From the NCBI GenBank assembly GCA_016793635.1, contig JAEUMD010000009.1, positions 183,308-247,307 on the forward strand: DNA of 64,000 bases, read 5' to 3'. The notes under the pieces are model-generated. The model was not told the origin of the DNA. It searched no databases and saw only the letters and a list, made by a program, of their open reading frames with translations. Made by a program: the position numbers and the translations under genes. The stretch comes from Hyphomicrobiaceae bacterium (GTDB lineage Bacteria; Pseudomonadota; Alphaproteobacteria; Rhizobiales; Hyphomicrobiaceae). Positions within the stretch are counted from its first letter, which is position 1, and each line of letters opens with the position of its first letter. Positions 1 through 64,000 of the stretch are shown here, piece after piece.

Positions 1-1711
1 TATCGTAGAGATCCTTCTCGTCCTCGCTGATGGGCACGACATAGGGATCGATCGGCTTCTTCTCCGCAGCCATCTTGCCATCCTTCTTCGACAGCAGCGT
101 GTGGCAGAACCAGTTCTCGTTGTCCTTTTCCGGATAGTCCGTGCGCAGGTGATAGAGCCCCCACCGGCTTTCGGTCCGGAACAACGACGAGAACGCCGCC
201 ATGTCGGCGCAATCGAGGATCGATGCCGCTTCGAGGGACCGCATCAGCTCGTGCGCATTGCGCACGACCATCCGGGTCTCCATGTCCTCGCGAACCTCGG
301 CGAACCGCTGCTGTGCGAGCTCGTACTTCCGCGTCACCTTCGGCGGCTGGAGGTAGTCGTTCACGAGCCGGCGCGTTTTGTACTCGATCTGGTTGGGCGG
401 AATGCCGTCGTCGCGCCGGGTCGGCGCGAGAACTCGATCGCGCTCGCGCGCAAGGTCGGCCACATCGTATTCGGCGAAATCGACGTTTGCCGCATATTCG
501 GCCGCATCCTCACCGGCAACCGCACCATTGGTGAAGGCACCGAGCATGTAATTGTGCGGCACGCTCGCCATGTCGCCTGCCGCATAGAGGCCGGGCACCG
601 TCGTGCGGGCCAGATCGTCGACATAGACGCCGGATGCGCTATGCCCGGAGCAGAAGCCGATCTCCGAGATGTGCATCTCGACCATCTTCTCACGATAGTT
701 GGTTCCGCGACCCTCGTGGAACAGTCCGCGCGTCGGCCGCTCGACAGTGTGCAGGATCGTTTCGATTTCTGACACGGTGTCGGAGTGCAGATGGTTGAGT
801 TTGAGGAAGACCGGCCCCTTGCCGGACTGGAGCTCGTTGAAGAACTCGAGCATCATCTGTCCCGACCAGTAGTCGCACTCGATGAACCGGCTCCCCTGAT
901 TGTTGGCGGTGTAGGCGCCGAAGGGACCGGCGACGTAGGCGCAAGCAGGACCGTTGTAGTCCTTGATGAGCGGATTGATCTGGAAACACTCGAGGTTCGC
1001 GAGCTTTGCACCGGCGTGATAGGCCATCGCATACCCGTCGCCGGAGTTGGCGGCATTCTCGTAGGTGCCGAACATGTAGCCCGATGTGGGCAGGCCGAGC
1101 CGGCCAGCGGCGCCCATGCACAGGATCACGGATTTTGCGCGGATGAGCAGGAACTCCGCGGTTCGCGTGTTGACGGCGATCACACCAGCCACGCGACCAT
1201 CCGCGCCGGTCAGCAGACGAGTCGCCATGAAGCGATTGGAGATGAGCAGGCGTGCGCGGCGAAGCTGACGGTAAAGCGCCTTCTTCACCGTATCGCCGTT
1301 CGGCATCGGCAAGACGTAAGTGCCGATGTGATGCACCTTCTTGACGTCGAAATCGCCGTTCTCGTTCTTCAGGAAGCGGATGCCATAGCTGTCCAGCTCC
1401 TCGATGATCGAGTAGCAATTCTGGGCGTATTTCAGCACCGGCTTCTGATCGACGATGCCGTCGTTGGCGATCGTGATCTCCTTGGTGTACTGCTCGGGCG
1501 TCGCGTAGCCGGGAATGACCGCGTTGTTGAGTCCGTCCATTCCCATGGAGATGGCGCCGGAACGCTTGACGTTGGCCTTCTCCAACAAAATCACAGTGGC
1601 CTTGGGGTTCTTCTTCTTGGCCCTGAGCGCGGCCATCGGCCCCGCGGTGCCGCCACCGATGACCAGCACGTCGCAAGTGACCTCGGAAAGACCGTCGAGG
1701 ATCTCGTCCAT
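1..1711 (-). CDS. AprA/FrdA-like FAD-dependent oxidoreductase flavoprotein subunit (partial, C-terminus outside window)
   Basis: About 570 codons are visible; the stop lies beyond base 1. Near the N-terminus, after VTCDVLVIGGGTAG, the dinucleotide-binding GxGxxG loop and then LLEKANVKRSGA match the fumarate reductase/succinate dehydrogenase/adenylylsulfate reductase flavoprotein superfamily. Further on are a GMDGLNN stretch, a second FAD contact region (GLYAAGDMAS) and a fumarate-reductase-type C-terminal helical region (LMRSLEAASILDCADMAAF). The ATG at 1711 follows an AGGAAGG ribosome site. The family transfers electrons between FAD and an iron-sulfur partner. This subtype resembles AprA-like flavoproteins that are usually paired with a small ferredoxin-like subunit, which could lie just outside the window. 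The substrate cannot be decided from sequence, and true dissimilatory APS reductase is unproven. It lies 50 bp downstream of the DUF971 gene, probably in the same transcript. Confidence 0.8.
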   Translation of the reverse strand, partial: MDEILDGLSEVTCDVLVIGGGTAGPMAALRAKKKNPKATVILLEKANVKRSGAISMGMDGLNNAVIPGYATPEQYTKEITIANDGIVDQKPVLKYAQNCYSIIEELDSYGIRFLKNENGDFDVKKVHHIGTYVLPMPNGDTVKKALYRQLRRARLLISNRFMATRLLTGADGRVAGVIAVNTRTAEFLLIRAKSVILCMGAAGRLGLPTSGYMFGTYENAANSGDGYAMAYHAGAKLANLECFQINPLIKDYNGPACAYVAGPFGAYTANNQGSRFIECDYWSGQMMLEFFNELQSGKGPVFLKLNHLHSDTVSEIETILHTVERPTRGLFHEGRGTNYREKMVEMHISEIGFCSGHSASGVYVDDLARTTVPGLYAAGDMASVPHNYMLGAFTNGAVAGEDAAEYAANVDFAEYDVADLARERDRVLAPTRRDDGIPPNQIEYKTRRLVNDYLQPPKVTRKYELAQQRFAEVREDMETRMVVRNAHELMRSLEAASILDCADMAAFSSLFRTESRWGLYHLRTDYPEKDNENWFCHTLLSKKDGKMAAEKKPIDPYVVPISEDEKDLYD

Positions 1712-1761
1712 GAATTCATCCTTCCTGCAGTTCGGCTAGACGTTGACTGTCTCTGTCCGCG

Positions 1762-2136
1762 TCATGACGCGATGATGAAGTCCGCGGGCGTCCGCTGGCT
1801 CGAAAGCTCCAGCAGCAGGCGCCAGGGGTAGATGCCGCGGTCGTGCCCGTCGGAAAAGCCGATGTTCACGGCGTAATGCCCGATGGCGTTCAACTTCGTA
1901 ATGGCGAGGTCGTGAGGCGCGAAGTTTCCGCCGTGGAGGCGGCGCCGGCGGCCAGCCGCCGAGGGGCATCTCCGCCACAGCAGATCAGCCGGGATTGTCG
2001 CAACGCGACCGCTCGCGAAGGTCACGGCAAGCCGAGATCCTGCCACCGCTATCTCGACGGAGACGACGGCCTCGTCGGCCGGCTGTGAGGTGTGAGGGTG
2101 GTGCGCCGCAAAGGGCGCCGTCGCTTCTCGCTGCAT
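1762..2136 (-). CDS. DUF971 domain protein
   Basis: This 124-residue protein carries the DUF971 fold (the N-terminal domain of gamma-butyrobetaine hydroxylases). Visible marks are a beta-rich N-terminus, DLLWRRCPSA in the middle, and the family signature HDRGIYPWRLLLEL near the C-terminus. The ATG at 2136 follows GAGGAGA at a good distance; a longer frame to 2223 exists but has no ribosome site. Stand-alone DUF971 proteins are often found beside iron-sulfur assembly or Fe-S redox genes, and here it sits between an Fe-S-dependent flavoprotein and a divergent ferredoxin. A maturation or accessory role is inference only. Confidence 0.8.
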   Translation of the reverse strand: MQREATAPFAAHHPHTSQPADEAVVSVEIAVAGSRLAVTFASGRVATIPADLLWRRCPSAAGRRRRLHGGNFAPHDLAITKLNAIGHYAVNIGFSDGHDRGIYPWRLLLELSSQRTPADFIIAS

Positions 2137-2369
2137 GGCTCTCCTCGTTGGATAGAACCTGCCTCTGCGGCCAGCACGCCGATAGCAATTAGTTGACACA
2201 GGAGCCGAGGATTGCCCGCGCACCTCAAAAAATTCGCGAAACGACCAGCCGCGGCAATTTGTTGACCGACGCGCGAGCGCCCTCGCGAGAAGAAGTGCGC
2301 AGACGATGCCGAGCCGTCGCTTGCCGAAGTGTGAGCACGGCAGACGAGATCAACCATGCAGGACGCCCC

Positions 2370-2708
2370 ATGACCTACGTCGTCACCGACAACTGCATCA
2401 AATGCAAATACATGGATTGCGTTGAGGTTTGTCCGGTCGACTGCTTCTACGAAGGGGAGCAGATGCTCGTCATCCATCCCGACGAATGCATCGACTGCGG
2501 CGTGTGCGAACCCGAATGCCCCGCCGAGGCGATCAAGGCCGACACCGAGCCCGGCCTCGACTCCTGGCTTGCTCTCAATGCGGCCATGGCGCTCGTGCTT
2601 CCACAGATCACCGAGCGTAAGGAGCCGCCGGCCGACAGGGAGCAGTGGCTCGGCGTCGAGAACAAGCTGGAGCTGGTCTATGGATCGAAAGATCCAGAAC
2701 GGGTCTAG
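2370..2708 (+). CDS. fdxA: 7Fe (3Fe-4S/4Fe-4S) ferredoxin
   Basis: This 112-residue ferredoxin starts [20 protein letters not shown]. Cysteines 9, 17 and 50 fit the [3Fe-4S] site. Cysteines 21, 40, 43 and 46 fit the [4Fe-4S] site. Cys12 and Cys25 sit where Azotobacter ferredoxin I has its extra cysteines (offset by one), and the CP pairs follow both clusters. The C-terminal half (about residues 60-112) is the long tail typical of the FdxA family. The ATG at 2370 was preferred over an upstream in-frame start at 2193 because homologues begin at MTY/MPY. It is divergent from the DUF971/flavoprotein pair and 58 bp upstream of the ferredoxin-NADP reductase, its likely electron partner. Confidence 0.93.
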
Positions 2709-2766
2709 CGTCGAGAGTACGGCATCCGGCGCGCAACTCTGACAACAACCCAATCGGAAAAGGCTC

Positions 2767-3543
2767 ATGAGCAATTTCAACGAAGAGACCGTTCTGAGCG
2801 TGCACCACTGGACCGATACGCTCTTCAGCTTCACGACCTCCCGTACGCCGAGCTTCCGGTTCGAGAACGGCCAGTTCACGATGATGGGCATCACCAACGA
2901 GACGGGCCGTCCGTTGGTCCGCGCCTACTCGATGGTCAGCACCAATTACGACGACAAGCTCGAATTCCTGTCGATCAAGGTTCCGGACGGGCCGCTCACA
3001 TCCCGGCTCCAGCACATCGTGCCGGGCGATAGGATTCTCGTCTCCAAAAAGCCAACGGGGACGCTGCTGATCGACAACCTCGAGCCAGGCCGCAATCTCT
3101 ATCTCTTCAGCACGGGCACGGGGCTCGCGCCGTTCATGAGCATCGTCCGCGATCCCGAAACCTACGCGCGCTTCGAAAAGGTGATCCTGGTGCACGGCTG
3201 CCGTCACATCGCCGAGCTTGCCTATGGCGAGCTGATCTCGCGCGAGCTTCCCGACAACGAGTTCATCGGAGACATGGTGCGCGGCCAGCTCATCTATTAT
3301 CCGACGGTGACGCGCGAACCCTTCGAGAATCGCGGGCGCATCACCGACATCGTCGAGAACGGGCGCCTCTTCTCCGACATCTCTCTGCCCGTCATGGAGC
3401 CCTCTGCAGATCGCGCGATGCTCTGCGGAAGCCCGCAGATGCTCGATTCGATGACCGCCTTGCTCGAAACGCGCGGCTTCGTCGAAGGCTCGAGCGGCAA
3501 GCCCGGCCAATACGTTATCGAGAAGGCTTTCGTCGAGCGATGA
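2767..3543 (+). CDS. fpr: Ferredoxin--NADP reductase
   Basis: The 258-residue protein has an N-terminal FAD-binding beta barrel with the flavin motif RAYSMVS (about residue 58). The NADP-binding domain has STGTGLAPFMSIVRD (about residue 117) and a CGSPQML motif near the C-terminus. It ends AFVER, the C-terminal extension typical of bacterial subclass I FPR enzymes (AFVEK/R), where the terminal aromatic residue shapes the nicotinamide site. The family exchanges electrons between NADP(H) and ferredoxin or flavodoxin in the cytoplasm. It directly follows fdxA, so a two-gene redox operon is likely. Confidence 0.95.
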   Translation: MSNFNEETVLSVHHWTDTLFSFTTSRTPSFRFENGQFTMMGITNETGRPLVRAYSMVSTNYDDKLEFLSIKVPDGPLTSRLQHIVPGDRILVSKKPTGTLLIDNLEPGRNLYLFSTGTGLAPFMSIVRDPETYARFEKVILVHGCRHIAELAYGELISRELPDNEFIGDMVRGQLIYYPTVTREPFENRGRITDIVENGRLFSDISLPVMEPSADRAMLCGSPQMLDSMTALLETRGFVEGSSGKPGQYVIEKAFVER

Positions 3544-3815
3544 TTTGTACAATCCCTGGCGTGCCGTCGCGCGCCGAAAGCCGGATCGGGGCGGTGCCCC
3601 ATCTCGGCGCACCGCAAGGTCTCGATTCCCGCAAACCACAGCTGGAGGTGATCGTCATCGCTCTGACGGGCGCATTCTGCCTTAGCCTGCTCTCGATGCT
3701 GCACATGTACAAAGCGCCGCAGCACTTCTCGATCGGCGCCCTTGCTGCCATCGAGCTACTCGCGGGGAGGAGAGCCTCGCAGAGCAACCCGCAAACCAAC
3801 GATCTCGGCGTTTAG
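3540..3815 (+). CDS. Possible small hypothetical protein overlapping the fpr stop
   Basis: The ATG overlaps the fpr stop codon (ATGA), and the 91-codon frame keeps a G/C-rich third position. The product has one moderately hydrophobic stretch (LEVIVIALTGAFCLSLLSML, about residues 35-54) and an otherwise unremarkable composition. No family is recognised. The overlap suggests translational coupling, but the frame could be accidental. Confidence 0.25.
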   Translation: MICTIPGVPSRAESRIGAVPHLGAPQGLDSRKPQLEVIVIALTGAFCLSLLSMLHMYKAPQHFSIGALAAIELLAGRRASQSNPQTNDLGV

Positions 3816-4114
3816 GGGGCGAACAGCGGTCATGCAAGCGCTCGGCGCTTGCATAGAGCGCGTCCGTCCAACTCAGATTTTCCGTTCGAAGCAGCAGACC
3901 GTCGGTGGGAAGCCGGCGCCCCGCTGGGTTTCCATGTCTCCATGGCGCCCCGCGTGTGGAGCCACGCCGGGCAACCCGTCGCACACGGCTTGACCCTCGG
4001 GTTGCCGCCCCCTACAAGCTGTCCCACGTGACGCGCCCGCTTGGCGGAGTGCGGAGCGGCGCTTGGCCATAAAAATGGGGCCGGGCGCATGCCGCGGTAC
4101 CGCAGGGCGGCGGC
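3816..4114. other. Intergenic stretch before tRNA-Lys
   Basis: No convincing gene is seen. The stretch holds a long-loop inverted repeat (GGCAACCCG around 3969 and CGGGTTGCC around 3997) that could act as an RNA hairpin behind fpr. It has no T-run, so it is not a clear terminator. Confidence 0.4.
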
Positions 4115-4189
4115 GGGCGGGTAGCTCAGTGGTAGAGCATCTGACTTTTAATCAGATGGTCGAGGGTTCGATCCCCTCCCCGCTCACCA
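4115..4189 (+). tRNA. tRNA-Lys (anticodon TTT)
   Basis: The cloverleaf reads clearly. The acceptor GGGCGGG pairs with CCCGCTC (one G-U pair). The D-arm has GTAGCTCAGTGG. The anticodon stem TCTGA/TCAGA encloses the loop CTTTTAA (anticodon TTT), and the T-arm is GAGGG TTCGATC CCCTC. The discriminator A and the CCA end are encoded. A standard housekeeping tRNA and a possible integration site, but no attachment-site repeat was found. Confidence 0.97.
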
Positions 4190-4352
4190 ATAATTTCAAT
4201 GGCTTATTTTTGGAAGCAAAAGCGCCGCGCGAGCTCGCCGCGCAGCGCATAGGTTGAATAACCGGCTGGAACGGGCGCAATCCCGGGGCGGCGGGCAGTT
4301 CCGGAAACCATCCGCGGCGGCGGCCTTGCACCACTTTGGCCAGAACGCTTGC

Positions 4353-5162
4353 TCACTCACCCGCTTCGACGCGCGTGGTGGTGATGGCAGCCTGATTGCG
4401 CAGCCACGGCATCTCGCCACGCTCGACCATTTCCTCCAGCACCTGTTTGTCGCGAAGGGTATCCATGGCGCGGAAGAAGCCGGTGTGGCGATATGCGAGA
4501 AGCTCGCCCGCCTCAATGAGACGGCGGAACGGCTCGTTCACCAGTTCCTCGCCCTCGTTGATGTAATCGAAGATGCGATTGCGGAAAACGAAGAAGCCGC
4601 CGTTGACCCAGATCTCGGAGTCCTGGCTCGGACGAAGCCGCTGAACCTGGCCGTCGCCGTCGAACTCGACGAGATGGAATGTCAGCGGCGGACGCACGGC
4701 GAGGAAGCAGGCTGTCTTGCCCGTCTCCTCGAGCAGATCGATCATCTTCTGCACGGGCACGTCGGAAAGGCCATCGCTGTAGTTGGCGAGGAACATCTCC
4801 TCGTTCTTGACGTGCTCGCGCACCGCCATCAGCCGCTGACCGATGTTGCGCCAGATGCCGCTGTCGACGAGCGTGACGCGCCAGTCAGACGGAGCGTCGC
4901 CGATGATCTCGACCTTGCGGCCCGCATCCGAAATCACGCAATCGGAAAATGCCGCGTGCTTCCAGTTGAGAAAGAATTCCTTGATCGTGTTCGCCTTGTA
5001 GCCGAGGCAGAGCACGAAATCCTGATGCCCCTGCTGACTGTATGACTTCATCAGGTGCCACAGGATGGGCTGCTGACCCACCGGAATCATCGGCTTCGGA
5101 ATGCTCTCCGAATATTCGCGAATGCGCGTCCCGAGACCACCACAGAATAGAACGACCTTCAT
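4353..5162 (-). CDS. RfbF-like sugar-1-phosphate cytidylyltransferase (divergent)
   Basis: This 269-residue nucleotidyltransferase starts MKVVLFCGGLGTR, with the nucleotide-binding GGLGTR at residues 8-13, the KPM motif at 23-25 and the metal-binding region NYSDGLSD around 127-134. A late WVNGGFFVF segment is typical of the glucose-1-phosphate cytidylyltransferase branch. In classical RfbF a DTG...TGGR block follows; here it reads DSGIWRNIGQR, so substrate and nucleotide preference are uncertain. The ATG at 5162 was chosen over an upstream GTG at 5174 because it gives the normal N-terminus and follows GTGGAG. CDP-glucose 4,6-dehydratase (RfbG) is not in the window. Confidence 0.85.
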   Translation of the reverse strand: MKVVLFCGGLGTRIREYSESIPKPMIPVGQQPILWHLMKSYSQQGHQDFVLCLGYKANTIKEFFLNWKHAAFSDCVISDAGRKVEIIGDAPSDWRVTLVDSGIWRNIGQRLMAVREHVKNEEMFLANYSDGLSDVPVQKMIDLLEETGKTACFLAVRPPLTFHLVEFDGDGQVQRLRPSQDSEIWVNGGFFVFRNRIFDYINEGEELVNEPFRRLIEAGELLAYRHTGFFRAMDTLRDKQVLEEMVERGEMPWLRNQAAITTTRVEAGE

Positions 5163-5321
5163 GCTACGCTCCACGCGCTAGAATGGCTCGGACTTGAGTT
5201 CGGCCGAAAAGCAGCCCGAAACCGCCTTTCTGCATTTCTGGTCCACGCAAGGTCCGAAGGTCTCACGGGGGCCATAGCGCCGCAAATGCGGGCGCCAGTG
5301 AAAGTAAATGTTAAGGTTGCT

Positions 5322-7583
5322 TCACCCCGCCAATTGCCGAACGGATTGGCGCATGCGCACGCCGTCGCTCTGGTAATCGCCGAACCTCGGCCCCTTGTAG
5401 GAATCGAGTGCCTTGAGCGCGTCGGCGTCGACCTGATTGAGAACGACGCTGGTCAAGCGCTCGCGAACGCCTTCAACCTCGAGCATCGCTTCCTGGACCA
5501 GCCGCAGCTTGGTCTGTCCCCACTCGACCACGAGCACGAATTGATCGACGTGATGCTCGAACATCTTGATGTCGACGACGGACATGATCGGCGGCGCTTC
5601 GATGATGACGAAGTCGTACTGCTCACGCGCGGCGAGCAGCAGATCCTCCATCAACGGCGACCCCAGAAGTTCCGCGGCATTCTCGAGCCGGCCGGCGACC
5701 GGACACGGCAGAACATCGACGCCCGAGCGCTTGCGCTTCACCACGAGTGACGCGAGCCGTGACGGGTCCTCGAGTGCCTCGAGAAGTCCTTCGCTCGCGC
5801 GCGGAGCAAGCTTCCGGCTGAGGCTGCGCCGATGGAAATCACCGTCGATCACGAGCACGCGTCGCTTGGCGCCCGCCGCCATAATCGCCCCGAGGTTCGT
5901 TGCAATCACCGTTTTGCCTTCCTGCGGAACCGCAGATGCGACGCAGACGATCGTGCCACGATTGCGTTCCTGCCGGCTGACGATCGCCACCCGCACGTTG
6001 CGCAGGGCTTCGGTGAAGCGCGAGAATGGCGCGTCGAGAACGTGTTCCTCGATCAGCCCCACACCCGCGCTCGCGGAATTCGTGTGCGCACCGGAGCCGA
6101 CCGCAACCGCCGGAACGACGGCACAATAGGCATCGGTGAGCTGTCGGATCTGGCTCGGCATGCGAATTACGCCGGATAGGAGCTCGCGCCCGAATGCTGC
6201 CCCGAGGCCCATCATGAGACCGAGGGACAAGCCGCCCGCCATCACGATCAGCATCTTCCGCGATGCCTTCTGCAGCGGCGGCGCGGCGCGGGTGATGATG
6301 CGCGCGTCCTGACCGACCGTGTCGTCGTTCTTGCCGACTTCGTTGAAGCGCTTGAGTGTCGTGTCATAGGCACTGCGCAGAGCTTCCGCCGTCCCTTCGA
6401 GCTCTCGCATCTTGACCTTGGCATCACTTTCGCCGACGCCGTTGCCGTTGGCGAGTTGCGACAGGGTTGAGACGAGCTCCTCACTGCGTGCCTTGGCCAG
6501 TTCGAAATCGCTGCGGGCAATGCGAAGTTGCTCGTCGAGAATCGCGGCACGAAGCTGTTCCAATCGCTTCTTCAGCTTCACAGCGACGGAGTGATTGGGG
6601 CCGACGCGGCTCTCGATCTCCGCGGCACGCGCCGAGTACTCGAAGTACTGCGTGCGCAGCCTCAAGATCACGTCGTTATCGGAAACACGCGGAACCGCGA
6701 CACCCTCGCGCGGACGATGCTCGAGTAGATCGACGCGTGCCTTTGCCTCGGCCATCGCCGTGCGAGACTGGGACAGTTGGATATTGAGCCCCGAGATTTG
6801 ATCGATGGGTCCGCCGAACTTGCCGCTCGAGAGGAGATTGTTGGCAATCCGGAACCCTTGGAGGACGCGTTCGGCATCCGCCGCCTGCGTCTTCAGCTCA
6901 CCAAGCCGTTCCTTAAGCATATTGCTGGCGAGGCGCGTGGATTTGAACTTCGCATCGCGGTTGGCCGCGATGTATCCGTCCGCGACCGCATTGGCGATTG
7001 CCGCAGCCTTTTCCGCATCCTCGGATGCGAAGGTCACGCTGATGACGTTCTGTACATCCTCGCGCAGAACGGTGAGACGCTTCAGAAAGTTTTCGACTGC
7101 GAGACGCTCGAGCCTGCTCTCTTCCGCCGAGCGGTCGGGTGGATCGAACCCGAGCAAATCCTTGATACTGTCGAGCAGACCACCGCTCTCCGCGCGGTCG
7201 CTCGCACCCGCTCCGACGAATTCCCGGTCGCGTGTGAGCTTCATCGACCGCACGATCGGAATGATGATGCTTTCCGACGAGAGAATGTAGAGCTGACCAC
7301 CCGTCTCGCTATCCTCGATCACGGGCTGGTCAATGATCTTGTTGGTCTGCAGGTAGCGGTTGATGCTGCGGTCGATAAGAATTCTTGCGCTGCTCTTGTA
7401 AACGGACGGAGCGAGTGTTGCATACGCAGCAACCGCAGCGAGGCCGATCAGAAAACCCACCAGTGGGAACATCCAGTTGCGCCGAAGTATCCCGAGAAGA
7501 AACGGAACGTTCAAGTCCTGGACGAAGCTCGGCTGCGGCGTGGCCGGCAATGGAACAGCGGTATGCGCATCGAACGACTGCAT
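5322..7583 (-). CDS. Polysaccharide co-polymerase/BY-kinase (Wzc-like)
   Basis: This 753-residue inner-membrane protein has an N-terminal Wzz domain with a first membrane segment at about 40-57. A long coiled-coil periplasmic region and a second membrane segment (about 455-478) follow. The cytoplasmic BY-kinase domain has Walker A PQEGKT (553-558), Walker A' VLVIDGD (576-582) and a Walker B-like FVIIEAPP (about 658). In most BY-kinases this last motif ends DTPP, so here Glu replaces the usual Asp. Only two tyrosines (about 729 and 737) remain near the C-terminus, instead of a tyrosine cluster. The family controls chain length and export through autophosphorylation cycles. The ATG at 7583 follows GAGGT; an upstream in-frame extension lacks support. 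Confidence 0.92.
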   Translation of the reverse strand: MQSFDAHTAVPLPATPQPSFVQDLNVPFLLGILRRNWMFPLVGFLIGLAAVAAYATLAPSVYKSSARILIDRSINRYLQTNKIIDQPVIEDSETGGQLYILSSESIIIPIVRSMKLTRDREFVGAGASDRAESGGLLDSIKDLLGFDPPDRSAEESRLERLAVENFLKRLTVLREDVQNVISVTFASEDAEKAAAIANAVADGYIAANRDAKFKSTRLASNMLKERLGELKTQAADAERVLQGFRIANNLLSSGKFGGPIDQISGLNIQLSQSRTAMAEAKARVDLLEHRPREGVAVPRVSDNDVILRLRTQYFEYSARAAEIESRVGPNHSVAVKLKKRLEQLRAAILDEQLRIARSDFELAKARSEELVSTLSQLANGNGVGESDAKVKMRELEGTAEALRSAYDTTLKRFNEVGKNDDTVGQDARIITRAAPPLQKASRKMLIVMAGGLSLGLMMGLGAAFGRELLSGVIRMPSQIRQLTDAYCAVVPAVAVGSGAHTNSASAGVGLIEEHVLDAPFSRFTEALRNVRVAIVSRQERNRGTIVCVASAVPQEGKTVIATNLGAIMAAGAKRRVLVIDGDFHRRSLSRKLAPRASEGLLEALEDPSRLASLVVKRKRSGVDVLPCPVAGRLENAAELLGSPLMEDLLLAAREQYDFVIIEAPPIMSVVDIKMFEHHVDQFVLVVEWGQTKLRLVQEAMLEVEGVRERLTSVVLNQVDADALKALDSYKGPRFGDYQSDGVRMRQSVRQLAG

Positions 7584-7954
7584 TAAAGATACCTCGGCCC
7601 GTAAAGGCGGCGTGCTGCGTCTTAACGAATGGCGCTGCGCCGAATGGGAATGGCGGTCTCGCCAAAGAGGAATGCAAGGAGCCGGCCACAATCGCGGGCG
7701 CTCTCCTCGTGGCACGCCGCTTCGCAATTGCTTAACCATCGCCGCGCCGGTTGGCTGTTTGCCGAAACCCGGAATGATAGAAATGAGCCGCGCATCATCG
7801 ACCAAGAACGGGAGCCGGAAATCGGCCCGATCCTTGCGAACCCTCCGGTATGCGGAGCTTCCAGAAGCGTTCCGATGGCGTGGGCCGGCACATTCATTTC
7901 CGGCGTTACTGATCGTGCGGTGATGCCGCGCGGTTGCGTTGCCGGTAGAGATCG
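7584..7954. other. Divergent intergenic region
   Basis: This separates the leftward BY-kinase gene from the rightward glycosyltransferase and should hold both promoters. No gene and no clear consensus promoter is seen. Confidence 0.5.
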
Positions 7955-9229
7955 ATGAGCCCAGAGCGCCTCAAAATCCTGTTCGTTTCCCAGATGCCAG
8001 CGAGCCCGCCCCGCTTCGGCGCGCAGGCACGCATTCACGGCCTGATGAGCGATTTGGCACAACGTCACGAACTGACGGCGGTGATGCTGCTCGACGACGA
8101 GTTCGACGCCGACGAATGCCGGCAAGCCATGCAGGCGTACTGTCACGAGGTCGTGCTCGTCGCCAACCCCAACGGCGGCGAGGGTATCGGGAAACGGCTG
8201 TTACAGCTGCAATCGGTAGCGTCGACGAAAAGCTACGAACGGCTTCGCGTCACCGTGCCGGCTCTTCAGCGAGAGCTCGACCGTGTTCTGAAGGCCAAAC
8301 GCTTCGACATCGTCAATCTCGAGTTCCCATTCCTCGCTCACTGCAATCTGCGTCAGGCCCCCGCCGGAGAGCGACCGCCGCGCGTCGTAGTCGATTCCCA
8401 CAACGTCGAGTACGACCTCGCCCGGCAGTATGCGCGCGGTAGCAAGAGCCTCGAGCGGCGTCTCTATTACGGGGCTAACTGGCGCAAACTTCAGCGCGAG
8501 GAGCTGAAAGCCTATCGCGAAGCAGATGGCCTCTGTCTCTGCAGCGTCGCGGACCAGCAGCGCGTCGCGGCCGATGTGGGAGACGTTCGCTCTGTCGTGA
8601 TCCCGAATGCAGCGGACACAGTCTTCTATCAGCCCCGTCCGGGGGACGCACGCCCGGACGGGCGCACCATCGTCTTCTTCGGCCTCCTTTCCTATGTGCC
8701 GAACATCGATGGCGTCATCCACTTCGTCGAGCGCATCTGGCCGCGCATTGCGGCGGCGCATCCCGATGCGCGTTTCAAGGTTATCGGCGGACGCCCCCCG
8801 CAATCGCTACTGGCGCTCGCCGGACCGCGCATCGAGTTCACAGGCTTCGTTCCCGATCTGCGCCCGCATCTCGCGGAAGCAGCAGCCGTCGTTGTTCCGC
8901 TGCGCCTCGGCGGCGGAACGCGACTGAAGATCGTCGAGGCAGCCGCGATGGGCAAGGCGATCGTTTCGACGACGCTCGGCGCGGAAGGCATCGAGGCCGT
9001 GCCAGGGCGCGACCTCTTCCTCGCGGACGAGCCCGATGCGTTCGCGGATGCCGTGAACAGCTTACTCGATGACCAGGCGCTTGCCGCGCGGATTGGCCAG
9101 TCGGCGCGGGCGTTGGCTGTCGAACGCTATTCCTGGAGCGGTGCAGCACGCGCGCTCGAAACGCTCTACCGCGCAATTCTCGATGGCGAGGCCGATCGCG
9201 ACTCTCACACGCGCGAGGCGGCGGAATAG
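7955..9229 (+). CDS. Glycosyltransferase, GT4-like
   Basis: The 424-residue protein has two Rossmann halves of the GT-B fold. The N-terminal half begins LKILFVSQMPASPPRFGAQ and includes VVDSHNVEYD. The C-terminal half has IVFFGLLSYVPNIDGV, a FTGFVPDLRPHLAEA segment and the nucleotide-sugar binding region PLRLGGGTRLKIVEAAAMGK. The family transfers sugars from activated donors with retention of configuration, at the inner face of the inner membrane. Context places it in assembly of the polysaccharide repeat unit. Donor and acceptor are not predictable. The ATG at 7955 starts the family-like N-terminus. Confidence 0.9.
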   Translation: MSPERLKILFVSQMPASPPRFGAQARIHGLMSDLAQRHELTAVMLLDDEFDADECRQAMQAYCHEVVLVANPNGGEGIGKRLLQLQSVASTKSYERLRVTVPALQRELDRVLKAKRFDIVNLEFPFLAHCNLRQAPAGERPPRVVVDSHNVEYDLARQYARGSKSLERRLYYGANWRKLQREELKAYREADGLCLCSVADQQRVAADVGDVRSVVIPNAADTVFYQPRPGDARPDGRTIVFFGLLSYVPNIDGVIHFVERIWPRIAAAHPDARFKVIGGRPPQSLLALAGPRIEFTGFVPDLRPHLAEAAAVVVPLRLGGGTRLKIVEAAAMGKAIVSTTLGAEGIEAVPGRDLFLADEPDAFADAVNSLLDDQALAARIGQSARALAVERYSWSGAARALETLYRAILDGEADRDSHTREAAE

Positions 9230-9278
9230 CAACGGGGCAGATCATACGGGCCCGCCGCCGCCGAAAAATCCAGCAGCA

Positions 9279-10577
9279 CTACTCGCCCGCCACCGGAACC
9301 GATATGGCCTTCTGCTGTTCGCCGCCGCGAGCACGCGGCGCGGACGATAAGTTTGCGGGGATCTGATCTATCGTCGCATGTGCGGAGAAGTGGCGCTTCA
9401 TGTCGAGGAAGCGCTTCTCGAAGTACTCGTAGCTGAGATACGCGATCACAAGCGAAGCTCCCATACCGGCTACCGCCTGCAATGCTATCGCGGCTGTATG
9501 CGAGCCGATCCAGCCGGCCACCACGAGTTCGGTTTTGTTGACGCTGAAATAGTACGAGATGAAGTGGTGGTACACGTAGAGGCCGTAGCTGTACGTGCCG
9601 AGGAACGTCAGCGCGCGACTTGAGAATACCTTCGAGGCTAACGATCGCTCGGGTGCGGTAATCGCCCACAGCAGCAAACATGCAAGCAGCACCTGAATGA
9701 GACCGGCCCTGAAGGCCATCACGTAAACGTCGCCCTGTCCCGCAAAGCGGCTCCATGCGAACGACGCGACGAACAGCCCACCGGCGACCAGTACAACGCG
9801 GGGCATCGCGTGCAAGAGGTACGCGAGCCCGCCTCTCTGGCGAACGATGACCGCCATTGCCGCGCCGAGTGCGAGGCCGTCGAGACGGAACGGCGTCAGC
9901 ACGTAGGTCGTCCACCAGCTCATCCCCGCACTCAGTCCCAGGATGCGACCGGCGAACGCCGCGACCGCGACACCGAGACTGACCGCGATAAGCAGTCGCG
10001 GCCGGCCGACCAGGGCAAAAACGACGAACGGCCAGAACAGATAGAAGTGCTCCTCGATGGCGAGCGACCAGAAGTGTTGCAGATAGGAGAACGACCAATC
10101 GCCCGCGAGCGCGATGTGCACGTTCACGGCGTAGAGCCAAGCCCACGCCTGGCGGTCGAGAAGCGTATCGAGCGTCGGGCCGCGCAACATCGGAACAAGC
10201 GGGGCCACGAGAAAAACGAGGATTAACACGCCGTAATAGAGCGGGAATATGCGGAGCACGCGGCGCATGTAAAAGTTCTGGAAGTACCGCGGACTCTCCC
10301 GAGAATCATAGAGGATGCCCGTAATGAGAAATCCCGACAGCACGAAGAACAGCTCGACGCCATACGAGCCGTAGTTCGTCGCGCGGACAACGATCTGTTC
10401 AAAGGTGTTCGTCGGTTGCACGCCACCGACGAAGTGGAACAGCAGCACCATCAGAACGGCAAGGCCACGCACGCCGTCGAGCGTCGGCAGATGCCGACCG
10501 AGGTCGAGAGGTCGCCCAGCGTCGGGCGCGGCTCCTACGACATCAGATCCATTGGTTTCAAGGCTTTTCGTCGCCAT
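9279..10577 (-). CDS. Acyltransferase 3 family protein (OafA/YrhL type)
   Basis: This is a 432-residue polytopic membrane protein. The family start motif LPTLDGVRGLAVLMVLLFHF carries the catalytic-type histidine in the first membrane helix. FYMRRVLRIFPLYY follows, and about ten hydrophobic segments fill the rest. These enzymes move acyl groups (often O-acetyl) onto surface polysaccharide sugars across the inner membrane. The ATG at 10577 is preferred over one at 10604, because neither has a strong ribosome site but the shorter form fits the family length. It is convergent with the preceding glycosyltransferase gene. Confidence 0.92.
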   Translation of the reverse strand: MATKSLETNGSDVVGAAPDAGRPLDLGRHLPTLDGVRGLAVLMVLLFHFVGGVQPTNTFEQIVVRATNYGSYGVELFFVLSGFLITGILYDSRESPRYFQNFYMRRVLRIFPLYYGVLILVFLVAPLVPMLRGPTLDTLLDRQAWAWLYAVNVHIALAGDWSFSYLQHFWSLAIEEHFYLFWPFVVFALVGRPRLLIAVSLGVAVAAFAGRILGLSAGMSWWTTYVLTPFRLDGLALGAAMAVIVRQRGGLAYLLHAMPRVVLVAGGLFVASFAWSRFAGQGDVYVMAFRAGLIQVLLACLLLWAITAPERSLASKVFSSRALTFLGTYSYGLYVYHHFISYYFSVNKTELVVAGWIGSHTAAIALQAVAGMGASLVIAYLSYEYFEKRFLDMKRHFSAHATIDQIPANLSSAPRARGGEQQKAISVPVAGE

Positions 10578-10742
10578 CCGGCGTATCCTATCGGGTTCGC
10601 GCATTCGACATGGCTGCTGCGCGGATCAATAATCTAGAGTTCAACTCGTACGCCTCGTGCGAACCAACTCGCGACTTGGTTACCCATTGCCGACCGGGTC
10701 GGGCAGACAAGCACCGCACTCTTCCCATCCTGCCGCCGCCGG

Positions 10743-12599
10743 TCACGGTTGAACAAACGGAGTGCCGTTGTCGTGACGCGCCTTTGCCGGAAGTATGCGC
10801 GTCTTCACCGGGCCTATCGGATCGACCCACGGCCATCCGTAGCCACGCCCTGCATCGAAGAATTCCGGCTTGCCGGCGAGATAAAGAGAGGCCGGCAGGT
10901 CGCGCGAAGCGATGCGCTCGTCCCATTGCACCGTGTCGCGTAGAAAATCGAAGTTGGCGTGCCGCAGGGTATCAGATGCCACCTGCGCGTCCGTCGGATA
11001 CGGGGCGACCGGATCCCATCCGAGCAACCAGATGCCGGGTGTTGCATCCGTGAAGTGTGTTTCGTACGCCCAGCCCTTCATCCGGCCCTCAGCCCCGAGC
11101 ACATTGCCCACGAAAGACAGGCCATACGAATATGCCATCGCACCGGCGCAGCGCTTGGGCGCGCTTCCGGATTCGCTTGCATCGTCGATCAATCCACCCG
11201 CCTGGTTGGTGAAAGGCGCGCGAACGCAGCTCATGTGATTGCGGAAGAATGTCAGATCTATGCTGTTGCCATGTGTGCTGTCACTGTCGGCGTTATGCGC
11301 CTCGTTGCCTTCGAACAGAACATGGTGCGAGCCGACCATATGGCTCGCGTTGAGGCCGATCTCGATCCACGCGCTATTCGTGTTGATGTAGGCCATGTCG
11401 ATGTAGTTGTAGCCGACGACCGACCCTGCTCCCGCCGATCGGAATACGAGCAGCTTGTTCGCCCGCAGCGCGATGCCGTTCTCGATGAGGGTTTCCGACG
11501 TTCCCCGTGACAAACTGATAGCGTAACCCGCGCCGCCCGGCTGGGCCCAAGCCGCATCGTGGACATAGAACTCCCGCAGCTCGACCCGGAACGCGCTGTC
11601 GATCGCCACGCCCTCGCCGTGCCAGTTCGTGACATCGACGTTGCGAGCCCACGAGCGCGCGGCCCATTGGAATCGCAAATTGCCATCGTCCCCACCCGTC
11701 AGCTTCAGATCCTCCACGCCGGCGTACGTCACATGCTGGCGCGCATATCGCGACAACTGCGCGGCGTTGCCCGTGCGGTAGGATATGTGGACAGGGGTCG
11801 TAAACGTCACTGTCGTCGCCGATACTTTGGCGACCTCCTTGATCTCCGCCGTGGGCCGGTCCGTGCGTGAGAACCACGAGCCCGCCGCACCCGGTGTCGT
11901 CGGGTACGTTTCCGCGGTGAAATCGTCGGCGTAAGCAACCGGCGGATCGTGCTTCTGCCAGACGACCCGGAAATCCGGTGATGCCCAGACCTTACCGCGC
12001 TTCTGCGGGTCTTTCTGCCAACCCGCGCCAGACGCCTCGTCGAGAAGCACGATCTGTCCGGGAGAAAATCGCGCCGGCTCCCGCACAGCGATTTCGAATG
12101 AGCCCTTCACCGCGTCGGCGGTGAGAGGCGTTGACGCCGCAATGTCACTGGCATGGCCCGTCGCGGCGAACCGTGCGGGACCGATGATGATGACCGGCGC
12201 GGGCTTTACTCCGACCGTCTCCTGCATCGGCTTCGCCCCATCCGTTTTTGCAAGAACAGTCTCGCCGGGCCCTGCGCCGCGCAGCGTTATCCCCTTGTGG
12301 ATGAGCAGAAAGTGCCCGTCGTTGATGAGGAACGTGCCCTTGCTCAGCTGTACGACCTCTCCGTCCGGACAGCGATCGATCGCCGATTGGATGCGCGCAG
12401 CATCATCGAGCATTCCGCCAAGCGGCGACACCCGGGCGCACACCTTTTCACGGACCGGAATACCGCCCGACGGCCTCAATCCAGGGTTCCATGTGGTCGC
12501 CCTGTCGGCCGGCAATATCTGCGCGGAGACGAACGGCGCGGCGGCAACGAACGCCGCCGCGGCGAGCACCACGACCATGGCTGACCGCTGCAGCGACAC
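10743..12599 (-). CDS. Secreted right-handed beta-helix (pectate-lyase-like) protein
   Basis: This protein is predicted at 618 residues from a GTG at 12599, which follows a GGGAG ribosome site and gives a signal peptide (MVVVLAAAAFVAAAPFVSAQ, cut after AQ). The N-terminal part has the glycan-binding pectate-lyase entry motif IQSAIDRCPDGEVVQLSKGT and then ITLRGAGPGETVL. The rest has recurring short beta-strand turns with asparagines (GNEAHN, GYNYIDMAYINTN) typical of parallel beta helices. Such proteins in polysaccharide loci are often lyases, hydrolases or epimerases acting on the cognate polymer in the periplasm. Catalytic residues could not be placed. A longer frame to 12890 overlaps the next gene and is rejected. 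Confidence 0.8.
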   Translation of the reverse strand: MSLQRSAMVVVLAAAAFVAAAPFVSAQILPADRATTWNPGLRPSGGIPVREKVCARVSPLGGMLDDAARIQSAIDRCPDGEVVQLSKGTFLINDGHFLLIHKGITLRGAGPGETVLAKTDGAKPMQETVGVKPAPVIIIGPARFAATGHASDIAASTPLTADAVKGSFEIAVREPARFSPGQIVLLDEASGAGWQKDPQKRGKVWASPDFRVVWQKHDPPVAYADDFTAETYPTTPGAAGSWFSRTDRPTAEIKEVAKVSATTVTFTTPVHISYRTGNAAQLSRYARQHVTYAGVEDLKLTGGDDGNLRFQWAARSWARNVDVTNWHGEGVAIDSAFRVELREFYVHDAAWAQPGGAGYAISLSRGTSETLIENGIALRANKLLVFRSAGAGSVVGYNYIDMAYINTNSAWIEIGLNASHMVGSHHVLFEGNEAHNADSDSTHGNSIDLTFFRNHMSCVRAPFTNQAGGLIDDASESGSAPKRCAGAMAYSYGLSFVGNVLGAEGRMKGWAYETHFTDATPGIWLLGWDPVAPYPTDAQVASDTLRHANFDFLRDTVQWDERIASRDLPASLYLAGKPEFFDAGRGYGWPWVDPIGPVKTRILPAKARHDNGTPFVQP

Positions 12600-12703
12600 G
12601 AGTAACTCCCGTTCTGCGATGGAATATCCGGACCGAACCGTTGCGATCAGCGCGTGTAACTCGCAAGAGACACGCGGCGACATGCGAACCCGCATGTTCC
12701 TCT

Positions 12704-14557
12704 TCAGGAGCCGCCCTCGGTCGGCCGCATCGTCGGTCCGGACGGCGGAGCGCGATAGAAGCGCCGCGATATGATCTCCCGACCGGCCAGCCATAAGAAC
12801 TCGCTGTTGGTGACGAGATAGCGCTTCCAAAGCTTGCGCGGCTCCATGAGTAGGCGCCAGAACCACTCGAAGCCCGACACTTGCACCCAACGCGGCGCGC
12901 GGCGAATGAAGCCGGCGAGCACGTCGAAGCTGCCGCCGACCCCCATGATGAGCGGCACGTCGAGCCGCTCACGGTGCCGCTCGGTCCACGTTTCCTTGAA
13001 GGGGGAGGGCATGCCGATGAACAGCATGTCGGCGCCGCTCTCTCTGATCTCTTCGACGATGGCCTGGTGATCCTGCGGACCAAAATATCCGTCGCGGAAT
13101 CCGGCAATCTTCAGCTTCGGATGGCGCTGGCTCGCACGTTCCACCAGCGTCTCGACAACTTCGCGCCGTGCACCGAGGAAATAGACGCTGAGCCCATTGG
13201 CCTCTGCCGCCACCAGGAGATTAGCCATCAGGTCGATGCCCGCCACACGCTCCGGCATCGCCTGGCCGGACGCCTGCAAGGCCCATACGACCGACATACC
13301 GTCCGCAACCGTCAAATCGGCCGCACGGCCCGCCTTCGCGAGGCTTTCATCACGGCGCATCATGCAAAGGTGCGAGGCATTCGCGGTCATAACAGTGTGC
13401 GAGCTGCGGGGGCCACTGCAGAACTCGATGCACCGCGCTACAGCACTCTCCATCGTTACGACATCGAAGCTCAATCCCATCAGGGAAGCCTTGCGCAGCG
13501 CTGGTTTCACTGCCGGTTGCGCCAGACCTGACGTTGCTGTCGTCGCATGCCGCTTGTGCCAATCCGGTGCCCGTTCCGCCTCGAATTGAGCCGTCGCGGC
13601 ACCCTTGCCCATACGCAGACACGCATACTGGTACGACCTCAAGAAGCCGCGGAACTCCGGGTCGTCATATCGCGGCAATCCCCTCGCCCAGCTCCTCAAG
13701 TAGCCCCACAGCATGGCTATGCTCCCGAACAACGCGGGGTGTGCGGGCAGCCGGTAGGCGGCGACGACAAGATAATAGAGTGGCGCGGTGCCCATGAAGT
13801 ACTGGCCGAATCCCGCTCTCAATCGACCGGTGATGATGTTCTTCTGGCTCGCGCCCTGCGGCCGCAGGTGGATGAAACGCAACGGCTCACTATCGACGCT
13901 TTCGGCGATCCAACCGAGCATGCGCGCCCGATGGCAATCGATGCCATCCCACATCACCTGCCGCACGAATCCGCCGATCTCCTCGAAGCAGGCGACGCGA
14001 TAAAACTTGGTCATCCCGACCGACATCTCGTCGCCACAAACCTCGGCGACCAGCGCACCGGTCGTGGGATGAACGAACCACGGCTTGCCCGACGATGTGC
14101 CGATGCGCGGATTGGCCTCCATGCGTTCCATCAACAGCTCGAAGTAGCGAGCCGGCAGATCGAGGTCCATGTCGAGTTTGCAGACGTAGTCGAAATCGGC
14201 GAGGCGAATACCGTCGAGCCCTGCATAGAAGGCCTCGATGACGCCCGGCCCGACTTTTCGGTGACCGCGATCGACACGCTTGACGACGCGAAGGAAGGGA
14301 AGCTTACGCGCATAGGCCTCGAGGATTTCCGCGGTACCATCGGTGGATCCATCGTCGACGACGATCCAGAGCGCCGGGGGCACCGTTTGCGCGGCGACAC
14401 TATCGAGCGTGCGCCGGAGATATTGGGCTTCGTCCCGGCACGGCGATACGAGCAGGTAGCGGCGCGAGTTCGCTGGAGTCGCCGCTCCGCTGGCTTCGAC
14501 CTCGACCAACTCGAGTGCTTCCGTCGACTTCTGTTCGATGGTTCGGGCTGGCAGCAT
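12704..14557 (-). CDS. Bifunctional glycosyltransferase: GT2 domain fused to WecG/TagA/CpsF (GT26) domain
   Basis: One 617-residue frame holds two glycosyltransferases. Residues about 33-300 form a GT2 (GT-A) domain with LLVSPCRDEAQYL, VVDDGSTDGT (67-76) and the metal-binding DMDLD (129-133). Residues about 355-600 form a WecG/TagA/CpsF domain with TANASHL (391-397), VADGMSVVW (418-425), RVAGIDLM (437-444), FIGMPSPFKE (513-522) and GVGGSFDVLAG (539-549). The ATG at 14557 follows GCGAGGT; upstream in-frame codons are poorly supported. The GT26 family uses UDP-ManNAc or UDP-ManNAcA on a lipid-linked sugar, so WecB in this locus could supply the donor. The fusion suggests two consecutive sugar additions by one protein. 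Confidence 0.9.
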   Translation of the reverse strand: MLPARTIEQKSTEALELVEVEASGAATPANSRRYLLVSPCRDEAQYLRRTLDSVAAQTVPPALWIVVDDGSTDGTAEILEAYARKLPFLRVVKRVDRGHRKVGPGVIEAFYAGLDGIRLADFDYVCKLDMDLDLPARYFELLMERMEANPRIGTSSGKPWFVHPTTGALVAEVCGDEMSVGMTKFYRVACFEEIGGFVRQVMWDGIDCHRARMLGWIAESVDSEPLRFIHLRPQGASQKNIITGRLRAGFGQYFMGTAPLYYLVVAAYRLPAHPALFGSIAMLWGYLRSWARGLPRYDDPEFRGFLRSYQYACLRMGKGAATAQFEAERAPDWHKRHATTATSGLAQPAVKPALRKASLMGLSFDVVTMESAVARCIEFCSGPRSSHTVMTANASHLCMMRRDESLAKAGRAADLTVADGMSVVWALQASGQAMPERVAGIDLMANLLVAAEANGLSVYFLGARREVVETLVERASQRHPKLKIAGFRDGYFGPQDHQAIVEEIRESGADMLFIGMPSPFKETWTERHRERLDVPLIMGVGGSFDVLAGFIRRAPRWVQVSGFEWFWRLLMEPRKLWKRYLVTNSEFLWLAGREIISRRFYRAPPSGPTMRPTEGGS

Positions 14558-14983
14558 GTTCGACCTCGCCGGAGAGCCGGCTACTTCGACCGTCCCGCAA
14601 CGGGACTGCGATGAACCGGACGTTTGCCGTGCTGCAAGCAAGAGCCTGCGGCCGGCCTCGTTGGTGACAGCGCATTGCGGCCCGATGCGCCAATTTGTGC
14701 CACCGGCCGCGACGAGTGCGCTAACGACACGGCAGAATTCAAGTTGCGTGCCGCGCTTCTGCAGGCGGCGTTCGACGAATAGCGGGGAAGGAGGGCTGGT
14801 CCTTAACACTTCGCGCGGACCATTGGCTCGCACGCGGGGTAGTCAGCTCCGTTGGCACGCAACGTGCTCCAACAATGCGACTCCGCGCCGTCATCCGCGT
14901 CCGCGATGCCGGGGTCGCGGTACGTCTACTATTCGAACGCCGCTCACGCGCGAGCGCACGAACCGTCACTGGATCCACACGCG
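14558..14983. other. Divergent region with possible upstream starts for the ligase/polymerase
   Basis: This lies between the leftward fusion glycosyltransferase and the rightward O-antigen ligase. The ligase frame is open back to a TTG at 14852 and has an ATG at 14906, so the true start may lie inside. Nothing else is seen. Confidence 0.4.
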
Positions 14984-16381
14984 ATGCCGAATGCCGGAAA
15001 CCGCGCCCCCGCCCACAACGGCGCCGCGCCTCAGTCGAAGGCGATAGACCTCTATCTGGCGATCCCGCTCGCCGGCGTGATCTTCGCGCTGATCCTGCAG
15101 CCGCTGCTCATTTCGGGTTGCGCGCCGACGGACGCCGAGTGCCTCAACGCCAGCCGGCCCGAGAACAAGATTGTATGGCCACTCCTCGCGCTTTGCGCGT
15201 TCGCGGTCGTAGGGCGCAATTGGCGGCGTGTCGTCATCCCGTCGCATATCGGCTGGCTGCTCGGCTTCCTCGCATTCGCTGGAGCGAGCGTGGCCTGGGC
15301 CTTTCGACCGGAGCTATCGGGAATACGCTATCTTCAGCAGGTGATGATCGTTTCGGCTACCGTCCTTCCGGCGCTCATTCTCACCGGGCGCGGCGATCTG
15401 CTGCGCGGCCTGTTCCTATGCTTCGCACTCGCCTGCGTGCTCAACGTCTTCATGGTGCTCGGCCCGCCGCCGGTCCTCGACGCCAACGCGACGCCGGGCC
15501 ACACGGGTTACTTCTCCGGCAAGAACTACCTCGCAATCTGCGCGGCGGTGGCGCTGCTCCTGTCGTTTCACGAGATCGCGTATACCGGCTTACGCAGGTG
15601 GATGGGCGTCGCGGTCGCCGGCATTGCGCTCGTCCTGCTCGTATTGAGCAACGGCAAGACGGCCATGGGTCTGACGCTCATTGCCCCCGTTCTGGCGACG
15701 GCAGCGTTCGTGCTGCGCAGAACGCTGCGACTTTCAACTCTGGCCGTGCCGTTCGCGATCCTCGCAGCCTACGCTGTTCTTTCGACTGTCCTCGGGTTCG
15801 ACGTCTACAAGCTCTCCTACTACGCCTACGGCGACTCGACGTTCACCGGCCGGCGCTGGATTTGGATCTTCGCAAACGAACAGATCGCCGAACGGCCGTT
15901 TCTCGGATGGGGCTATCAATCGTTCTGGCTGGTGGGTCCCGATGCACCGAGCGTCGTCAAGGCACCCGGTTGGGTCAAGACGATGCCGAACGCGCACAAC
16001 GGCTACCTCGATACCATTCTCGAGATGGGCTATCTCGGCTTCTTCCTGCTGGTGACGTTCGTCGCAACCACGTTGCATGCCGCGGGACGCTTGGTCGATC
16101 GCGATCCCGCGCGCGGCTGGGCGGTACTCACCCTCGCTTTCTTCATCATCATCACCAACGGTCTCGAGAGCATGTGGATGCGCGCTTTCGAGTTCCTCTG
16201 GCTGGTGTTCCTCATCCTGGCAGCGGAAGTTGCCCGCGCTCGCGAGACCGAACCTGTCATCGCCACACAGCCGGTCTCTGCTCCGATGTTCCCCGTCAAG
16301 ACGCACAAGCGCGTCTCGGCCTTGCGGCCAGCCCTCTCTGCTTCCGACCGCACGACACGCACGCGCCCGGCCACCCGTTAA
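14984..16381 (+). CDS. O-antigen ligase/polymerase family membrane protein (Wzy/WaaL)
   Basis: The protein is about 465 residues from the ATG at 14984, with roughly 11 hydrophobic helices. A large periplasmic loop holds TFTGRRWIWIFANEQIAERP and FLGWGYQSFW, followed by MPNAHNGYLDTILEMGYLG. The paired R/W and conserved His in N-A-H-N-G are the hallmarks of the Wzy_C/O-antigen ligase family. These proteins join lipid-linked repeat units or attach glycans to an acceptor on the periplasmic side. Homology alone cannot separate polymerase from ligase; as the only member here, a polymerase role is likely. The hydrophilic tail after the last helix is rich in Thr, Arg and Pro. Confidence 0.88.
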   Translation: MPNAGNRAPAHNGAAPQSKAIDLYLAIPLAGVIFALILQPLLISGCAPTDAECLNASRPENKIVWPLLALCAFAVVGRNWRRVVIPSHIGWLLGFLAFAGASVAWAFRPELSGIRYLQQVMIVSATVLPALILTGRGDLLRGLFLCFALACVLNVFMVLGPPPVLDANATPGHTGYFSGKNYLAICAAVALLLSFHEIAYTGLRRWMGVAVAGIALVLLVLSNGKTAMGLTLIAPVLATAAFVLRRTLRLSTLAVPFAILAAYAVLSTVLGFDVYKLSYYAYGDSTFTGRRWIWIFANEQIAERPFLGWGYQSFWLVGPDAPSVVKAPGWVKTMPNAHNGYLDTILEMGYLGFFLLVTFVATTLHAAGRLVDRDPARGWAVLTLAFFIIITNGLESMWMRAFEFLWLVFLILAAEVARARETEPVIATQPVSAPMFPVKTHKRVSALRPALSASDRTTRTRPATR

Positions 16382-16478
16382 CGTTTGAGTAGGGACCGCC
16401 ACTTACCGTTCGATCGACGAGATGCTCGCACTCTTTGCCTAGCGGCACTCGGGATTGTCGACCGGGAGAGTGATTGCG

Positions 16479-16724
16479 ATGGCTTACGCCCTGCTGGCTT
16501 ATGGACTGATCGCCGCCGCCTCACTCGCGGCCGGTCTCGCCTCGGCACCGCGCCCTCGATCCACTATCATCGTTACGGCCGCGGCGCTCCTTTGGCCTGT
16601 CACGATGTCGGCCGTCGTTGTCCACGCCCTCATGCTTACACACGTGGGAGAAAAGGCGCCGGCAACGGACGTGCGCGCCGCCGCTTCGCATACTGGCGCG
16701 ATGCCCGGGTGGCCCGCTCTCTGA
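16479..16724 (+). CDS. Small two-helix membrane protein (hypothetical)
   Basis: The 81-codon frame starts at an ATG 8 bp after GGGAGAG. It encodes two hydrophobic stretches, YALLAYGLIAAASLAAGLAS and IIVTAAALLWPVTMSAVVVH, with little else. It ends 3 bp before the stop of the convergent amidotransferase gene. No family is recognised. The clean ribosome site and membrane pattern support a real gene, but it is short. Confidence 0.45.
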   Translation: MAYALLAYGLIAAASLAAGLASAPRPRSTIIVTAAALLWPVTMSAVVVHALMLTHVGEKAPATDVRAAASHTGAMPGWPAL

Positions 16725-16726
16725 TT

Positions 16727-18667
16727 TCAGCGGAAGACGCGGTGGCGATGACACCACCGGATGAGAACGTAGACCGCCCACACGCGCGACCAGTACATGC
16801 CTGGCGCGCCGTCGAGATAGGCGCGCCAAAGCCGCTCCACCGCGTCGGGCGCGAGCCCCGTCGGTGCGACCGCGAGCGGATCGCGCAAGGTCTCGTCCAT
16901 CGTCTTCTTCAGGCCGCGCCTGATCCAGCGGTCGAACGGCATGACAAAGCCGCTCTTCGGTCGCTCGAACAATGCGGGGTCTAGTCCGCGCAGACCGATC
17001 CGCCGTAACGTCTGCTTTCGGCCAAGCGGCCTGTAGCGCGTGTCGTCCGGCAAGCGGTCGACCGCATCGAAGAGAACCTCGTCGACGAGGGGTACGCGCT
17101 GCTCCAAGGACGAGGCCATGCTCGCCACGTCGTTGTCACGCAGCAATCGCTCTCCGAGGAACAGGCGCTGCTCCATGACGCTGATGGCCGCGAGCGCGCT
17201 GCGCCCCTTCGTCTCGTCCTGCAATCGCCGGCGCATCTCCGGCGGCAGGCCATCGGGCGGCATCACCGCGGAATCCGCAGCGAGCAGCTCGCGCTGGAAA
17301 TCGGGAAGAAACAGTGCATAGGCGAGCTGATAGAGCGATAAGAGGTCGTCGCCGTTGCGCACCATGTCGGGCAGCTTCGCCCAGCGTGTCTGCGGCGGAA
17401 CCGCGGCCGATGAGCGCCGCAACGGCCACGTCGCCGCGGCGGAAAGAGCGCTTTTCATTCCCCGCGGCACGAACGCGCTGAGCCCGTCTGCCCGATGCAG
17501 CAGCGGCAAATCGCGGAACGAGGTGTAACCACCAAACAACTCGTCGCCGCCAGTCCCCGACAGTGCCACCGTGAATCCCGCGTCGCGGATCGCGCGCGAA
17601 ATGTAATAGGCGTTGAGGCCGTCGAAGGTCGGCTGATCGAGGCTATCGAGCGCCCGGTCGAGGTTGCCGACGAAATCATCCTCCGTCAGGACAACCTCGT
17701 GGTGATCCGTGCCGATTGCGGATGCGATGCGCCGCGCGATCGGGCCCTCGTTCAGTTCCTGTTCCTCGAACGCCAGCGTGAAACTATGGACGGGTGTGCG
17801 GCTCGCGCGTTGAGCGATATTGGCGATCGCGGAGGAATCAATTCCGCCCGAGAGGAATACGGCAAGCGGCACATCACTGGCGAGGTGCAGCCTTATGCTT
17901 TCCTCGAGAGTGTTCGACAGCTCGTCCTCGTCGATCGGTTGCGACGCGACGCGCTCGGCCGTACGCAGGAAGACCTCCTCGCGGATCGTATTCCCGGCAC
18001 CGTCGAGCTCGACGACCTGCCCTGGCGATAGAAGCTCGACACCTTCGACCGCCGTGTTGGGGCCGATGCTGAAACCACTCCAAACGCAACTCGCGACGCA
18101 CATGGGGTCGAGCCGGCGCGTCTCCACGAGACCCGAGGCGAGCAGGGCGCGCAGCTCCGAAGCGAACGCGATCGACCAGCCTGCATCCGGCGACGTCGCA
18201 CGAACCACATAGAGCGGCTTAATGCCGAGACGATCCCGAGCGAGCAGCAATCGGCGCCGACTCTGATCCCAGCAGGCGAACGCGTACATGCCGCGGAACC
18301 GCGCGACGGATTGGGATCCCTGAAGTCCGAGGTAACGAAGGATGACCGCCGTATCACCGCTAGAGCCGAGCCTCTCGCCCTTTGCCTCGAGCTCGTGTCT
18401 CAGATCTACGTAGTTGTAGACCTCACCATTATAGGCCAGCACATGTCCGGTGACGGCATCGATCATCGGCTGCACGCCGGCCGGCGAAAGGTCGAGGATC
18501 GCGAGACGCCGATGCGCGAGCATCGCTCCCCAGCCGCGATCGTCGGGCGTTGCTTCCCACGTTCCGTCGGCATCCGGACCGCGATGCACGAGCGCGTCGC
18601 TCATCCGCTTCAATGCGGCGCGATTTCGCTCGTCCAGCCGTCCGATGAGTCCCGCGATGCCACACAC
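16727..18667 (-). CDS. asnB: Asparagine synthase (glutamine-hydrolysing)-type amidotransferase
   Basis: The 646-residue protein starts at a GTG so that Cys2 (MCGIAGLIG) becomes the glutaminase nucleophile. The class II glutamine amidotransferase domain spans about 1-210, with HRGPDADG and AYNGEVYNY. The synthetase domain has the ATP PP-loop LSGGIDSSA (about residue 270), SGTGGDELFGGY and LEQRVPLVD. The family amidates aspartate, but copies inside polysaccharide loci are often thought to amidate carboxylated sugars or other acceptors. With Ugd upstream, uronic acids would be available; that link is inference. A 168 bp repeat separates it from ugd. Confidence 0.9.
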   Translation of the reverse strand: MCGIAGLIGRLDERNRAALKRMSDALVHRGPDADGTWEATPDDRGWGAMLAHRRLAILDLSPAGVQPMIDAVTGHVLAYNGEVYNYVDLRHELEAKGERLGSSGDTAVILRYLGLQGSQSVARFRGMYAFACWDQSRRRLLLARDRLGIKPLYVVRATSPDAGWSIAFASELRALLASGLVETRRLDPMCVASCVWSGFSIGPNTAVEGVELLSPGQVVELDGAGNTIREEVFLRTAERVASQPIDEDELSNTLEESIRLHLASDVPLAVFLSGGIDSSAIANIAQRASRTPVHSFTLAFEEQELNEGPIARRIASAIGTDHHEVVLTEDDFVGNLDRALDSLDQPTFDGLNAYYISRAIRDAGFTVALSGTGGDELFGGYTSFRDLPLLHRADGLSAFVPRGMKSALSAAATWPLRRSSAAVPPQTRWAKLPDMVRNGDDLLSLYQLAYALFLPDFQRELLAADSAVMPPDGLPPEMRRRLQDETKGRSALAAISVMEQRLFLGERLLRDNDVASMASSLEQRVPLVDEVLFDAVDRLPDDTRYRPLGRKQTLRRIGLRGLDPALFERPKSGFVMPFDRWIRRGLKKTMDETLRDPLAVAPTGLAPDAVERLWRAYLDGAPGMYWSRVWAVYVLIRWCHRHRVFR

Positions 18668-18765
18668 GAGCGAGTTCCATTCGATGTAGAAGAGCGGTCG
18701 AAGTCAGGACCGCACGGCTGGCCCGCGCCGCCCCAAGACGAAACACCACGTGTCGATACCGGGCA

Positions 18766-18934
18766 CTAGTGTTCCGTCTCCGACACTTGGTTCCCAGTGC
18801 AACTTGCAATCGACCAAGTGCCGGATACGAAAAGAACACTAGCAACTCGATGTTTCTAGTGTTGCGTTTGTCACTAACGCTTGGCAGACCACCGTTCCGA
18901 AACCGGGAACCAAGCGTTAGTGACGCAACACTAG
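18766..18934 (+). repeat. Two-hairpin dispersed element, copy 1 (MITE-like)
   Basis: This ~169 bp element is about 90% identical to the reverse complement of 48192-48359. Its ends are imperfect inverted repeats: CTAGTGTTCCGTC at one end and CTAGTGTTGCGTC at the other, both running on to CTTGGTTCC. Inside are two palindromic units. Unit I is about 18767-18842, with arms TAGTGTTC...CACTTGGT. Unit II is 18856-18934, with near-perfect arms CTAGTGTTGCG...ACGCTTGG. CTAG at the ends fits TA target duplication, as in IS630/mariner-type MITEs, but no transposase is nearby. The last bases (18931-18933) are the ugd stop codon. A short frame inside the repeat is not a gene. Confidence 0.85.
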
Positions 18935-20265
18935 GCGCGCCCGATACCCTCGTACTGGGAGAAGGAGCCGGGATTGAGAACTCGGCGTCCATCGACCACG
19001 AGCGGCTGCGTGCCGAGCTCGCCAAGCAGACCGTCGAGCGCAGAGAACTCCGACCAGCGCGTGACGAGCAGGACGATCTTTGCGCCCGCCACTGCTTCGC
19101 GTAGTGAATCCGCGAGGCGCACACCGGCAAGATCGGGATGCTCGCTCGGCCGTGCGATCGGATCATAGGCGGTGAGTGTCGCCCCCTGTTCCTTCAAACG
19201 CCGAATGAGCGGGAAAGCCGGCGACTCGCGGATGTCGTCCGTGTCGGGCTTGAACGCGATTCCGAGCACTGCGACGGGAACATCACGTAACGACTGGTAG
19301 TGAAGTCCCATGAGACGCATCATCTCGTCGGGCTGTGCGCCGTTGATGCGTAGAACGCTCTGCAGGAGATCCAGCGACAGACCGTTCTCGCGCCCCTGCC
19401 CGACGAGCGCCGTGACATCCTTCGGCAGGCAACTGCCGCCGAAACCGCAACCCGGCTCGAGGAAGCTGCAAATCGGCGCCGTGAGCCGCTCGCCGCCATG
19501 GCGGATCGTAAAGTAGCCGGCCTGATGAACGCCGCGCATCACATCGATCGCATCGACGCCGCCAACGGCCGAGCACAACCGCGCGATCTCGTTGGAGAAT
19601 GAGATCATCGTGGCGAGCACGGCGTTCGACGCATACTTGATCATCTCGGCCGTGGTCGGGTTCGTCTCGATCCTCGGCACGGAGTCGTCGAACGACTGAT
19701 AGAGCTCGCGCAGCACGTCATGGGTGCGCGCGTCGATACCACCGAGAACCAGGCGGTCCGGGAAGGTGAAGTCCGCCACGGCCGTACCTTCGGTGAGGAA
19801 CTCGGGGTTCATTCCGAGACCGAAATCCACTCCCGCCTTCTTACCCGATGCGCGCTCGATCGCACGTTGCACGACGCCGATCGTCGTACCCGGCACCACA
19901 GTGCTCTTGACGACGACGGTCGTGTATCCCGCCTTGTCGCGAATCGCCCTGCCGATCTCGGCCGCCGCGGCTTCCACGTACTTGAGATCGATCTTTCCAT
20001 TCGCTGCCGGCGTGCCAACGGCGATGAACGTGATCTCCGTATCTGCGACCGCAGCGGCGAGATTCGTGGTCGCAGACAGGCGACGGCCGCTGTTGCGCTT
20101 CAGAAGCTCCGGAAGACCGCGCTCGTGGATCGGCGCTTCGGCCGAGTTGATCATGTCGACCTTGCGCGGATCGACATCGACGCAGATCACTTCGTGTCCG
20201 ACTTCCGCGAGGCACGCGCCCGTGACGAGGCCGACGTAACCTGTACCGATAATTGAAACCTTCAT
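18931..20265 (-). CDS. ugd: UDP-glucose 6-dehydrogenase
   Basis: The 444-residue protein starts MKVSIIGTGYVGLVTGACLA, with the NAD-binding GxGxxG loop. It has the conserved VVVKSTVVPGTT, NPEFLTEGTAV and the catalytic cysteine in GFGGSCLPKD. The C-terminal UDP-binding domain includes LGIAFKPDTDDIRESPA. The family makes UDP-glucuronate with 2 NAD+ in the cytoplasm. Its ATG overlaps the stop of the upstream epimerase gene (TGATG), a sign of translational coupling. The TAG stop is formed by the end of the inserted repeat, so the natural C-terminus may have been altered by the insertion, though the final residues look ordinary. Confidence 0.95.
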   Translation of the reverse strand: MKVSIIGTGYVGLVTGACLAEVGHEVICVDVDPRKVDMINSAEAPIHERGLPELLKRNSGRRLSATTNLAAAVADTEITFIAVGTPAANGKIDLKYVEAAAAEIGRAIRDKAGYTTVVVKSTVVPGTTIGVVQRAIERASGKKAGVDFGLGMNPEFLTEGTAVADFTFPDRLVLGGIDARTHDVLRELYQSFDDSVPRIETNPTTAEMIKYASNAVLATMISFSNEIARLCSAVGGVDAIDVMRGVHQAGYFTIRHGGERLTAPICSFLEPGCGFGGSCLPKDVTALVGQGRENGLSLDLLQSVLRINGAQPDEMMRLMGLHYQSLRDVPVAVLGIAFKPDTDDIRESPAFPLIRRLKEQGATLTAYDPIARPSEHPDLAGVRLADSLREAVAGAKIVLLVTRWSEFSALDGLLGELGTQPLVVDGRRVLNPGSFSQYEGIGRA

Positions 20266-21392
20266 CAGCCCACCGCCGCGATTTGGTTGTGATTGTACCA
20301 GATGAGGGAGCGATAGATGCCGTCCTCGATCGAAACCTTCGGCTCGTAACCGAGCTCGGATCGTGCCTTGTCGATGACCGGGCAGCGCCGGTTGGGATTG
20401 TCGACCAGGTAGTCCTTCTCGCTACTCTCGCCGAGAACCACCTTGCCCGAATAGCCGCACAGATCCTGCGCCGCCTTGACCGTGAGCTGGGCGAGCTCGG
20501 CGACCGAAATCTCCGGCGTATCGATGCCGATGTTGTAGGCTTCACCCGGCCGCCCGCGCACGAGCACCTTGAAGTAGCCCGTCACCGCATCCGTCGCGTA
20601 GCAGAACGTGCGCTTCGGCTTGCCATCGGAGAGCATCACGATGTCGCGGCCGGCGAAGATGTCGCTCGCAAAGTCGGGGATGACGCGCCCGTCGTTGATT
20701 TTGAGACCGGGGCCGTAGTTGTTGAACGGCCGCGCCATCGTCACGGGAAGACCCTCGTGCTTTGCATATACGACGCAGAGCGTCTCGCCGAAACGCTTCG
20801 ACTCGTCGTAGCACGCGCGCGGGCCAGTGCAGGATACGCTGCCGCGATACGTCTCGGGCGTCGGGATCGCCGCCGCGACGGGGTCGCCGTAGATTTCGCT
20901 CGACGAGTAGAACAGGAAACCCTTGAGCGGGCGCCCGCTGTCGCGCTCGGCGACGGCATAGTCGAGGAGATTGCGAAGCCCGTTGATGTTCGCGTCGATG
21001 CACTTCAGCGGTTGCGCACGATAGAACATCGGCGAGGCAATGCCCGCGGCATGGATCACATAGTCGAAGTGTCCGATATCCGCCGGAAGCGGCTCGATCA
21101 TGTCGTGGCGCCGCAGCTCGAGATCCGGCCGATCGCGCAGTGCTTCCAGCCAATCGGGCACGCCCCGCACGTAGTTGTCGTAGACGACGACATCGATTTT
21201 CGAATTAGGCCGCGTGTCGTTCCAATGCAGCACCGCCTGCACGAGGTAATAACCGAGGAACCCGCCGCCACCCGTGATGAGGAGACGACTGCCGGCCATC
21301 TCCTGGAACTCACTCGTGAGGTCGACGCACATCGCCTCGAAATCCTCGACGAGGAGGTCACGCAGGCCAATCAGGTTTCTATGCTTCTTCAT
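20265..21392 (-). CDS. NAD-dependent epimerase/dehydratase, probable UDP-glucuronate decarboxylase
   Basis: This is a 375-residue extended SDR. After a ~30-residue N-terminal extension comes LLITGGGGFLGYYLVQ (GxxGxxG). It continues with HAAGIASPMFYR, SSSEIYGDP and the catalytic YDESKRFGE, preceded by GPRACYDE as in UXS enzymes. Later come RPFNNYGPG and DGKPKRTFCYATD. The UXS family oxidises and decarboxylates UDP-GlcA to UDP-xylose, and the downstream coupled gene is ugd, which makes UDP-GlcA. Another 4,6-dehydratase or epimerase role is possible. The ATG at 21392 gives a 20 bp gap to the preceding gene; a longer frame to 21683 overlaps that gene and is rejected. Confidence 0.85.
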   Translation of the reverse strand: MKKHRNLIGLRDLLVEDFEAMCVDLTSEFQEMAGSRLLITGGGGFLGYYLVQAVLHWNDTRPNSKIDVVVYDNYVRGVPDWLEALRDRPDLELRRHDMIEPLPADIGHFDYVIHAAGIASPMFYRAQPLKCIDANINGLRNLLDYAVAERDSGRPLKGFLFYSSSEIYGDPVAAAIPTPETYRGSVSCTGPRACYDESKRFGETLCVVYAKHEGLPVTMARPFNNYGPGLKINDGRVIPDFASDIFAGRDIVMLSDGKPKRTFCYATDAVTGYFKVLVRGRPGEAYNIGIDTPEISVAELAQLTVKAAQDLCGYSGKVVLGESSEKDYLVDNPNRRCPVIDKARSELGYEPKVSIEDGIYRSLIWYNHNQIAAVG

Positions 21393-21412
21393 TTCGACAC
21401 CATCCGCTCTTG

Positions 21413-22063
21413 CTATTGGAGAACCAGCTTGCGCGCGTGAAAAGCTTCGGCGAAGCGGGTCGGTGAGTTGCATTCGATACCGCGCACCCGCATCAAACCG
21501 CGGAACAGGTCGGCATCGAACCATTGATGGCTGCGCTGCGAGCCGAAGCACTCGAGCAACGTGTTGATCTTCTTCTCGACGACGGATTCGCTGATCGGGC
21601 AGAAGACGCCGGGATGAGCGAGATCGCCGTCGTATTTCGGGATTTCGTATTCCAGCACCGCATGGCTTCGGAACGTGTTCCACGTCAGCTCCGAGATGAC
21701 ACGGTGGTCCTGGTGCCGATCCGTGAGAAAGTGCGTCAGAACGAGATCCGGATTTATGCGCGCACGGATTTCCTCGAACGCGTCCTTGATCTGCGAAGCG
21801 CAGTGCGGGAAGTAGCTGCCGCGAAACTTGTGCACCGTCACTTCGATGTTCGCATTGCCCATCAACATGGCGGCCGCTGTGCGCGTCTCACGCTCGCGCT
21901 CGTCATCACCCGAAAACACTTCCCAGACGAACTTGAGACCGGGATATCGCTGATGAAGCTGCATGAGCAGGCCACCGCATCCGATCTCGATGTCGTCACT
22001 GTGGGCACCGAGGCAGAGAACGGTGCCATTAGCCGGCAGGTCGGGAAGAAATCTCAGCATCAT
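21413..22063 (-). CDS. PIG-L/LmbE family deacetylase
   Basis: The 216-residue zinc-hydrolase-like protein has the family motif LGAHSDDIEIGCGG near its start (AHPDD in most members; here Ser replaces Pro). The second metal-ligand region is LTDRHQDHR, with an additional HF nearby. Members remove N-acetyl groups from sugar substrates. In this operon it may deacetylate an amino sugar of the repeat unit or its lipid-linked precursor. It lies between a glycosyltransferase and the UXS-like epimerase with short gaps, so it is co-transcribed. Two adjacent ATG codons (22063 and 22060) are possible starts. Confidence 0.88.
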   Translation of the reverse strand: MMLRFLPDLPANGTVLCLGAHSDDIEIGCGGLLMQLHQRYPGLKFVWEVFSGDDERERETRTAAAMLMGNANIEVTVHKFRGSYFPHCASQIKDAFEEIRARINPDLVLTHFLTDRHQDHRVISELTWNTFRSHAVLEYEIPKYDGDLAHPGVFCPISESVVEKKINTLLECFGSQRSHQWFDADLFRGLMRVRGIECNSPTRFAEAFHARKLVLQ

Positions 22064-22107
22064 TGTCCTTACTCAGTCCCGTTACGCATGCAGTTGCGCA
22101 TTCTTGT

Positions 22108-23421
22108 TCAAGCGAGGCGTGCACTCTGCCCGGCCGTTTTATTTCCGATCTCGCCACCGGATCGAACGGTGCGTCGGTCGAAAGCATCGCGCTCCAATGC
22201 GGTCCGCCTCTCACCGACGCCGTGTGCGTTCAGCACAGCCGTTGAGGCAGGCGCCTGATGACTCCTCGCCGATTGCGAGGCACTCCCTGCCTCAGCGAGA
22301 ACGCGCAGCCGATCGCGGCGCGCCGTCATACCTGACGAAGGCGCGAGCCCGACCACCTCGAATATCTTGATCCACCGGTGAACCCAGTCGTGGCGAAGCA
22401 ACGATGTCACGGCGTTGCGGCGTCCAATCCCGGCGAGTCGTTCGGGGTCCGCTTCGAGAGCGGCGATAACGTCGAGAACGTCGGAGCCGTCCGGCTTGAC
22501 CTCTGCGACTGCATCCGGCCACGGGAACAGCTCACGGAAGGCATCGCAGTTTGCCGCTTGCCCTAACATCACGGCGCCCGATGACGCTCCCTCGAAGTAG
22601 CGATAGCCGATCTCAACCTGACCGCGCGTCTCGTCGTGGGAATCCATCTTGCCCGGCGAAACCATGAAAAAGCGGCTGCGCTTTGCGATGCTCGCGAACA
22701 GATCCCGATGCTGTCTATGATCGACGAATTCCATCTCGGCCATCTTCCTGTAGCTGTCGAAGAGGTAGAACAGCCGGTTGTCGGAGGCCGCTTGCTTGAG
22801 CGAATCGTGAACTCCGGTCCAGCGCCGTCCGATGCTGTAGACATCGATGGATCGAGGCGGCTCGTGCGGCATCGGCGCGAAGCGAACCGTATCCGTCGCC
22901 GTGGGCATGAAGTGGCACTTGCGGCCCAGGAATTCTGACAGCGGCGCGACTGTCCCTTGGCTGCTGACGAAGACGTGGTCGAACCTCTGCAGCGATCGAA
23001 CCAGATGCGGAATTCGAGCGAGTTCCGCGGTCCATATCTCACCGAGCCAGCAAATGCTGACGCCGCAACGTTCTTTCCAGTTCTCGACTGCGTTGATCGC
23101 GAGGAGATCCCAAACATTCTGACAGACCGCGATCAAGACATCGTAATCCCGCTCAAGTTTCACGCGCTGGAGCCCCGGATTGGCGTAGGCCAACCTCCTC
23201 AGTCCTCTAAACAGCAAACGGCGGTGCAAGCGGTTGCGAAAGTCATAAGACGGCCCCGGTGCGACGGACACCAGATCGACATGTGCCGTCTCGGCGAGCA
23301 CGTCTTCAGCCTCGAACAGTGCAGCTTGAAACGCCTCGTGCGAAATGCCCCGCTTCGAGACCATGCAGATACTCGGCCTTGTACCGTCCTGGGACGACGC
23401 ACGCTCGGTGTGCCTAATCAT
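22108..23421 (-). CDS. Glycosyltransferase (GT-B, C-terminal glycosyl transferases group 1-like domain)
   Basis: The 437-residue protein begins with a short leader, then PSICMVSKRGISHEAF. A first Rossmann half contains YDVLIAVCQNVWDLLAI and FDHVFVSSQGTV. In the second half, IDVYSIGRRW, FEGASSGAVMLGQ and DVIAALEADPERLAGIGRRN match the C-terminal group-1-like glycosyltransferase domain. The ATG at 23421 follows GAGGTTGG. It heads the leftward five-gene operon that ends with asnB. The sugar donor cannot be predicted. The C-terminal ~50 residues are Arg/Ala/Ser-rich and likely disordered. Confidence 0.82.
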   Translation of the reverse strand: MIRHTERASSQDGTRPSICMVSKRGISHEAFQAALFEAEDVLAETAHVDLVSVAPGPSYDFRNRLHRRLLFRGLRRLAYANPGLQRVKLERDYDVLIAVCQNVWDLLAINAVENWKERCGVSICWLGEIWTAELARIPHLVRSLQRFDHVFVSSQGTVAPLSEFLGRKCHFMPTATDTVRFAPMPHEPPRSIDVYSIGRRWTGVHDSLKQAASDNRLFYLFDSYRKMAEMEFVDHRQHRDLFASIAKRSRFFMVSPGKMDSHDETRGQVEIGYRYFEGASSGAVMLGQAANCDAFRELFPWPDAVAEVKPDGSDVLDVIAALEADPERLAGIGRRNAVTSLLRHDWVHRWIKIFEVVGLAPSSGMTARRDRLRVLAEAGSASQSARSHQAPASTAVLNAHGVGERRTALERDAFDRRTVRSGGEIGNKTAGQSARLA

Positions 23422-23993
23422 CGGTTCCAACCTCGGGACGCAAATGCCTGGTGTCTCCCTCTTCCAGACAAGCGGAATTGGAGCACGCCACAATCGAGCG
23501 ATGGATGTGCACAGGATGTGCCAGAGTTTCAGCGGCGAAGGACCGCGCGAAGCGGCGCCCCCTCTTGCAGCCAGTCTAACCGTTCGTGGTCGTGGCGAGC
23601 GTAGGCTTTGCCTCGGCTGGTGAAGGACGAAGAGCCGTCAGGCGTAGAACGTCACCTCCCGCTAACCTTACCTTCGACCGGCGTGTTGCGGCCGATTCTC
23701 GCGAAGCGTATGACCGTTTCAAATGCCGACAAACAATGTAGCGGTGAATTCACACTTGGAAGAAGAGCCGCGCGCTGGAGACTTCCCACCCGATCGCTTG
23801 TCAAAATTAGCAAATTCCCATTCGACCCGAGCACGACAGGCCTTCTCGAAAAATCCGGCGCGGGATTTGCACTAATCTCAGCACAACCGTGGAACGCACT
23901 GTTTGGCGCATTCGCGCCCATGACCAGCGCAGCCATGCGCTATTCGGCACTCGAATCTAACCGTTGAAATATCGATGCAGGAGTGAACTACCA
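23422..23993. other. Divergent intergenic region
   Basis: This 570 bp lies between two divergent genes. It has lower GC than its neighbours and short open frames with no family resemblance. No gene is called; promoters for both flanking genes are expected here. Confidence 0.5.
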
Positions 23994-25076
23994 ATGATCG
24001 CGGCTCTTGACCTGAAGGTGGGTGACTGGGTGGTCGTGCGATCGGCAGGCGAGATTCTCGCGACGCTTGATGAGAGCGCATGCCTGGATGAACTGCCCTT
24101 CATGCCGCAAATGTTGCAGTACTGCGGCAAGAAGCTCCGCGTGGCCAAGCTGGCGCACAAGATGTGCGACACGGTTCACGGCACAGGCGCCCGGCAGATG
24201 AACGACGCAGTGTTCCTCGGTGATCTGCGATGTGACGGGCACGCTTTCGGCGGCTGCGAGATGACGTGCACGATCGTCTGGAAGAACGCGTGGCTGCGCC
24301 GCGCCAGCGCGAACGAGGTGGTCGCGCCGACAGCACCCGATGAGCGTCTCGACAAGCTCGTGAATGCCGCCACACGGCGTGCCTCACCCAACGGCTCTGC
24401 CAACGAGCAGTATTTCTCGTGCCAGGCCACCAAGCTGCCCGTCGCAACGAAGCCGCTGCCGTGGTGGCGAACCAATCAGTATGTCTTCGACTATCAGTCG
24501 GGCAACGTCGGCTTGTCGACTCTGCTGTCGCGCATGGCATTCATGGGCTATTCCGTGCTTGTTTCATCCGGCCTTGGCTTCGGCTCGGCGTTGCGCTGGA
24601 CTTACGACGCATTCCAGGCAATGCGTGGCGGCGAGCCGTTCCCCGTTCATGCCGGCCGCCACCCCACGGGGGGCGTGAAACCCGCCGTCGAGCTTGGCTT
24701 GCAGCCGGGCGACCTGGTGCGCGTGAAGAGTATCGAACAGATCCTCGAGACCGTCGACAAGCGCCTCATGAACCGCGGCATGAGCTTCCACTCCGAGATG
24801 GTGCCCTATTGCGGCAAGACGTTTCGAGTGAAGGGGCACGTTCGCAAGATCATCAACGAGAAGACCGGCCAGCTCGTGACGCTCAAGAACTCGTGCATCG
24901 TTCTCGAGGGCGCCGGCTGCCACGGCCGCTTCACCAACCCGATCAACTGCCCGAGGGCGCTGCCACCCTATTGGCGCGAGATCTGGCTCGAGCGCGTCGA
25001 TCCCGCCACGACCACCGATAGAGAGCATCAGGGCGGCCGATTGCCGAAATGCGAGATCGCTGCCTCGCCGCAGTAA
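23994..25076 (+). CDS. Uncharacterised tandem-domain protein of polysaccharide locus
   Basis: This 360-residue protein contains the same ~100-residue module twice, at about residues 7-104 and 236-335. Shared features are GD-V-V-S at the start, IL-T-D, F-M--YCGK--RV, a late cysteine pair and W---WL-R at the end. Cysteines 44 and 273 lie in YCGK; 80 and 88, and 309 and 319, sit in the late part of each module. The link (about 105-235) has SCQATKLPV and YQSGNVGLSTLLSRM. No signal peptide is visible, so it is probably cytoplasmic. The ATG at 23994 follows GCAGGAG. No enzymatic function is recognised; similar uncharacterised proteins tend to accompany polysaccharide or natural-product loci, from memory and unchecked. 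Confidence 0.85.
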   Translation: MIAALDLKVGDWVVVRSAGEILATLDESACLDELPFMPQMLQYCGKKLRVAKLAHKMCDTVHGTGARQMNDAVFLGDLRCDGHAFGGCEMTCTIVWKNAWLRRASANEVVAPTAPDERLDKLVNAATRRASPNGSANEQYFSCQATKLPVATKPLPWWRTNQYVFDYQSGNVGLSTLLSRMAFMGYSVLVSSGLGFGSALRWTYDAFQAMRGGEPFPVHAGRHPTGGVKPAVELGLQPGDLVRVKSIEQILETVDKRLMNRGMSFHSEMVPYCGKTFRVKGHVRKIINEKTGQLVTLKNSCIVLEGAGCHGRFTNPINCPRALPPYWREIWLERVDPATTTDREHQGGRLPKCEIAASPQ

Positions 25077-25095
25077 CCACGCTCAAGGCTTTCAT

Positions 25096-25129
25096 GCGAC
25101 CGGGGTCCCGCGGACGGGGCCCTGGTCGC
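25096..25129 (+). terminator. Hairpin downstream of tandem-domain gene
   Basis: GCGACCGGGGTCCC and GGGGCCCTGGTCGC form a 14-pair stem (two G-U pairs) with a 6 nt loop, 20 bp after the stop codon. The tail ATATTTG is only weakly T-rich. Confidence 0.55.
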
Positions 25130-25235
25130 ATATTTGCGTCGTGGCTTCATGAATTGCGCTGCGCCGGCGATGGTTCGCTCATCGCCACGGCATTGCGCCT
25201 CCGGCCATATAGACATCAGCTGCAGAACCACGAAA

Positions 25236-25261
25236 ACGGCCGCAGGATCGCCTGCGGCCGT
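25236..25261 (-). terminator. Rho-independent terminator of the SAF-oxidoreductase operon
   Basis: ACGGCCGCAGG and CCTGCGGCCGT form a perfect 11-pair stem with a four-base loop. On the minus strand it is followed by TTTTCGTGG. It lies 37 bp beyond the stop of the leftward oxidoreductase gene and may also stop transcription from the left. Confidence 0.75.
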
Positions 25262-25297
25262 GTTCTCGTTCGCGAGCTAACGCCTTCTCCGCGTGCC

Positions 25298-26611
25298 TCA
25301 GCCGGCCAACAACTCGGGCCGGCGGGAAATCAGTCCGAACCGCGCGTCCTGCTCTGAGCGCAGCCGGTCGACGAGGCGCCCTTCCGGCAATTTCACGTCA
25401 GCGTAGGTAATCGGCTGGTCCTTCGCTACAGCCCTCAGCAGTCGGCATCCCTCCGCAACACCAGCGGGCAGCAGGTCGTCGGTTCGGAACTCCGTTGCGT
25501 TCTCGATGACGCCGTAGGTCATGAACCCGCCGACGCCATCGATCACCTCACCCGCTTTCAGATCGCGCTTCGCGATCGCTGCAACCTCGCAGACCGGCGC
25601 TCCGATGGGTGCGACCGTCGCGTCGTTGAACAGCGCGGCGCGACCGATGGTGGATGCCAGTTGGATGTGCGGAAGGTGATAGGGCGTATAGAAGACGTAG
25701 AACGGTCCATTGCCCATCTTGTAGTAGCCGAGTTCCTTCTGCTTACGCGGATCGCCCTCGTATGCAATGACAAACGCGCCCGTGTGCGGTTCCGCGCCAA
25801 GTGCATAGTCGACGATGCCGCCCGCCATCATCTGGTCTTCCGGAAGAAGTGTCGACATCTCGCGCACGTGAGCGCACTTCGGCCCATACATGCCGCGCTG
25901 CCCGACTTTAAATCCCGACGCATTCGCCAGAACTGTCGTTTCCATCGAAAGCTTCGTGCCATCGGCGAACGAGGTCACCTTGGCTGGATTCTGATTGTAC
26001 TTCGCCGCGAACTCCCTCTGCGTCTCGGGCGTGCGGTAGCGGTCGATCAACCCCTTGAGATTACCGGCGGCGACCGGACGTAGCCCCACGGAGCGGATGT
26101 AACGGAGCAGCGTCATCGCCACGCCCGGCTCGTCACCGTCCGTATTGGTGATGACGACGCCGGCCCTGTCGGCCATGTGCTTGAGGATGGGGCCGACGGT
26201 AGAGTCGAGCTCGGCGTTGACCAGAACGACATGTTTGCGATGGGCGATAGCAGCCGTCGCCACATGCGCGCCGAACTCCACGGCACCCGTCACCTCGACG
26301 ATGACGTCGATATTGGCCGCCTTGCAGACCATCATGTAATCGTCGACGACCGACGGCAGGCATTGCGCCACGCGATCTTCGAGCTCTGAAAGCTTGCCGA
26401 CGATCTTCGCGGAGTCGTTGCCGGCGAGCTTGAACGCCTGCAGCGCTCGCTCGGGCGTACGGTTGGCGATGGCGACGAGGCGGATTCCCGTCACCGGCGT
26501 CAGGAGCTGGAGCGAAATCATCTTTCCCGTCACACCGGCACCGACGAGCGCCACGCGGATCGGCTTACCCTCCTGCTCTCGGCGGATCAGTGCAGTATCG
26601 GCTATCACCAT
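25298..26611 (-). CDS. NAD(P)-dependent oxidoreductase with C-terminal SAF domain (homoserine-dehydrogenase-like)
   Basis: The 437-residue protein has an N-terminal Rossmann domain starting VALVGAGVTGKMISLQLL. Next come VIVEVTGAVEFGAH, HVVLVNAELDST and VITNTDGDEPG. The C-terminal part holds a SAF-like domain (AAIAKRDLKAGEVIDGVGGF, then YADVKLPEGRL). Such proteins are usually annotated as homoserine dehydrogenase-like or FlgA-like SAF proteins and turn up beside RfbF, RfbC and methyltransferases in surface-glycan loci. A role in branched or deoxy sugar synthesis is inference. The ATG at 26611 follows AAGGAG. It is the last gene of the flippase operon, before a clear terminator. Confidence 0.8.
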   Translation of the reverse strand: MVIADTALIRREQEGKPIRVALVGAGVTGKMISLQLLTPVTGIRLVAIANRTPERALQAFKLAGNDSAKIVGKLSELEDRVAQCLPSVVDDYMMVCKAANIDVIVEVTGAVEFGAHVATAAIAHRKHVVLVNAELDSTVGPILKHMADRAGVVITNTDGDEPGVAMTLLRYIRSVGLRPVAAGNLKGLIDRYRTPETQREFAAKYNQNPAKVTSFADGTKLSMETTVLANASGFKVGQRGMYGPKCAHVREMSTLLPEDQMMAGGIVDYALGAEPHTGAFVIAYEGDPRKQKELGYYKMGNGPFYVFYTPYHLPHIQLASTIGRAALFNDATVAPIGAPVCEVAAIAKRDLKAGEVIDGVGGFMTYGVIENATEFRTDDLLPAGVAEGCRLLRAVAKDQPITYADVKLPEGRLVDRLRSEQDARFGLISRRPELLAG

Positions 26612-26690
26612 GAGTGGCTCCTTGGAGTTCCTGCGCCCATCCCGGTCATCGGGCGGTTGGGCGAATACCGTTGCATCGAGCGGCGAGGTG

Positions 26691-27236
26691 TTACGCCGCA
26701 ACGCTGGCCGCGTCGAACGCCGGCCAGCCACGATCCTGTGTTGAAATCACGTTGATCGGCCCCGGCCAGACGATAGCAAAAGCCGGATCGTCGTAGCGCA
26801 GGCCTGTCGCGCTCGCTGGCGCGTAGGGCACGGACGCCTGGTAGACGAGATCACTATCCGGCGTGAGCGTCAGGTACGCATGCCCGCATCCCTCTGGGAT
26901 GTAGAGCATCCGTCCCGATGCATCGTCGAGCTCGATGCCGAACGAGTGGCGGAATGTCGGACTGTCCGGTCTGAGATCGACAGCGACGTCGTACACGGTC
27001 CCGCGCACACACCGCACGAGCTTGGCTTCCGCGTTTGGCGCCTTCTGATAGTGAATACCGCGCAGCGTGCCCGCCGCGGTGCTACGGGCCGTATTGATTT
27101 GCGAGAGTGCCGGATTGAGACCCGCGCGGGTGAATTCCTCCGCGCACCATTGCCGCGCAAAGTATCCGCGCTCGTCGCTGCGCCGCTCGAGCTCCACGAC
27201 AACCACACCTGCTATTTCAGTCTGCAGAAACTTCAT
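26691..27236 (-). CDS. RmlC-like sugar-nucleotide 3,5-epimerase
   Basis: The 181-residue cupin matches dTDP-4-dehydrorhamnose 3,5-epimerase in length and motifs. It has ERGYFARQW, TLRGIHYQ with the catalytic-type His62, YDVAVDLRP, IPEGCGHAYLTL and the Tyr132 region DLVYQ, and it ends with DPAFAIVWP. Canonical members epimerise a dTDP-4-keto sugar for rhamnose. No RmlA, RmlB or RmlD is present here, but an RfbF-like enzyme is, so a CDP- or other nucleotide-linked 4-keto sugar may be the substrate. The ATG at 27236 was chosen for normal length; the frame is open further upstream without support. Confidence 0.88.
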   Translation of the reverse strand: MKFLQTEIAGVVVVELERRSDERGYFARQWCAEEFTRAGLNPALSQINTARSTAAGTLRGIHYQKAPNAEAKLVRCVRGTVYDVAVDLRPDSPTFRHSFGIELDDASGRMLYIPEGCGHAYLTLTPDSDLVYQASVPYAPASATGLRYDDPAFAIVWPGPINVISTQDRGWPAFDAASVAA

Positions 27237-27341
27237 GTCGCCTGTCCTGGCTTTGTCGGGTTTCCAGAGTGGCCACCTGCTCGGAGCAGATCGCGCGAGC
27301 GCTGCCCTTGGCAAGCCACACCCGTGCGCGCGCCCGCCGTT

Positions 27342-27785
27342 TCAGGCGTTAACCTTTACCGGTCGCGCATCATTGATCCGAATCCAGTTCACAAGCCCCG
27401 CGCCACCGCCGACGAGGCAGATAGCGGCAAGCGTATAGCCAGCTAACCCAAGGCCGCTGCCGACGGCGGCATGCGAGAAGATTCCAAGCCCCATCCAGAA
27501 CAGCTTCTGCCACTGGTAGGAGTCGTGATCCTTGGCAATGAAGCGGCGCTTGCGCCAGACCTCTTTCACATCCGGCGAAAGCGGAAGCGTGAACCGCAGC
27601 AGTGCCGGCGCGACGCGCAGCGCCATGAGCAGGGCGATGAAAAGCGCAAGATAGAGGCCGACGGAGCCATTGCCGCCAGCCACTGCGCTGAACACCGGAG
27701 GGATCGCCACGCCGAGCAGGATGCGCCAGACGGCGGCCCAAGGCTGATCGTCGAACTTTACAAGGACGCGCTCCAGGAAATTCAT
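27342..27785 (-). CDS. Small polytopic membrane protein of unknown function
   Basis: The 147-residue protein has about four hydrophobic segments: AAVWRILLGVAIPPVFSAVA, LYLALFIALLMALRVAPAL, WMGLGIFSHAAVGSGLG and YTLAAICLVGGGAGLVNWI. A charged loop (KEVWRKRRFIAKDHDSYQWQ) separates helices two and three. The ATG follows GGAGGA. It is 18 bp downstream of the flippase stop, so it belongs to the same operon. No family is recognised; a helper role for the flippase is possible but unsupported. Confidence 0.8.
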   Translation of the reverse strand: MNFLERVLVKFDDQPWAAVWRILLGVAIPPVFSAVAGGNGSVGLYLALFIALLMALRVAPALLRFTLPLSPDVKEVWRKRRFIAKDHDSYQWQKLFWMGLGIFSHAAVGSGLGLAGYTLAAICLVGGGAGLVNWIRINDARPVKVNA

Positions 27786-27803
27786 AAGTGTTCCTCCATG
27801 AGA

Positions 27804-29408
27804 TTAGCCAACCGGCTTGCGGCGGCGCGCGGTCAGATCCTGAACCAGTGTCAGCGCCAGCCGCAGCGGCTCGGTCACGCGAAACACACCGACAGCCACG
27901 GCGAGATATGCCGCGCAGCAGACCGCCGCCGAAATGACGAGACGGCCGAACGACGAGAACTCAGCGAGATAGACGCTCGCGAACGCATAGCCGGCGGCGG
28001 TCGCAATGCATCCGGACACGACCTGCGGTACCGTCGCGGCGAGCACATCCTTGAAGCCGATCCCAAGCGGCTGCCCCGCGTAAGCGAGCGCCGGCACGAA
28101 CAGTACAAACATGGCGACAGCGTAAGAAATTGCGACGCCCGTAGCGCCGAACGGGAGACCGATCGCAAGCGCGACGATCTGGAGTGCCGCGCTGATGAAG
28201 CCCCACCGCATCCAGCGGTCGGACCGGCCCGCGACGACATGCAGCCATCCCATCGTCCGCTCGACGCCCTGCGCCATTCCGCGCACGGCGAGGATGCAGA
28301 GCAGCGGGCCTGCCGGCGCCCATTTCTCACCGAGCAGGATGACGATGATGTCCTCGCCCGTGACAGCAAGCACGGCGAACGCCGCTGTCGAGACGAACGT
28401 CACCAGCGAGAGCGCCGATGCCCACGACCGCTTCAGCGCGGCCGGATCCTCGCGCAGGCGGCTGAGCGCGGAAATTGCGACGTTGTGCAGCGACTCCGTA
28501 AGAAGGCTCAGCAGATTGTTGTAGAGCAGCATGGCGTTTTGGAAGTAGCCGAGCGTACCCGCACCGAAGAAATAGCCGAGCGCCAGTCGGTCAGCGGAGC
28601 GCGCCGCGTTGTCGGTCAGCGTGAAGCCTGTCACGCCGAGCCCGAAGCGGACCATGCGCTTGACTTCGCCGTCGACGCGCGGACGGCCTGGCACCCACGG
28701 ACAACTGATCCACGCTCCGACCGCAGTGAGCAGCAGCGTCAGGAGCGGCTTGACCGCGAGAGCCCAATAGCCCCATCCCGACAACGCCATGATGATCGCC
28801 GCCACGCTGGCAATGACGTTGGCGCCTACATCGATGGTGACGATGCGGTCGAACTCCATCGCGCGACGCATCAGCGCGTAATGCTGGACCGAAAATCCCG
28901 TCAGAACGAACGTGAGGGAAGAGACGAGCGCGATTTCGAACAGCGCCGGTTCGCCGAACACCGAGGCGATGAGACCGCTGGCCGCCGCGAAGACGAGAGT
29001 CAACGCGGTGCCCATGCCGATGTTGAGCCAGAAGAGTGTGCTGATTTCCTGGCGCGTGATGCTCGCCTTTTGCGAGCAGGCATCGGTTGTGCCGAGATCG
29101 ACCAGGAACGGCGAGAAGATCGTCAGCGCCAGAACCATGGTCACGAGACCGAAGTCGTACGGGCCGAGAAGACGTGCGAGCAGGATGGTCGAGCCCACTT
29201 GGACGATGACGTTGACCAAACGCGCCGCGACGAGCAGAGCGCCGCTGCGCATCGAGGAACGTCCCATTCCCTCGTGCCACTTGTGGTCTTCGAAATATCG
29301 CTCGGATCTCACGTCGGGGCTCTCTTGCGTCGTGAACGTCTCTGCAATCTGTCTCAAACAAAGCCTCCGGACCTGGTTTCCGTGCGTCACCGCACGGATG
29401 CTCGACAT
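27804..29408 (-). CDS. Lipopolysaccharide/polysaccharide flippase (Wzx/WzxC-like)
   Basis: This protein has 12 or more hydrophobic helices. It begins with a soluble N-terminal stretch carrying RYFEDHKWHEGMG and then MRSGALLVAARLVNVIVQVG, the usual entry into the MATE-like flippase fold (GSTILLARLLGPYDFGLVT). It moves lipid-linked repeat units across the inner membrane. The ATG at 29408 keeps the N-terminal RYF motif seen in WzxC-type proteins but lacks a ribosome site. A GTG at 29312 is an alternative, and the frame is open to 29612. The product is about 534 residues from 29408. Confidence 0.88.
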   Translation of the reverse strand: MSSIRAVTHGNQVRRLCLRQIAETFTTQESPDVRSERYFEDHKWHEGMGRSSMRSGALLVAARLVNVIVQVGSTILLARLLGPYDFGLVTMVLALTIFSPFLVDLGTTDACSQKASITRQEISTLFWLNIGMGTALTLVFAAASGLIASVFGEPALFEIALVSSLTFVLTGFSVQHYALMRRAMEFDRIVTIDVGANVIASVAAIIMALSGWGYWALAVKPLLTLLLTAVGAWISCPWVPGRPRVDGEVKRMVRFGLGVTGFTLTDNAARSADRLALGYFFGAGTLGYFQNAMLLYNNLLSLLTESLHNVAISALSRLREDPAALKRSWASALSLVTFVSTAAFAVLAVTGEDIIVILLGEKWAPAGPLLCILAVRGMAQGVERTMGWLHVVAGRSDRWMRWGFISAALQIVALAIGLPFGATGVAISYAVAMFVLFVPALAYAGQPLGIGFKDVLAATVPQVVSGCIATAAGYAFASVYLAEFSSFGRLVISAAVCCAAYLAVAVGVFRVTEPLRLALTLVQDLTARRRKPVG

Positions 29409-30051
29409 GCTGCCGTGCTCGGCGCCGCAATCGGCGAGAGGATACTTGGCGGGCACGCGATCATCTGCTCGAGACGCCAGCCTGATTGAGCTGAGGGCGC
29501 CGCGCACGTTCACACCAAAGCGCGAGCGAAGCGCGGTCCCCGATCGAAACAATCGACCGACATTCTCGAGGACAAACGTTCTGTGAGGTCCAGAATGCAA
29601 ACGCCATTCCAAGAGCTAAACGGTTCTGGCGCAGCGAACCCATAGTCCACGATTTACGCGTTCGGCCGAGGACTTGCCGGTGCAATTGGTTAAATGGGTC
29701 TATGCGGATCGGAATAGAGCAGCGCAGGTCGAATGTGCTTGCGCGAGCGCCCTTGGCGGATGCTCTGCGCTATTCGGCTGCGATACGCTGAACGATAGCC
29801 CCCGCGACGCGCGCGATACGCCGCATCGTGCGGCGAACGTGTTGCATGGAGTCGCCGCCCGCGAAGGGAGTTGCGGCCGCAACGAAACTAGGTCACGCAG
29901 CACGTGCTTCGAAACACCGCTCTGCTTAACGCCGCGGCCGCAGCCCGGTCGGCCTCGGTGCCAAATCGAGTTGTCCGGTAAACTAAGCCTTAACGGCTGT
30001 CTCGTATCGTGACGGAAGCAATCGTTCCGTTCCTCCCCCCGGAGACAGCAG
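29409..30051. other. Divergent intergenic region between flippase and export genes
   Basis: About 640 bp without a convincing gene. It separates the leftward flippase operon from the rightward Wza-like gene and should contain both promoters. GC is lower than in the coding regions. Nothing repeated or structured was recognised. Confidence 0.5.
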
Positions 30052-31335
30052 ATGTTCCACGTCCGCCGCCAGAGCCTCGCACCCGTGACGCGCCGGGGCT
30101 CCGCGTTCTGCTCGAAGGCAAGCCTGTTGCTGGCGGCGACCATGATCACAGGCTGCTCGCACCTTCCCGTAGCCGGACCGGACTATCGCGACATCAACTC
30201 CTCCGCCGCGGTGCATCTCGCCAGCGATCGGCGTCAGGTTACCTACGATTATGCTCTCGTCGATGTCAGCCCGGTTGCGCTCGACGTCCTTTCTCAGATC
30301 GGCGACGATTCCCTTCACGCGACATTCAGCGCCGAGGATCAAGGCGCGCCAAACGTGCGCGTTGGCGTCGGTGATGTCTTGCAGGTTTCGGTCTTCGAAT
30401 CTGCGACCGGCGGTCTTTTCCTGCCGGCGGACACCGGCCCGCGCCCGGCGAATTTCGTGACGATGCCCAACCAATCCGTAACGCGCGCGGGAAATATCTC
30501 GGTTCCTTATGCCGGCTCCATCCGAGCTGCCGGACGGACCGTGCCCGAGATTCAGCATGATATCGAAAGAAAGCTCGCCGGTCGCGCGGTCGAGCCGCAA
30601 GTCGTCGTGTCAGTGGTCGACCAGAACGCCTCTGCGGTCTCCGTGCTCGGCGACACGTTGAACGGCTCCAACCAGTTCAAGCTGTCCGGCTCGGGTGAAC
30701 GGATCATCGATCTCATTTCGCGAGCGGGCGGAACAAAGTATCCGGGCTACGAGCTGTTCGTAACCCTTCAGCGGCATGGCCGCCGGGCGACCGTTCACTT
30801 CCCTCGCCTCATCAGCGACCCTGAGGAAAATGTGTTCGTTCAGCCGGGCGACACCATCTATGTCTCGCGCAAGCAGCAGAAGTTCGTCGCCGTTGGCGCC
30901 CTCGGCACCGCCGGACAGGACACCGGCGTCACCGGCCAGTTCAAGTTCGATCAGGAGCATCTCTCGCTCATCGAAGCGCTCGCCAAGGCGGGCGGCCTGC
31001 TCGACACGCGCGCCAACCCCGCTCAGGTGTTCGTCTATCGCATCGAGCACCGCGAGGCGCTGGAACGCATCGGCGTCGATCTCCGCAACTTCGCGTCCGA
31101 TCAGAATCTCGTTCCTACGGTCTATCGCGCCAACTTCCGTGATCCCGCAAGCTTCTTTGCCGCGCAGAAATTCCCGATGCGCGACGAAGACCTCATCTAT
31201 GCCGCCAACTCCGACGCGACCGAAGTCGTGAAGTTCCTCGGGTACGTCCGCTCGGTGACCTCGACCGTCGCCGGTGTATCGAACGATGCGGCATTCACCC
31301 GCGACGTCTTCCTCGGCCGCCACCTGATCGACTGA
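30052..31335 (+). CDS. Polysaccharide export outer-membrane lipoprotein (Wza-like)
   Basis: The 427-residue protein has a signal peptide with lipobox TGCSH (cysteine about 35), placing it in the outer membrane. The Poly_export domain spans about 95-195 (VGVGDVLQVSVFE, then QSVTRAGNISVPYAGSI and VEPQVVVSVV). Two SLBB-like segments follow: SVLGDTLNGSNQFKLSGSGE with LISRAGG, and LIEALAKAGGLLD. Wza-type proteins form the export channel working with the Wzc-like kinase, which is encoded 22 kb away here. The ATG follows GGAGACAG. It is the only outer-membrane export gene seen. Confidence 0.92.
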   Translation: MFHVRRQSLAPVTRRGSAFCSKASLLLAATMITGCSHLPVAGPDYRDINSSAAVHLASDRRQVTYDYALVDVSPVALDVLSQIGDDSLHATFSAEDQGAPNVRVGVGDVLQVSVFESATGGLFLPADTGPRPANFVTMPNQSVTRAGNISVPYAGSIRAAGRTVPEIQHDIERKLAGRAVEPQVVVSVVDQNASAVSVLGDTLNGSNQFKLSGSGERIIDLISRAGGTKYPGYELFVTLQRHGRRATVHFPRLISDPEENVFVQPGDTIYVSRKQQKFVAVGALGTAGQDTGVTGQFKFDQEHLSLIEALAKAGGLLDTRANPAQVFVYRIEHREALERIGVDLRNFASDQNLVPTVYRANFRDPASFFAAQKFPMRDEDLIYAANSDATEVVKFLGYVRSVTSTVAGVSNDAAFTRDVFLGRHLID

Positions 31336-31440
31336 CGATCCCAGCCTTTCGACGCGGCCCGCCTAAACCGCGACATCCACCCTTGATGGACCGCCGACAG
31401 CGCTCCATCGAGGCCATTCGCGCTCGCACGAGCGCGATAT

Positions 31441-31716
31441 TCACAACGCATTAACCCTCCCCGCAACGGCGATCTGGTCGCGCTTCTGCCGCGCGACGCG
31501 CTTCGCACATCCCGCAGCCAGGAACGCTTCGAGAGCGGCCGCGCGGCGCGATGCCCCCACCAACCGCATGTGCCGATACCGCACGCTGTGTCCGGCAATG
31601 GTACGCGAAGGCGTCGATATACCCTCGACGTGCACACCCAACGCACGAAAGCGGCTGGCCTCCCGATTGCAACGACAGGAGTACATGCCGTCAGGACGCT
31701 CGACTTGCAGCTCCAT
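31441..31716 (-). CDS. Possible small conserved hypothetical protein
   Basis: A 91-residue frame from the ATG at 31716 has a normal amino-acid spread (about 70% G/C at third positions) and reads MELQVERPDGMYSCRCNREA at the start. The body is Arg/Ala-rich (LRLVGASRRAAALEAFLAAG, then AKRVARQKRDQIAVAGRVNA). It lies in the 420 bp between the export gene and wecB on the other strand, and no competing frame there looks better. No family is recognised. It may be real, but there is no strong ribosome site. Confidence 0.35.
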   Translation of the reverse strand: MELQVERPDGMYSCRCNREASRFRALGVHVEGISTPSRTIAGHSVRYRHMRLVGASRRAAALEAFLAAGCAKRVARQKRDQIAVAGRVNAL

Positions 31717-31756
31717 TACGAGATCCGAGCGGCTTCTCAGTTGCGGAGAATATCGC

Positions 31757-32998
31757 GTGCGCGTTCTATCGATCGTAGGTACCCGACCTGAAGCCATCAA
31801 GATGGCGCCCGTCATCAAAGAGATCGAGCGGCGGGCCGGACTTCACTCGATCGTACTGACGACCGGCCAGCATCGCGAGATGCTCGACCAAGTGCTCGAG
31901 GTGTTCTCCATTGCCGTGGACAGCTCGCTCGACATCATGACGCCCGGGCAGACGCTCAATCAGGTCTTCTCGCGGGTGATGACTGGCGTCGACAACTTTC
32001 TCGCCGAGAACCCGGTGGATCTCGTGCTGGTGCACGGCGACACGACGACGGCGGCGGCGGCAGCGCTCGCCGCATTTCACCGCGGCGTCCCCATCGGCCA
32101 TGTCGAAGCTGGCCTGCGCACCGGCGATTTGGCGCGCCCCTTCCCCGAGGAGATGAACCGCTGCGTGGTGGACGTGGTTGCCGAGCTGCTGTTCGCGCCG
32201 ACCGCATCCTCGGCCCGCAACCTCGAAGCGACCGCGATCAAGTCGCAACAGATCCACGTCACCGGCAATACGGTAATCGACGCCCTGCTCTCGGTGAGCG
32301 CGCGCATCGATGCCGATGCGGTCCTGCGCGCCCGTCTCGAGCGCAACGTTCCGGCGCTCCCTCCCCAGTCGCGTCTCGTTCTCGTGACTGGCCATCGCCG
32401 CGAGAGCTTCGGCAAAGGCGTCGAAAACCTGTGCGACGCACTGGCAGACATCGCCAGTCTTCCCGATGTCGACGTCGTCTACCCGGTGCACCTCAACCCG
32501 AACGTGAAGGGACCGGTGAACGCGCGCCTCGGCGGACACCCGAACATCCATCTCATCCCGCCGCAGGACTATCTGACATTCGTCCATCTGATGAAGCGCG
32601 CCTCCCTCATCATCACCGACAGCGGCGGCATCCAAGAGGAAGCACCGTCGCTCGGCGTTCCAGTGCTCGTGACGCGAACGGTCACGGAAAGACCCGAAGC
32701 GTTGTCCAGTGGGCGCGTGCAGCTTGTCGGACCGGACCGCGACGCAATCTTCAGAGGCGCGGCGCACTGGCTCGAGCGCTCGCACGGCAAGCTCGACCGG
32801 ACGAACCCGTACGGCGATGGACGCGCGTCCATCCGCATCGCGGACGCGATTCTCGAACATCGTCAGCGCAGGCTCGCCGCCGCGGAGCAACAGGAACGTC
32901 CGGCGCAGCGCATCGCAGCCAGCGTTCCGCATCTTGTCGAAAACGCCGCGCGCGCCACGGCGAAAGCGTCGGGCGCCGTCGCGGTTGACGCGCCGTGA
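31757..32998 (+). CDS. wecB: UDP-N-acetylglucosamine 2-epimerase (non-hydrolysing)
   Basis: The 413-residue protein is read from a GTG at 31757 that follows GGAG, giving the family start VRVLSIVGTRPEAIKMAPVI. Other motifs are VLVHGDTTTAAAAAL, GHVEAGLRTGDLARPFPEE, TGHRRESFGKG and ITDSGGIQEEAPSLGVP with the catalytic and UDP-contacting residues. The enzyme interconverts UDP-GlcNAc and UDP-ManNAc in the cytoplasm. The C-terminal ~45 residues are Ala/Gln/Arg-rich and not part of the fold. UDP-ManNAc is the donor class used by TagA-type enzymes, so the GT26 half at 12704-14557 is a plausible consumer. Confidence 0.95.
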   Translation: MRVLSIVGTRPEAIKMAPVIKEIERRAGLHSIVLTTGQHREMLDQVLEVFSIAVDSSLDIMTPGQTLNQVFSRVMTGVDNFLAENPVDLVLVHGDTTTAAAAALAAFHRGVPIGHVEAGLRTGDLARPFPEEMNRCVVDVVAELLFAPTASSARNLEATAIKSQQIHVTGNTVIDALLSVSARIDADAVLRARLERNVPALPPQSRLVLVTGHRRESFGKGVENLCDALADIASLPDVDVVYPVHLNPNVKGPVNARLGGHPNIHLIPPQDYLTFVHLMKRASLIITDSGGIQEEAPSLGVPVLVTRTVTERPEALSSGRVQLVGPDRDAIFRGAAHWLERSHGKLDRTNPYGDGRASIRIADAILEHRQRRLAAAEQQERPAQRIAASVPHLVENAARATAKASGAVAVDAP

Positions 32999-33087
32999 CT
33001 TGTGCATGACGTCCTGATCGATATCGCCGAGGGGCCGCCGCGTTTCCCGGCAGCGCCACATTCCTCAGGCGCACACCATCGCGCGCT

Positions 33088-33864
33088 CTACGCCGCTTCG
33101 ATTTCGGCCCATTTCGGCCCGGCCCACTTGAAGCGGCCGGGTTGCTTCGTCGCGACGAAGAACTGCTCGTCGTAGAGCCGGTGGGGCTCGACCCATTCGG
33201 GGCGCGGCTCGATGGCTGTCACGATCATACCGGCCGACGCGAGCAGTTCACGGAAGTCCCGGCCATACAGCCGCTTGTGGTCCCAACCGCAGACCTTTTC
33301 GACCTCGGCGACCGTCATGCCTTCGGGCGGATACCACGTTTCACTGCGCCTCTTGTCGAGAGGCACCGAGAAGAACGCGATCCCATCAGGCCGCAGAACG
33401 CGGGCGCATTCACGCATGGCGAGCAGATGGTCGGGCACGTGCTCGAGCACGTGATTGCAAATGAGATAGTCGAAGCTGTCGGCGGGAAAATCGATACGGG
33501 TGATATCGACGACCGCATTGGCGTTGCGGCGCTTGATGATGTCGCCGCCGACGTATCCCGCCTCTCCCTTGAGTTGCCGGAAGAGGGGCCACTCGGGCGC
33601 GAAGTGCATGATACGTTTGCCGGAGAGGTCGCCGCCCGTTTCACGCAATACGAGTGAGAGGAAGCGATCACGCGGTCGCGACGCGCAGTTCGGGCACCGC
33701 ATCTCGGGACCGACCCGCCGCTTGGCACTGACGAACAGTCCCTCGTGGCCACAACACGGGCACTTGCGCTGGCGACGATTCTTGAAGTGTTGCATCGGAT
33801 CGCGCAGCGTCGAGCGAGCCCATTCCTTTGCGAATATTGGCCAGTTCTTCGTGCCACGTGCCAT
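33088..33864 (-). CDS. SAM-dependent methyltransferase with N-terminal zinc ribbon
   Basis: The 258-residue protein has an N-terminal CPCC...CPNC zinc-ribbon pattern (Cys35/38 and Cys57/60). A class I methyltransferase fold follows: IMHFAPEWPLFRQLKG, YVGGDI and the post-I motif FDYLICNHVLEHVPDH. The GxGxG loop is degenerate (HFAPEW), as in a subgroup of such enzymes. It may methylate a sugar or lipid-linked intermediate of the polysaccharide, since it sits at the end of that locus. The ATG at 33864 follows TGGAGA. A different substrate is equally possible. Confidence 0.85.
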   Translation of the reverse strand: MARGTKNWPIFAKEWARSTLRDPMQHFKNRRQRKCPCCGHEGLFVSAKRRVGPEMRCPNCASRPRDRFLSLVLRETGGDLSGKRIMHFAPEWPLFRQLKGEAGYVGGDIIKRRNANAVVDITRIDFPADSFDYLICNHVLEHVPDHLLAMRECARVLRPDGIAFFSVPLDKRRSETWYPPEGMTVAEVEKVCGWDHKRLYGRDFRELLASAGMIVTAIEPRPEWVEPHRLYDEQFFVATKQPGRFKWAGPKWAEIEAA

Positions 33865-33991
33865 CACAATCTCCAAACGCACGACCTGAAAAAATAAAGC
33901 ACCATGCTCGGCCTACTGCAACGCACAAGTCCAAAGATGCGGACCCGCAGCGGTGTGTGGCAGGACAATGAAGCAGCTTCTTGGGGGGCGA

Positions 33992-34076
33992 TGGTGGAGG
34001 GGGCTGGATTCGAACCAGCGTAGGCGAAGCCAACGGATTTACAGTCCGTCCCCTTTAGCCACTCGGGCACCCCTCC
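33992..34076 (-). tRNA. tRNA-Tyr (anticodon GTA)
   Basis: The minus strand reads GGAGGGG TG CCCGAGTGG, then the anticodon loop with CTGTAAA (anticodon GTA), a long variable arm and a T-arm GGTTCGAATCC. The acceptor GGAGGGG pairs with CCCCTCC; discriminator A and CCA are encoded. It is a class II-type tRNA, as expected for bacterial tRNA-Tyr. Confidence 0.96.
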
Positions 34077-34131
34077 ACAGGGCCGTGCCGCCCATGATTT
34101 GGCTGCACGACGGGGCCGGCAGCCGGGCGAC

Positions 34132-34167
34132 ACAAACAAAAGCGCCCCGCATCCACGGCCGCGGGGC
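34132..34167 (-). terminator. Rho-independent terminator of the glcDEF operon
   Basis: GCCCCGC (34144-34150) and GCGGGGC (34161-34167) form a 7-pair GC stem. On the minus strand it is followed by GCTTTTGTTTGTGT. It lies 147 bp beyond the glcF stop and just before tRNA-Tyr. Confidence 0.7.
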
Positions 34168-34313
34168 AGCCCCGTCTTATGAGAGCAGCCCCCCTGCCTG
34201 TCAATCAGAAAAGCAGGTGTGCACTCGCTGTGCGGAGGACTGTCCCGGCTCGCGAGCAGACCGGGCTCGCGGCGGTCCAGCAGAAGCGCGGCGGCGCACC
34301 CGCGCAGGGGGCT

Positions 34314-35678
34314 TCATGAGCTGATGTAGGCCTTGAAGTCCCGTTTCGGCTGCGGCACGTCCGAGACGAACGCTTCGAGCGCCTCCAGACCGCGCGGCAC
34401 GGGCCCGCCATAGGCCCAATCCAGCAACTCGATGGAATGCGCGATCGGAGTGTCGGTGCCGCTCGCGATCTGCATGATGCAGCCGATGTTGCCCGCGGCG
34501 ATCACGTCCGGTTTGCGACTCTTGATGTTCTTCACCTTGCGGTCGCGCAGTTCGCGCGCCAGCTCGGGCTGCATGATGTTGTACGTACCAGCCGAGCCGC
34601 AACAGATGTGCCCCTCAGGCACGTCCAACACCGTATATCCGGCCGCCAGCAGAAGCGCCTTCGGCTCGTCGGTGACGCGCTGGCCGTGCTGCAGCGAACA
34701 GGCTGAGTGATAGGCGACGCGCAGGCTCGACCAGCGTTTCGGAGGTCCGAGATCGTAGCCCGCGACGAACTCGGTCACGTCCTTGGTCAGCGCCGATACG
34801 ACCTTCGCCTTCTCCGCGTAGGCCGGATCGAGCCGCAACATGTAGCCGTAGTCCTTGACGGTCGTGCCGCAGCCGGAAGCGTTGATGACGATGGCATCGA
34901 CCGGCGCCCGCTCGATTTCGCGCGTCCAGGCGTCGACGTTGCGACGGGCCGCCGTGAGTGCCTGCTCCTCCTCGCCCATGTGATGGGTCAACGCGCCGCA
35001 GCAGCCGGCGCCATTGGCGACGACCACATCGACGCCGCGCCGTGCCAGCAGGCGGATGGTGGCGTCGTTGATCTCGGGCCGCAGCACCTGCTGCGCGCAA
35101 CCCGCCAGCATGATGACACGGGCGCGCCGCTCGCCCTGCGGCACGGCTGTGCCGGGTCCTTCGAAACGCGAGGGTGGCGGCAGCGTCGATGGCGCGATCT
35201 CGAGCATCGCTGCCAGCTCCTTGAGGCCGAGACGACGCATGATCGGGAGGAACGGGCGGCCGAGCGGTGCCGCCTTGAGCGCGAGGCGGAAACGCTTGGG
35301 ATCTGGCACGACGGCGGCAAGAAGTCGCCGCATCAGCCTATCCTTCAGGCCACGCTGGCCGGTTTCAGCGATGTGAACGCGTGCGTGATCGACGAGATGC
35401 ATGTAATCGACGCCGCCAGGACATGTGGTCATGCACGAGAGGCACGAGAGGCAGCGGTCGACGTGATGCTGGACTTCCCTGGTCGCGTCACGGCCACGCT
35501 CGAACATGTCCTTGATGAGATAGATGCGCCCGCGTGGGCTGTCGCGCTCGTCGCCCACCACAACGTAGGTGGAGCACACGGCCGTGCAGAGCCCGCAGTG
35601 TACGCAGCGCCGCAGAATGCGATCCGCCTCTGCGATGCGGGGATCAGCGAGCTGCTCGGGTGTGAAGTTCGTCTGCAT
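34314..35678 (-). CDS. glcF: Glycolate oxidase iron-sulfur subunit
   Basis: The 454-residue protein has two N-terminal [4Fe-4S] motifs (CVHCGLCTAVC at 25-35 and CLSCLSCMTTCP at about 76-87). Two CCG domains follow (GAGCCGAL and HICCGSAG), typical of the GlcF/LutA/heterodisulfide-reductase family. It takes electrons from the flavin subunits GlcD and GlcE on the cytoplasmic membrane face. It is last in glcD-glcE-glcF, 45 bp after glcE. The start MQTNFTPEQLADPRIAEADR is normal for the family. Confidence 0.95.
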   Translation of the reverse strand: MQTNFTPEQLADPRIAEADRILRRCVHCGLCTAVCSTYVVVGDERDSPRGRIYLIKDMFERGRDATREVQHHVDRCLSCLSCMTTCPGGVDYMHLVDHARVHIAETGQRGLKDRLMRRLLAAVVPDPKRFRLALKAAPLGRPFLPIMRRLGLKELAAMLEIAPSTLPPPSRFEGPGTAVPQGERRARVIMLAGCAQQVLRPEINDATIRLLARRGVDVVVANGAGCCGALTHHMGEEEQALTAARRNVDAWTREIERAPVDAIVINASGCGTTVKDYGYMLRLDPAYAEKAKVVSALTKDVTEFVAGYDLGPPKRWSSLRVAYHSACSLQHGQRVTDEPKALLLAAGYTVLDVPEGHICCGSAGTYNIMQPELARELRDRKVKNIKSRKPDVIAAGNIGCIMQIASGTDTPIAHSIELLDWAYGGPVPRGLEALEAFVSDVPQPKRDFKAYISS

Positions 35679-35723
35679 TGCGCGGTCTGTCTCTCGTGTC
35701 CTAACCCGTGCCCGTCCGACGAC

Positions 35724-36944
35724 TCAAACCCCGGCGTACATGCGTCCGGGATTGAGGATACCCTGAGGATCGAAGGCCGCCTTCAGATTTCGCGTCAGCC
35801 GTTCGAGCGTCGGCGTCTGTGGCTGGAACACATCGACGCTTGAGCGAACCTGCGGATCGGCGCGGATCAGCGTCGCATGCCCACCGTGCACCGCCACGGC
35901 ACGGCGAATATCCGACGCGCCCGCGTCGGCGCTCGCCGGAACCTCCAGCCAGACGAGGCCACCCGACCAGTCGTAGTAGGCTTCTGCCGTCATATGCCGC
36001 CGGATCGCCGCCACCACCTTCGGGCCGTTACGCGGCGAGGTGGAAATGCGCCAAAGGCAGGACGGCATATCGCTCAACACGCGAAGCTGGCGAAGCTCGC
36101 CCCAGAAGGCCAGCGTCTCGCCGTAGTCGAGTTCGATCGGAGCGCCATAGGCGCTCAAAACGTCGGCGAGGCGCTGCTTCCGGTAGGCGACCGATTGGGT
36201 GAAGTTCTCGACACGCACCGCGGTCAGCGCAGCACCTGCGGCCGCGAGCGAGGAATGACCGAGGCGACGTGAAAGGCCAGCGCTGAGGTGGGCAGCGCCC
36301 GACACCTCGTAGGGCGTGCCCATGGCCGCGCATAACAGCTCGATGGCGAACTCGTCGGGCAGCCCCGCGTAAACCAGCGTCGTCGCGGACTCCGGCCACG
36401 GCAGCACCTTGAACGTCAACTCCGTCATGACAGCGAGCGTGCCCCAGCTTCCGGCGAGACCGCGCGCGATGTCGTAGCCGGTGACGTTCTTCATCACACG
36501 CCCGCCGGACTTGAACACTTCCGAACGGCCGTTGACACCCTTGACGCCGATGAGGTGATCGCGCGCCGCGCCTGCCGTCACGCGGCGGGGACCGGAGAGA
36601 TTGGCAGCAAACACACCACCGACACTCTGCACTCCGGCGACACCGCCGGTCGCCGGCCCGAGGTCGATCGGCTCGAAGGCCAGCATCTGCCTGTTGCCGG
36701 CGAGCTCGGCCTCGATCTGGGCCAGCGGCGTGCCGGCTTGCGCGGACATGACGAGCTCCGTCGGCTCGTAAAGCTTGATGCCGCGCAACGACTGGGTGGT
36801 GATCGTCGCGGCCGTCTGCATCGGCCGCCCGACACGCGCCTTGGTCCTGTTGCCGACGATCTCGATCGGCTGATTGCGGCTGGCGAAACTGGCGATCATG
36901 CTCGCCAGCTCCCAATCCGCCGCCGGTCTCAAAGGTTCGCTCAT
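35724..36944 (-). CDS. glcE: Glycolate oxidase FAD-binding subunit GlcE
   Basis: The 406-residue protein has the short FAD_binding_4 domain of GlcE, with ELVMSAQAGTPLAQIEAELA, LAFEPIDLGPATGG, SVGGVFAANLSGPRR and KNVTGYDIARGLAGSWGTLA. It ends with TRNLKAAFDPQGILNPGRMY, the vanillyl-alcohol-oxidase-family C-terminal tail. It is an accessory flavoprotein of the three-subunit glycolate dehydrogenase. The ATG at 36944 follows GAGGGG; a longer frame to 37163 overlaps glcD and is rejected. The gap to glcD is 17 bp. Confidence 0.95.
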   Translation of the reverse strand: MSEPLRPAADWELASMIASFASRNQPIEIVGNRTKARVGRPMQTAATITTQSLRGIKLYEPTELVMSAQAGTPLAQIEAELAGNRQMLAFEPIDLGPATGGVAGVQSVGGVFAANLSGPRRVTAGAARDHLIGVKGVNGRSEVFKSGGRVMKNVTGYDIARGLAGSWGTLAVMTELTFKVLPWPESATTLVYAGLPDEFAIELLCAAMGTPYEVSGAAHLSAGLSRRLGHSSLAAAGAALTAVRVENFTQSVAYRKQRLADVLSAYGAPIELDYGETLAFWGELRQLRVLSDMPSCLWRISTSPRNGPKVVAAIRRHMTAEAYYDWSGGLVWLEVPASADAGASDIRRAVAVHGGHATLIRADPQVRSSVDVFQPQTPTLERLTRNLKAAFDPQGILNPGRMYAGV

Positions 36945-36961
36945 CGTCCCCTCGATTGAAG

Positions 36962-38413
<1,452 letters not shown>

Positions 38414-38773
38414 AGTTTCGCTCCCTCGACGACGCGATTTGCAGGCCCTCTGGTCGGGGGGCTTCTGCTGCATCCGCGTCTCGTTTTTGTGGCGGTTCTG
38501 TCGGCCACGATCATAGAGGCTGCTGCGGCTCTGTCGCTGGACAAAATCGTGCCCTGCCTCGATCGCTCTCCCCATCGCCCCGTCACCTCGACCGGCCGGC
38601 CGACGTCATGGTGCCGGGCGCCCCCTTACCTAGCTCTGATTATATACTTTTTAGAAATACTCTTATGCAGCATACCCCTTCCACTGACACACCGTCGTCG
38701 ATACAAGGGGTAATCATATGGGCAACGCACGCCCTGCACGGACACAACCGCTTAAACCAGATTCGAGCACAAC
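38414..38773. other. glcD-lysR divergent regulatory region
   Basis: This 360 bp region between glcD and the LysR gene holds an AT-rich island (about 38635-38680) in an otherwise GC-rich window. LysR-type regulators usually bind such divergent regions; no clear T-N11-A operator was assigned. The perfect -10 hexamer inside it is listed separately. Confidence 0.5.
38639..38644 (-). promoter_or_regulatory. Candidate -10 element for glcDEF
   Basis: The minus strand reads TATAAT here, a perfect -10 hexamer inside the AT-rich island. The expected -35 position is poor, which would fit an activator-dependent promoter. The leader to glcD would be about 220 nt. Confidence 0.4.
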
Positions 38774-39880
38774 ATGACCGCGATCAGCGATCTCGATATT
38801 TTCGCCCGCGTCGCACGGACTGCCAACATGTCTGCCGCCGGCCGCGAGATGGGCCTCTCGCCTGCCGTCGTTTCCAAGCGCATCAGTCTGCTCGAAGAAC
38901 GTCTCGGTGCGCGTCTCTTTCAACGCACGACGCGGCACCTCACCCTGACCGAGACGGGCGAAGGCTATTTCAAGCGCGTCGTCGACATCCTGAGCCTCAT
39001 CGAGGAAGCGGAGGACTTCGTCAGCCGCCGCAACACCCGCCCTCGCGGCGTGCTCAAGGTTACCGCGCCGACAGCCTTCAGCCGGCTTCACGTCTCTCCG
39101 TACCTGTCCGAGTTTCTGAGCCGCTTCCCGGACGTTGAAGTGGACATGCACCTGACCGACAATTTCGTCGACATCATCAGTGATGGCTTCGACGTCGCGA
39201 TCCGCATCGGCGAACTGCGTGATTCCTCCCTCGTCGCCCGCAAACTTGCGCCCGAAAACCGCGTGATGTGCGCTTCGCCGAAGTATATCGCCGAGTTTGG
39301 CGCCCCCAAGTCTCTCGCCGACCTCGAAAGCCACAACTGCCTGCTCGCCGGTGCACAGGACGTCTGGCGTCTGGAGGGACCTGAAGGACAGGTTCAGGCG
39401 CGCGTGCGCGGCAACGTGCGGTCGAACTCCGCCGAATTCATCCGTGATGCGCTGCTCGCCGGTCTCGGCATCGCGCTGCGCTCCACCTGGGAGATCGGCA
39501 CCGACCTCAAATCCGGCGCGCTCGAGGTGGTTCTGCCGAAGTATCGCGGCTCGTCATCGGTCGGCATCTTCGCGGTCTATCCGTGCCGCGAGTTCATGCC
39601 GAACAAGGTCAACGTTTTCATCGAGTATCTGGCCGAGCTCTACGGCAACCAGCTCTATTGGGAAAAGTCGCAAGCAAGGCATGGCAATGGCCACGCTGAC
39701 GGTGCGAGCGCCGCAAACAACAACTCCGGCACAACTGCTGGTGTGACGCCCGCCTGTGGGGCTGCGGTGAATGCCGCTGGCGAACCAAAACCAAATGGCA
39801 AGACTGCCGCCGCGGCCGACCAGGGCGCACGCAAGGCAGGGGGCGCCAAGGCTTCCAAACAACCGGCGCCGAGCAAGTGA
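38774..39880 (+). CDS. LysR-family transcriptional regulator
   Basis: The 368-residue protein has an N-terminal winged helix-turn-helix (DLDIFARVARTANMSAAGRE, then LSPAVVSKRISLLEERLGA). A substrate-binding domain of the CrgA/DmlR-like group spans about 90-295 (FDVAIRIGELRDSSLVARKL). The ~70-residue C-terminal tail is Ala/Gly/Asn/Lys-rich and unusual for the family. The gene is divergent from glcDEF, so control of that operon is likely but unproven. The effector is unknown. Confidence 0.9.
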   Translation: MTAISDLDIFARVARTANMSAAGREMGLSPAVVSKRISLLEERLGARLFQRTTRHLTLTETGEGYFKRVVDILSLIEEAEDFVSRRNTRPRGVLKVTAPTAFSRLHVSPYLSEFLSRFPDVEVDMHLTDNFVDIISDGFDVAIRIGELRDSSLVARKLAPENRVMCASPKYIAEFGAPKSLADLESHNCLLAGAQDVWRLEGPEGQVQARVRGNVRSNSAEFIRDALLAGLGIALRSTWEIGTDLKSGALEVVLPKYRGSSSVGIFAVYPCREFMPNKVNVFIEYLAELYGNQLYWEKSQARHGNGHADGASAANNNSGTTAGVTPACGAAVNAAGEPKPNGKTAAAADQGARKAGGAKASKQPAPSK

Positions 39881-40133
39881 GGCGTGGGGAGGGCGCGCCG
39901 AGCGCTCCAGAGCCATCCGCGGCCCGTTCGTGGTGCAGCACCTGCACCCGCCTTGCTCGCGCTTTGGCCAGATTTTTGTGCCCGTCCGACGTTTCATGTG
40001 AGGCGATTGTCAGCCGGAAACGTTCCTGTATACCTCCCAGCATAGGCCGGTGGGAAAGGTGTAGCGCCGCCGACCGCCACAACCATCGCCGCCTCGCAGT
40101 TGCAGGGCTCGCAGTGACAGGGGACGACCACCG

Positions 40134-40538
40134 ATGACCCATTCCACCCGTTGCTCTGGCTTGGCTCTCGCTCTGCTGGCTGCCGCGTCGACACTCGCCA
40201 CGTCCGGCCCTGCCAGCGCGCAGAACGTGCAGAACGGCGCCAACGCCTTCCGCAAGTGCCGGGCCTGCCACGACGTTGGCCCCAATGCGGTGAACAAGGT
40301 CGGCCCGACGCTGAACGGAATCTATGGCCGCGTCGCCGGTACGCAGCCCGGGTTCAACTACTCGGACGCGATGAAGCTCGCCGGATCGAAGAAGCTCGAG
40401 TGGAACGAGGAATCGCTGAACGGATACCTTGAGGCGCCTTCCACCTACCTGCCGAAGAACAAGATGGCGTTCAAGGGTGTGACGAGCGAGGCGGAGCGCG
40501 CCGACCTCATCGCCTATCTCAAGACGCTCAAACCCTGA
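40134..40538 (+). CDS. Class I c-type cytochrome (cytochrome c2-like)
   Basis: The 134-residue protein has a signal peptide ending PASAQ (about 30). A single haem motif CRACH (42-46) follows, with VGPTLNGIYGR and an axial Met in KNKMAFKG (111). Size and spacing fit soluble periplasmic cytochrome c2/c550-type proteins. It carries electrons between membrane complexes. Its position between the glycolate and lactate genes may be incidental. The ATG follows AGGGGAC. Confidence 0.93.
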   Translation: MTHSTRCSGLALALLAAASTLATSGPASAQNVQNGANAFRKCRACHDVGPNAVNKVGPTLNGIYGRVAGTQPGFNYSDAMKLAGSKKLEWNEESLNGYLEAPSTYLPKNKMAFKGVTSEAERADLIAYLKTLKP

Positions 40539-40656
40539 TATGACCTGACGGCACGGCATCCGGCTCGCCTGGGCTCCGCTCGAAGGCGCCAGCAAGGCGT
40601 TTGAGCCGGATGAGTTACATCCGTGACAAAAAAGCCGGCGGCGGGAGGAAGCGAGT

Positions 40657-41508
40657 ATGAGCGTGAACGCAGCAGGCGCTGCCCCGGCTCCGGGTGTACG
40701 GCCAAGCGTTGGACTGTTCGTCACCTGCCTCGTCGACGTGGTCCGCCCTTCCATCGGGTTCGCCGCGGCCCGCCTCCTCGAAGCCGCCGGTTGCGATGTG
40801 ATCGTTCCGACCCGGCAAACCTGCTGTGGCCAGCCGGCCTTCAACTCCGGCGACAGGGCCGATGCGCGTGCCATCGCAGAGCAGACGATCACCGCCTTCG
40901 AGGGCTGCGACTATGTCGTCGCCCCCTCGGGCTCGTGCGCCGGCATGCTGAAGAAGCACTATCCCGAACTGTTCGCCGACGATGCGGCCGCACACGCGAG
41001 AGCGACGGCCTTCGCCGGCCGCGTGCACGAGCTGGTCTCGTTCCTGGTCGATGTCCGGGGCATGCGCGCCATTCCGGCTGACCTGCAGGCCGCACCCGAA
41101 GGGCCGGTTACCTATCACGACAGTTGCTCGGGACTGCGCGAGCTCGGGGTGAAGGCTCAGCCGCGCCAACTGTTGACCTCGATCAAGGGCCTGGAGCTCG
41201 TCGAAATGGCAGACTCCGAAATCTGCTGCGGGTTTGGCGGCACGTTCTCGGTCAAGTTCCCCGACATCTCGAATGCGATGGTAGGGAAGAAGGCCGACAA
41301 CATCGCCGCCGCCGCACCTGCACTGGTGCTCGCCGGAGACCTCGGCTGCCTGCTCAACATCGCGGGCAAGCTGTCGCGCGAAGGGCGCGCGGTTGCGGCA
41401 CGCCACGTGGCGGAGGTCCTGGCCGGCGATCTCGCGACGCCGCCTATCGGAGCGCCCGCCGCTTCGGCGACTGCCGCTCCCCAGGGCAGTCCGTCGCGCA
41501 GGGGCTGA
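40657..41508 (+). CDS. lutA: Lactate utilisation Fe-S protein LutA (CCG domain)
   Basis: The 283-residue protein has the two CCG domains of LutA/YkgE: an opening VGLFVTCLVDVVRPSIGFAA with TCCGQPAFNSGD, and later TYHDSCSGLRELG with ICCGFGGTFSVKFP. It forms, with LutB and LutC, a cytoplasmic L-lactate oxidising complex that passes electrons through Fe-S centres. The C-terminal ~25 residues are Ala/Pro/Ser-rich. The ATG follows GGGAGGAAG. It is separated from lutB and lutC by ydcH and an oppositely oriented gene. Confidence 0.9.
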   Translation: MSVNAAGAAPAPGVRPSVGLFVTCLVDVVRPSIGFAAARLLEAAGCDVIVPTRQTCCGQPAFNSGDRADARAIAEQTITAFEGCDYVVAPSGSCAGMLKKHYPELFADDAAAHARATAFAGRVHELVSFLVDVRGMRAIPADLQAAPEGPVTYHDSCSGLRELGVKAQPRQLLTSIKGLELVEMADSEICCGFGGTFSVKFPDISNAMVGKKADNIAAAAPALVLAGDLGCLLNIAGKLSREGRAVAARHVAEVLAGDLATPPIGAPAASATAAPQGSPSRRG

Positions 41509-41624
41509 GGCGCCGCTGCGCAGGTCGCGCCCGCAAACACGTTCTGCCGGCAGGGCACCCAGCTCGCCGGACCCGCCCACCGCGTGCGCATCCGCCGCGC
41601 GCCCAACAAGGAGAAACGCGAGAC

Positions 41625-41861
41625 ATGTCGCACGTTGCCCACGAGCTTGCCGAGGAGTTCCCCGAGTTCAAGCAGAAGATCCACGATCTCAAGACCGGCA
41701 ATGCCCACTTCGCACGGCTGTTCGACGAGTATCACGACCTCAACCGCGAGGTGCATCGCATCGAGGCGGCCGGCGTCAACGTCTCCGACGAGCAATTCGA
41801 GAACCTGAAACTCGTTCGCCTGCGTCTCAAGGACGAGCTCTACGAGATGTTGAAGGAATAG
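41625..41861 (+). CDS. ydcH: YdcH family (DUF465) small protein
   Basis: The 78-residue protein MSHVAHELAEEFPEFKQKIH... is a short helical hairpin with the family pattern FARLFDEYHDLNREVHRIE and LRLKDELYEMLK. The ATG follows AAGGAGA. Its function is unknown; members are common in proteobacteria. It lies inside the split lut cluster. Confidence 0.93.
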   Translation: MSHVAHELAEEFPEFKQKIHDLKTGNAHFARLFDEYHDLNREVHRIEAAGVNVSDEQFENLKLVRLRLKDELYEMLKE

Positions 41862-42187
41862 GTTGATCGATCCGCCGGGCCGTCCCAGCACACGCGGACT
41901 TGCGCGTGGTGACTTGCCAAGACGGCCGGTGACGACGCCCGGCCGTCGTCACCTCCGCCCATCCGCACTGACGAGCCTACGCCGCTACTCGAGGCTGGCA
42001 TGCACATTGATCCGGCTCGTCTCACCCGGCCTCGTGCCAGAGCAAAGCGTCGTTTGAGTGCGACGCGCCACAGCTCGTTCAACTGCCGACTTCGTTCGAC
42101 ACGAGGCGACGCAAAGCGGCGCAGGTGATGGTCCTGCGCCGCTTCGTCGAACTCCCGTTCGAACGTCTTATGGAATTTTTCTCGACG
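41862..42187. other. Convergent intergenic region with hairpin
   Basis: About 325 bp between ydcH and the convergent PRC-barrel gene. GACGGCCGG (41921-41929) and CCGGCCGTC (41939-41947) form a 9-pair hairpin without a T-run, perhaps a weak transcription stop. No gene is seen. Confidence 0.45.
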
Positions 42188-43198
42188 TCAGTTCGCGCTC
42201 ACTCCGCCACCGGCCGATCCGCCAACGGTCGCGCCGCCCGAAAGTCCGGCACCACCGCCGGACATATTGTTCGCTGTTCCGGCGTTCCGCCCACTGGCGC
42301 CGCCCTGCACAGCTACCACGCCGCTGATCTGGCCTCCGGCTGCGCTGCCGCCATACCCGTTCGACGGCCCTTGTATCTGCTGGGGGTAGGGCGAGTGGAA
42401 GCCATAAGCGCCGTTGCCGTAAGGCGCGGCATAGGGATATGGCTGCCCGTGGTACGGCGCCCCATAACCCGGATAGGCACCCACGGGCGGATAGCCGCCA
42501 ACTGCCTGCCAATGCGGATATTGCGCCTGGAATTGGCCTGACTGCGTCTGGCTGGAGTTCGGTTGCTGCGCGTAGGGTAGCGGCTGGTTCGAAGCGGTGT
42601 TGGCCGACGGAGTCGGGGCGTACTGCGGTTGAGCCGGCTGAGCCGCCGTGCCCATGGATCGGCGCGCATCCTGATACGCGCCGCGCACCGACTCGACACC
42701 CTGCTGGTAGCCCTGCTGCAGATGTTCTGCGCCCGTGCTCGCCGCCTCGCGCACCGTCTCCGCACCCTGCATCACCTTCTGCTTTGCCGTGCCGACAGTC
42801 TGGTCGACTTTCTGACCGAGAGTCGGCTCACCGGTTTTGAACGCCGGTGCGGCGCTTAGACCGTCGCGATGCAGCGGTACCAACACTTTCTGCGTACCGT
42901 CTTGTAGCTGCTGGCGCTGGACCAGATTCATGGGAATAGCGACGTTCTTCTCGCCGACACCAAGGAAGCCGCCGACGCCTGCTACGATGGCGACGACGGA
43001 GTTATCCGTGCCGATGACGATGTCGTTCACATCCCCGAGGTTTTCGTTGCGCTGGTTGACGATCTTGGCGCCAATCAGCGCTTTCGCGGTGTACTGGCTG
43101 GGCCGCAGCGCACTCGCCGAGGCGAGAGGATCATTGTCTTGCGCCAACGCGGGCTGGGCCACGAAAATTGCCAGCGCGCACATGCTGATACGGTTCAT
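42188..43198 (-). CDS. Secreted PRC-barrel domain protein with low-complexity C-terminus
   Basis: The 336-residue protein has a signal peptide (MNRISMCALAIFVAQPALAQ) and a PRC-barrel-like domain at about 37-110 (YTAKALIGAKIVNQRNENLG, then DVNDIVIGTDNSVVAIV). An amphipathic Ala/Glu-rich helix follows (AKQKVMQGAETVREAASTG). A long Gln/Pro/Tyr/Gly-rich tail ends in Gly/Ser/Ala repeats. PRC barrels are structural folds with varied roles; rhizobial periplasmic versions are common. The ATG at 43198 follows AGGAG. The function is unknown. Confidence 0.85.
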   Translation of the reverse strand: MNRISMCALAIFVAQPALAQDNDPLASASALRPSQYTAKALIGAKIVNQRNENLGDVNDIVIGTDNSVVAIVAGVGGFLGVGEKNVAIPMNLVQRQQLQDGTQKVLVPLHRDGLSAAPAFKTGEPTLGQKVDQTVGTAKQKVMQGAETVREAASTGAEHLQQGYQQGVESVRGAYQDARRSMGTAAQPAQPQYAPTPSANTASNQPLPYAQQPNSSQTQSGQFQAQYPHWQAVGGYPPVGAYPGYGAPYHGQPYPYAAPYGNGAYGFHSPYPQQIQGPSNGYGGSAAGGQISGVVAVQGGASGRNAGTANNMSGGGAGLSGGATVGGSAGGGVSAN

Positions 43199-43399
43199 GA
43201 AGGGGCTCCTGTCGATCGGTACATGCCTCTTAGGCGTCACCCGAGTATGAATTCCCCATCGCATCAAAGGTTCCTGATGTTTGCATTCGCGCGGCAGCCC
43301 GAACACGGCTTTTTCGAAGGGGCCAACCTCTGCTCGGCTCGATCGAAGTGCCAACGTCGGCTAAGCTGCCGCTTGAAAATGCAGTAGGGCCCGCTCGCG

Positions 43400-44827
43400 A
43401 TGCACATCGAAACGCCGTTGTTCAAGCAGAACGCCCGTTCGGCGCTGCAAGACCCCCAGCTACAGCGCGCACTCGGCGGGCTACCGGGTGGCCTCGTCGC
43501 CCAACGCGCCGCCGCGCGCGATCGGCTACCCGAGTTCGAACGCTTACGCGACGCCGGCCGTGACCTGCGCAATGACACGCTCGCCATGCTCGATGTCTAT
43601 CTGGAGATGTACGAGCGAAAAGCGACCGAAGCGGGTGCCACAGTGCACTGGGCCGAGACGGCGGCGGACGCGCGCTCCATCATTCTCGATATCTGCAAGA
43701 GTGCCGGGGCACGCCTCGTGGCCAAGGGCAAGTCGATGATCTCGGAGGAGATCGGCCTCAACGCCCACCTCGAGGCGTCCGGGCTCGAAGTGGTGGAGAC
43801 GGACCTCGGCGAGTACATCCTGCAGATTCGCGGTGAGGTGCCGAGCCACATCATCGCGCCGGCCATACATCTGACGCAGGAACAGGTCGAAGCCGACTTC
43901 CGCCGCACGCACACATCACTGCCGGAGCATCGCCGTCTGGTCGAGCCGGCCGAGCTCGTCGGCGAAGCCCGGCAGGTCCTGCGCGAAAAGTTCCTCACCG
44001 CCGAGGTCGGCATCACCGGCGCCAACTTCCTGATCGCGGAAACGGGCTCGTCGGTCATCGTCACCAACGAAGGCAACGGCGACCTCACGCAGTCGCTCGC
44101 ACGTACGCACATCGTCATCGCCTCGATCGACAAGGTGCTGGCGACCCGCGAGGATCTCGCCACCGTCCTTCGCTTGCTCGCGCGCTCCGCGACCGGCCAG
44201 GAGTGCACGACCTACGCCACGCTTTCGACCGGCCCGCGTCGGCCCGGCGACGTCGACGGGCCGATCGGCTACCACGTGGTGCTGCTCGACAACGGCCGCG
44301 CGGAGCTGCTCGGCTCGCGCTTCCGCGAGGTGCTGCGCTGCATACGCTGCGGTGCCTGCATGAACCACTGCCCGGTCTACAACGCCGTCGGCGGACATGC
44401 CTATGGGTGGGTCTATCCCGGTCCGATCGGCGCGGTGCTGACGCCCGCGCTCATCGGCATCGCCAAGGGGGCCAACCTCCCGAACGCCTCGACATTCTGC
44501 GGCCGCTGCGAAGCGGTCTGCCCGATGAAGATCCCGCTGCCGGGCCTGATGCGGCACTGGCGCGAGGCGGAGTTCGAAAGCGGACAGCAGCCGGCGCGGC
44601 AACGCTATGCACTCAAGGCGTGGGCATGGCTCGCCGCGCGGCCGCGTCTCTACCACGTCGCCATGCGTTTCGCCGCCGCCGCGCTCGGTGCGGCGGGGCG
44701 GAGCAAGGGGCGCTTCCGGTGGCTGCCGCTCGCCGGCGGCTGGACCCGTCACCGCGACTTCGCCGCGCCCCAGGGGCGAACGTTCCAGCAGCTCTGGGTC
44801 GAGCATCAACGGGGAGTGCCGCAATGA
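43400..44827 (+). CDS. lutB: Lactate utilisation Fe-S oxidoreductase LutB
   Basis: The 475-residue protein has the LutB/DUF162 N-terminal domain (ARLVAKGKSMISEEIGLNAH, then GITGANFLIAETGSSVIVTNEGN). Two ferredoxin-like motifs follow: CIRCGACMNHCPVY and CGRCEAVCPMKIP. It is the iron-sulfur core subunit of the LutABC L-lactate oxidation complex. Its stop overlaps the lutC start (ATGA), implying coupled translation. The C-terminal ~90 residues carry Arg/Ala-rich sequence and may be peripheral. Confidence 0.95.
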   Translation: MHIETPLFKQNARSALQDPQLQRALGGLPGGLVAQRAAARDRLPEFERLRDAGRDLRNDTLAMLDVYLEMYERKATEAGATVHWAETAADARSIILDICKSAGARLVAKGKSMISEEIGLNAHLEASGLEVVETDLGEYILQIRGEVPSHIIAPAIHLTQEQVEADFRRTHTSLPEHRRLVEPAELVGEARQVLREKFLTAEVGITGANFLIAETGSSVIVTNEGNGDLTQSLARTHIVIASIDKVLATREDLATVLRLLARSATGQECTTYATLSTGPRRPGDVDGPIGYHVVLLDNGRAELLGSRFREVLRCIRCGACMNHCPVYNAVGGHAYGWVYPGPIGAVLTPALIGIAKGANLPNASTFCGRCEAVCPMKIPLPGLMRHWREAEFESGQQPARQRYALKAWAWLAARPRLYHVAMRFAAAALGAAGRSKGRFRWLPLAGGWTRHRDFAAPQGRTFQQLWVEHQRGVPQ

Positions 44828-45507
44828 CCGCGCGCGACGCGATCCTCGGCCGGGTGCGCTCGTCCCTCGGCGTCAAGGCAGGCGATCAACGCCGCGCCGC
44901 CATCGCTGCCGAGCGCATGGCGCAGCATCCGGAGACGCTCGTCCCCGACCGGGCAAAACAGGCCGGTCCGGCGCTGTTCGCACAATTCCGCGCACTGCTG
45001 GAAGGCCAGCAGGCGATGGTGATCGAGGCGGGGCCGGCCGAGGCCGTACCGCAGGCGATCGCGCGCTATCTCGAGAGCATCGGCGAGACGACGGGCAAGC
45101 CGCCTGCAATCCGTTTCGGATCGGACGCACGCCTCGCCGCCATGCCCTGGCGTGACGTCGACTGGATCGACGTCCGTCATGGCGCAGCCGAGCCGGGGGA
45201 CCGGGTCGGGCTTTCGCACGCGCTCGCCGGAATTTCAGAGACGGGAACGCTGGTGATCGCCGCCGGGCGGGACAACCCGGTGACCCTGGCCTTCATGCCC
45301 GAGACGCACATCATCGCCGTCGCCCGCGAGACGATCGTCGGCAGCTACGAGCAGGCACTGGACCTGGTTCGGGGCGCCTTCGGGGGAAGCGGCATGCCAC
45401 GCACGCTCAACTACATCTCGGGCCCGTCGCGAACCGCGGACATCGGCGGCAAGATCGTCATCGGCGCGCATGGCCCGCGCCGCCTCTGCGTGATCGTCAT
45501 CGGTTGA
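44824..45507 (+). CDS. lutC: Lactate utilisation protein LutC
   Basis: The 227-residue protein is of the DUF162/LUD family: MTARDAILGRVRSSLGV, then GLSHALAGISETGTLVIAAG and the conserved PETHIIAVARETIV. It ends with GGKIVIGAHGPRRLCVIV, typical of LutC. Its ATG overlaps the lutB stop. It completes LutABC for lactate to pyruvate, with lutA 2 kb upstream. Confidence 0.93.
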   Translation: MTARDAILGRVRSSLGVKAGDQRRAAIAAERMAQHPETLVPDRAKQAGPALFAQFRALLEGQQAMVIEAGPAEAVPQAIARYLESIGETTGKPPAIRFGSDARLAAMPWRDVDWIDVRHGAAEPGDRVGLSHALAGISETGTLVIAAGRDNPVTLAFMPETHIIAVARETIVGSYEQALDLVRGAFGGSGMPRTLNYISGPSRTADIGGKIVIGAHGPRRLCVIVIG

Positions 45508-45583
45508 TCGAAACGGACTGCACGGTGCCCCTCGCGTCAGCAGCAAGGGTCCGGCCACCGCCTCGTTCATGCGGGTCAAACGG

Positions 45584-45781
45584 CTACTTGCGCAGGCAGC
45601 CCTGCATGCAACGCTGAAGCTGAGCGTCGCAACTCGGGCTGTTCTTGGTGGCGATGCGGCATTGGTCGTGGCCGGCCCGGCAGTCGGCCGCGCACTGCTT
45701 CGCAGACGGGCCCTCGCTCCGCGCGACCGTCACCGGCAGCAGCAGAAGAAGAACAACAGCGATGGGCGCGGCAATCTTCAT
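45584..45781 (-). CDS. Small secreted six-cysteine protein
   Basis: The 65-residue protein has a signal peptide (MKIAAPIAVVLLLLLPVTVA, cut around 22). Its mature part holds six cysteines at 30, 34, 41, 51, 58 and 62. Their spacing is symmetric: C-x3-C-x6-C-x9-C-x6-C-x3-C. That suggests two antiparallel helices joined by three disulfides in the periplasm. No family is recognised. The frame is short but signal peptide and cysteine pattern support a real gene. Confidence 0.75.
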   Translation of the reverse strand: MKIAAPIAVVLLLLLPVTVARSEGPSAKQCAADCRAGHDQCRIATKNSPSCDAQLQRCMQGCLRK

Positions 45782-46083
45782 GCGCAGGGCCGATCCGATA
45801 TCCTAAACTGGGCGGCTGCGGAGATGCCGCCGGGTTTGCAGCTTTGCGATGGATTCACGATTTACGACAATCTGCCAAACGCGCGATGAACGAAAGCTGA
45901 AAGGCGTCCGCAAAGCACGGCTCCCGGCCTCGCCGGCGCCGACGTGCCCCCCCAATGGCGGGCGAACGGCCCCGAACTGCAACAGCACGACCCTGATTGC
46001 CGTCGTGGGACTTCCAACGTTTGCCCCTCCGGGAGTGTCGATGTAGGAAGGGAGCCGGGTACGGGTTGTCGGAGGGTCAGTTG

Positions 46084-47061
46084 ATGCTGAAATGGGCACG
46101 CCTCGGTCTCGTCTTCGCGCTTGGCGCGGCGATCGTCGCTCCGGCGCTCGCCGTGACCGGAGATTCCGACCGCACCCGTTTCGAGCGGCTCGACCCGGAA
46201 CGCATCAAGACGTGGCAGGAACGCCGCGCCGCCCGCGAGGCCGCCCGCCGCGAAACGTGGCCGAAGACCGTCGACGAGTTCCTGGCTGGCGAGTACCTCG
46301 AGCGGGCCGACATCGTGCTCACCCGGCGCGACTGGGACTTGAGCTCCTACATGATCCGATGGGCCACCGGCTCGCCGTTCTCGCACGCCGCAATGGTCTT
46401 CACGGGACCGCAGTTCGATGCGGGCTTCTCCAATACGTTCGTCATCGAGGCCGGGACGGGCGGCGTCGATCTCACCAATATCCGCGACTACATCAACGAC
46501 AAGAGTTCGTTCGTCGCGGTCAAGCGCTTCAAAAATCCATGGTTCGACCAAGCCAAGCAGTCGCGCGTTCGCGGTGTCCTGCTCGACCGCATCAAGGGCT
46601 CCTATAATTATTGGGCCATCACGCGCATCGTCCGCAACATCTGGTTCGGCGTCGAACGCCAGGTCCAGGGCAAGGAGAAGACGGTCGAGAATTACAAGCT
46701 GCGCGAATGGTCGCCGCCCAACGATTATATCTGCTCGGGTCTGGTGCAGCTCGGCTTCGTCGAGGCCGTGATCGAGTTCATCAAGTCGGGGGCATTGCCC
46801 ATTACCGCGCTCAAGGAAGTCGTGTTCCACTCCGAGGCGGCATCACGGCTGCCGGAACCGGCCGATTGGCAGTTCATGGAGCCCGCCGCCCAGGTCGAGA
46901 CCGCAGAGCTCTTCCGCGTGCAAAACATCGTCGAGCTCGAAGCGGTGACGCCACACGATCTGGCCACCAGCGACAAGCTCGAGTGGCTCTATTTCATTCG
47001 CGAGGGGCAGGTCTACAGGGTCAACTCGTACGATGACGTGGTGAACCAGGCGCGCAATTGA
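46084..47061 (+). CDS. YiiX/permuted papain-fold hydrolase (NlpC/P60-like), exported
   Basis: The 325-residue protein has a signal peptide (MLKWARLGLVFALGAAIVAP..., cut near 24) and the permuted NlpC/P60 (YaeF/YiiX) core. ADIVLTRRDWDLSSYMIRW is followed by SPFSHAAMVF with catalytic-type His101, then FVIEAGTGG with Glu122. The nucleophile candidate is Cys217 in PNDYICSGLVQLGF. His before Cys is the permuted order of the family. Members act as lipid or peptide amidases or acyltransferases. The ATG at 46084 follows CGGAGGG. The substrate is unknown. Confidence 0.85.
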   Translation: MLKWARLGLVFALGAAIVAPALAVTGDSDRTRFERLDPERIKTWQERRAAREAARRETWPKTVDEFLAGEYLERADIVLTRRDWDLSSYMIRWATGSPFSHAAMVFTGPQFDAGFSNTFVIEAGTGGVDLTNIRDYINDKSSFVAVKRFKNPWFDQAKQSRVRGVLLDRIKGSYNYWAITRIVRNIWFGVERQVQGKEKTVENYKLREWSPPNDYICSGLVQLGFVEAVIEFIKSGALPITALKEVVFHSEAASRLPEPADWQFMEPAAQVETAELFRVQNIVELEAVTPHDLATSDKLEWLYFIREGQVYRVNSYDDVVNQARN

Positions 47062-47085
47062 CGCCGCTCCTACGACTGCAAAGGT

Positions 47086-47967
47086 TCACGGCTTCGGGAC
47101 AGATTTGCCCTTCATCTCGTCGATGCGGCGCATCCAGTCACCTGAGCCCGCGCGGTTCTGCGCGGACGAAGGCACGACGCTCGTCGACCATTCGCCGACT
47201 CCGCTCTGCATCGTGGCGGCCATGTTGTAGTGGTTCTCGTAGCCCTCGTAGCAGCCGCCAATGCAAACGATCTGAGGCACGGACGGCACGGCGGCCGGCG
47301 CTGCCCCGCCCGCAGGGGTCGCAGCGGTCGTCTGCAACTCTCCGACAGTCGTCACGGCCTTGCGCGAGGTCGGCTGGATGTAGACGACCTCGGCCGTGTC
47401 GTGCAGGCAACCGCCCTGGCACACGACGACATCCATGCCCGGATGCGCGGCGGCGAGGGGATGCGGGTGAGCCGTGATGGCCGCACCTTCGCCCTTGAGA
47501 ATGTGCTCGGCGCGCTTGCGATAATAGTCCTTGCCCTGGTCTCCACCGTCCGCCTTCGCGTCCGCAGCCGGTGCAGTCTTCTCCTCAGGCTTCGCGGCAT
47601 CCTTCTCAACGGCACCGATCGTACCCTTGAGGGCCTCTTGCGCGCCCTCCTTTGCGAGTTCGCCTGCGGTGCTCGTTCCTTCCGAGTCATTCACGGCTTG
47701 CCGCGCGGGCACTACGTCGGCCTCAGACGCCGCGTTCGAGGAGGCACCTTCGGCAGGCTTGGCTTCACTTGTCTTGGCGGCGGTGGGATTTCCAGAGACG
47801 TTCGCTCCTGGGCCACCTTTATTGGCTACGGGCGGACGCGGTGACGTCTCGCGTCCCAGATGCCAGATACCACCGGCTTCAGCGCTTCCAACGGCACCGG
47901 ACAACAGCAACACCGAAGCGGCAGCAGCGGAGGCAATCGGGCGGATCGAGGGGATACGGCACAGCAT
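47086..47967 (-). CDS. Secreted protein with two C-x-G-G-C motifs (hypothetical)
   Basis: The 293-residue protein has a signal peptide to about 31. A long Ala/Lys/Glu-rich disordered region (about 40-145) follows. Its C-terminal half has two C-x-G-G-C motifs, VVVCQGGCLHD (Cys183/187) and IVCIGGCYEG (Cys235/239). It has no known family. The motifs could bind a metal or form disulfides in the periplasm. The ATG follows TGAGG, and a copy of the dispersed repeat lies upstream. Confidence 0.75.
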   Translation of the reverse strand: MLCRIPSIRPIASAAAASVLLLSGAVGSAEAGGIWHLGRETSPRPPVANKGGPGANVSGNPTAAKTSEAKPAEGASSNAASEADVVPARQAVNDSEGTSTAGELAKEGAQEALKGTIGAVEKDAAKPEEKTAPAADAKADGGDQGKDYYRKRAEHILKGEGAAITAHPHPLAAAHPGMDVVVCQGGCLHDTAEVVYIQPTSRKAVTTVGELQTTAATPAGGAAPAAVPSVPQIVCIGGCYEGYENHYNMAATMQSGVGEWSTSVVPSSAQNRAGSGDWMRRIDEMKGKSVPKP

Positions 47968-48191
47968 GGGGCCTCACATCGAAAGCAGGCGCAATTCCGA
48001 CGCCAACGCTGCCAGCAATTGGTAAACGCTTGGTTGAAGTCGATCCGAGGACCGGACACCTGGAGCGCTATCCAATCCGACGGGACCGCAAGCGGCTCCC
48101 CTGAGCGGATAAAAGCGCTCTAGCACCAGGATTTGAGCATCTTTATCCGACCGCTCATCGCCACCGCGATTCAGCGCGGCCGCATGATGCT

Positions 48192-48359
48192 CTAGTGTTG
48201 CGTCACTAACGCTTGGTTCCCGGTTGCTGAACGGTGGTCTGCCAAGCGTTAGTGACGAAAGCAAAACTAGAATCATCGAGTTGCTAGTGTTCTTTTCGTC
48301 TACGACACTTGGTCGATCGCATACTGCACTGGAAACCAAGTGTCGGAGACGGAACACTA
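48192..48359 (-). repeat. Two-hairpin dispersed element, copy 2 (MITE-like)
   Basis: This ~168 bp element is the reverse complement of 18766-18934 at about 90% identity, with the same pair of hairpins and the same CTAGTGTT-type ends. On the plus strand it begins CTAGTGTTGCGTC and ends ACGGAACACTA. It sits in the intergenic space between two leftward genes of unknown function. No transposase is adjacent. The small frame inside it resembles one in copy 1 only because the DNA is repeated. Confidence 0.85.
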
Positions 48360-48380
48360 TCCGGCACTGCGTCGCTTCGG

Positions 48381-49010
48381 TCAGCGCGTGTGCACGTAAA
48401 TCGCGTCGCTGCCGGGAGCGGCATTGATGATCGGAACGTGACGGTAATCGACGGCGCCCGCCGGTACGATGGAGACCGGCCCAATGGTTCCCGCGCGGGC
48501 TGGTGCCTGATGGCGGAAGACTATTTTTTCGACGCGCGGTGACGTGATGATCTCCGCCCGCGCAGCAACGCGAGCCAGTGGCGCCTCGACGGCGACCTCT
48601 GCCGCGGACTCGAACTCAGGATTGTGCGCCGGCGGTGGAGCCAGCGGTTTATTGACCGAAGCAGTCTGCACTTGCGTGGAAGGCGCGGCCGGAACGATGG
48701 CGCTGCCCGTGCCACGAGTCTTTATCCCGCGCGCCGCGAGCGGAGTGGCGGGAGGTGCCCCTGCGGGCTCGACCTTCATCTTATGGTAGGCCGCGATGCA
48801 CGGGTCCGTCCGCTTCAGGCGGTCAAGCTCGCCGATCCGAACTTGCACGACGCGCCCGTCCTCGCAGACATAGGCTTCCTCCGCGCGCGCTTGGCGTCCC
48901 TGAATTGTGAGTGCGGCGGCGATCAAAAGTGCCGCTGAGACCATCCGCGTCGGCAGGGGCACGGTGGCGTCGTAGCGCGATGCACGAGCGGTGGCGCGGG
49001 CGGGTTGCAT
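48381..49010 (-). CDS. Secreted hypothetical protein
   Basis: The 209-residue protein has an N-terminal hydrophobic stretch (MVSAALLIAAALTIQ) acting as signal peptide. A conserved-looking mature start AYVCEDGRVVQVRIGELDRL has two cysteines (VCED and DPCIAAY). The rest is Pro/Ala/Val-rich low complexity. The ATG at 49010 follows GGAGA; an internal ATG at 48944 is possible. No function is recognised; similar short secreted proteins occur in rhizobial genomes, from memory. Confidence 0.75.
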   Translation of the reverse strand: MQPARATARASRYDATVPLPTRMVSAALLIAAALTIQGRQARAEEAYVCEDGRVVQVRIGELDRLKRTDPCIAAYHKMKVEPAGAPPATPLAARGIKTRGTGSAIVPAAPSTQVQTASVNKPLAPPPAHNPEFESAAEVAVEAPLARVAARAEIITSPRVEKIVFRHQAPARAGTIGPVSIVPAGAVDYRHVPIINAAPGSDAIYVHTR

Positions 49011-49146
49011 CGACGGTCTCCGAGTCGCGAACGGGTAATACCGTCACGATACGGGACAGCCGTTAACGCCTGGTTTACCGGTCGACGGGCGGCGCGGCCT
49101 CATGCAAGGGCCTCACTCGCCCGCCTGGCGGCAACCCCGCGCGCCC

Positions 49147-50889
49147 TCACGGATAGCGCCAGAACGCTCCCTTGTCGGTTTCGAGCTTCTTCAGGATCGG
49201 CACCCGCTTCTCGGGCGGGCGCTCGCCCGTCTGGATCAGCGCACCGATATCTGAAAGCAGCGCATTGTTTTCGGCATAGCCCGAATGGTGCAGACCGAGG
49301 CTATCCATGCTGACCGACGTCGCATCGATCGTATCCACGCCCGGTACGATCAGCGGCACGCCGTTCGGAACATCGCCGGCCCGCGGCACGCCGCCGTGGA
49401 AGCGGCGCGAGACTTCGAGCGCACGATCGTTCGAAGAGGCATAGAGTGTGATGCCGCCACTCGGGAGCCCCTTGAGGGCGCTGGCGATATTCTCGAAGCT
49501 ATCGCGATCGACGTCGGGCGCCGCCAGGATCACCTGACTGATCTTCACACCCTCGGGCTTGGTGCGCTGGATCTCCTGCAGCACGCGCAGAAGCAGCCTG
49601 TTGCCCATCGAATGCGCGATCACGCTCACCGAGGTCGCGCCGGACTTCTGCGTCACGAGCTTCAGGAACTCACCGAGGAACGGCTCGGCCTGCTCGGCGC
49701 TGACGCCATCGTAGGTGTAGCTGGCGATACCGCCGCCGGACGGCCAGCTATAGAGGAACGGCGCGCCGTCGAACTTGATGTCGTAGGCCACCTGCGCCGT
49801 CCGGTAGAGGGCATTGTCGAAGGTCGTGTTGTAGCCGTGGATGAACACGAAGGCGTGGTCCTTGAAGCGCGCCGACGCGGCCAGGCGCTGCTTGACGAGG
49901 CCGAGCAGTTCGGCCTCCGACAGCGACTTCAGCTCCTGCAGCGTAAAGTGACTCTTGGGGTCCTCGGCCTGCTCGTAGATCTTGACGTTGAAGTACGGGA
50001 TGGTGATCGCCCACGGCCGCTCGACCTGGGGTACCTCGTGCTTCTTCGGCACCGTGATCAGCGCGCGTCCGAGCTCGAGCTTGCGGGCGCGCTCGGATCC
50101 ATAGTCGATACGCTTGTCATTCGGCACGCGCGCCCGATCGGTGCCATAGAAGACCGGCACCACCGTCCAATCTTCCTTTTCCTCGCCAACCGCCCCAGCA
50201 GGCGGCGGCGGCGGTGCTGGCACCTCGGCCGTTCTGGGAACCGGCGCGGTCGTGGGCTTAGGCGGTGCGGTGATGGGCGACGGTACGGGAGCCGTGGTGG
50301 GCGGTGCTGCCGCCTCGCCACCAGCCGCCACCGGCGGCTTCGGGGGCGGGGTTATGCCGCGCGTATGCCCGCCAAACTCCTTGTTGCCGGAACCGCTGGC
50401 CGTGCCTCCGCCGCCCGGCGGTGTGCCGCCACTCAAACCCGGTGACGTCCTGCCATTATCGACGTCGGCGGGTTCGCGCAGCCGCGGCTCGGTCGCTTCC
50501 GGAGCGCTTGCAGGCGGCGGCGCGGCGGTAGCGGGTTCATCGCGGCGATAGGCGTAGCGGTCGTCGTCCGCTGGGGGCGCCGGCGGCTTCGCAGCTTTCT
50601 TCTTCGACGCCTCGCGAGCCGGCCTTTCCTCGTCGGCTCCTCGTCCCGCCCCCTGCTCTGTCGCGGCCGGCTTCGCCGACCGTTCGATGGCGGACTTATC
50701 TTTTTGCATCTTCGGCAGGAACACGAGCGTAGCGACCGGCAGCACGACGATCGCCGTCAACAACAGGCGGAGCGACCATTTGGCAAAACCGGGCAAGGTG
50801 CCGAGCGATCGCCATGCAAAAACGTAGACCAGCGCGGCAACGAGCAGCAGCGCGGCGGCACCGGCAATCGGACCCCAAACCTCGAACAT
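49147..50889 (-). CDS. Membrane-anchored alpha/beta hydrolase (DUF900)
   Basis: The 580-residue protein has an N-terminal two-helix membrane anchor (IAGAAALLLVAALVYVFAW, then LLLTAIVVLPVATLVFLP). A ~190-residue Pro/Ala/Gly-rich linker leads to a DUF900 alpha/beta hydrolase domain. That domain has WTVVPVFYGTDRAR, FVFIHGYNTTFDNALYR, the nucleophile SVIAHSMGNRLLLR and a late histidine in LGLHHSGY. The catalytic Ser-Asp-His set is plausible. Substrates of DUF900 enzymes are mostly unknown. The ATG at 50889 follows GGGGAGA; a longer frame to 51258 is rejected. Confidence 0.9.
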   Translation of the reverse strand: MFEVWGPIAGAAALLLVAALVYVFAWRSLGTLPGFAKWSLRLLLTAIVVLPVATLVFLPKMQKDKSAIERSAKPAATEQGAGRGADEERPAREASKKKAAKPPAPPADDDRYAYRRDEPATAAPPPASAPEATEPRLREPADVDNGRTSPGLSGGTPPGGGGTASGSGNKEFGGHTRGITPPPKPPVAAGGEAAAPPTTAPVPSPITAPPKPTTAPVPRTAEVPAPPPPPAGAVGEEKEDWTVVPVFYGTDRARVPNDKRIDYGSERARKLELGRALITVPKKHEVPQVERPWAITIPYFNVKIYEQAEDPKSHFTLQELKSLSEAELLGLVKQRLAASARFKDHAFVFIHGYNTTFDNALYRTAQVAYDIKFDGAPFLYSWPSGGGIASYTYDGVSAEQAEPFLGEFLKLVTQKSGATSVSVIAHSMGNRLLLRVLQEIQRTKPEGVKISQVILAAPDVDRDSFENIASALKGLPSGGITLYASSNDRALEVSRRFHGGVPRAGDVPNGVPLIVPGVDTIDATSVSMDSLGLHHSGYAENNALLSDIGALIQTGERPPEKRVPILKKLETDKGAFWRYP

Positions 50890-51173
50890 GGCTCTCCCCA
50901 CTTCCCGTGCCCCGCTCCGCGCCGCAATGCGCCGCAGCGAGCTGGCCGCCCCAGACGTATGCGGCAAGGAAACACGTTTGCCGCCGGGCTGCAAATCGGC
51001 GCCTGCCGCAATGTTCTTGCGGCGAAGGCTTGCCGAGCCGGCACCTCTCCGGCAGATGAAACGGGTAACCCGATAGCTGGACGGCTTGGCGCTTTCGTGA
51101 CATGACCCGCGAAGCGAGGACATGCGCTCCAACGCGCGAGCCCGCGAGGCCGAAACGAGAAGGAGACGCAGTG

Positions 51174-52178
51174 ATGCTCGATCGCGCGACGCCCCCCCGC
51201 GCCGGCATGACGGTGGCCGATTATGCGGCCGGCGTGCGCGCGGGCGATCGCGCCACACTGGCCCGCGCGATCACACTCGTCGAAAGCACGAAGCCAGAGC
51301 ATCGCCGCATCGCCCAGGAGCTCCTTCAGGAGCTGCTTCCCTCGACCGGCAACGCCATCCGCCTCGGCGTGACCGGCGTGCCCGGTGTCGGCAAATCGAC
51401 CACCATCGACCAGCTCGGCATCAACCTGATCGAGGCGGGCCACAAGGTCGCCGTGCTCGCCGTCGACCCGACCTCGAAACGCACTGGCGGCTCGATCCTC
51501 GGCGACAAGACGCGCATGACGCGTCTGTCACAGTCGCCCGCCGGGTTCATCCGCCCGTCGCCGACCTCAGGCACGCTCGGCGGCGTCGCGCGCAAGACAC
51601 GCGAGACGATGGCGCTGGTGGAAGCTGCGGGGTTCGACGTGGTGATCGTTGAAACGGTCGGCGTCGGCCAATCCGAGACCACCGTCGCCGACATGGTCGA
51701 TTTCTTCCTCGTGTTGCTCCTCGCCGGCGGTGGCGATGATCTCCAGGGCATCAAGAAGGGCATCATCGAGATTGCCGATATGATCGCCATCAACAAGGCC
51801 GATGGCGACAATGTCGTGCGCGCGGGGGCCGCCGCCGCCGAGTACCGCAGCGCGCTGTCGATCCTGACGCCGGCCAACGCCACCTGGAAGCCGCCGGTCG
51901 TGACGATCTCCGGCCGCGGCAATATCGGCCTCGACGACTTGTGGACGAGGATCGAGGAGCACCGTCGCGTGACGCTCGCCTCGGGCGAGCACGCCGAGCG
52001 CCGCCGTTCGCAAGCACTCTCCTGGATGCAGAGCTTGCTCGAGGACCGTCTGATGAGCGTTCTGCGCGAGAGCCCGCGCGTTGCCGAGGCGCTGCCGGGC
52101 ATCGAGGCCGACGTGCGCGAGGGCCGCCTGCTGCCGACGCTCGCCGTCGACCGCATTCTCGGACTGATGGGATTTTGA
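51174..52178 (+). CDS. meaB: Methylmalonyl-CoA mutase-associated GTPase MeaB
   Basis: The 334-residue G3E GTPase has the P-loop GVTGVPGVGKST (65-76), a switch region AVDPTSKRTGGSILGDKTRM, VETVGVGQSETTVADMVD and the base-recognition NKAD. It loads and protects adenosylcobalamin in methylmalonyl-CoA mutase; the mutase is not in the window. The ATG at 51174 follows AAGGAGA, and the C-terminal helix pattern (LMSVLRESPRVAEALPGIEA) fits dimeric MeaB. Confidence 0.95.
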   Translation: MLDRATPPRAGMTVADYAAGVRAGDRATLARAITLVESTKPEHRRIAQELLQELLPSTGNAIRLGVTGVPGVGKSTTIDQLGINLIEAGHKVAVLAVDPTSKRTGGSILGDKTRMTRLSQSPAGFIRPSPTSGTLGGVARKTRETMALVEAAGFDVVIVETVGVGQSETTVADMVDFFLVLLLAGGGDDLQGIKKGIIEIADMIAINKADGDNVVRAGAAAAEYRSALSILTPANATWKPPVVTISGRGNIGLDDLWTRIEEHRRVTLASGEHAERRRSQALSWMQSLLEDRLMSVLRESPRVAEALPGIEADVREGRLLPTLAVDRILGLMGF

Positions 52179-52209
52179 AGCGAACCCGGCCGGAGGTGTA
52201 ACGCCGTGC

Positions 52210-52863
52210 ATGGCTGAGGACCGCCCGACAACCGTACTGCTCACCGGGTTCGGCCCTTTTCCCGGCGTCGCCTTCAATGCGTCCAGCCTGTTGGTGCGAC
52301 GCCTCGCGCCACGCGCGCGACGCCGCTGGCCGCTGTTGCGCATTTCCGCAGCCACGCTACCAACCGAATGGGAGCGCGGACCGTCCAGGCTTTCCGCCCT
52401 GCTGCGTCAACTCGAACCCGACATCGCGATCCATTTCGGGGTTTCCGCGCGTGCGCTCGGCCTCGAGATCGAGACGACCGCGCGCAATGCCCGTGCCGCC
52501 TCTCCCGATGCGCGCGACCACCTGCCTTCTTCGCCGCTCAACGCCATCGATGGTCCTGAAACCCGCGCATCTACGTTGCCGGTAGACGCCATCGTCGCGC
52601 GCCTCGCCGCGTCTTCCATTCCCGGCCGCCCATCCGACGATGCGGGCGACTATCTCTGCAACGCCATTCTCTATCGCTCGCTCGAATGCTGCGCGTTTGC
52701 CCGCCAGCGGGCGCAAGCCGGGTTCGTCCACATTCCGAGCGGTCTGATCGGCGCGGGTGACGATGGCCGTGCGCCACTCGGCGATTGCCCGCTCGATTGG
52801 ACCCAGGCGCTGGACGGCGCCATGCTCGTGATCGAGCAGGCGCTGGAGCGTTATCGACGTTGA
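52210..52863 (+). CDS. pcp: Pyroglutamyl-peptidase I (peptidase C15)
   Basis: The 217-residue protein starts with LLTGFGPFPGVAFNAS. It has the glutamate-containing region LEPDIAIHFGVSARALGLEI, the nucleophile Cys in GDYLCNAILY and the histidine in FVHIPSG, the three active-site positions of the C15 family. It removes N-terminal pyroglutamate in the cytoplasm. The ribosome site GGAGGTG is strong. It follows meaB by 31 bp and converges with ligA. Confidence 0.88.
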   Translation: MAEDRPTTVLLTGFGPFPGVAFNASSLLVRRLAPRARRRWPLLRISAATLPTEWERGPSRLSALLRQLEPDIAIHFGVSARALGLEIETTARNARAASPDARDHLPSSPLNAIDGPETRASTLPVDAIVARLAASSIPGRPSDDAGDYLCNAILYRSLECCAFARQRAQAGFVHIPSGLIGAGDDGRAPLGDCPLDWTQALDGAMLVIEQALERYRR

Positions 52864-52922
52864 TGCAGCGCGCTCACAACCGAGCGGCGACTCCAAGGGT
52901 ATCGTGTTCCCCCAACGGCCGT

Positions 52923-55633
<2,711 letters not shown>

Positions 55634-56506
55634 TTAGCCCGGGCCGCCGAGCGAAAGCTTCGGAACGGCCTTCCACGCCTTCGAAAGCCAAGAGCCGGTG
55701 TCTTCCTGCGGCGAAAGACCGTCCGACTGCAACAGCGCGTAGCTGCTCTTATACCAGCTCGAGTTCGGGAAGTTGTGGCCGAGCACCGCGGCCGCCGTCT
55801 GCGCTTCCTGCTTGATGCCGAGCGCCAAGTAGCACTCGACGAGGCGATGCAGCGCCTCCTCGACGTGCCTAGTCGTCTGATATTCGGCGGCGACCGCCTT
55901 GAAGCGGTTGATAGCCGCGACGTGGTTGCCGTTCTTCTGGTAGTAGCGGCCGACCTCCATCTCGGAGGCGGCCAGCGTATCCTCGGCCACGCGAATGCGA
56001 TTGTCCGCCTTTTGCGCGTACTCGCTCTCGGGATAACGCGCCTTGAGCTTCTTCAGTTCGGCGAGCGCCTTGCGCGTCGAGGATTGATCGCGGTTGGGCT
56101 GGCCCATCTCGTCGAAATAGCAAGACGCGATGATGTGGTGAGCGAGCGCGGCTTCCTTGGTGCCCGGATGCATCGTCGTATAGCGCTCGGCCGAGGCAAT
56201 CGCTTCCGGCAGCTTGCCGGCCTTGTAATACGCGTATGCGGCCATGACGATGGCGCGGCGCGCCTCGTGAGCGTACGGGTGATCGCGATCGAGATCCTCG
56301 AACTTGCGTGCCGCCGCTTCGTACTTGCCCTTGCTGAGCAGACGGTCGGCTTCCGCGTACATCTTTTCCGGCGGATCGGGATTGAGCGCGGCCTGGAGAT
56401 TGTTCGACGAGGCGCATCCAGAAAGCGCCGACACGGAAAGGAGCAGCGCCAGACCGGCACCCAGCCTACGTCCCGTTCCCCTACCGCCCATCGCTTTCCC
56501 ACCCAT
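55634..56506 (-). CDS. bamD: Outer membrane assembly lipoprotein BamD
   Basis: The 290-residue lipoprotein has a signal peptide with lipobox LSGCASS. Five TPR-like helix pairs (about 40-250) follow: MYAEADRLLSKGKYEAAARK, YAHEARRAIVMAAYAYYKAG, AALAHHIIASCYFDEMGQPN and later repeats. It is part of the BAM machine for outer-membrane protein insertion. The start at 56506 (alternative 56491) gives the shortest sensible signal peptide; the frame is open to 56635. Confidence 0.95.
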   Translation of the reverse strand: MGGKAMGGRGTGRRLGAGLALLLSVSALSGCASSNNLQAALNPDPPEKMYAEADRLLSKGKYEAAARKFEDLDRDHPYAHEARRAIVMAAYAYYKAGKLPEAIASAERYTTMHPGTKEAALAHHIIASCYFDEMGQPNRDQSSTRKALAELKKLKARYPESEYAQKADNRIRVAEDTLAASEMEVGRYYQKNGNHVAAINRFKAVAAEYQTTRHVEEALHRLVECYLALGIKQEAQTAAAVLGHNFPNSSWYKSSYALLQSDGLSPQEDTGSWLSKAWKAVPKLSLGGPG

Positions 56507-57341
56507 CGAAATCGAGGTCCCCCGACCTGCGTCCGCGCCGTTGCTTGAAGCGCCTCTCTCAGCGCGACCTTCCGAGCGCTTATGGTGCACAGCATCACAG
56601 CATTGTTCGGACCCTGCGAGCCAACACACCTGCACTTTTGCGGCGTCCGAGCATGCCCCTCTCCGCGCCGGTCAGCGCCTCAGGCATTCAGGGCAACACC
56701 CAGAGAACAACCGACAACCGTTCGATTGACTATCACACGAGTCGCGTCGTTGTCTCTTCAACTGCCTGTTGAAACCGTCAAGAAAGAGGCAAGTCTGACG
56801 TTATGTAAGCCCTTGGCTATCCGCCCCGGGCGATTTGATGCAGGTGTGTCGGGCTGGCACCTTGGCTTCTTGCGGCTTGCCCTGCTCGATGGTGTGTGTG
56901 CCTCGAGACCCCGGCGAACTCGATTCCGATGGGCCGGCGTCGCTGAGGTTTGACCGTCGCGTCAGAACTTGCGCGCCCGGTTGGGCTTCCCCCGACTGCA
57001 CCGCCGGATGTCCAGCAACTCGCCGTTGTCCCCTCTCGTGCGACCGGTGATTGCCGAGGGCGCCACCGCTATCACCCCTCAGGCTCCGGAAGGACTGCCC
57101 AGGGGAGAAACTTTCTTCGCTTCCGACCCCCAACCTCGAATCGCGTCGGACGCCTATGTCCGAAAAGACTGGAAGCGAAGTAGCTGGGGTTGCGAAGGCT
57201 GCCGTTGGGTAACGTCGCGACGATGGGACGATGGGAAGCGCCTGCAACCCCGCCCCTTCCAGATGCCGACCTACCATCGAAAGCCGTCGACAAACGCGGG
57301 CATCCGTTGAGCCGGTGGCCACCGGCTCGGAGACAATACGC
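56507..57341. other. Unexplained 835 bp region between lpxC and bamD
   Basis: No frame here has convincing coding character; the longest (about 170 codons on the minus strand at 56801-57322) is Ser/Arg/Pro/Gly-rich and unlikely. GAGCCGGTGG and CCACCGGCTC (57309-57328) form a perfect 10-pair hairpin just beyond the lpxC stop but have no T-run. No known RNA was recognised. Confidence 0.5.
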
Positions 57342-58289
57342 TCACTCCGCGGCGACGATCATGCCGGCAGCCATGCCGACATCCTCGACGCTGGTGAGTT
57401 CGCGAACCCGTGGAGCCTGGACAAGCGTCCACGCGGTATCGTCGGCGAACAGAGCCTTGAGCACGAACGAGTTGAGGCGGTGACCGCCACGCACGGAGCG
57501 GTAAGCAGCAAGTAGCGGATGACCGGCGAGCGAAAGGTCGCCCACGGCGTCGAGCATCTTGTGACGTACGAACTCCTGCGGGCAGCGCAGGCCTTCGCGG
57601 TTCAAGATGCGGCCATCGCCGATAGCCACGGTGTTGTTGAGGTTTGCACCAAGCGCCAAGCCGGCTTTCCAGAGACGCTCCACGTCCGACATGAAGCCGA
57701 AGGTACGAGCGCGGGAAACATCGGTGCGGAAGGTGCTGGGCGTCATCTCGAGCGCGAGGCGCTGACGGCCGATGATGGGGGTCTCGAAATCGATCTCGAC
57801 ATCGAGATGGAAACCTTGATGGGGGACCAGCTCACCCCAGCAATCGCCATCCTCGACGCGGATGGGCTTCAGAACCTTGATGAACTTGCGCGGAGCGGAG
57901 AGTTCGCGGATGCCGACCTCGTCGATGGCCTCGACGAATGCCGCCGAGCTGCCGTCCATGATCGGAACTTCTTTGCTGTCGATCTCGATGAAGCAGTTGT
58001 CGATCGAGAGACCGCGGAGGGCGGCGAGAAGGTGCTCCACCGTGGAGACCGTGACACCGCTGTCGTCGCCGATCACGGTGCAGAGTGTGAGGTTTTTGAC
58101 GTTCCGCACATCGGCGGCAATATCGGCGATCAGGCGAGTATTCCGGGTAACCACAAAGCGGAGGCCAGTATCAGCTTCTGCCGGATGCAGGATGACCGAT
58201 ACTGGCGCTCCACTGTGCACCCCCGTGCCAACCAGCTCGATCTCTCGAGCAATCGTCGTCTGTCGTGCGCCGATGAAGCGATTCGACAT
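57342..58289 (-). CDS. lpxC: UDP-3-O-acyl-N-acetylglucosamine deacetylase
   Basis: The 315-residue enzyme starts with RQTTIAREIELVGTGVHSGA. It has STVEHLLAALRGLSIDNCFI with a zinc-binding histidine, VPIMDGSSAAFVEAI, and FVRHKMLDAVGDLSLAGHPL with the second histidine cluster and aspartate. It carries out the committed step of lipid A synthesis. The ATG at 58289 follows GAGGGA. It is separated from ftsZ by about 290 bp. Confidence 0.96.
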   Translation of the reverse strand: MSNRFIGARQTTIAREIELVGTGVHSGAPVSVILHPAEADTGLRFVVTRNTRLIADIAADVRNVKNLTLCTVIGDDSGVTVSTVEHLLAALRGLSIDNCFIEIDSKEVPIMDGSSAAFVEAIDEVGIRELSAPRKFIKVLKPIRVEDGDCWGELVPHQGFHLDVEIDFETPIIGRQRLALEMTPSTFRTDVSRARTFGFMSDVERLWKAGLALGANLNNTVAIGDGRILNREGLRCPQEFVRHKMLDAVGDLSLAGHPLLAAYRSVRGGHRLNSFVLKALFADDTAWTLVQAPRVRELTSVEDVGMAAGMIVAAE

Positions 58290-58580
58290 GATAGCCGTCC
58301 CTCGATTTCCCCTGGCGCGCCCGCACCGTTGCCCCGGCGTTCGCGCCACCCCCGTCGATGATCAAACCATCCCTGCAACGAGCCCCCTAGGATCGATGCA
58401 CAAACGACACAGATGTCACCATCGGGACACGCAAGTCGTTGGAATGTTTGTCGTCGTCGTTAACTTTCAGAACGATAGCCGTGCGTGCTGGGCGTTACAA
58501 ATCACGGTTTCTTACCAACTGTTACCGTTGCACATCATCTAAGCAGATGGCGGAATTCGACCTGTAAAACGGACCCGCAA

Positions 58581-60338
58581 CTACTTGCGGCCTTTATTGA
58601 AAAACATAGGCAATTCAACAGATTCGTCACTCTGGCCAACGCCGCGCGAGAGGCCGTCTCCACCTCCCTGACGCGCCCCCGTCGTCTCGCCCGGGGCCGG
58701 GCGATTGTTACGATGACCCTGCGTTTGGCCCGCTGCGCCGTGTTCGGAAGGCGAATCGTCCGCCTTGCGCCCCATTCCAGTGATTCGCTCGAAAAGGCCC
58801 GGTCGGCGCCGCTCCGGCGCGTGTGGTTGTTGCGTGTTGCCCACACCAGGACCCGCCCTGCCGCCGTCGTTCCGGCCTTGCTCGGCGGTCTTCGCGTAAT
58901 AGTCACGCTGGCCGACGACCGGGAAGTCCTCGACATCCGGCATGCGTCGGCCAGACCGGCGCACGTCCACCGGCGGCTGCGCGCGGAACCCGGCGTCGCC
59001 TTGCTGCGACATTTCGACCGCATTTCCGGCAGCAGAGGCCGGCGGGGCGACGGGCGGCTGGAAGCCCGCTTCAATCGTCACGTTGCCCGGTGCCTGCCAC
59101 GTCTCGCGGCGCTGCGGGTGCGCGGCCCCATCGTGATTCGGCGGAACCGGGGCCGGCCCCGCGGCGGTGCGTGCGCTGGCATCGCCGCCGCCGCCGATCG
59201 CCTGAGAAAGAAGCTGCTCGTAAGCGGACGGCGCCTGCCCAGACGGGATGGGCGCGGCATGCCCCTGGTCCGGCCAAGAGCTGTCCTGCCAGTGGGGCGC
59301 TGCTGGTGGCTGAGGAGCGGCCGCCTGCGGCACGAAAGCGGGCGCCTTTGGCTCCGCCATCACCGCCGCGTCGGCGCGACTCATGCCGGAGGCGACGATC
59401 GAAACGCGGATGGCATCGCCGAGGCTGTCGTCGAACGTTGCACCGACGATGATGTTGGCGTCGGGATCGACTTCCTGGCGAACGCGGCTCGCCGCCTCGT
59501 CCACCTCATAGAGTGTCATGTCGTGGCTGCCGGTGATCGACAGGAGCAGGCCGCGAGCGCCCCGCAAGGTCACGTCATCGAGCAGCGGATTGGCGATCGC
59601 CTCCTCGGCAGCCATAATCGCGCGGCGGTCGCCCGAAGCTTCGCCGGTGCCCATCATCGCCGTTCCCATGCCGCTCATGATCGTGCGCACGTCGGCGAAA
59701 TCGAGGTTGATCAGTCCGTCCTTGAGGATCAGATCGACGATGCAGGCGACACCCGAGTAGAGCACTTGATCGGCCAGCACGAAGGCTTCGGCGAACGTCG
59801 TCTTCTCGTTGGCGATGCGGAACAGGTTCTGGTTGGGGATGACGATCAGGGTATCGACGTGCTTGCGCAGCTCGGCGATGCCCGATTCCGCGGTGCGCTG
59901 ACGCCGCGTCCCTTCGAACAGGAACGGCTTGGTGACCACGCCGACTGTCAGGATTCCGAGGTCGCGCGCGACGCGGGCGATGACGGAGCAGGCGCCCGTG
60001 CCCGTGCCGCCGCCCATCCCGGCGGCGATGAACACCATATGCGAGCCGGAGATCTGCGTGCGGATCTCGTCGATCGCCTCCTCGGCTGCGGCCTCGCCGA
60101 TCTCGGGCTTGGACCCGGCTCCGAGCCCTTCCGTGAGATTGACACCGAGTTGCAGGCGATGCTCGGCGCTCGATGCCGCGAGTGCTTGAGCATCGGTATT
60201 GGCCACCACGAACTCGACGCCGGTCAACCCGGCGGCGATCATGTTGTTGACCGCGTTGCAGCCAGCGCCACCGACACCGATGACCGTGAGGCGCGGACGC
60301 AGGTCCGTGAGCGTCGGCAGTTGCAGGTTGATGCCCAT
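58581..60338 (-). CDS. ftsZ: Cell division protein FtsZ
   Basis: The 585-residue protein begins [20 protein letters not shown], then [14 protein letters not shown]. It has the tubulin signature GGGTGTG (109-115) and the T7-loop [10 protein letters not shown]. The GTPase core ends around 320. A ~245-residue Pro/Gly/Ala/Gln-rich linker follows, long but usual for alphaproteobacteria. The C-terminal peptide is [13 protein letters not shown], unlike the common IPAFLRRQ-type tail. The ATG at 60338 follows GAGGGG. It assembles the Z ring. Confidence 0.97.
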
Positions 60339-60542
60339 CGTCCCCTCGCGTCGTCCCTGCGGGTCGCGGTAGATCCCGCCCCTCCGCAGCATTTCTCGTC
60401 CTCTCGGCGCCCACCCGCCGCGCAATGCACGCCAGACCGCTGGCGCACACCTTGCGTGATTCGCCCCGGACTGCCGAGCGCAGCCGCGCCCGCAGCCCAC
60501 AGGAAGGCGGCTAAATTGCAACACCAACGAATGTGAAACCGG

Positions 60543-61817
60543 CTACTGAAGCCCTTGCTTCAGCCATTGGCCGACACGGCCGATATAGCCCTGGGCGGCC
60601 ATCGACCGTCCGGGGTCGGCTGTCACCAGCCCCTCGCCCGCGACCGCCGCGACCATGCCGACAACCGTCGCGAACGACGGGTTGACGAGGCCACCTGGGA
60701 CACCGGACGCGGCATCCGGCCCCGATACACGGACGCGCCGGCCGAGCACGTTGGCGACATGCTCGCCGATACCGACGAGCTGGCTCGATCCGCCCGTCAG
60801 AACAACGCGGTCCCCGGCATAGGGTGCCATGCCGCTGCGCTGCAGGCGCTCCTGAACCAAGCCGAGAAGACTCGACATGCGAGGACGCAGGATATCGGCC
60901 AGGACCGCGCGGGTCGTCTGGCCTTCGATGCCGTCCGCATCTCCGGCCATGGGGTAACTGAAGCCCTCGTGCAAGTCCGACGGGGCCAACACGAGGCTTC
61001 CGTAAAGCGCCTTAATTCGTTCGGCGTCGGCAAGCGGCGTCTGCAACCCCCGTGCAATATCGAATGTCATGTGGCCGCCGCCCACCGGTATCGCCTCGGC
61101 ATGGATGAAGCGGTTGTCGGCGAACAGCGCGATGGTGGTGACGCCGCCACCGATGTCGATGACGGTGACGCCGAGCCGGCGCTCCTCGACGCTGCTCGCG
61201 GCCAGTGCGCTGGCATGCGGCGTGGCGATCACCCCGGCGACACCGAGATAACACCGGTCGACCAGCAGCATGACGTTGCGAACCGGTGCGTCGTCGGCGG
61301 TCACGGCGTGGAGGTCGGCGGTGATCCGCCGCGCCGCGAGCCCGCGAGGATCGGCACCGCCCGGCGCACCGTCGAGTCTCAACCCCACCCTATTCATATG
61401 TACGAGCATGCGCCCGTCGCGCTCGGCATAGGCCCGCCCGCCGTCGAGAACGCGAGCGATGTCGCCGTCGCCGACGACCCCGTTCGCGACGTCGGCATTG
61501 GCGGCGAATACTTCCGACTTGAGCCGACCACAGGCGAGGGAGACGTAGACCTCGTCGAGGCGAACACCGGACATGTGCTCGGCCTGGTCGACGGCGGCGC
61601 GCACCGCCACCTCGGCCTCGTCGAGATCGGTGATGACCCCCGCCTTGAGCCCGCGCGAACGCTGGTGGCCGATGCCCAGCACGCGGAATGGCGTGTCCAT
61701 GCCAGCGAGGATAGCGGGCCCGCGCGGCTCGAGCGCCACGATCAGGCATGCAATCTTGCTGGTACCGATGTCGAGCAGCCCGACGATGCGGCTCGGATTT
61801 GACCTGATGGGCCGCAT
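60543..61817 (-). CDS. ftsA: Cell division protein FtsA
   Basis: The 424-residue actin-like protein has IVGLLDIGTSKIACLIV (phosphate 1), the 1C domain (RSRGLKAGVITDLDEAEVAV), VIDIGGGVTTIALFADN (phosphate 2) and VVLTGGSSQLVGIGE. A C-terminal amphipathic tail (YIGRVGQWLKQGL) serves as membrane-targeting helix. It anchors FtsZ to the membrane. The ATG at 61817 overlaps the ftsQ stop (TGATG); a GTG one codon earlier is also possible. Confidence 0.96.
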   Translation of the reverse strand: MRPIRSNPSRIVGLLDIGTSKIACLIVALEPRGPAILAGMDTPFRVLGIGHQRSRGLKAGVITDLDEAEVAVRAAVDQAEHMSGVRLDEVYVSLACGRLKSEVFAANADVANGVVGDGDIARVLDGGRAYAERDGRMLVHMNRVGLRLDGAPGGADPRGLAARRITADLHAVTADDAPVRNVMLLVDRCYLGVAGVIATPHASALAASSVEERRLGVTVIDIGGGVTTIALFADNRFIHAEAIPVGGGHMTFDIARGLQTPLADAERIKALYGSLVLAPSDLHEGFSYPMAGDADGIEGQTTRAVLADILRPRMSSLLGLVQERLQRSGMAPYAGDRVVLTGGSSQLVGIGEHVANVLGRRVRVSGPDAASGVPGGLVNPSFATVVGMVAAVAGEGLVTADPGRSMAAQGYIGRVGQWLKQGLQ

Positions 61818-62728
61818 CACCGTGCGCCTCCACCGGCCTGCGGTAGCGATGCCGAGCGGACCGCGATCCGCCCCTTGGCCCGCAGATCGACGACACTGCT
61901 GCCACCAGCGAGAATCCGGTCGAGTTCGCCCGAGGCGGCGAGGGTTTCGAGCGCCATCGCCTCACCCTCGGCTGGCAACTCGAGGCGCGTCCCGTTGTTC
62001 GTCACGATCCGCCAGCGACGGCCGCCGACACGCTCGGCGCTGGCGAAACGCTGGGCGAGCCCGGGATGACGCCCGACCAGCGTCAGCAGCGTCCCGGCCT
62101 CGTGCTCCGCCCCATCGCCGGCGAGCCGTGGGAGATTGGCGACGGAGCCCATCGGAACCGCCTGCAGAACGCGCCCCGTGCGATCGATGAGGAACTCGCG
62201 CTCGCCCTTGCGCCAGACGGCGAACGGGGTGCGCTCGGTGACGCGCACGTCGATGCGCCCCGGGTAGTCGCGCACGATATCCACACTCGCCACCCAGGCG
62301 AGCTTCTCGATGCGCGCACGGGCTCCAGCCGTGTCGAAGCCGATCAGCAGCCGCTGCCGGTCGAGTTGCAGAGCGTCGAAAATGTCGCCGTCGGGCGTGA
62401 AGCGGTGCCCCGTCAGCGAGACCTGATCGACCCCGAGACCGAGCCAGCTCGCCGTCACGTCGAGCGAGGGCAGCAGGCTTTCCGCGGTTCGCGCCTCGCG
62501 GCCGCCCTTGGTTGCGACGATGAAAACCGCGACACCGAGGAGGGCCGCAAACGGCACGGCGACGCGGCGGCGCCAGCCGGCGCGCGGCCCGCGTGTGCGA
62601 CGGGGATGTTGGGTGGTGGGGAAGGCGCGAAGCGGCGGCGCCGGGATATACGAGGATGCAGGCGTCCGGGGCGATGGCGCTATCGGCGCCCGCCGGTCAG
62701 GACCAAACTCACCTGCTACCTGCTGCAA
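61817..62728 (-). CDS. ftsQ: Cell division protein FtsQ
   Basis: The protein has one membrane helix (VAVPFAALLGVAVFIVA), a POTRA domain (VDQVSLTGHRFTPDGDIFDA) and a FtsQ_DivIB region (IVRDYPGRIDVRVTERTPFA, then LIDRTGRVLQAVP). A TTG at 62728 is the best start: GAGGA lies six bases upstream and it overlaps the end of ddl by 13 bp. No ATG occurs between there and the membrane helix; an ATG at 62845 lies deep inside ddl. That gives 303 residues. It links the divisome in the periplasm. Confidence 0.9.
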   Translation of the reverse strand: MQQVAGEFGPDRRAPIAPSPRTPASSYIPAPPLRAFPTTQHPRRTRGPRAGWRRRVAVPFAALLGVAVFIVATKGGREARTAESLLPSLDVTASWLGLGVDQVSLTGHRFTPDGDIFDALQLDRQRLLIGFDTAGARARIEKLAWVASVDIVRDYPGRIDVRVTERTPFAVWRKGEREFLIDRTGRVLQAVPMGSVANLPRLAGDGAEHEAGTLLTLVGRHPGLAQRFASAERVGGRRWRIVTNNGTRLELPAEGEAMALETLAASGELDRILAGGSSVVDLRAKGRIAVRSASLPQAGGGAR

Positions 62729-63696
62729 CTCGCGTCCTCGACCATCCAACGCACGAGCTCGCCGAACGACCACCCGGCGTGGGCGGCAAGCTCGGGCACC
62801 AGCGACGTCGCCGTCATACCCGGCTGCGTATTGACCTCGAGGCACACCAGTTCGCCGGTTCCGCCCGCCGTATCGTCGAAGCGGAAATCCGCCCTGCTGA
62901 CACCGCGGCAGCCGAGAGCCTGATGCGCCGTGAGGGTCAGTTTCCGTACAAGCTGGTAAATATCCGGTGAAACTCTGGCCGGAAGTTCGTGGCGCGAGCC
63001 GCCGGGCGCGTACTTGGCGGCGAAATCGTAGAATGGGAGGTCGTCACGGGGCACGATCTCGATCAGATCGGTGACGAACTCGCCGATGACACCGCAGGTG
63101 AGCTCGCGGCCCGCGACGTAGTGCTCCACCATGACGACTTCGTCAGGGTCTGCGCCGTCGGACAGAACGAGCGACGCCGGGGCGTTGGCACCGGGGCGAA
63201 CGATGACGACGCCGACGCTCGACCCCTCCGCCACCGGCTTCACAACGTAGGGCGGCTCCATGACGTGACGGCTGGCCGCCTCGCGCCGCGTGACGAGCAG
63301 GGCATCCGCCACGGGCACGCCCGCCGCCTTCATCACCGCCTTGGCACGCTCCTTATGCATGGCGAGGGCGGAAGCGAGCACGCCCGAATGCGAATAGGGG
63401 ATTTCGAGGAACTCGAGGATGCCCTGCACCTCGCCATCCTCGCCGTGCTTGCCATGGAGCGCGTTGACGCAGACTTCAGGCTTCAGCTCGGCAAGGCGCA
63501 GCGGCAGGTCGCGCGCGACATCGATCAGCGTGACGCGGTAGCCCTCGCCTTCGAGCGCCTTGGCGACCGCCGCGCCGGACCGCAGTGACACCTCGCGCTC
63601 GGCCGAAAGCCCGCCGTACAGCACCGCGACGTTCGAGCGGGTGCGCACGGGCGCGGGCGGAAGTTGCGGTGCTGCCAACGTCTGCCGTGAAGCCAT
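62716..63696 (-). CDS. ddl: D-alanine--D-alanine ligase
   Basis: The 326-residue ATP-grasp enzyme has VAVLYGGLSAEREVSLRSG, ALHGKHGEDGEVQG, PYVVKPVAEGSSVGV and VSRADFRFD. The C-terminal LEVNTQPGMTATSLVPELA binds metal and ADP. It makes D-Ala-D-Ala for peptidoglycan. The ATG at 63696 follows GGGGAG. Its 3' end overlaps the ftsQ start, so the pair is translationally linked. murB, its common upstream neighbour, is not within the window. Confidence 0.96.
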   Translation of the reverse strand: MASRQTLAAPQLPPAPVRTRSNVAVLYGGLSAEREVSLRSGAAVAKALEGEGYRVTLIDVARDLPLRLAELKPEVCVNALHGKHGEDGEVQGILEFLEIPYSHSGVLASALAMHKERAKAVMKAAGVPVADALLVTRREAASRHVMEPPYVVKPVAEGSSVGVVIVRPGANAPASLVLSDGADPDEVVMVEHYVAGRELTCGVIGEFVTDLIEIVPRDDLPFYDFAAKYAPGGSRHELPARVSPDIYQLVRKLTLTAHQALGCRGVSRADFRFDDTAGGTGELVCLEVNTQPGMTATSLVPELAAHAGWSFGELVRWMVEDASCSR

Positions 63697-64000
63697 TGTG
63701 CGGCGCTCCCCTCGATGCCTTTGTCGATCGTCAGTGCCGCGTGCATAGCGCAGCAGGCCGGCAAGCGCGAGTGGGGGGGGGGGGGGGGGGGGGCGGGGGA
63801 CCAAGCGCGAGCCAGGTGTTCCCGCAAAAGGGCGTCGGGGGCAGTAATCAGCCCCCCGTCCGCCCCCCCCACATACCCCCCCCCCGTTAAGGGCCCGCTG
63901 TGAAAGGCCGGCAAAGAGTGGCTACGCCTGCGAAATTTCGCCGGACCCGAAATTGACGTCCGGCAACCCCGAAAGCACTTAGGTTGCAGCAAAATCAAAG
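63697..64000. other. Low-complexity intergenic edge
   Basis: No gene is seen upstream of ddl within the last 304 bp. The region contains the poly-G tract and several C-runs (about 63851-63895). Confidence 0.5.
63773..63793. repeat. 21-G homopolymer tract
   Basis: Twenty-one consecutive G residues, followed by C and five more G. Runs of 6-11 C lie within 120 bp (about 63851-63895). Such tracts are rare in genomes and are a common sign of sequencing or assembly error. Confidence 0.9.

Follow-up and report, generated by a model that had tools for sequence, protein, structure and literature searches.

A CTAG-bounded double-hairpin repeat with the features of a MITE-like element in a Hyphomicrobiaceae genome and other Alphaproteobacteria

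Two Copies of a Double-Hairpin Repeat

The window analyzed here is a stretch of 64,000 nucleotides from a contig of a Hyphomicrobiaceae bacterium (GCA_016793635.1, JAEUMD010000009.1), and it contains two copies of a repeat in which a short linker connects two hairpins. Copy 1 (18766–18934, plus strand, 169 bp) runs from CTAG to CTAG and sits between two genes, for asparagine synthase and UDP-glucose dehydrogenase, overlapping the stop codon of the latter. Its first hairpin (77 nt, 18766–18842) has its outer arm at 18766–18790 and a few extra nucleotides in its inner arm at about 18829–18832. The 13-nt linker (18843–18855) is IHF-like when read on the minus strand, and the second hairpin (79 nt, 18856–18934) has its outer arm at 18910–18934 and its extra inner-arm nucleotides at about 18866–18869. 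Copy 2 (48192–48360) lies on the minus strand, with hairpin 1 at 48284–48360, the 13-nt linker at 48271–48283 and hairpin 2 at 48192–48270.

The initial annotation recorded two copies in opposite orientation and about 90% identical, and this was confirmed: the copies agree at 154 of 169 ungapped positions (92% over 168 in BLAST). It located copy 2 correctly but ended it at 48359 instead of 48360, as the outermost base of this copy is A instead of C. The CTAG described for both ends is therefore present at both termini of copy 1 and at one terminus of copy 2, the other reading ATAG. Two palindromes per copy, also part of the earlier description, were found in both; when folded as single-stranded DNA, copy 1 reached −49.1 kcal/mol, compared with a mean of −20.4 for shuffled sequences (z = −8.9; 0 of 200 shuffles as stable).

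CTAG is rare in the window, with 19 occurrences versus 78 expected from shuffles, and seven of the 19 fall within the two elements. The UDP-glucose dehydrogenase gene takes its TAG stop codon from the CTAG that bounds copy 1 at 18931–18934; an element inserted at a CTAG stop codon could thus spare the encoded protein. Next to copy 2, a second CTAG-bounded repeat (CTAGAGCATC type, 48120–48195) uses the same CTAG (48192–48195) as the element itself.

Copies in the Genome and Spread Among Relatives

The genome from which the window derives (G000) is represented by an assembly of 3.82 Mb in 26 contigs, 95% complete. It contains 15 complete copies and a half copy; apart from the pair in the window, there are 13 complete copies and the half. 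The 14 copies of 169 bp share 84.0–97.6% pairwise identity (mean 93.5%), and the best ungapped identity between the 100-bp flanks of any pair is 40%; on this ground, segmental duplication was ruled out. The fifteenth copy (C12:447404, 165 bp), which was left out of this comparison, shares its right flank with copy 2 as judged by eye, and both abut the second CTAG-bounded repeat. The initial annotation named many copies as support and only two copies genome-wide with homologous flanks as the refuting case; the genome shows many copies, with unrelated flanks among the 14 compared. Most copies end in CTAG, and a few in CTCG, ATAG or CGAG. A pattern for the outer end, allowing up to three mismatches, matched 31 times in the genome, always inside the 15 full copies or the half copy. 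The element is thus short and non-coding, with terminal inverted repeats and dispersed copies, as expected of a MITE.

Searches in other genomes, each including the window's own, gave counts that are lower bounds owing to stricter filters and the few candidates scored per genome. BLAST matched 11 of 60 genomes. A covariance model (R1) recovered the element in 52 of 103 genomes of the family and 18 of 385 genomes of the class, and a second model built with class members (R2) recovered it in 22 of the same 385. In a phylum sample, R2 matched 18 of 398 genomes, all of them in the Alphaproteobacteria. One abundant carrier was G461, where a 6-Mb genome gave 110 forward and 110 reverse end matches versus none for the control. 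Different families of the element differ in their core yet retain the same plan. Five element queries had no match in plasmids, and two exact patterns had no match in viral contigs.

A Fixed Geometry with Conserved Pairing

The plan can be written as CTAG, hairpin 1 (77 nt), 13-nt linker, hairpin 2 (79 nt) and CTAG, with the CTAGs counted within the hairpins. Every hairpin has one outer arm and one arm beside the linker, CTAG ends both arms, and the inner arm carries a few extra nucleotides. This geometry was assessed in 149 distinct hairpin pairs, collected under looser rules at 5–22 nt apart with duplicates removed, a set that includes some chimeric pairs at nested insertions. The linker measures 13 nt in 133 of the 149 pairs (9, 10, 12, 14 or 16 nt in the others), the element length is 163–174 bp in 145, and both inner arms have 3–4 extra nucleotides in 131; the bulge lies in the outer arm, as in a flipped hairpin, in eight. 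The outer tetranucleotide is CTAG at 251 of 298 ends, GTAG at three and TTAG at none of this set, and three other listed elements (L095, L097 and L241) start with TTAG. In a stricter set of hairpin gaps from −4 to 60 nt, whose underlying loci overlap so that the counts are not independent, the gap is 13 nt in 129 of 147, 12 nt in one and −4 nt in 17, the last being tandem elements that share one CTAG.

The arms continue to pair while their sequence changes. An alignment of 25 window-type elements has pairing in 97.0% of its 1250 cells; of the five measures of pairing, four exceeded all 500 shuffles, and 17 of 500 shuffles equaled or passed the fifth, further pair types. A second alignment, of 28 elements, takes in other families and other parts of the class. 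Here the paired share is 97.1% of 1343 cells, double changes occur in 35 of 48 pairs (240 double-change cells), and none of 500 shuffles reached any measure. Structures slid by one to three columns pair at only 29–37% in the 25-element set and 23–40% in the 28-element set, a comparison in which the true structure is favored because it was drawn from the same sequences. RNA under selection normally passes through wobble pairs. G-T wobbles occupy only nine of the 1343 cells in the 28-element set; this near-absence suggests that both arms are maintained in the DNA itself, where they would act as sites for protein or as single-stranded hairpins, or else that they are homogenized. DNA-level selection on both arms, or homogenization, may thus account for the pattern. 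Functional RNA as the main selected form is unlikely on account of the same wobble count and of an Rfam search, in which seven loci gave no match at the gathering threshold.

The two ends of an element share only part of their sequence. In the 28-element set, the loop-proximal core (outer-arm positions 15–24) matches within elements at 0.757 versus 0.667 for shuffled pairing (0 of 2000 as high), and the distal stretch (positions 7–14) at 0.536 versus 0.548 (1420 of 2000 as high). The rows are related, so the core result mainly says that families differ in their core; it fits terminal repeats in which a shared core would serve for binding and the distal parts would be specific to each end.

Insertion at CTAG

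Five comparisons of filled and empty sites, all in relatives, each revealed a gain of 164–165 bp at one CTAG. They were reduced from 44 filled/subject rows, some gapped by up to 10 nt, to five filled elements, and the empty form in all five is another copy of a repeat or element, not an orthologous locus in a sister strain. In L031 versus L187, from the same genome, the flank consists of another repeat; the repeat into which L031 is inserted looks related to the neighbor of copy 2 (CTAGAGCATC type). L119 was compared with L126 of the same MAG, and L132 with L262 of another genome, 79–83% alike. The remaining two, L042 and L043, were compared with L025 of the same genome and represent insertion within a different element, at its inner CTAG. 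In all five, the empty form carries a single CTAG and the filled form is bounded by CTAG on either side, except for CCAG at one end of L042. The empty sites sought since the initial annotation were hence found, in relatives and at repeated loci.

Beyond the CTAG there is no direct repeat: of 145 flanked elements, only 13 have the same 2 nt next to the CTAG on both sides, and three have the same 4 nt. Because the target is CTAG, duplication of TA and duplication of CTAG look alike. Insertion into TA was originally proposed; the site is stricter than TA, given the predominance of CTAG at the 298 ends and the absence of TTAG from that set. Taken with the many copies, insertion at CTAG bears out the earlier description of a mobile, non-autonomous repeat with terminal inverted repeats, and the mobility of the element is well supported.

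The Linker as a Putative IHF Site

The consensus of IHF is WATCARNNNNTTR. With orientation picked by score in data and control alike, 76 distinct 13-nt linkers match it at a mean of 10.72 of 13 positions, versus 8.22 for shuffled linkers (the largest of 2000 shuffles was 8.67). The 12 linkers from outside the family, namely those in the class-wide alignment, reach 11.25 versus 8.47. Information content is high at linker positions 1, 2, 4, 5, 6 and 11–13, middling at 8 and low at 3, 7, 9 and 10. At position 6, where the consensus has A or G, 59 of 76 linkers carry T; at position 3, only 37 of 76 do. Of 122 elements, only 85 have their best or joint best IHF register in the linker. Judged from these sequences, the linker is IHF-like, and a step involving IHF is likely.

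Search for the Transposase

The initial annotation looked to an IS630-type source. The IS630 profile PF13358 had no match in G000, G003, G006, G015, G027 or G034, and it matched five of 11 carrier genomes; with PF13358 lacking a match in the window's genome, this source was not supported. The Y1 profile PF01797 matched nine of 35 genomes, including the carriers G006 and G012, and had no match in the carriers G000, G001, G003, G014, G015 and G020, and a RAYT/Y1 source was not supported, given the lack of a match in G000. The same applies to an IS5-type source, as neither PF13340 nor PF01609 matched in G000. These negatives refer to an assembly that is 95% complete, in which gaps can hide genes. 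The likeness to REP/BIME elements noted earlier survives in the paired-hairpin layout and not in membership, in view of the GTAG count (3 of 298 ends) and the Y1 result in G000.

Other routes to a parent element were also followed. Inverted repeats at transposase loci, bounded by CTAG, TA or equal tetranucleotides, included none that resembled the element ends by eye. No recurrent transposase gene beside the elements was recognized among 60 ORF clusters, each judged by the first 60 residues of one member; the top clusters were translated elements and duplicate loci. Inverted end pairs 500–4000 bp apart, at L042 and L119, turned out to be neighboring elements, not a longer element. Among the matches listed for G461, 37 stretches had a seemingly unpaired end, and 10 ends were still unpaired at 155–180 bp; when 260 bp were viewed, those 10 were single, shortened or degenerate hairpins. 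A parent transposase with the same ends was not found in the stretches inspected in this non-exhaustive search, and an autonomous copy may exist. In G003, which belongs to the same genus as the window's genome, an IS5-type element with PF13340 and PF01609 lies between CTAG sites, one of which is the end of an element hairpin (L180:890–968 and L189:1384–1462). The ends of this IS5-type element differ from those of the repeat. Its position at an element hairpin parallels that of IS711 in Bru-RS1, as described in PMC3163539.

Explanations Weighed

We favor, at a probability of roughly 60%, a non-autonomous, MITE-like transposable element that is moved in trans, belongs to a family present in many Alphaproteobacteria and inserts at CTAG. 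Its ends would be the two outer hairpin arms, each consisting of CTAG, an end-specific stretch and a core common to both ends. A transposase supplied in trans would bind the cores, and IHF would bind the 13-nt linker, bending the short DNA to bring its ends together. Insertion at CTAG would leave CTAG on either side, as in the five comparisons in relatives. The 3–4 nt additions to the inner arms would shift the inner CTAGs out of register, and the two hairpins would therefore move as one unit instead of singly. The existence of flipped hairpins, in eight of 149 pairs, argues against this explanation, as do the failure to find a transposase with these ends, the linker positions that depart from the IHF consensus and the empty forms that are other copies of repeats or elements, and the preservation of the inner arms is not fully explained by it, as a double-strand transposase needs only the outer arms.

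That whole hairpins are conserved, and not the ends alone, speaks for single-strand transposition (HUH/Y1, RAYT-like) or cassette-like recombination, in which hairpins of single-stranded DNA would be recognized, the bulge would mark the strand or arm, and CTAG would be cleaved and joined; as the cleavage and joining site, CTAG would then not be truly duplicated. Tandem units with one common CTAG, which account for the gaps of −4, and the REPIN-like layout of paired hairpins point the same way. We nonetheless consider this rather unlikely, because PF01797 found nothing in the six carriers named above (with matches in G006 and G012) and because the element is symmetric on both strands, which the ends of IS200/IS605 elements are not. 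A derivation from an IS5/IS427-type or IS630-type insertion sequence with a TA or CTAG target seems less likely again. The IS5-type element of G003 between CTAG sites would suit it, as would IS711, which duplicates TA at YTAR and was described within a Bru-RS1 element (PMC3163539); its weaknesses are the unlike ends of the G003 element, the silence of PF13358, PF13340 and PF01609 in G000, and outer ends that are CTAG far more than other YTAR forms. An improbable reading is that of a structural or regulatory repeat kept for the host, either a RIB/BIME-like IHF and nucleoid site or an mRNA 3′ hairpin, with incidental mobility. The IHF-like linker and the placement of copy 1 between genes and over a stop codon are compatible with such a role, whereas the patchy spread (at least 52 of 103 family genomes), the scarcity of wobble pairs and the lack of Rfam matches at the seven loci weigh against it.

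Beyond the MITE-like reading, we tentatively entertain a wider proposal, in which a single CTAG-specific, IHF-helped recombination system would have moved double-hairpin cassettes through the Alphaproteobacteria. The geometry (hairpin, 13-nt linker, hairpin, 3–4 nt inner offset) would have stayed rigid while the cores diversified into families, with an enzyme so far linked to no repeat, and CIR, Bru-RS and similar palindromes would be its branches.

Relation to Known Repeats

Judged by their description in a review, CIR repeats (Caulobacter CcrM-associated intergenic repeats; Chen and Shapiro, 2003) come nearest to the present element; each has two arms, built from long inverted repeats, with a linker between them (PMC2229807). 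According to the same review, they are about 110 bp long, with a conserved GANTC at a terminal loop, TA termini and an unknown mechanism of movement (PMC2229807). As described there, they share with the present element their alphaproteobacterial, intergenic nature, two stem-loop arms with a linker, and TA termini. They differ from it in length (163–174 bp here in 145 of 149 pairs). GANTC is present here in 80 of the 127 distinct elements, and its place varies. Shorter elements of 114–133 bp, matched in other genomes, could be CIRs.

RIB or BIME-1 elements of enterobacteria comprise inverted hairpins around an IHF site, with REP units, a GTAG tag and RAYT. They resemble the present element in that inverted hairpins flank an IHF site (predicted here) and differ in the tag and RAYT, as neither the tag nor Y1 was found in G000. 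The RIB paper is cited in PMC5082802. REPINs, as portrayed in PMC3733652, likewise are paired palindromes spread in a genome with RAYT; the element described here has no GTAG tag, no Y1 match in G000 and a linker of fixed length. Correia elements of Neisseria (CREE/NEMIS) are similar in being short, with terminal inverted repeats, TA ends and, in their 155-bp form, an IHF site (only predicted here) (PMC2229807). According to that review, repeats other than CIR form a stem that runs between their 5′ and 3′ termini, and the Correia element accordingly differs from the two arms with a linker found here (PMC2229807). Bru-RS1 and Bru-RS2 of Brucella (103–106 bp; PMC3163539, PMC10800456) are, by description, also short palindromic alphaproteobacterial repeats able to hold IS711. 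RIME of Rhizobium (Osteras 1995) is a rhizobial intergenic repeat known here by the name given in PMC2573895. No description of a CTAG-hairpin-linker-hairpin-CTAG plan was found in the open-licence literature searched.

If the plan represents one family, scattered alphaproteobacterial repeats would be unified under one architecture. It would also carry the prediction that folding by IHF brings the two ends of the element together and that a short offset silences the inner CTAGs. The covariance models, abundant carriers such as G461 and a clear hunt for the enzyme are resources for a long-standing problem, the movement of small palindromic repeats in bacteria.

Variant Arrangements

Several loci depart from the standard plan. 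At L044:763–930 and L132:4022–4191, one hairpin is flipped with its bulged arm outward, and the modules of such pairs may invert or recombine at CTAG. At L119:63–396, two head-to-tail copies of a different family share one common CTAG with a period of 165 bp. An absence of the bulge from lone hairpins was considered and not supported (3 of 65 lone versus 8 of 329 paired hairpins); in this count, the partner of many lone hairpins is present in degenerate form, and L277, among the three, seems to be unrelated. Bulge-free single hairpins whose arms are both of the outer type do occur, at L091:5597–5671, L333 from 1100, L339 from 190 and L022:1229–1301, and are possible minimal mobile units. Finally, several contigs of the Hyphomicrobium sp. 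FW.3.32 MAG end in or beside an element (L067, L074, L093, L094, L105, L111, L114 and L124), as expected where near-identical copies break the assembly.
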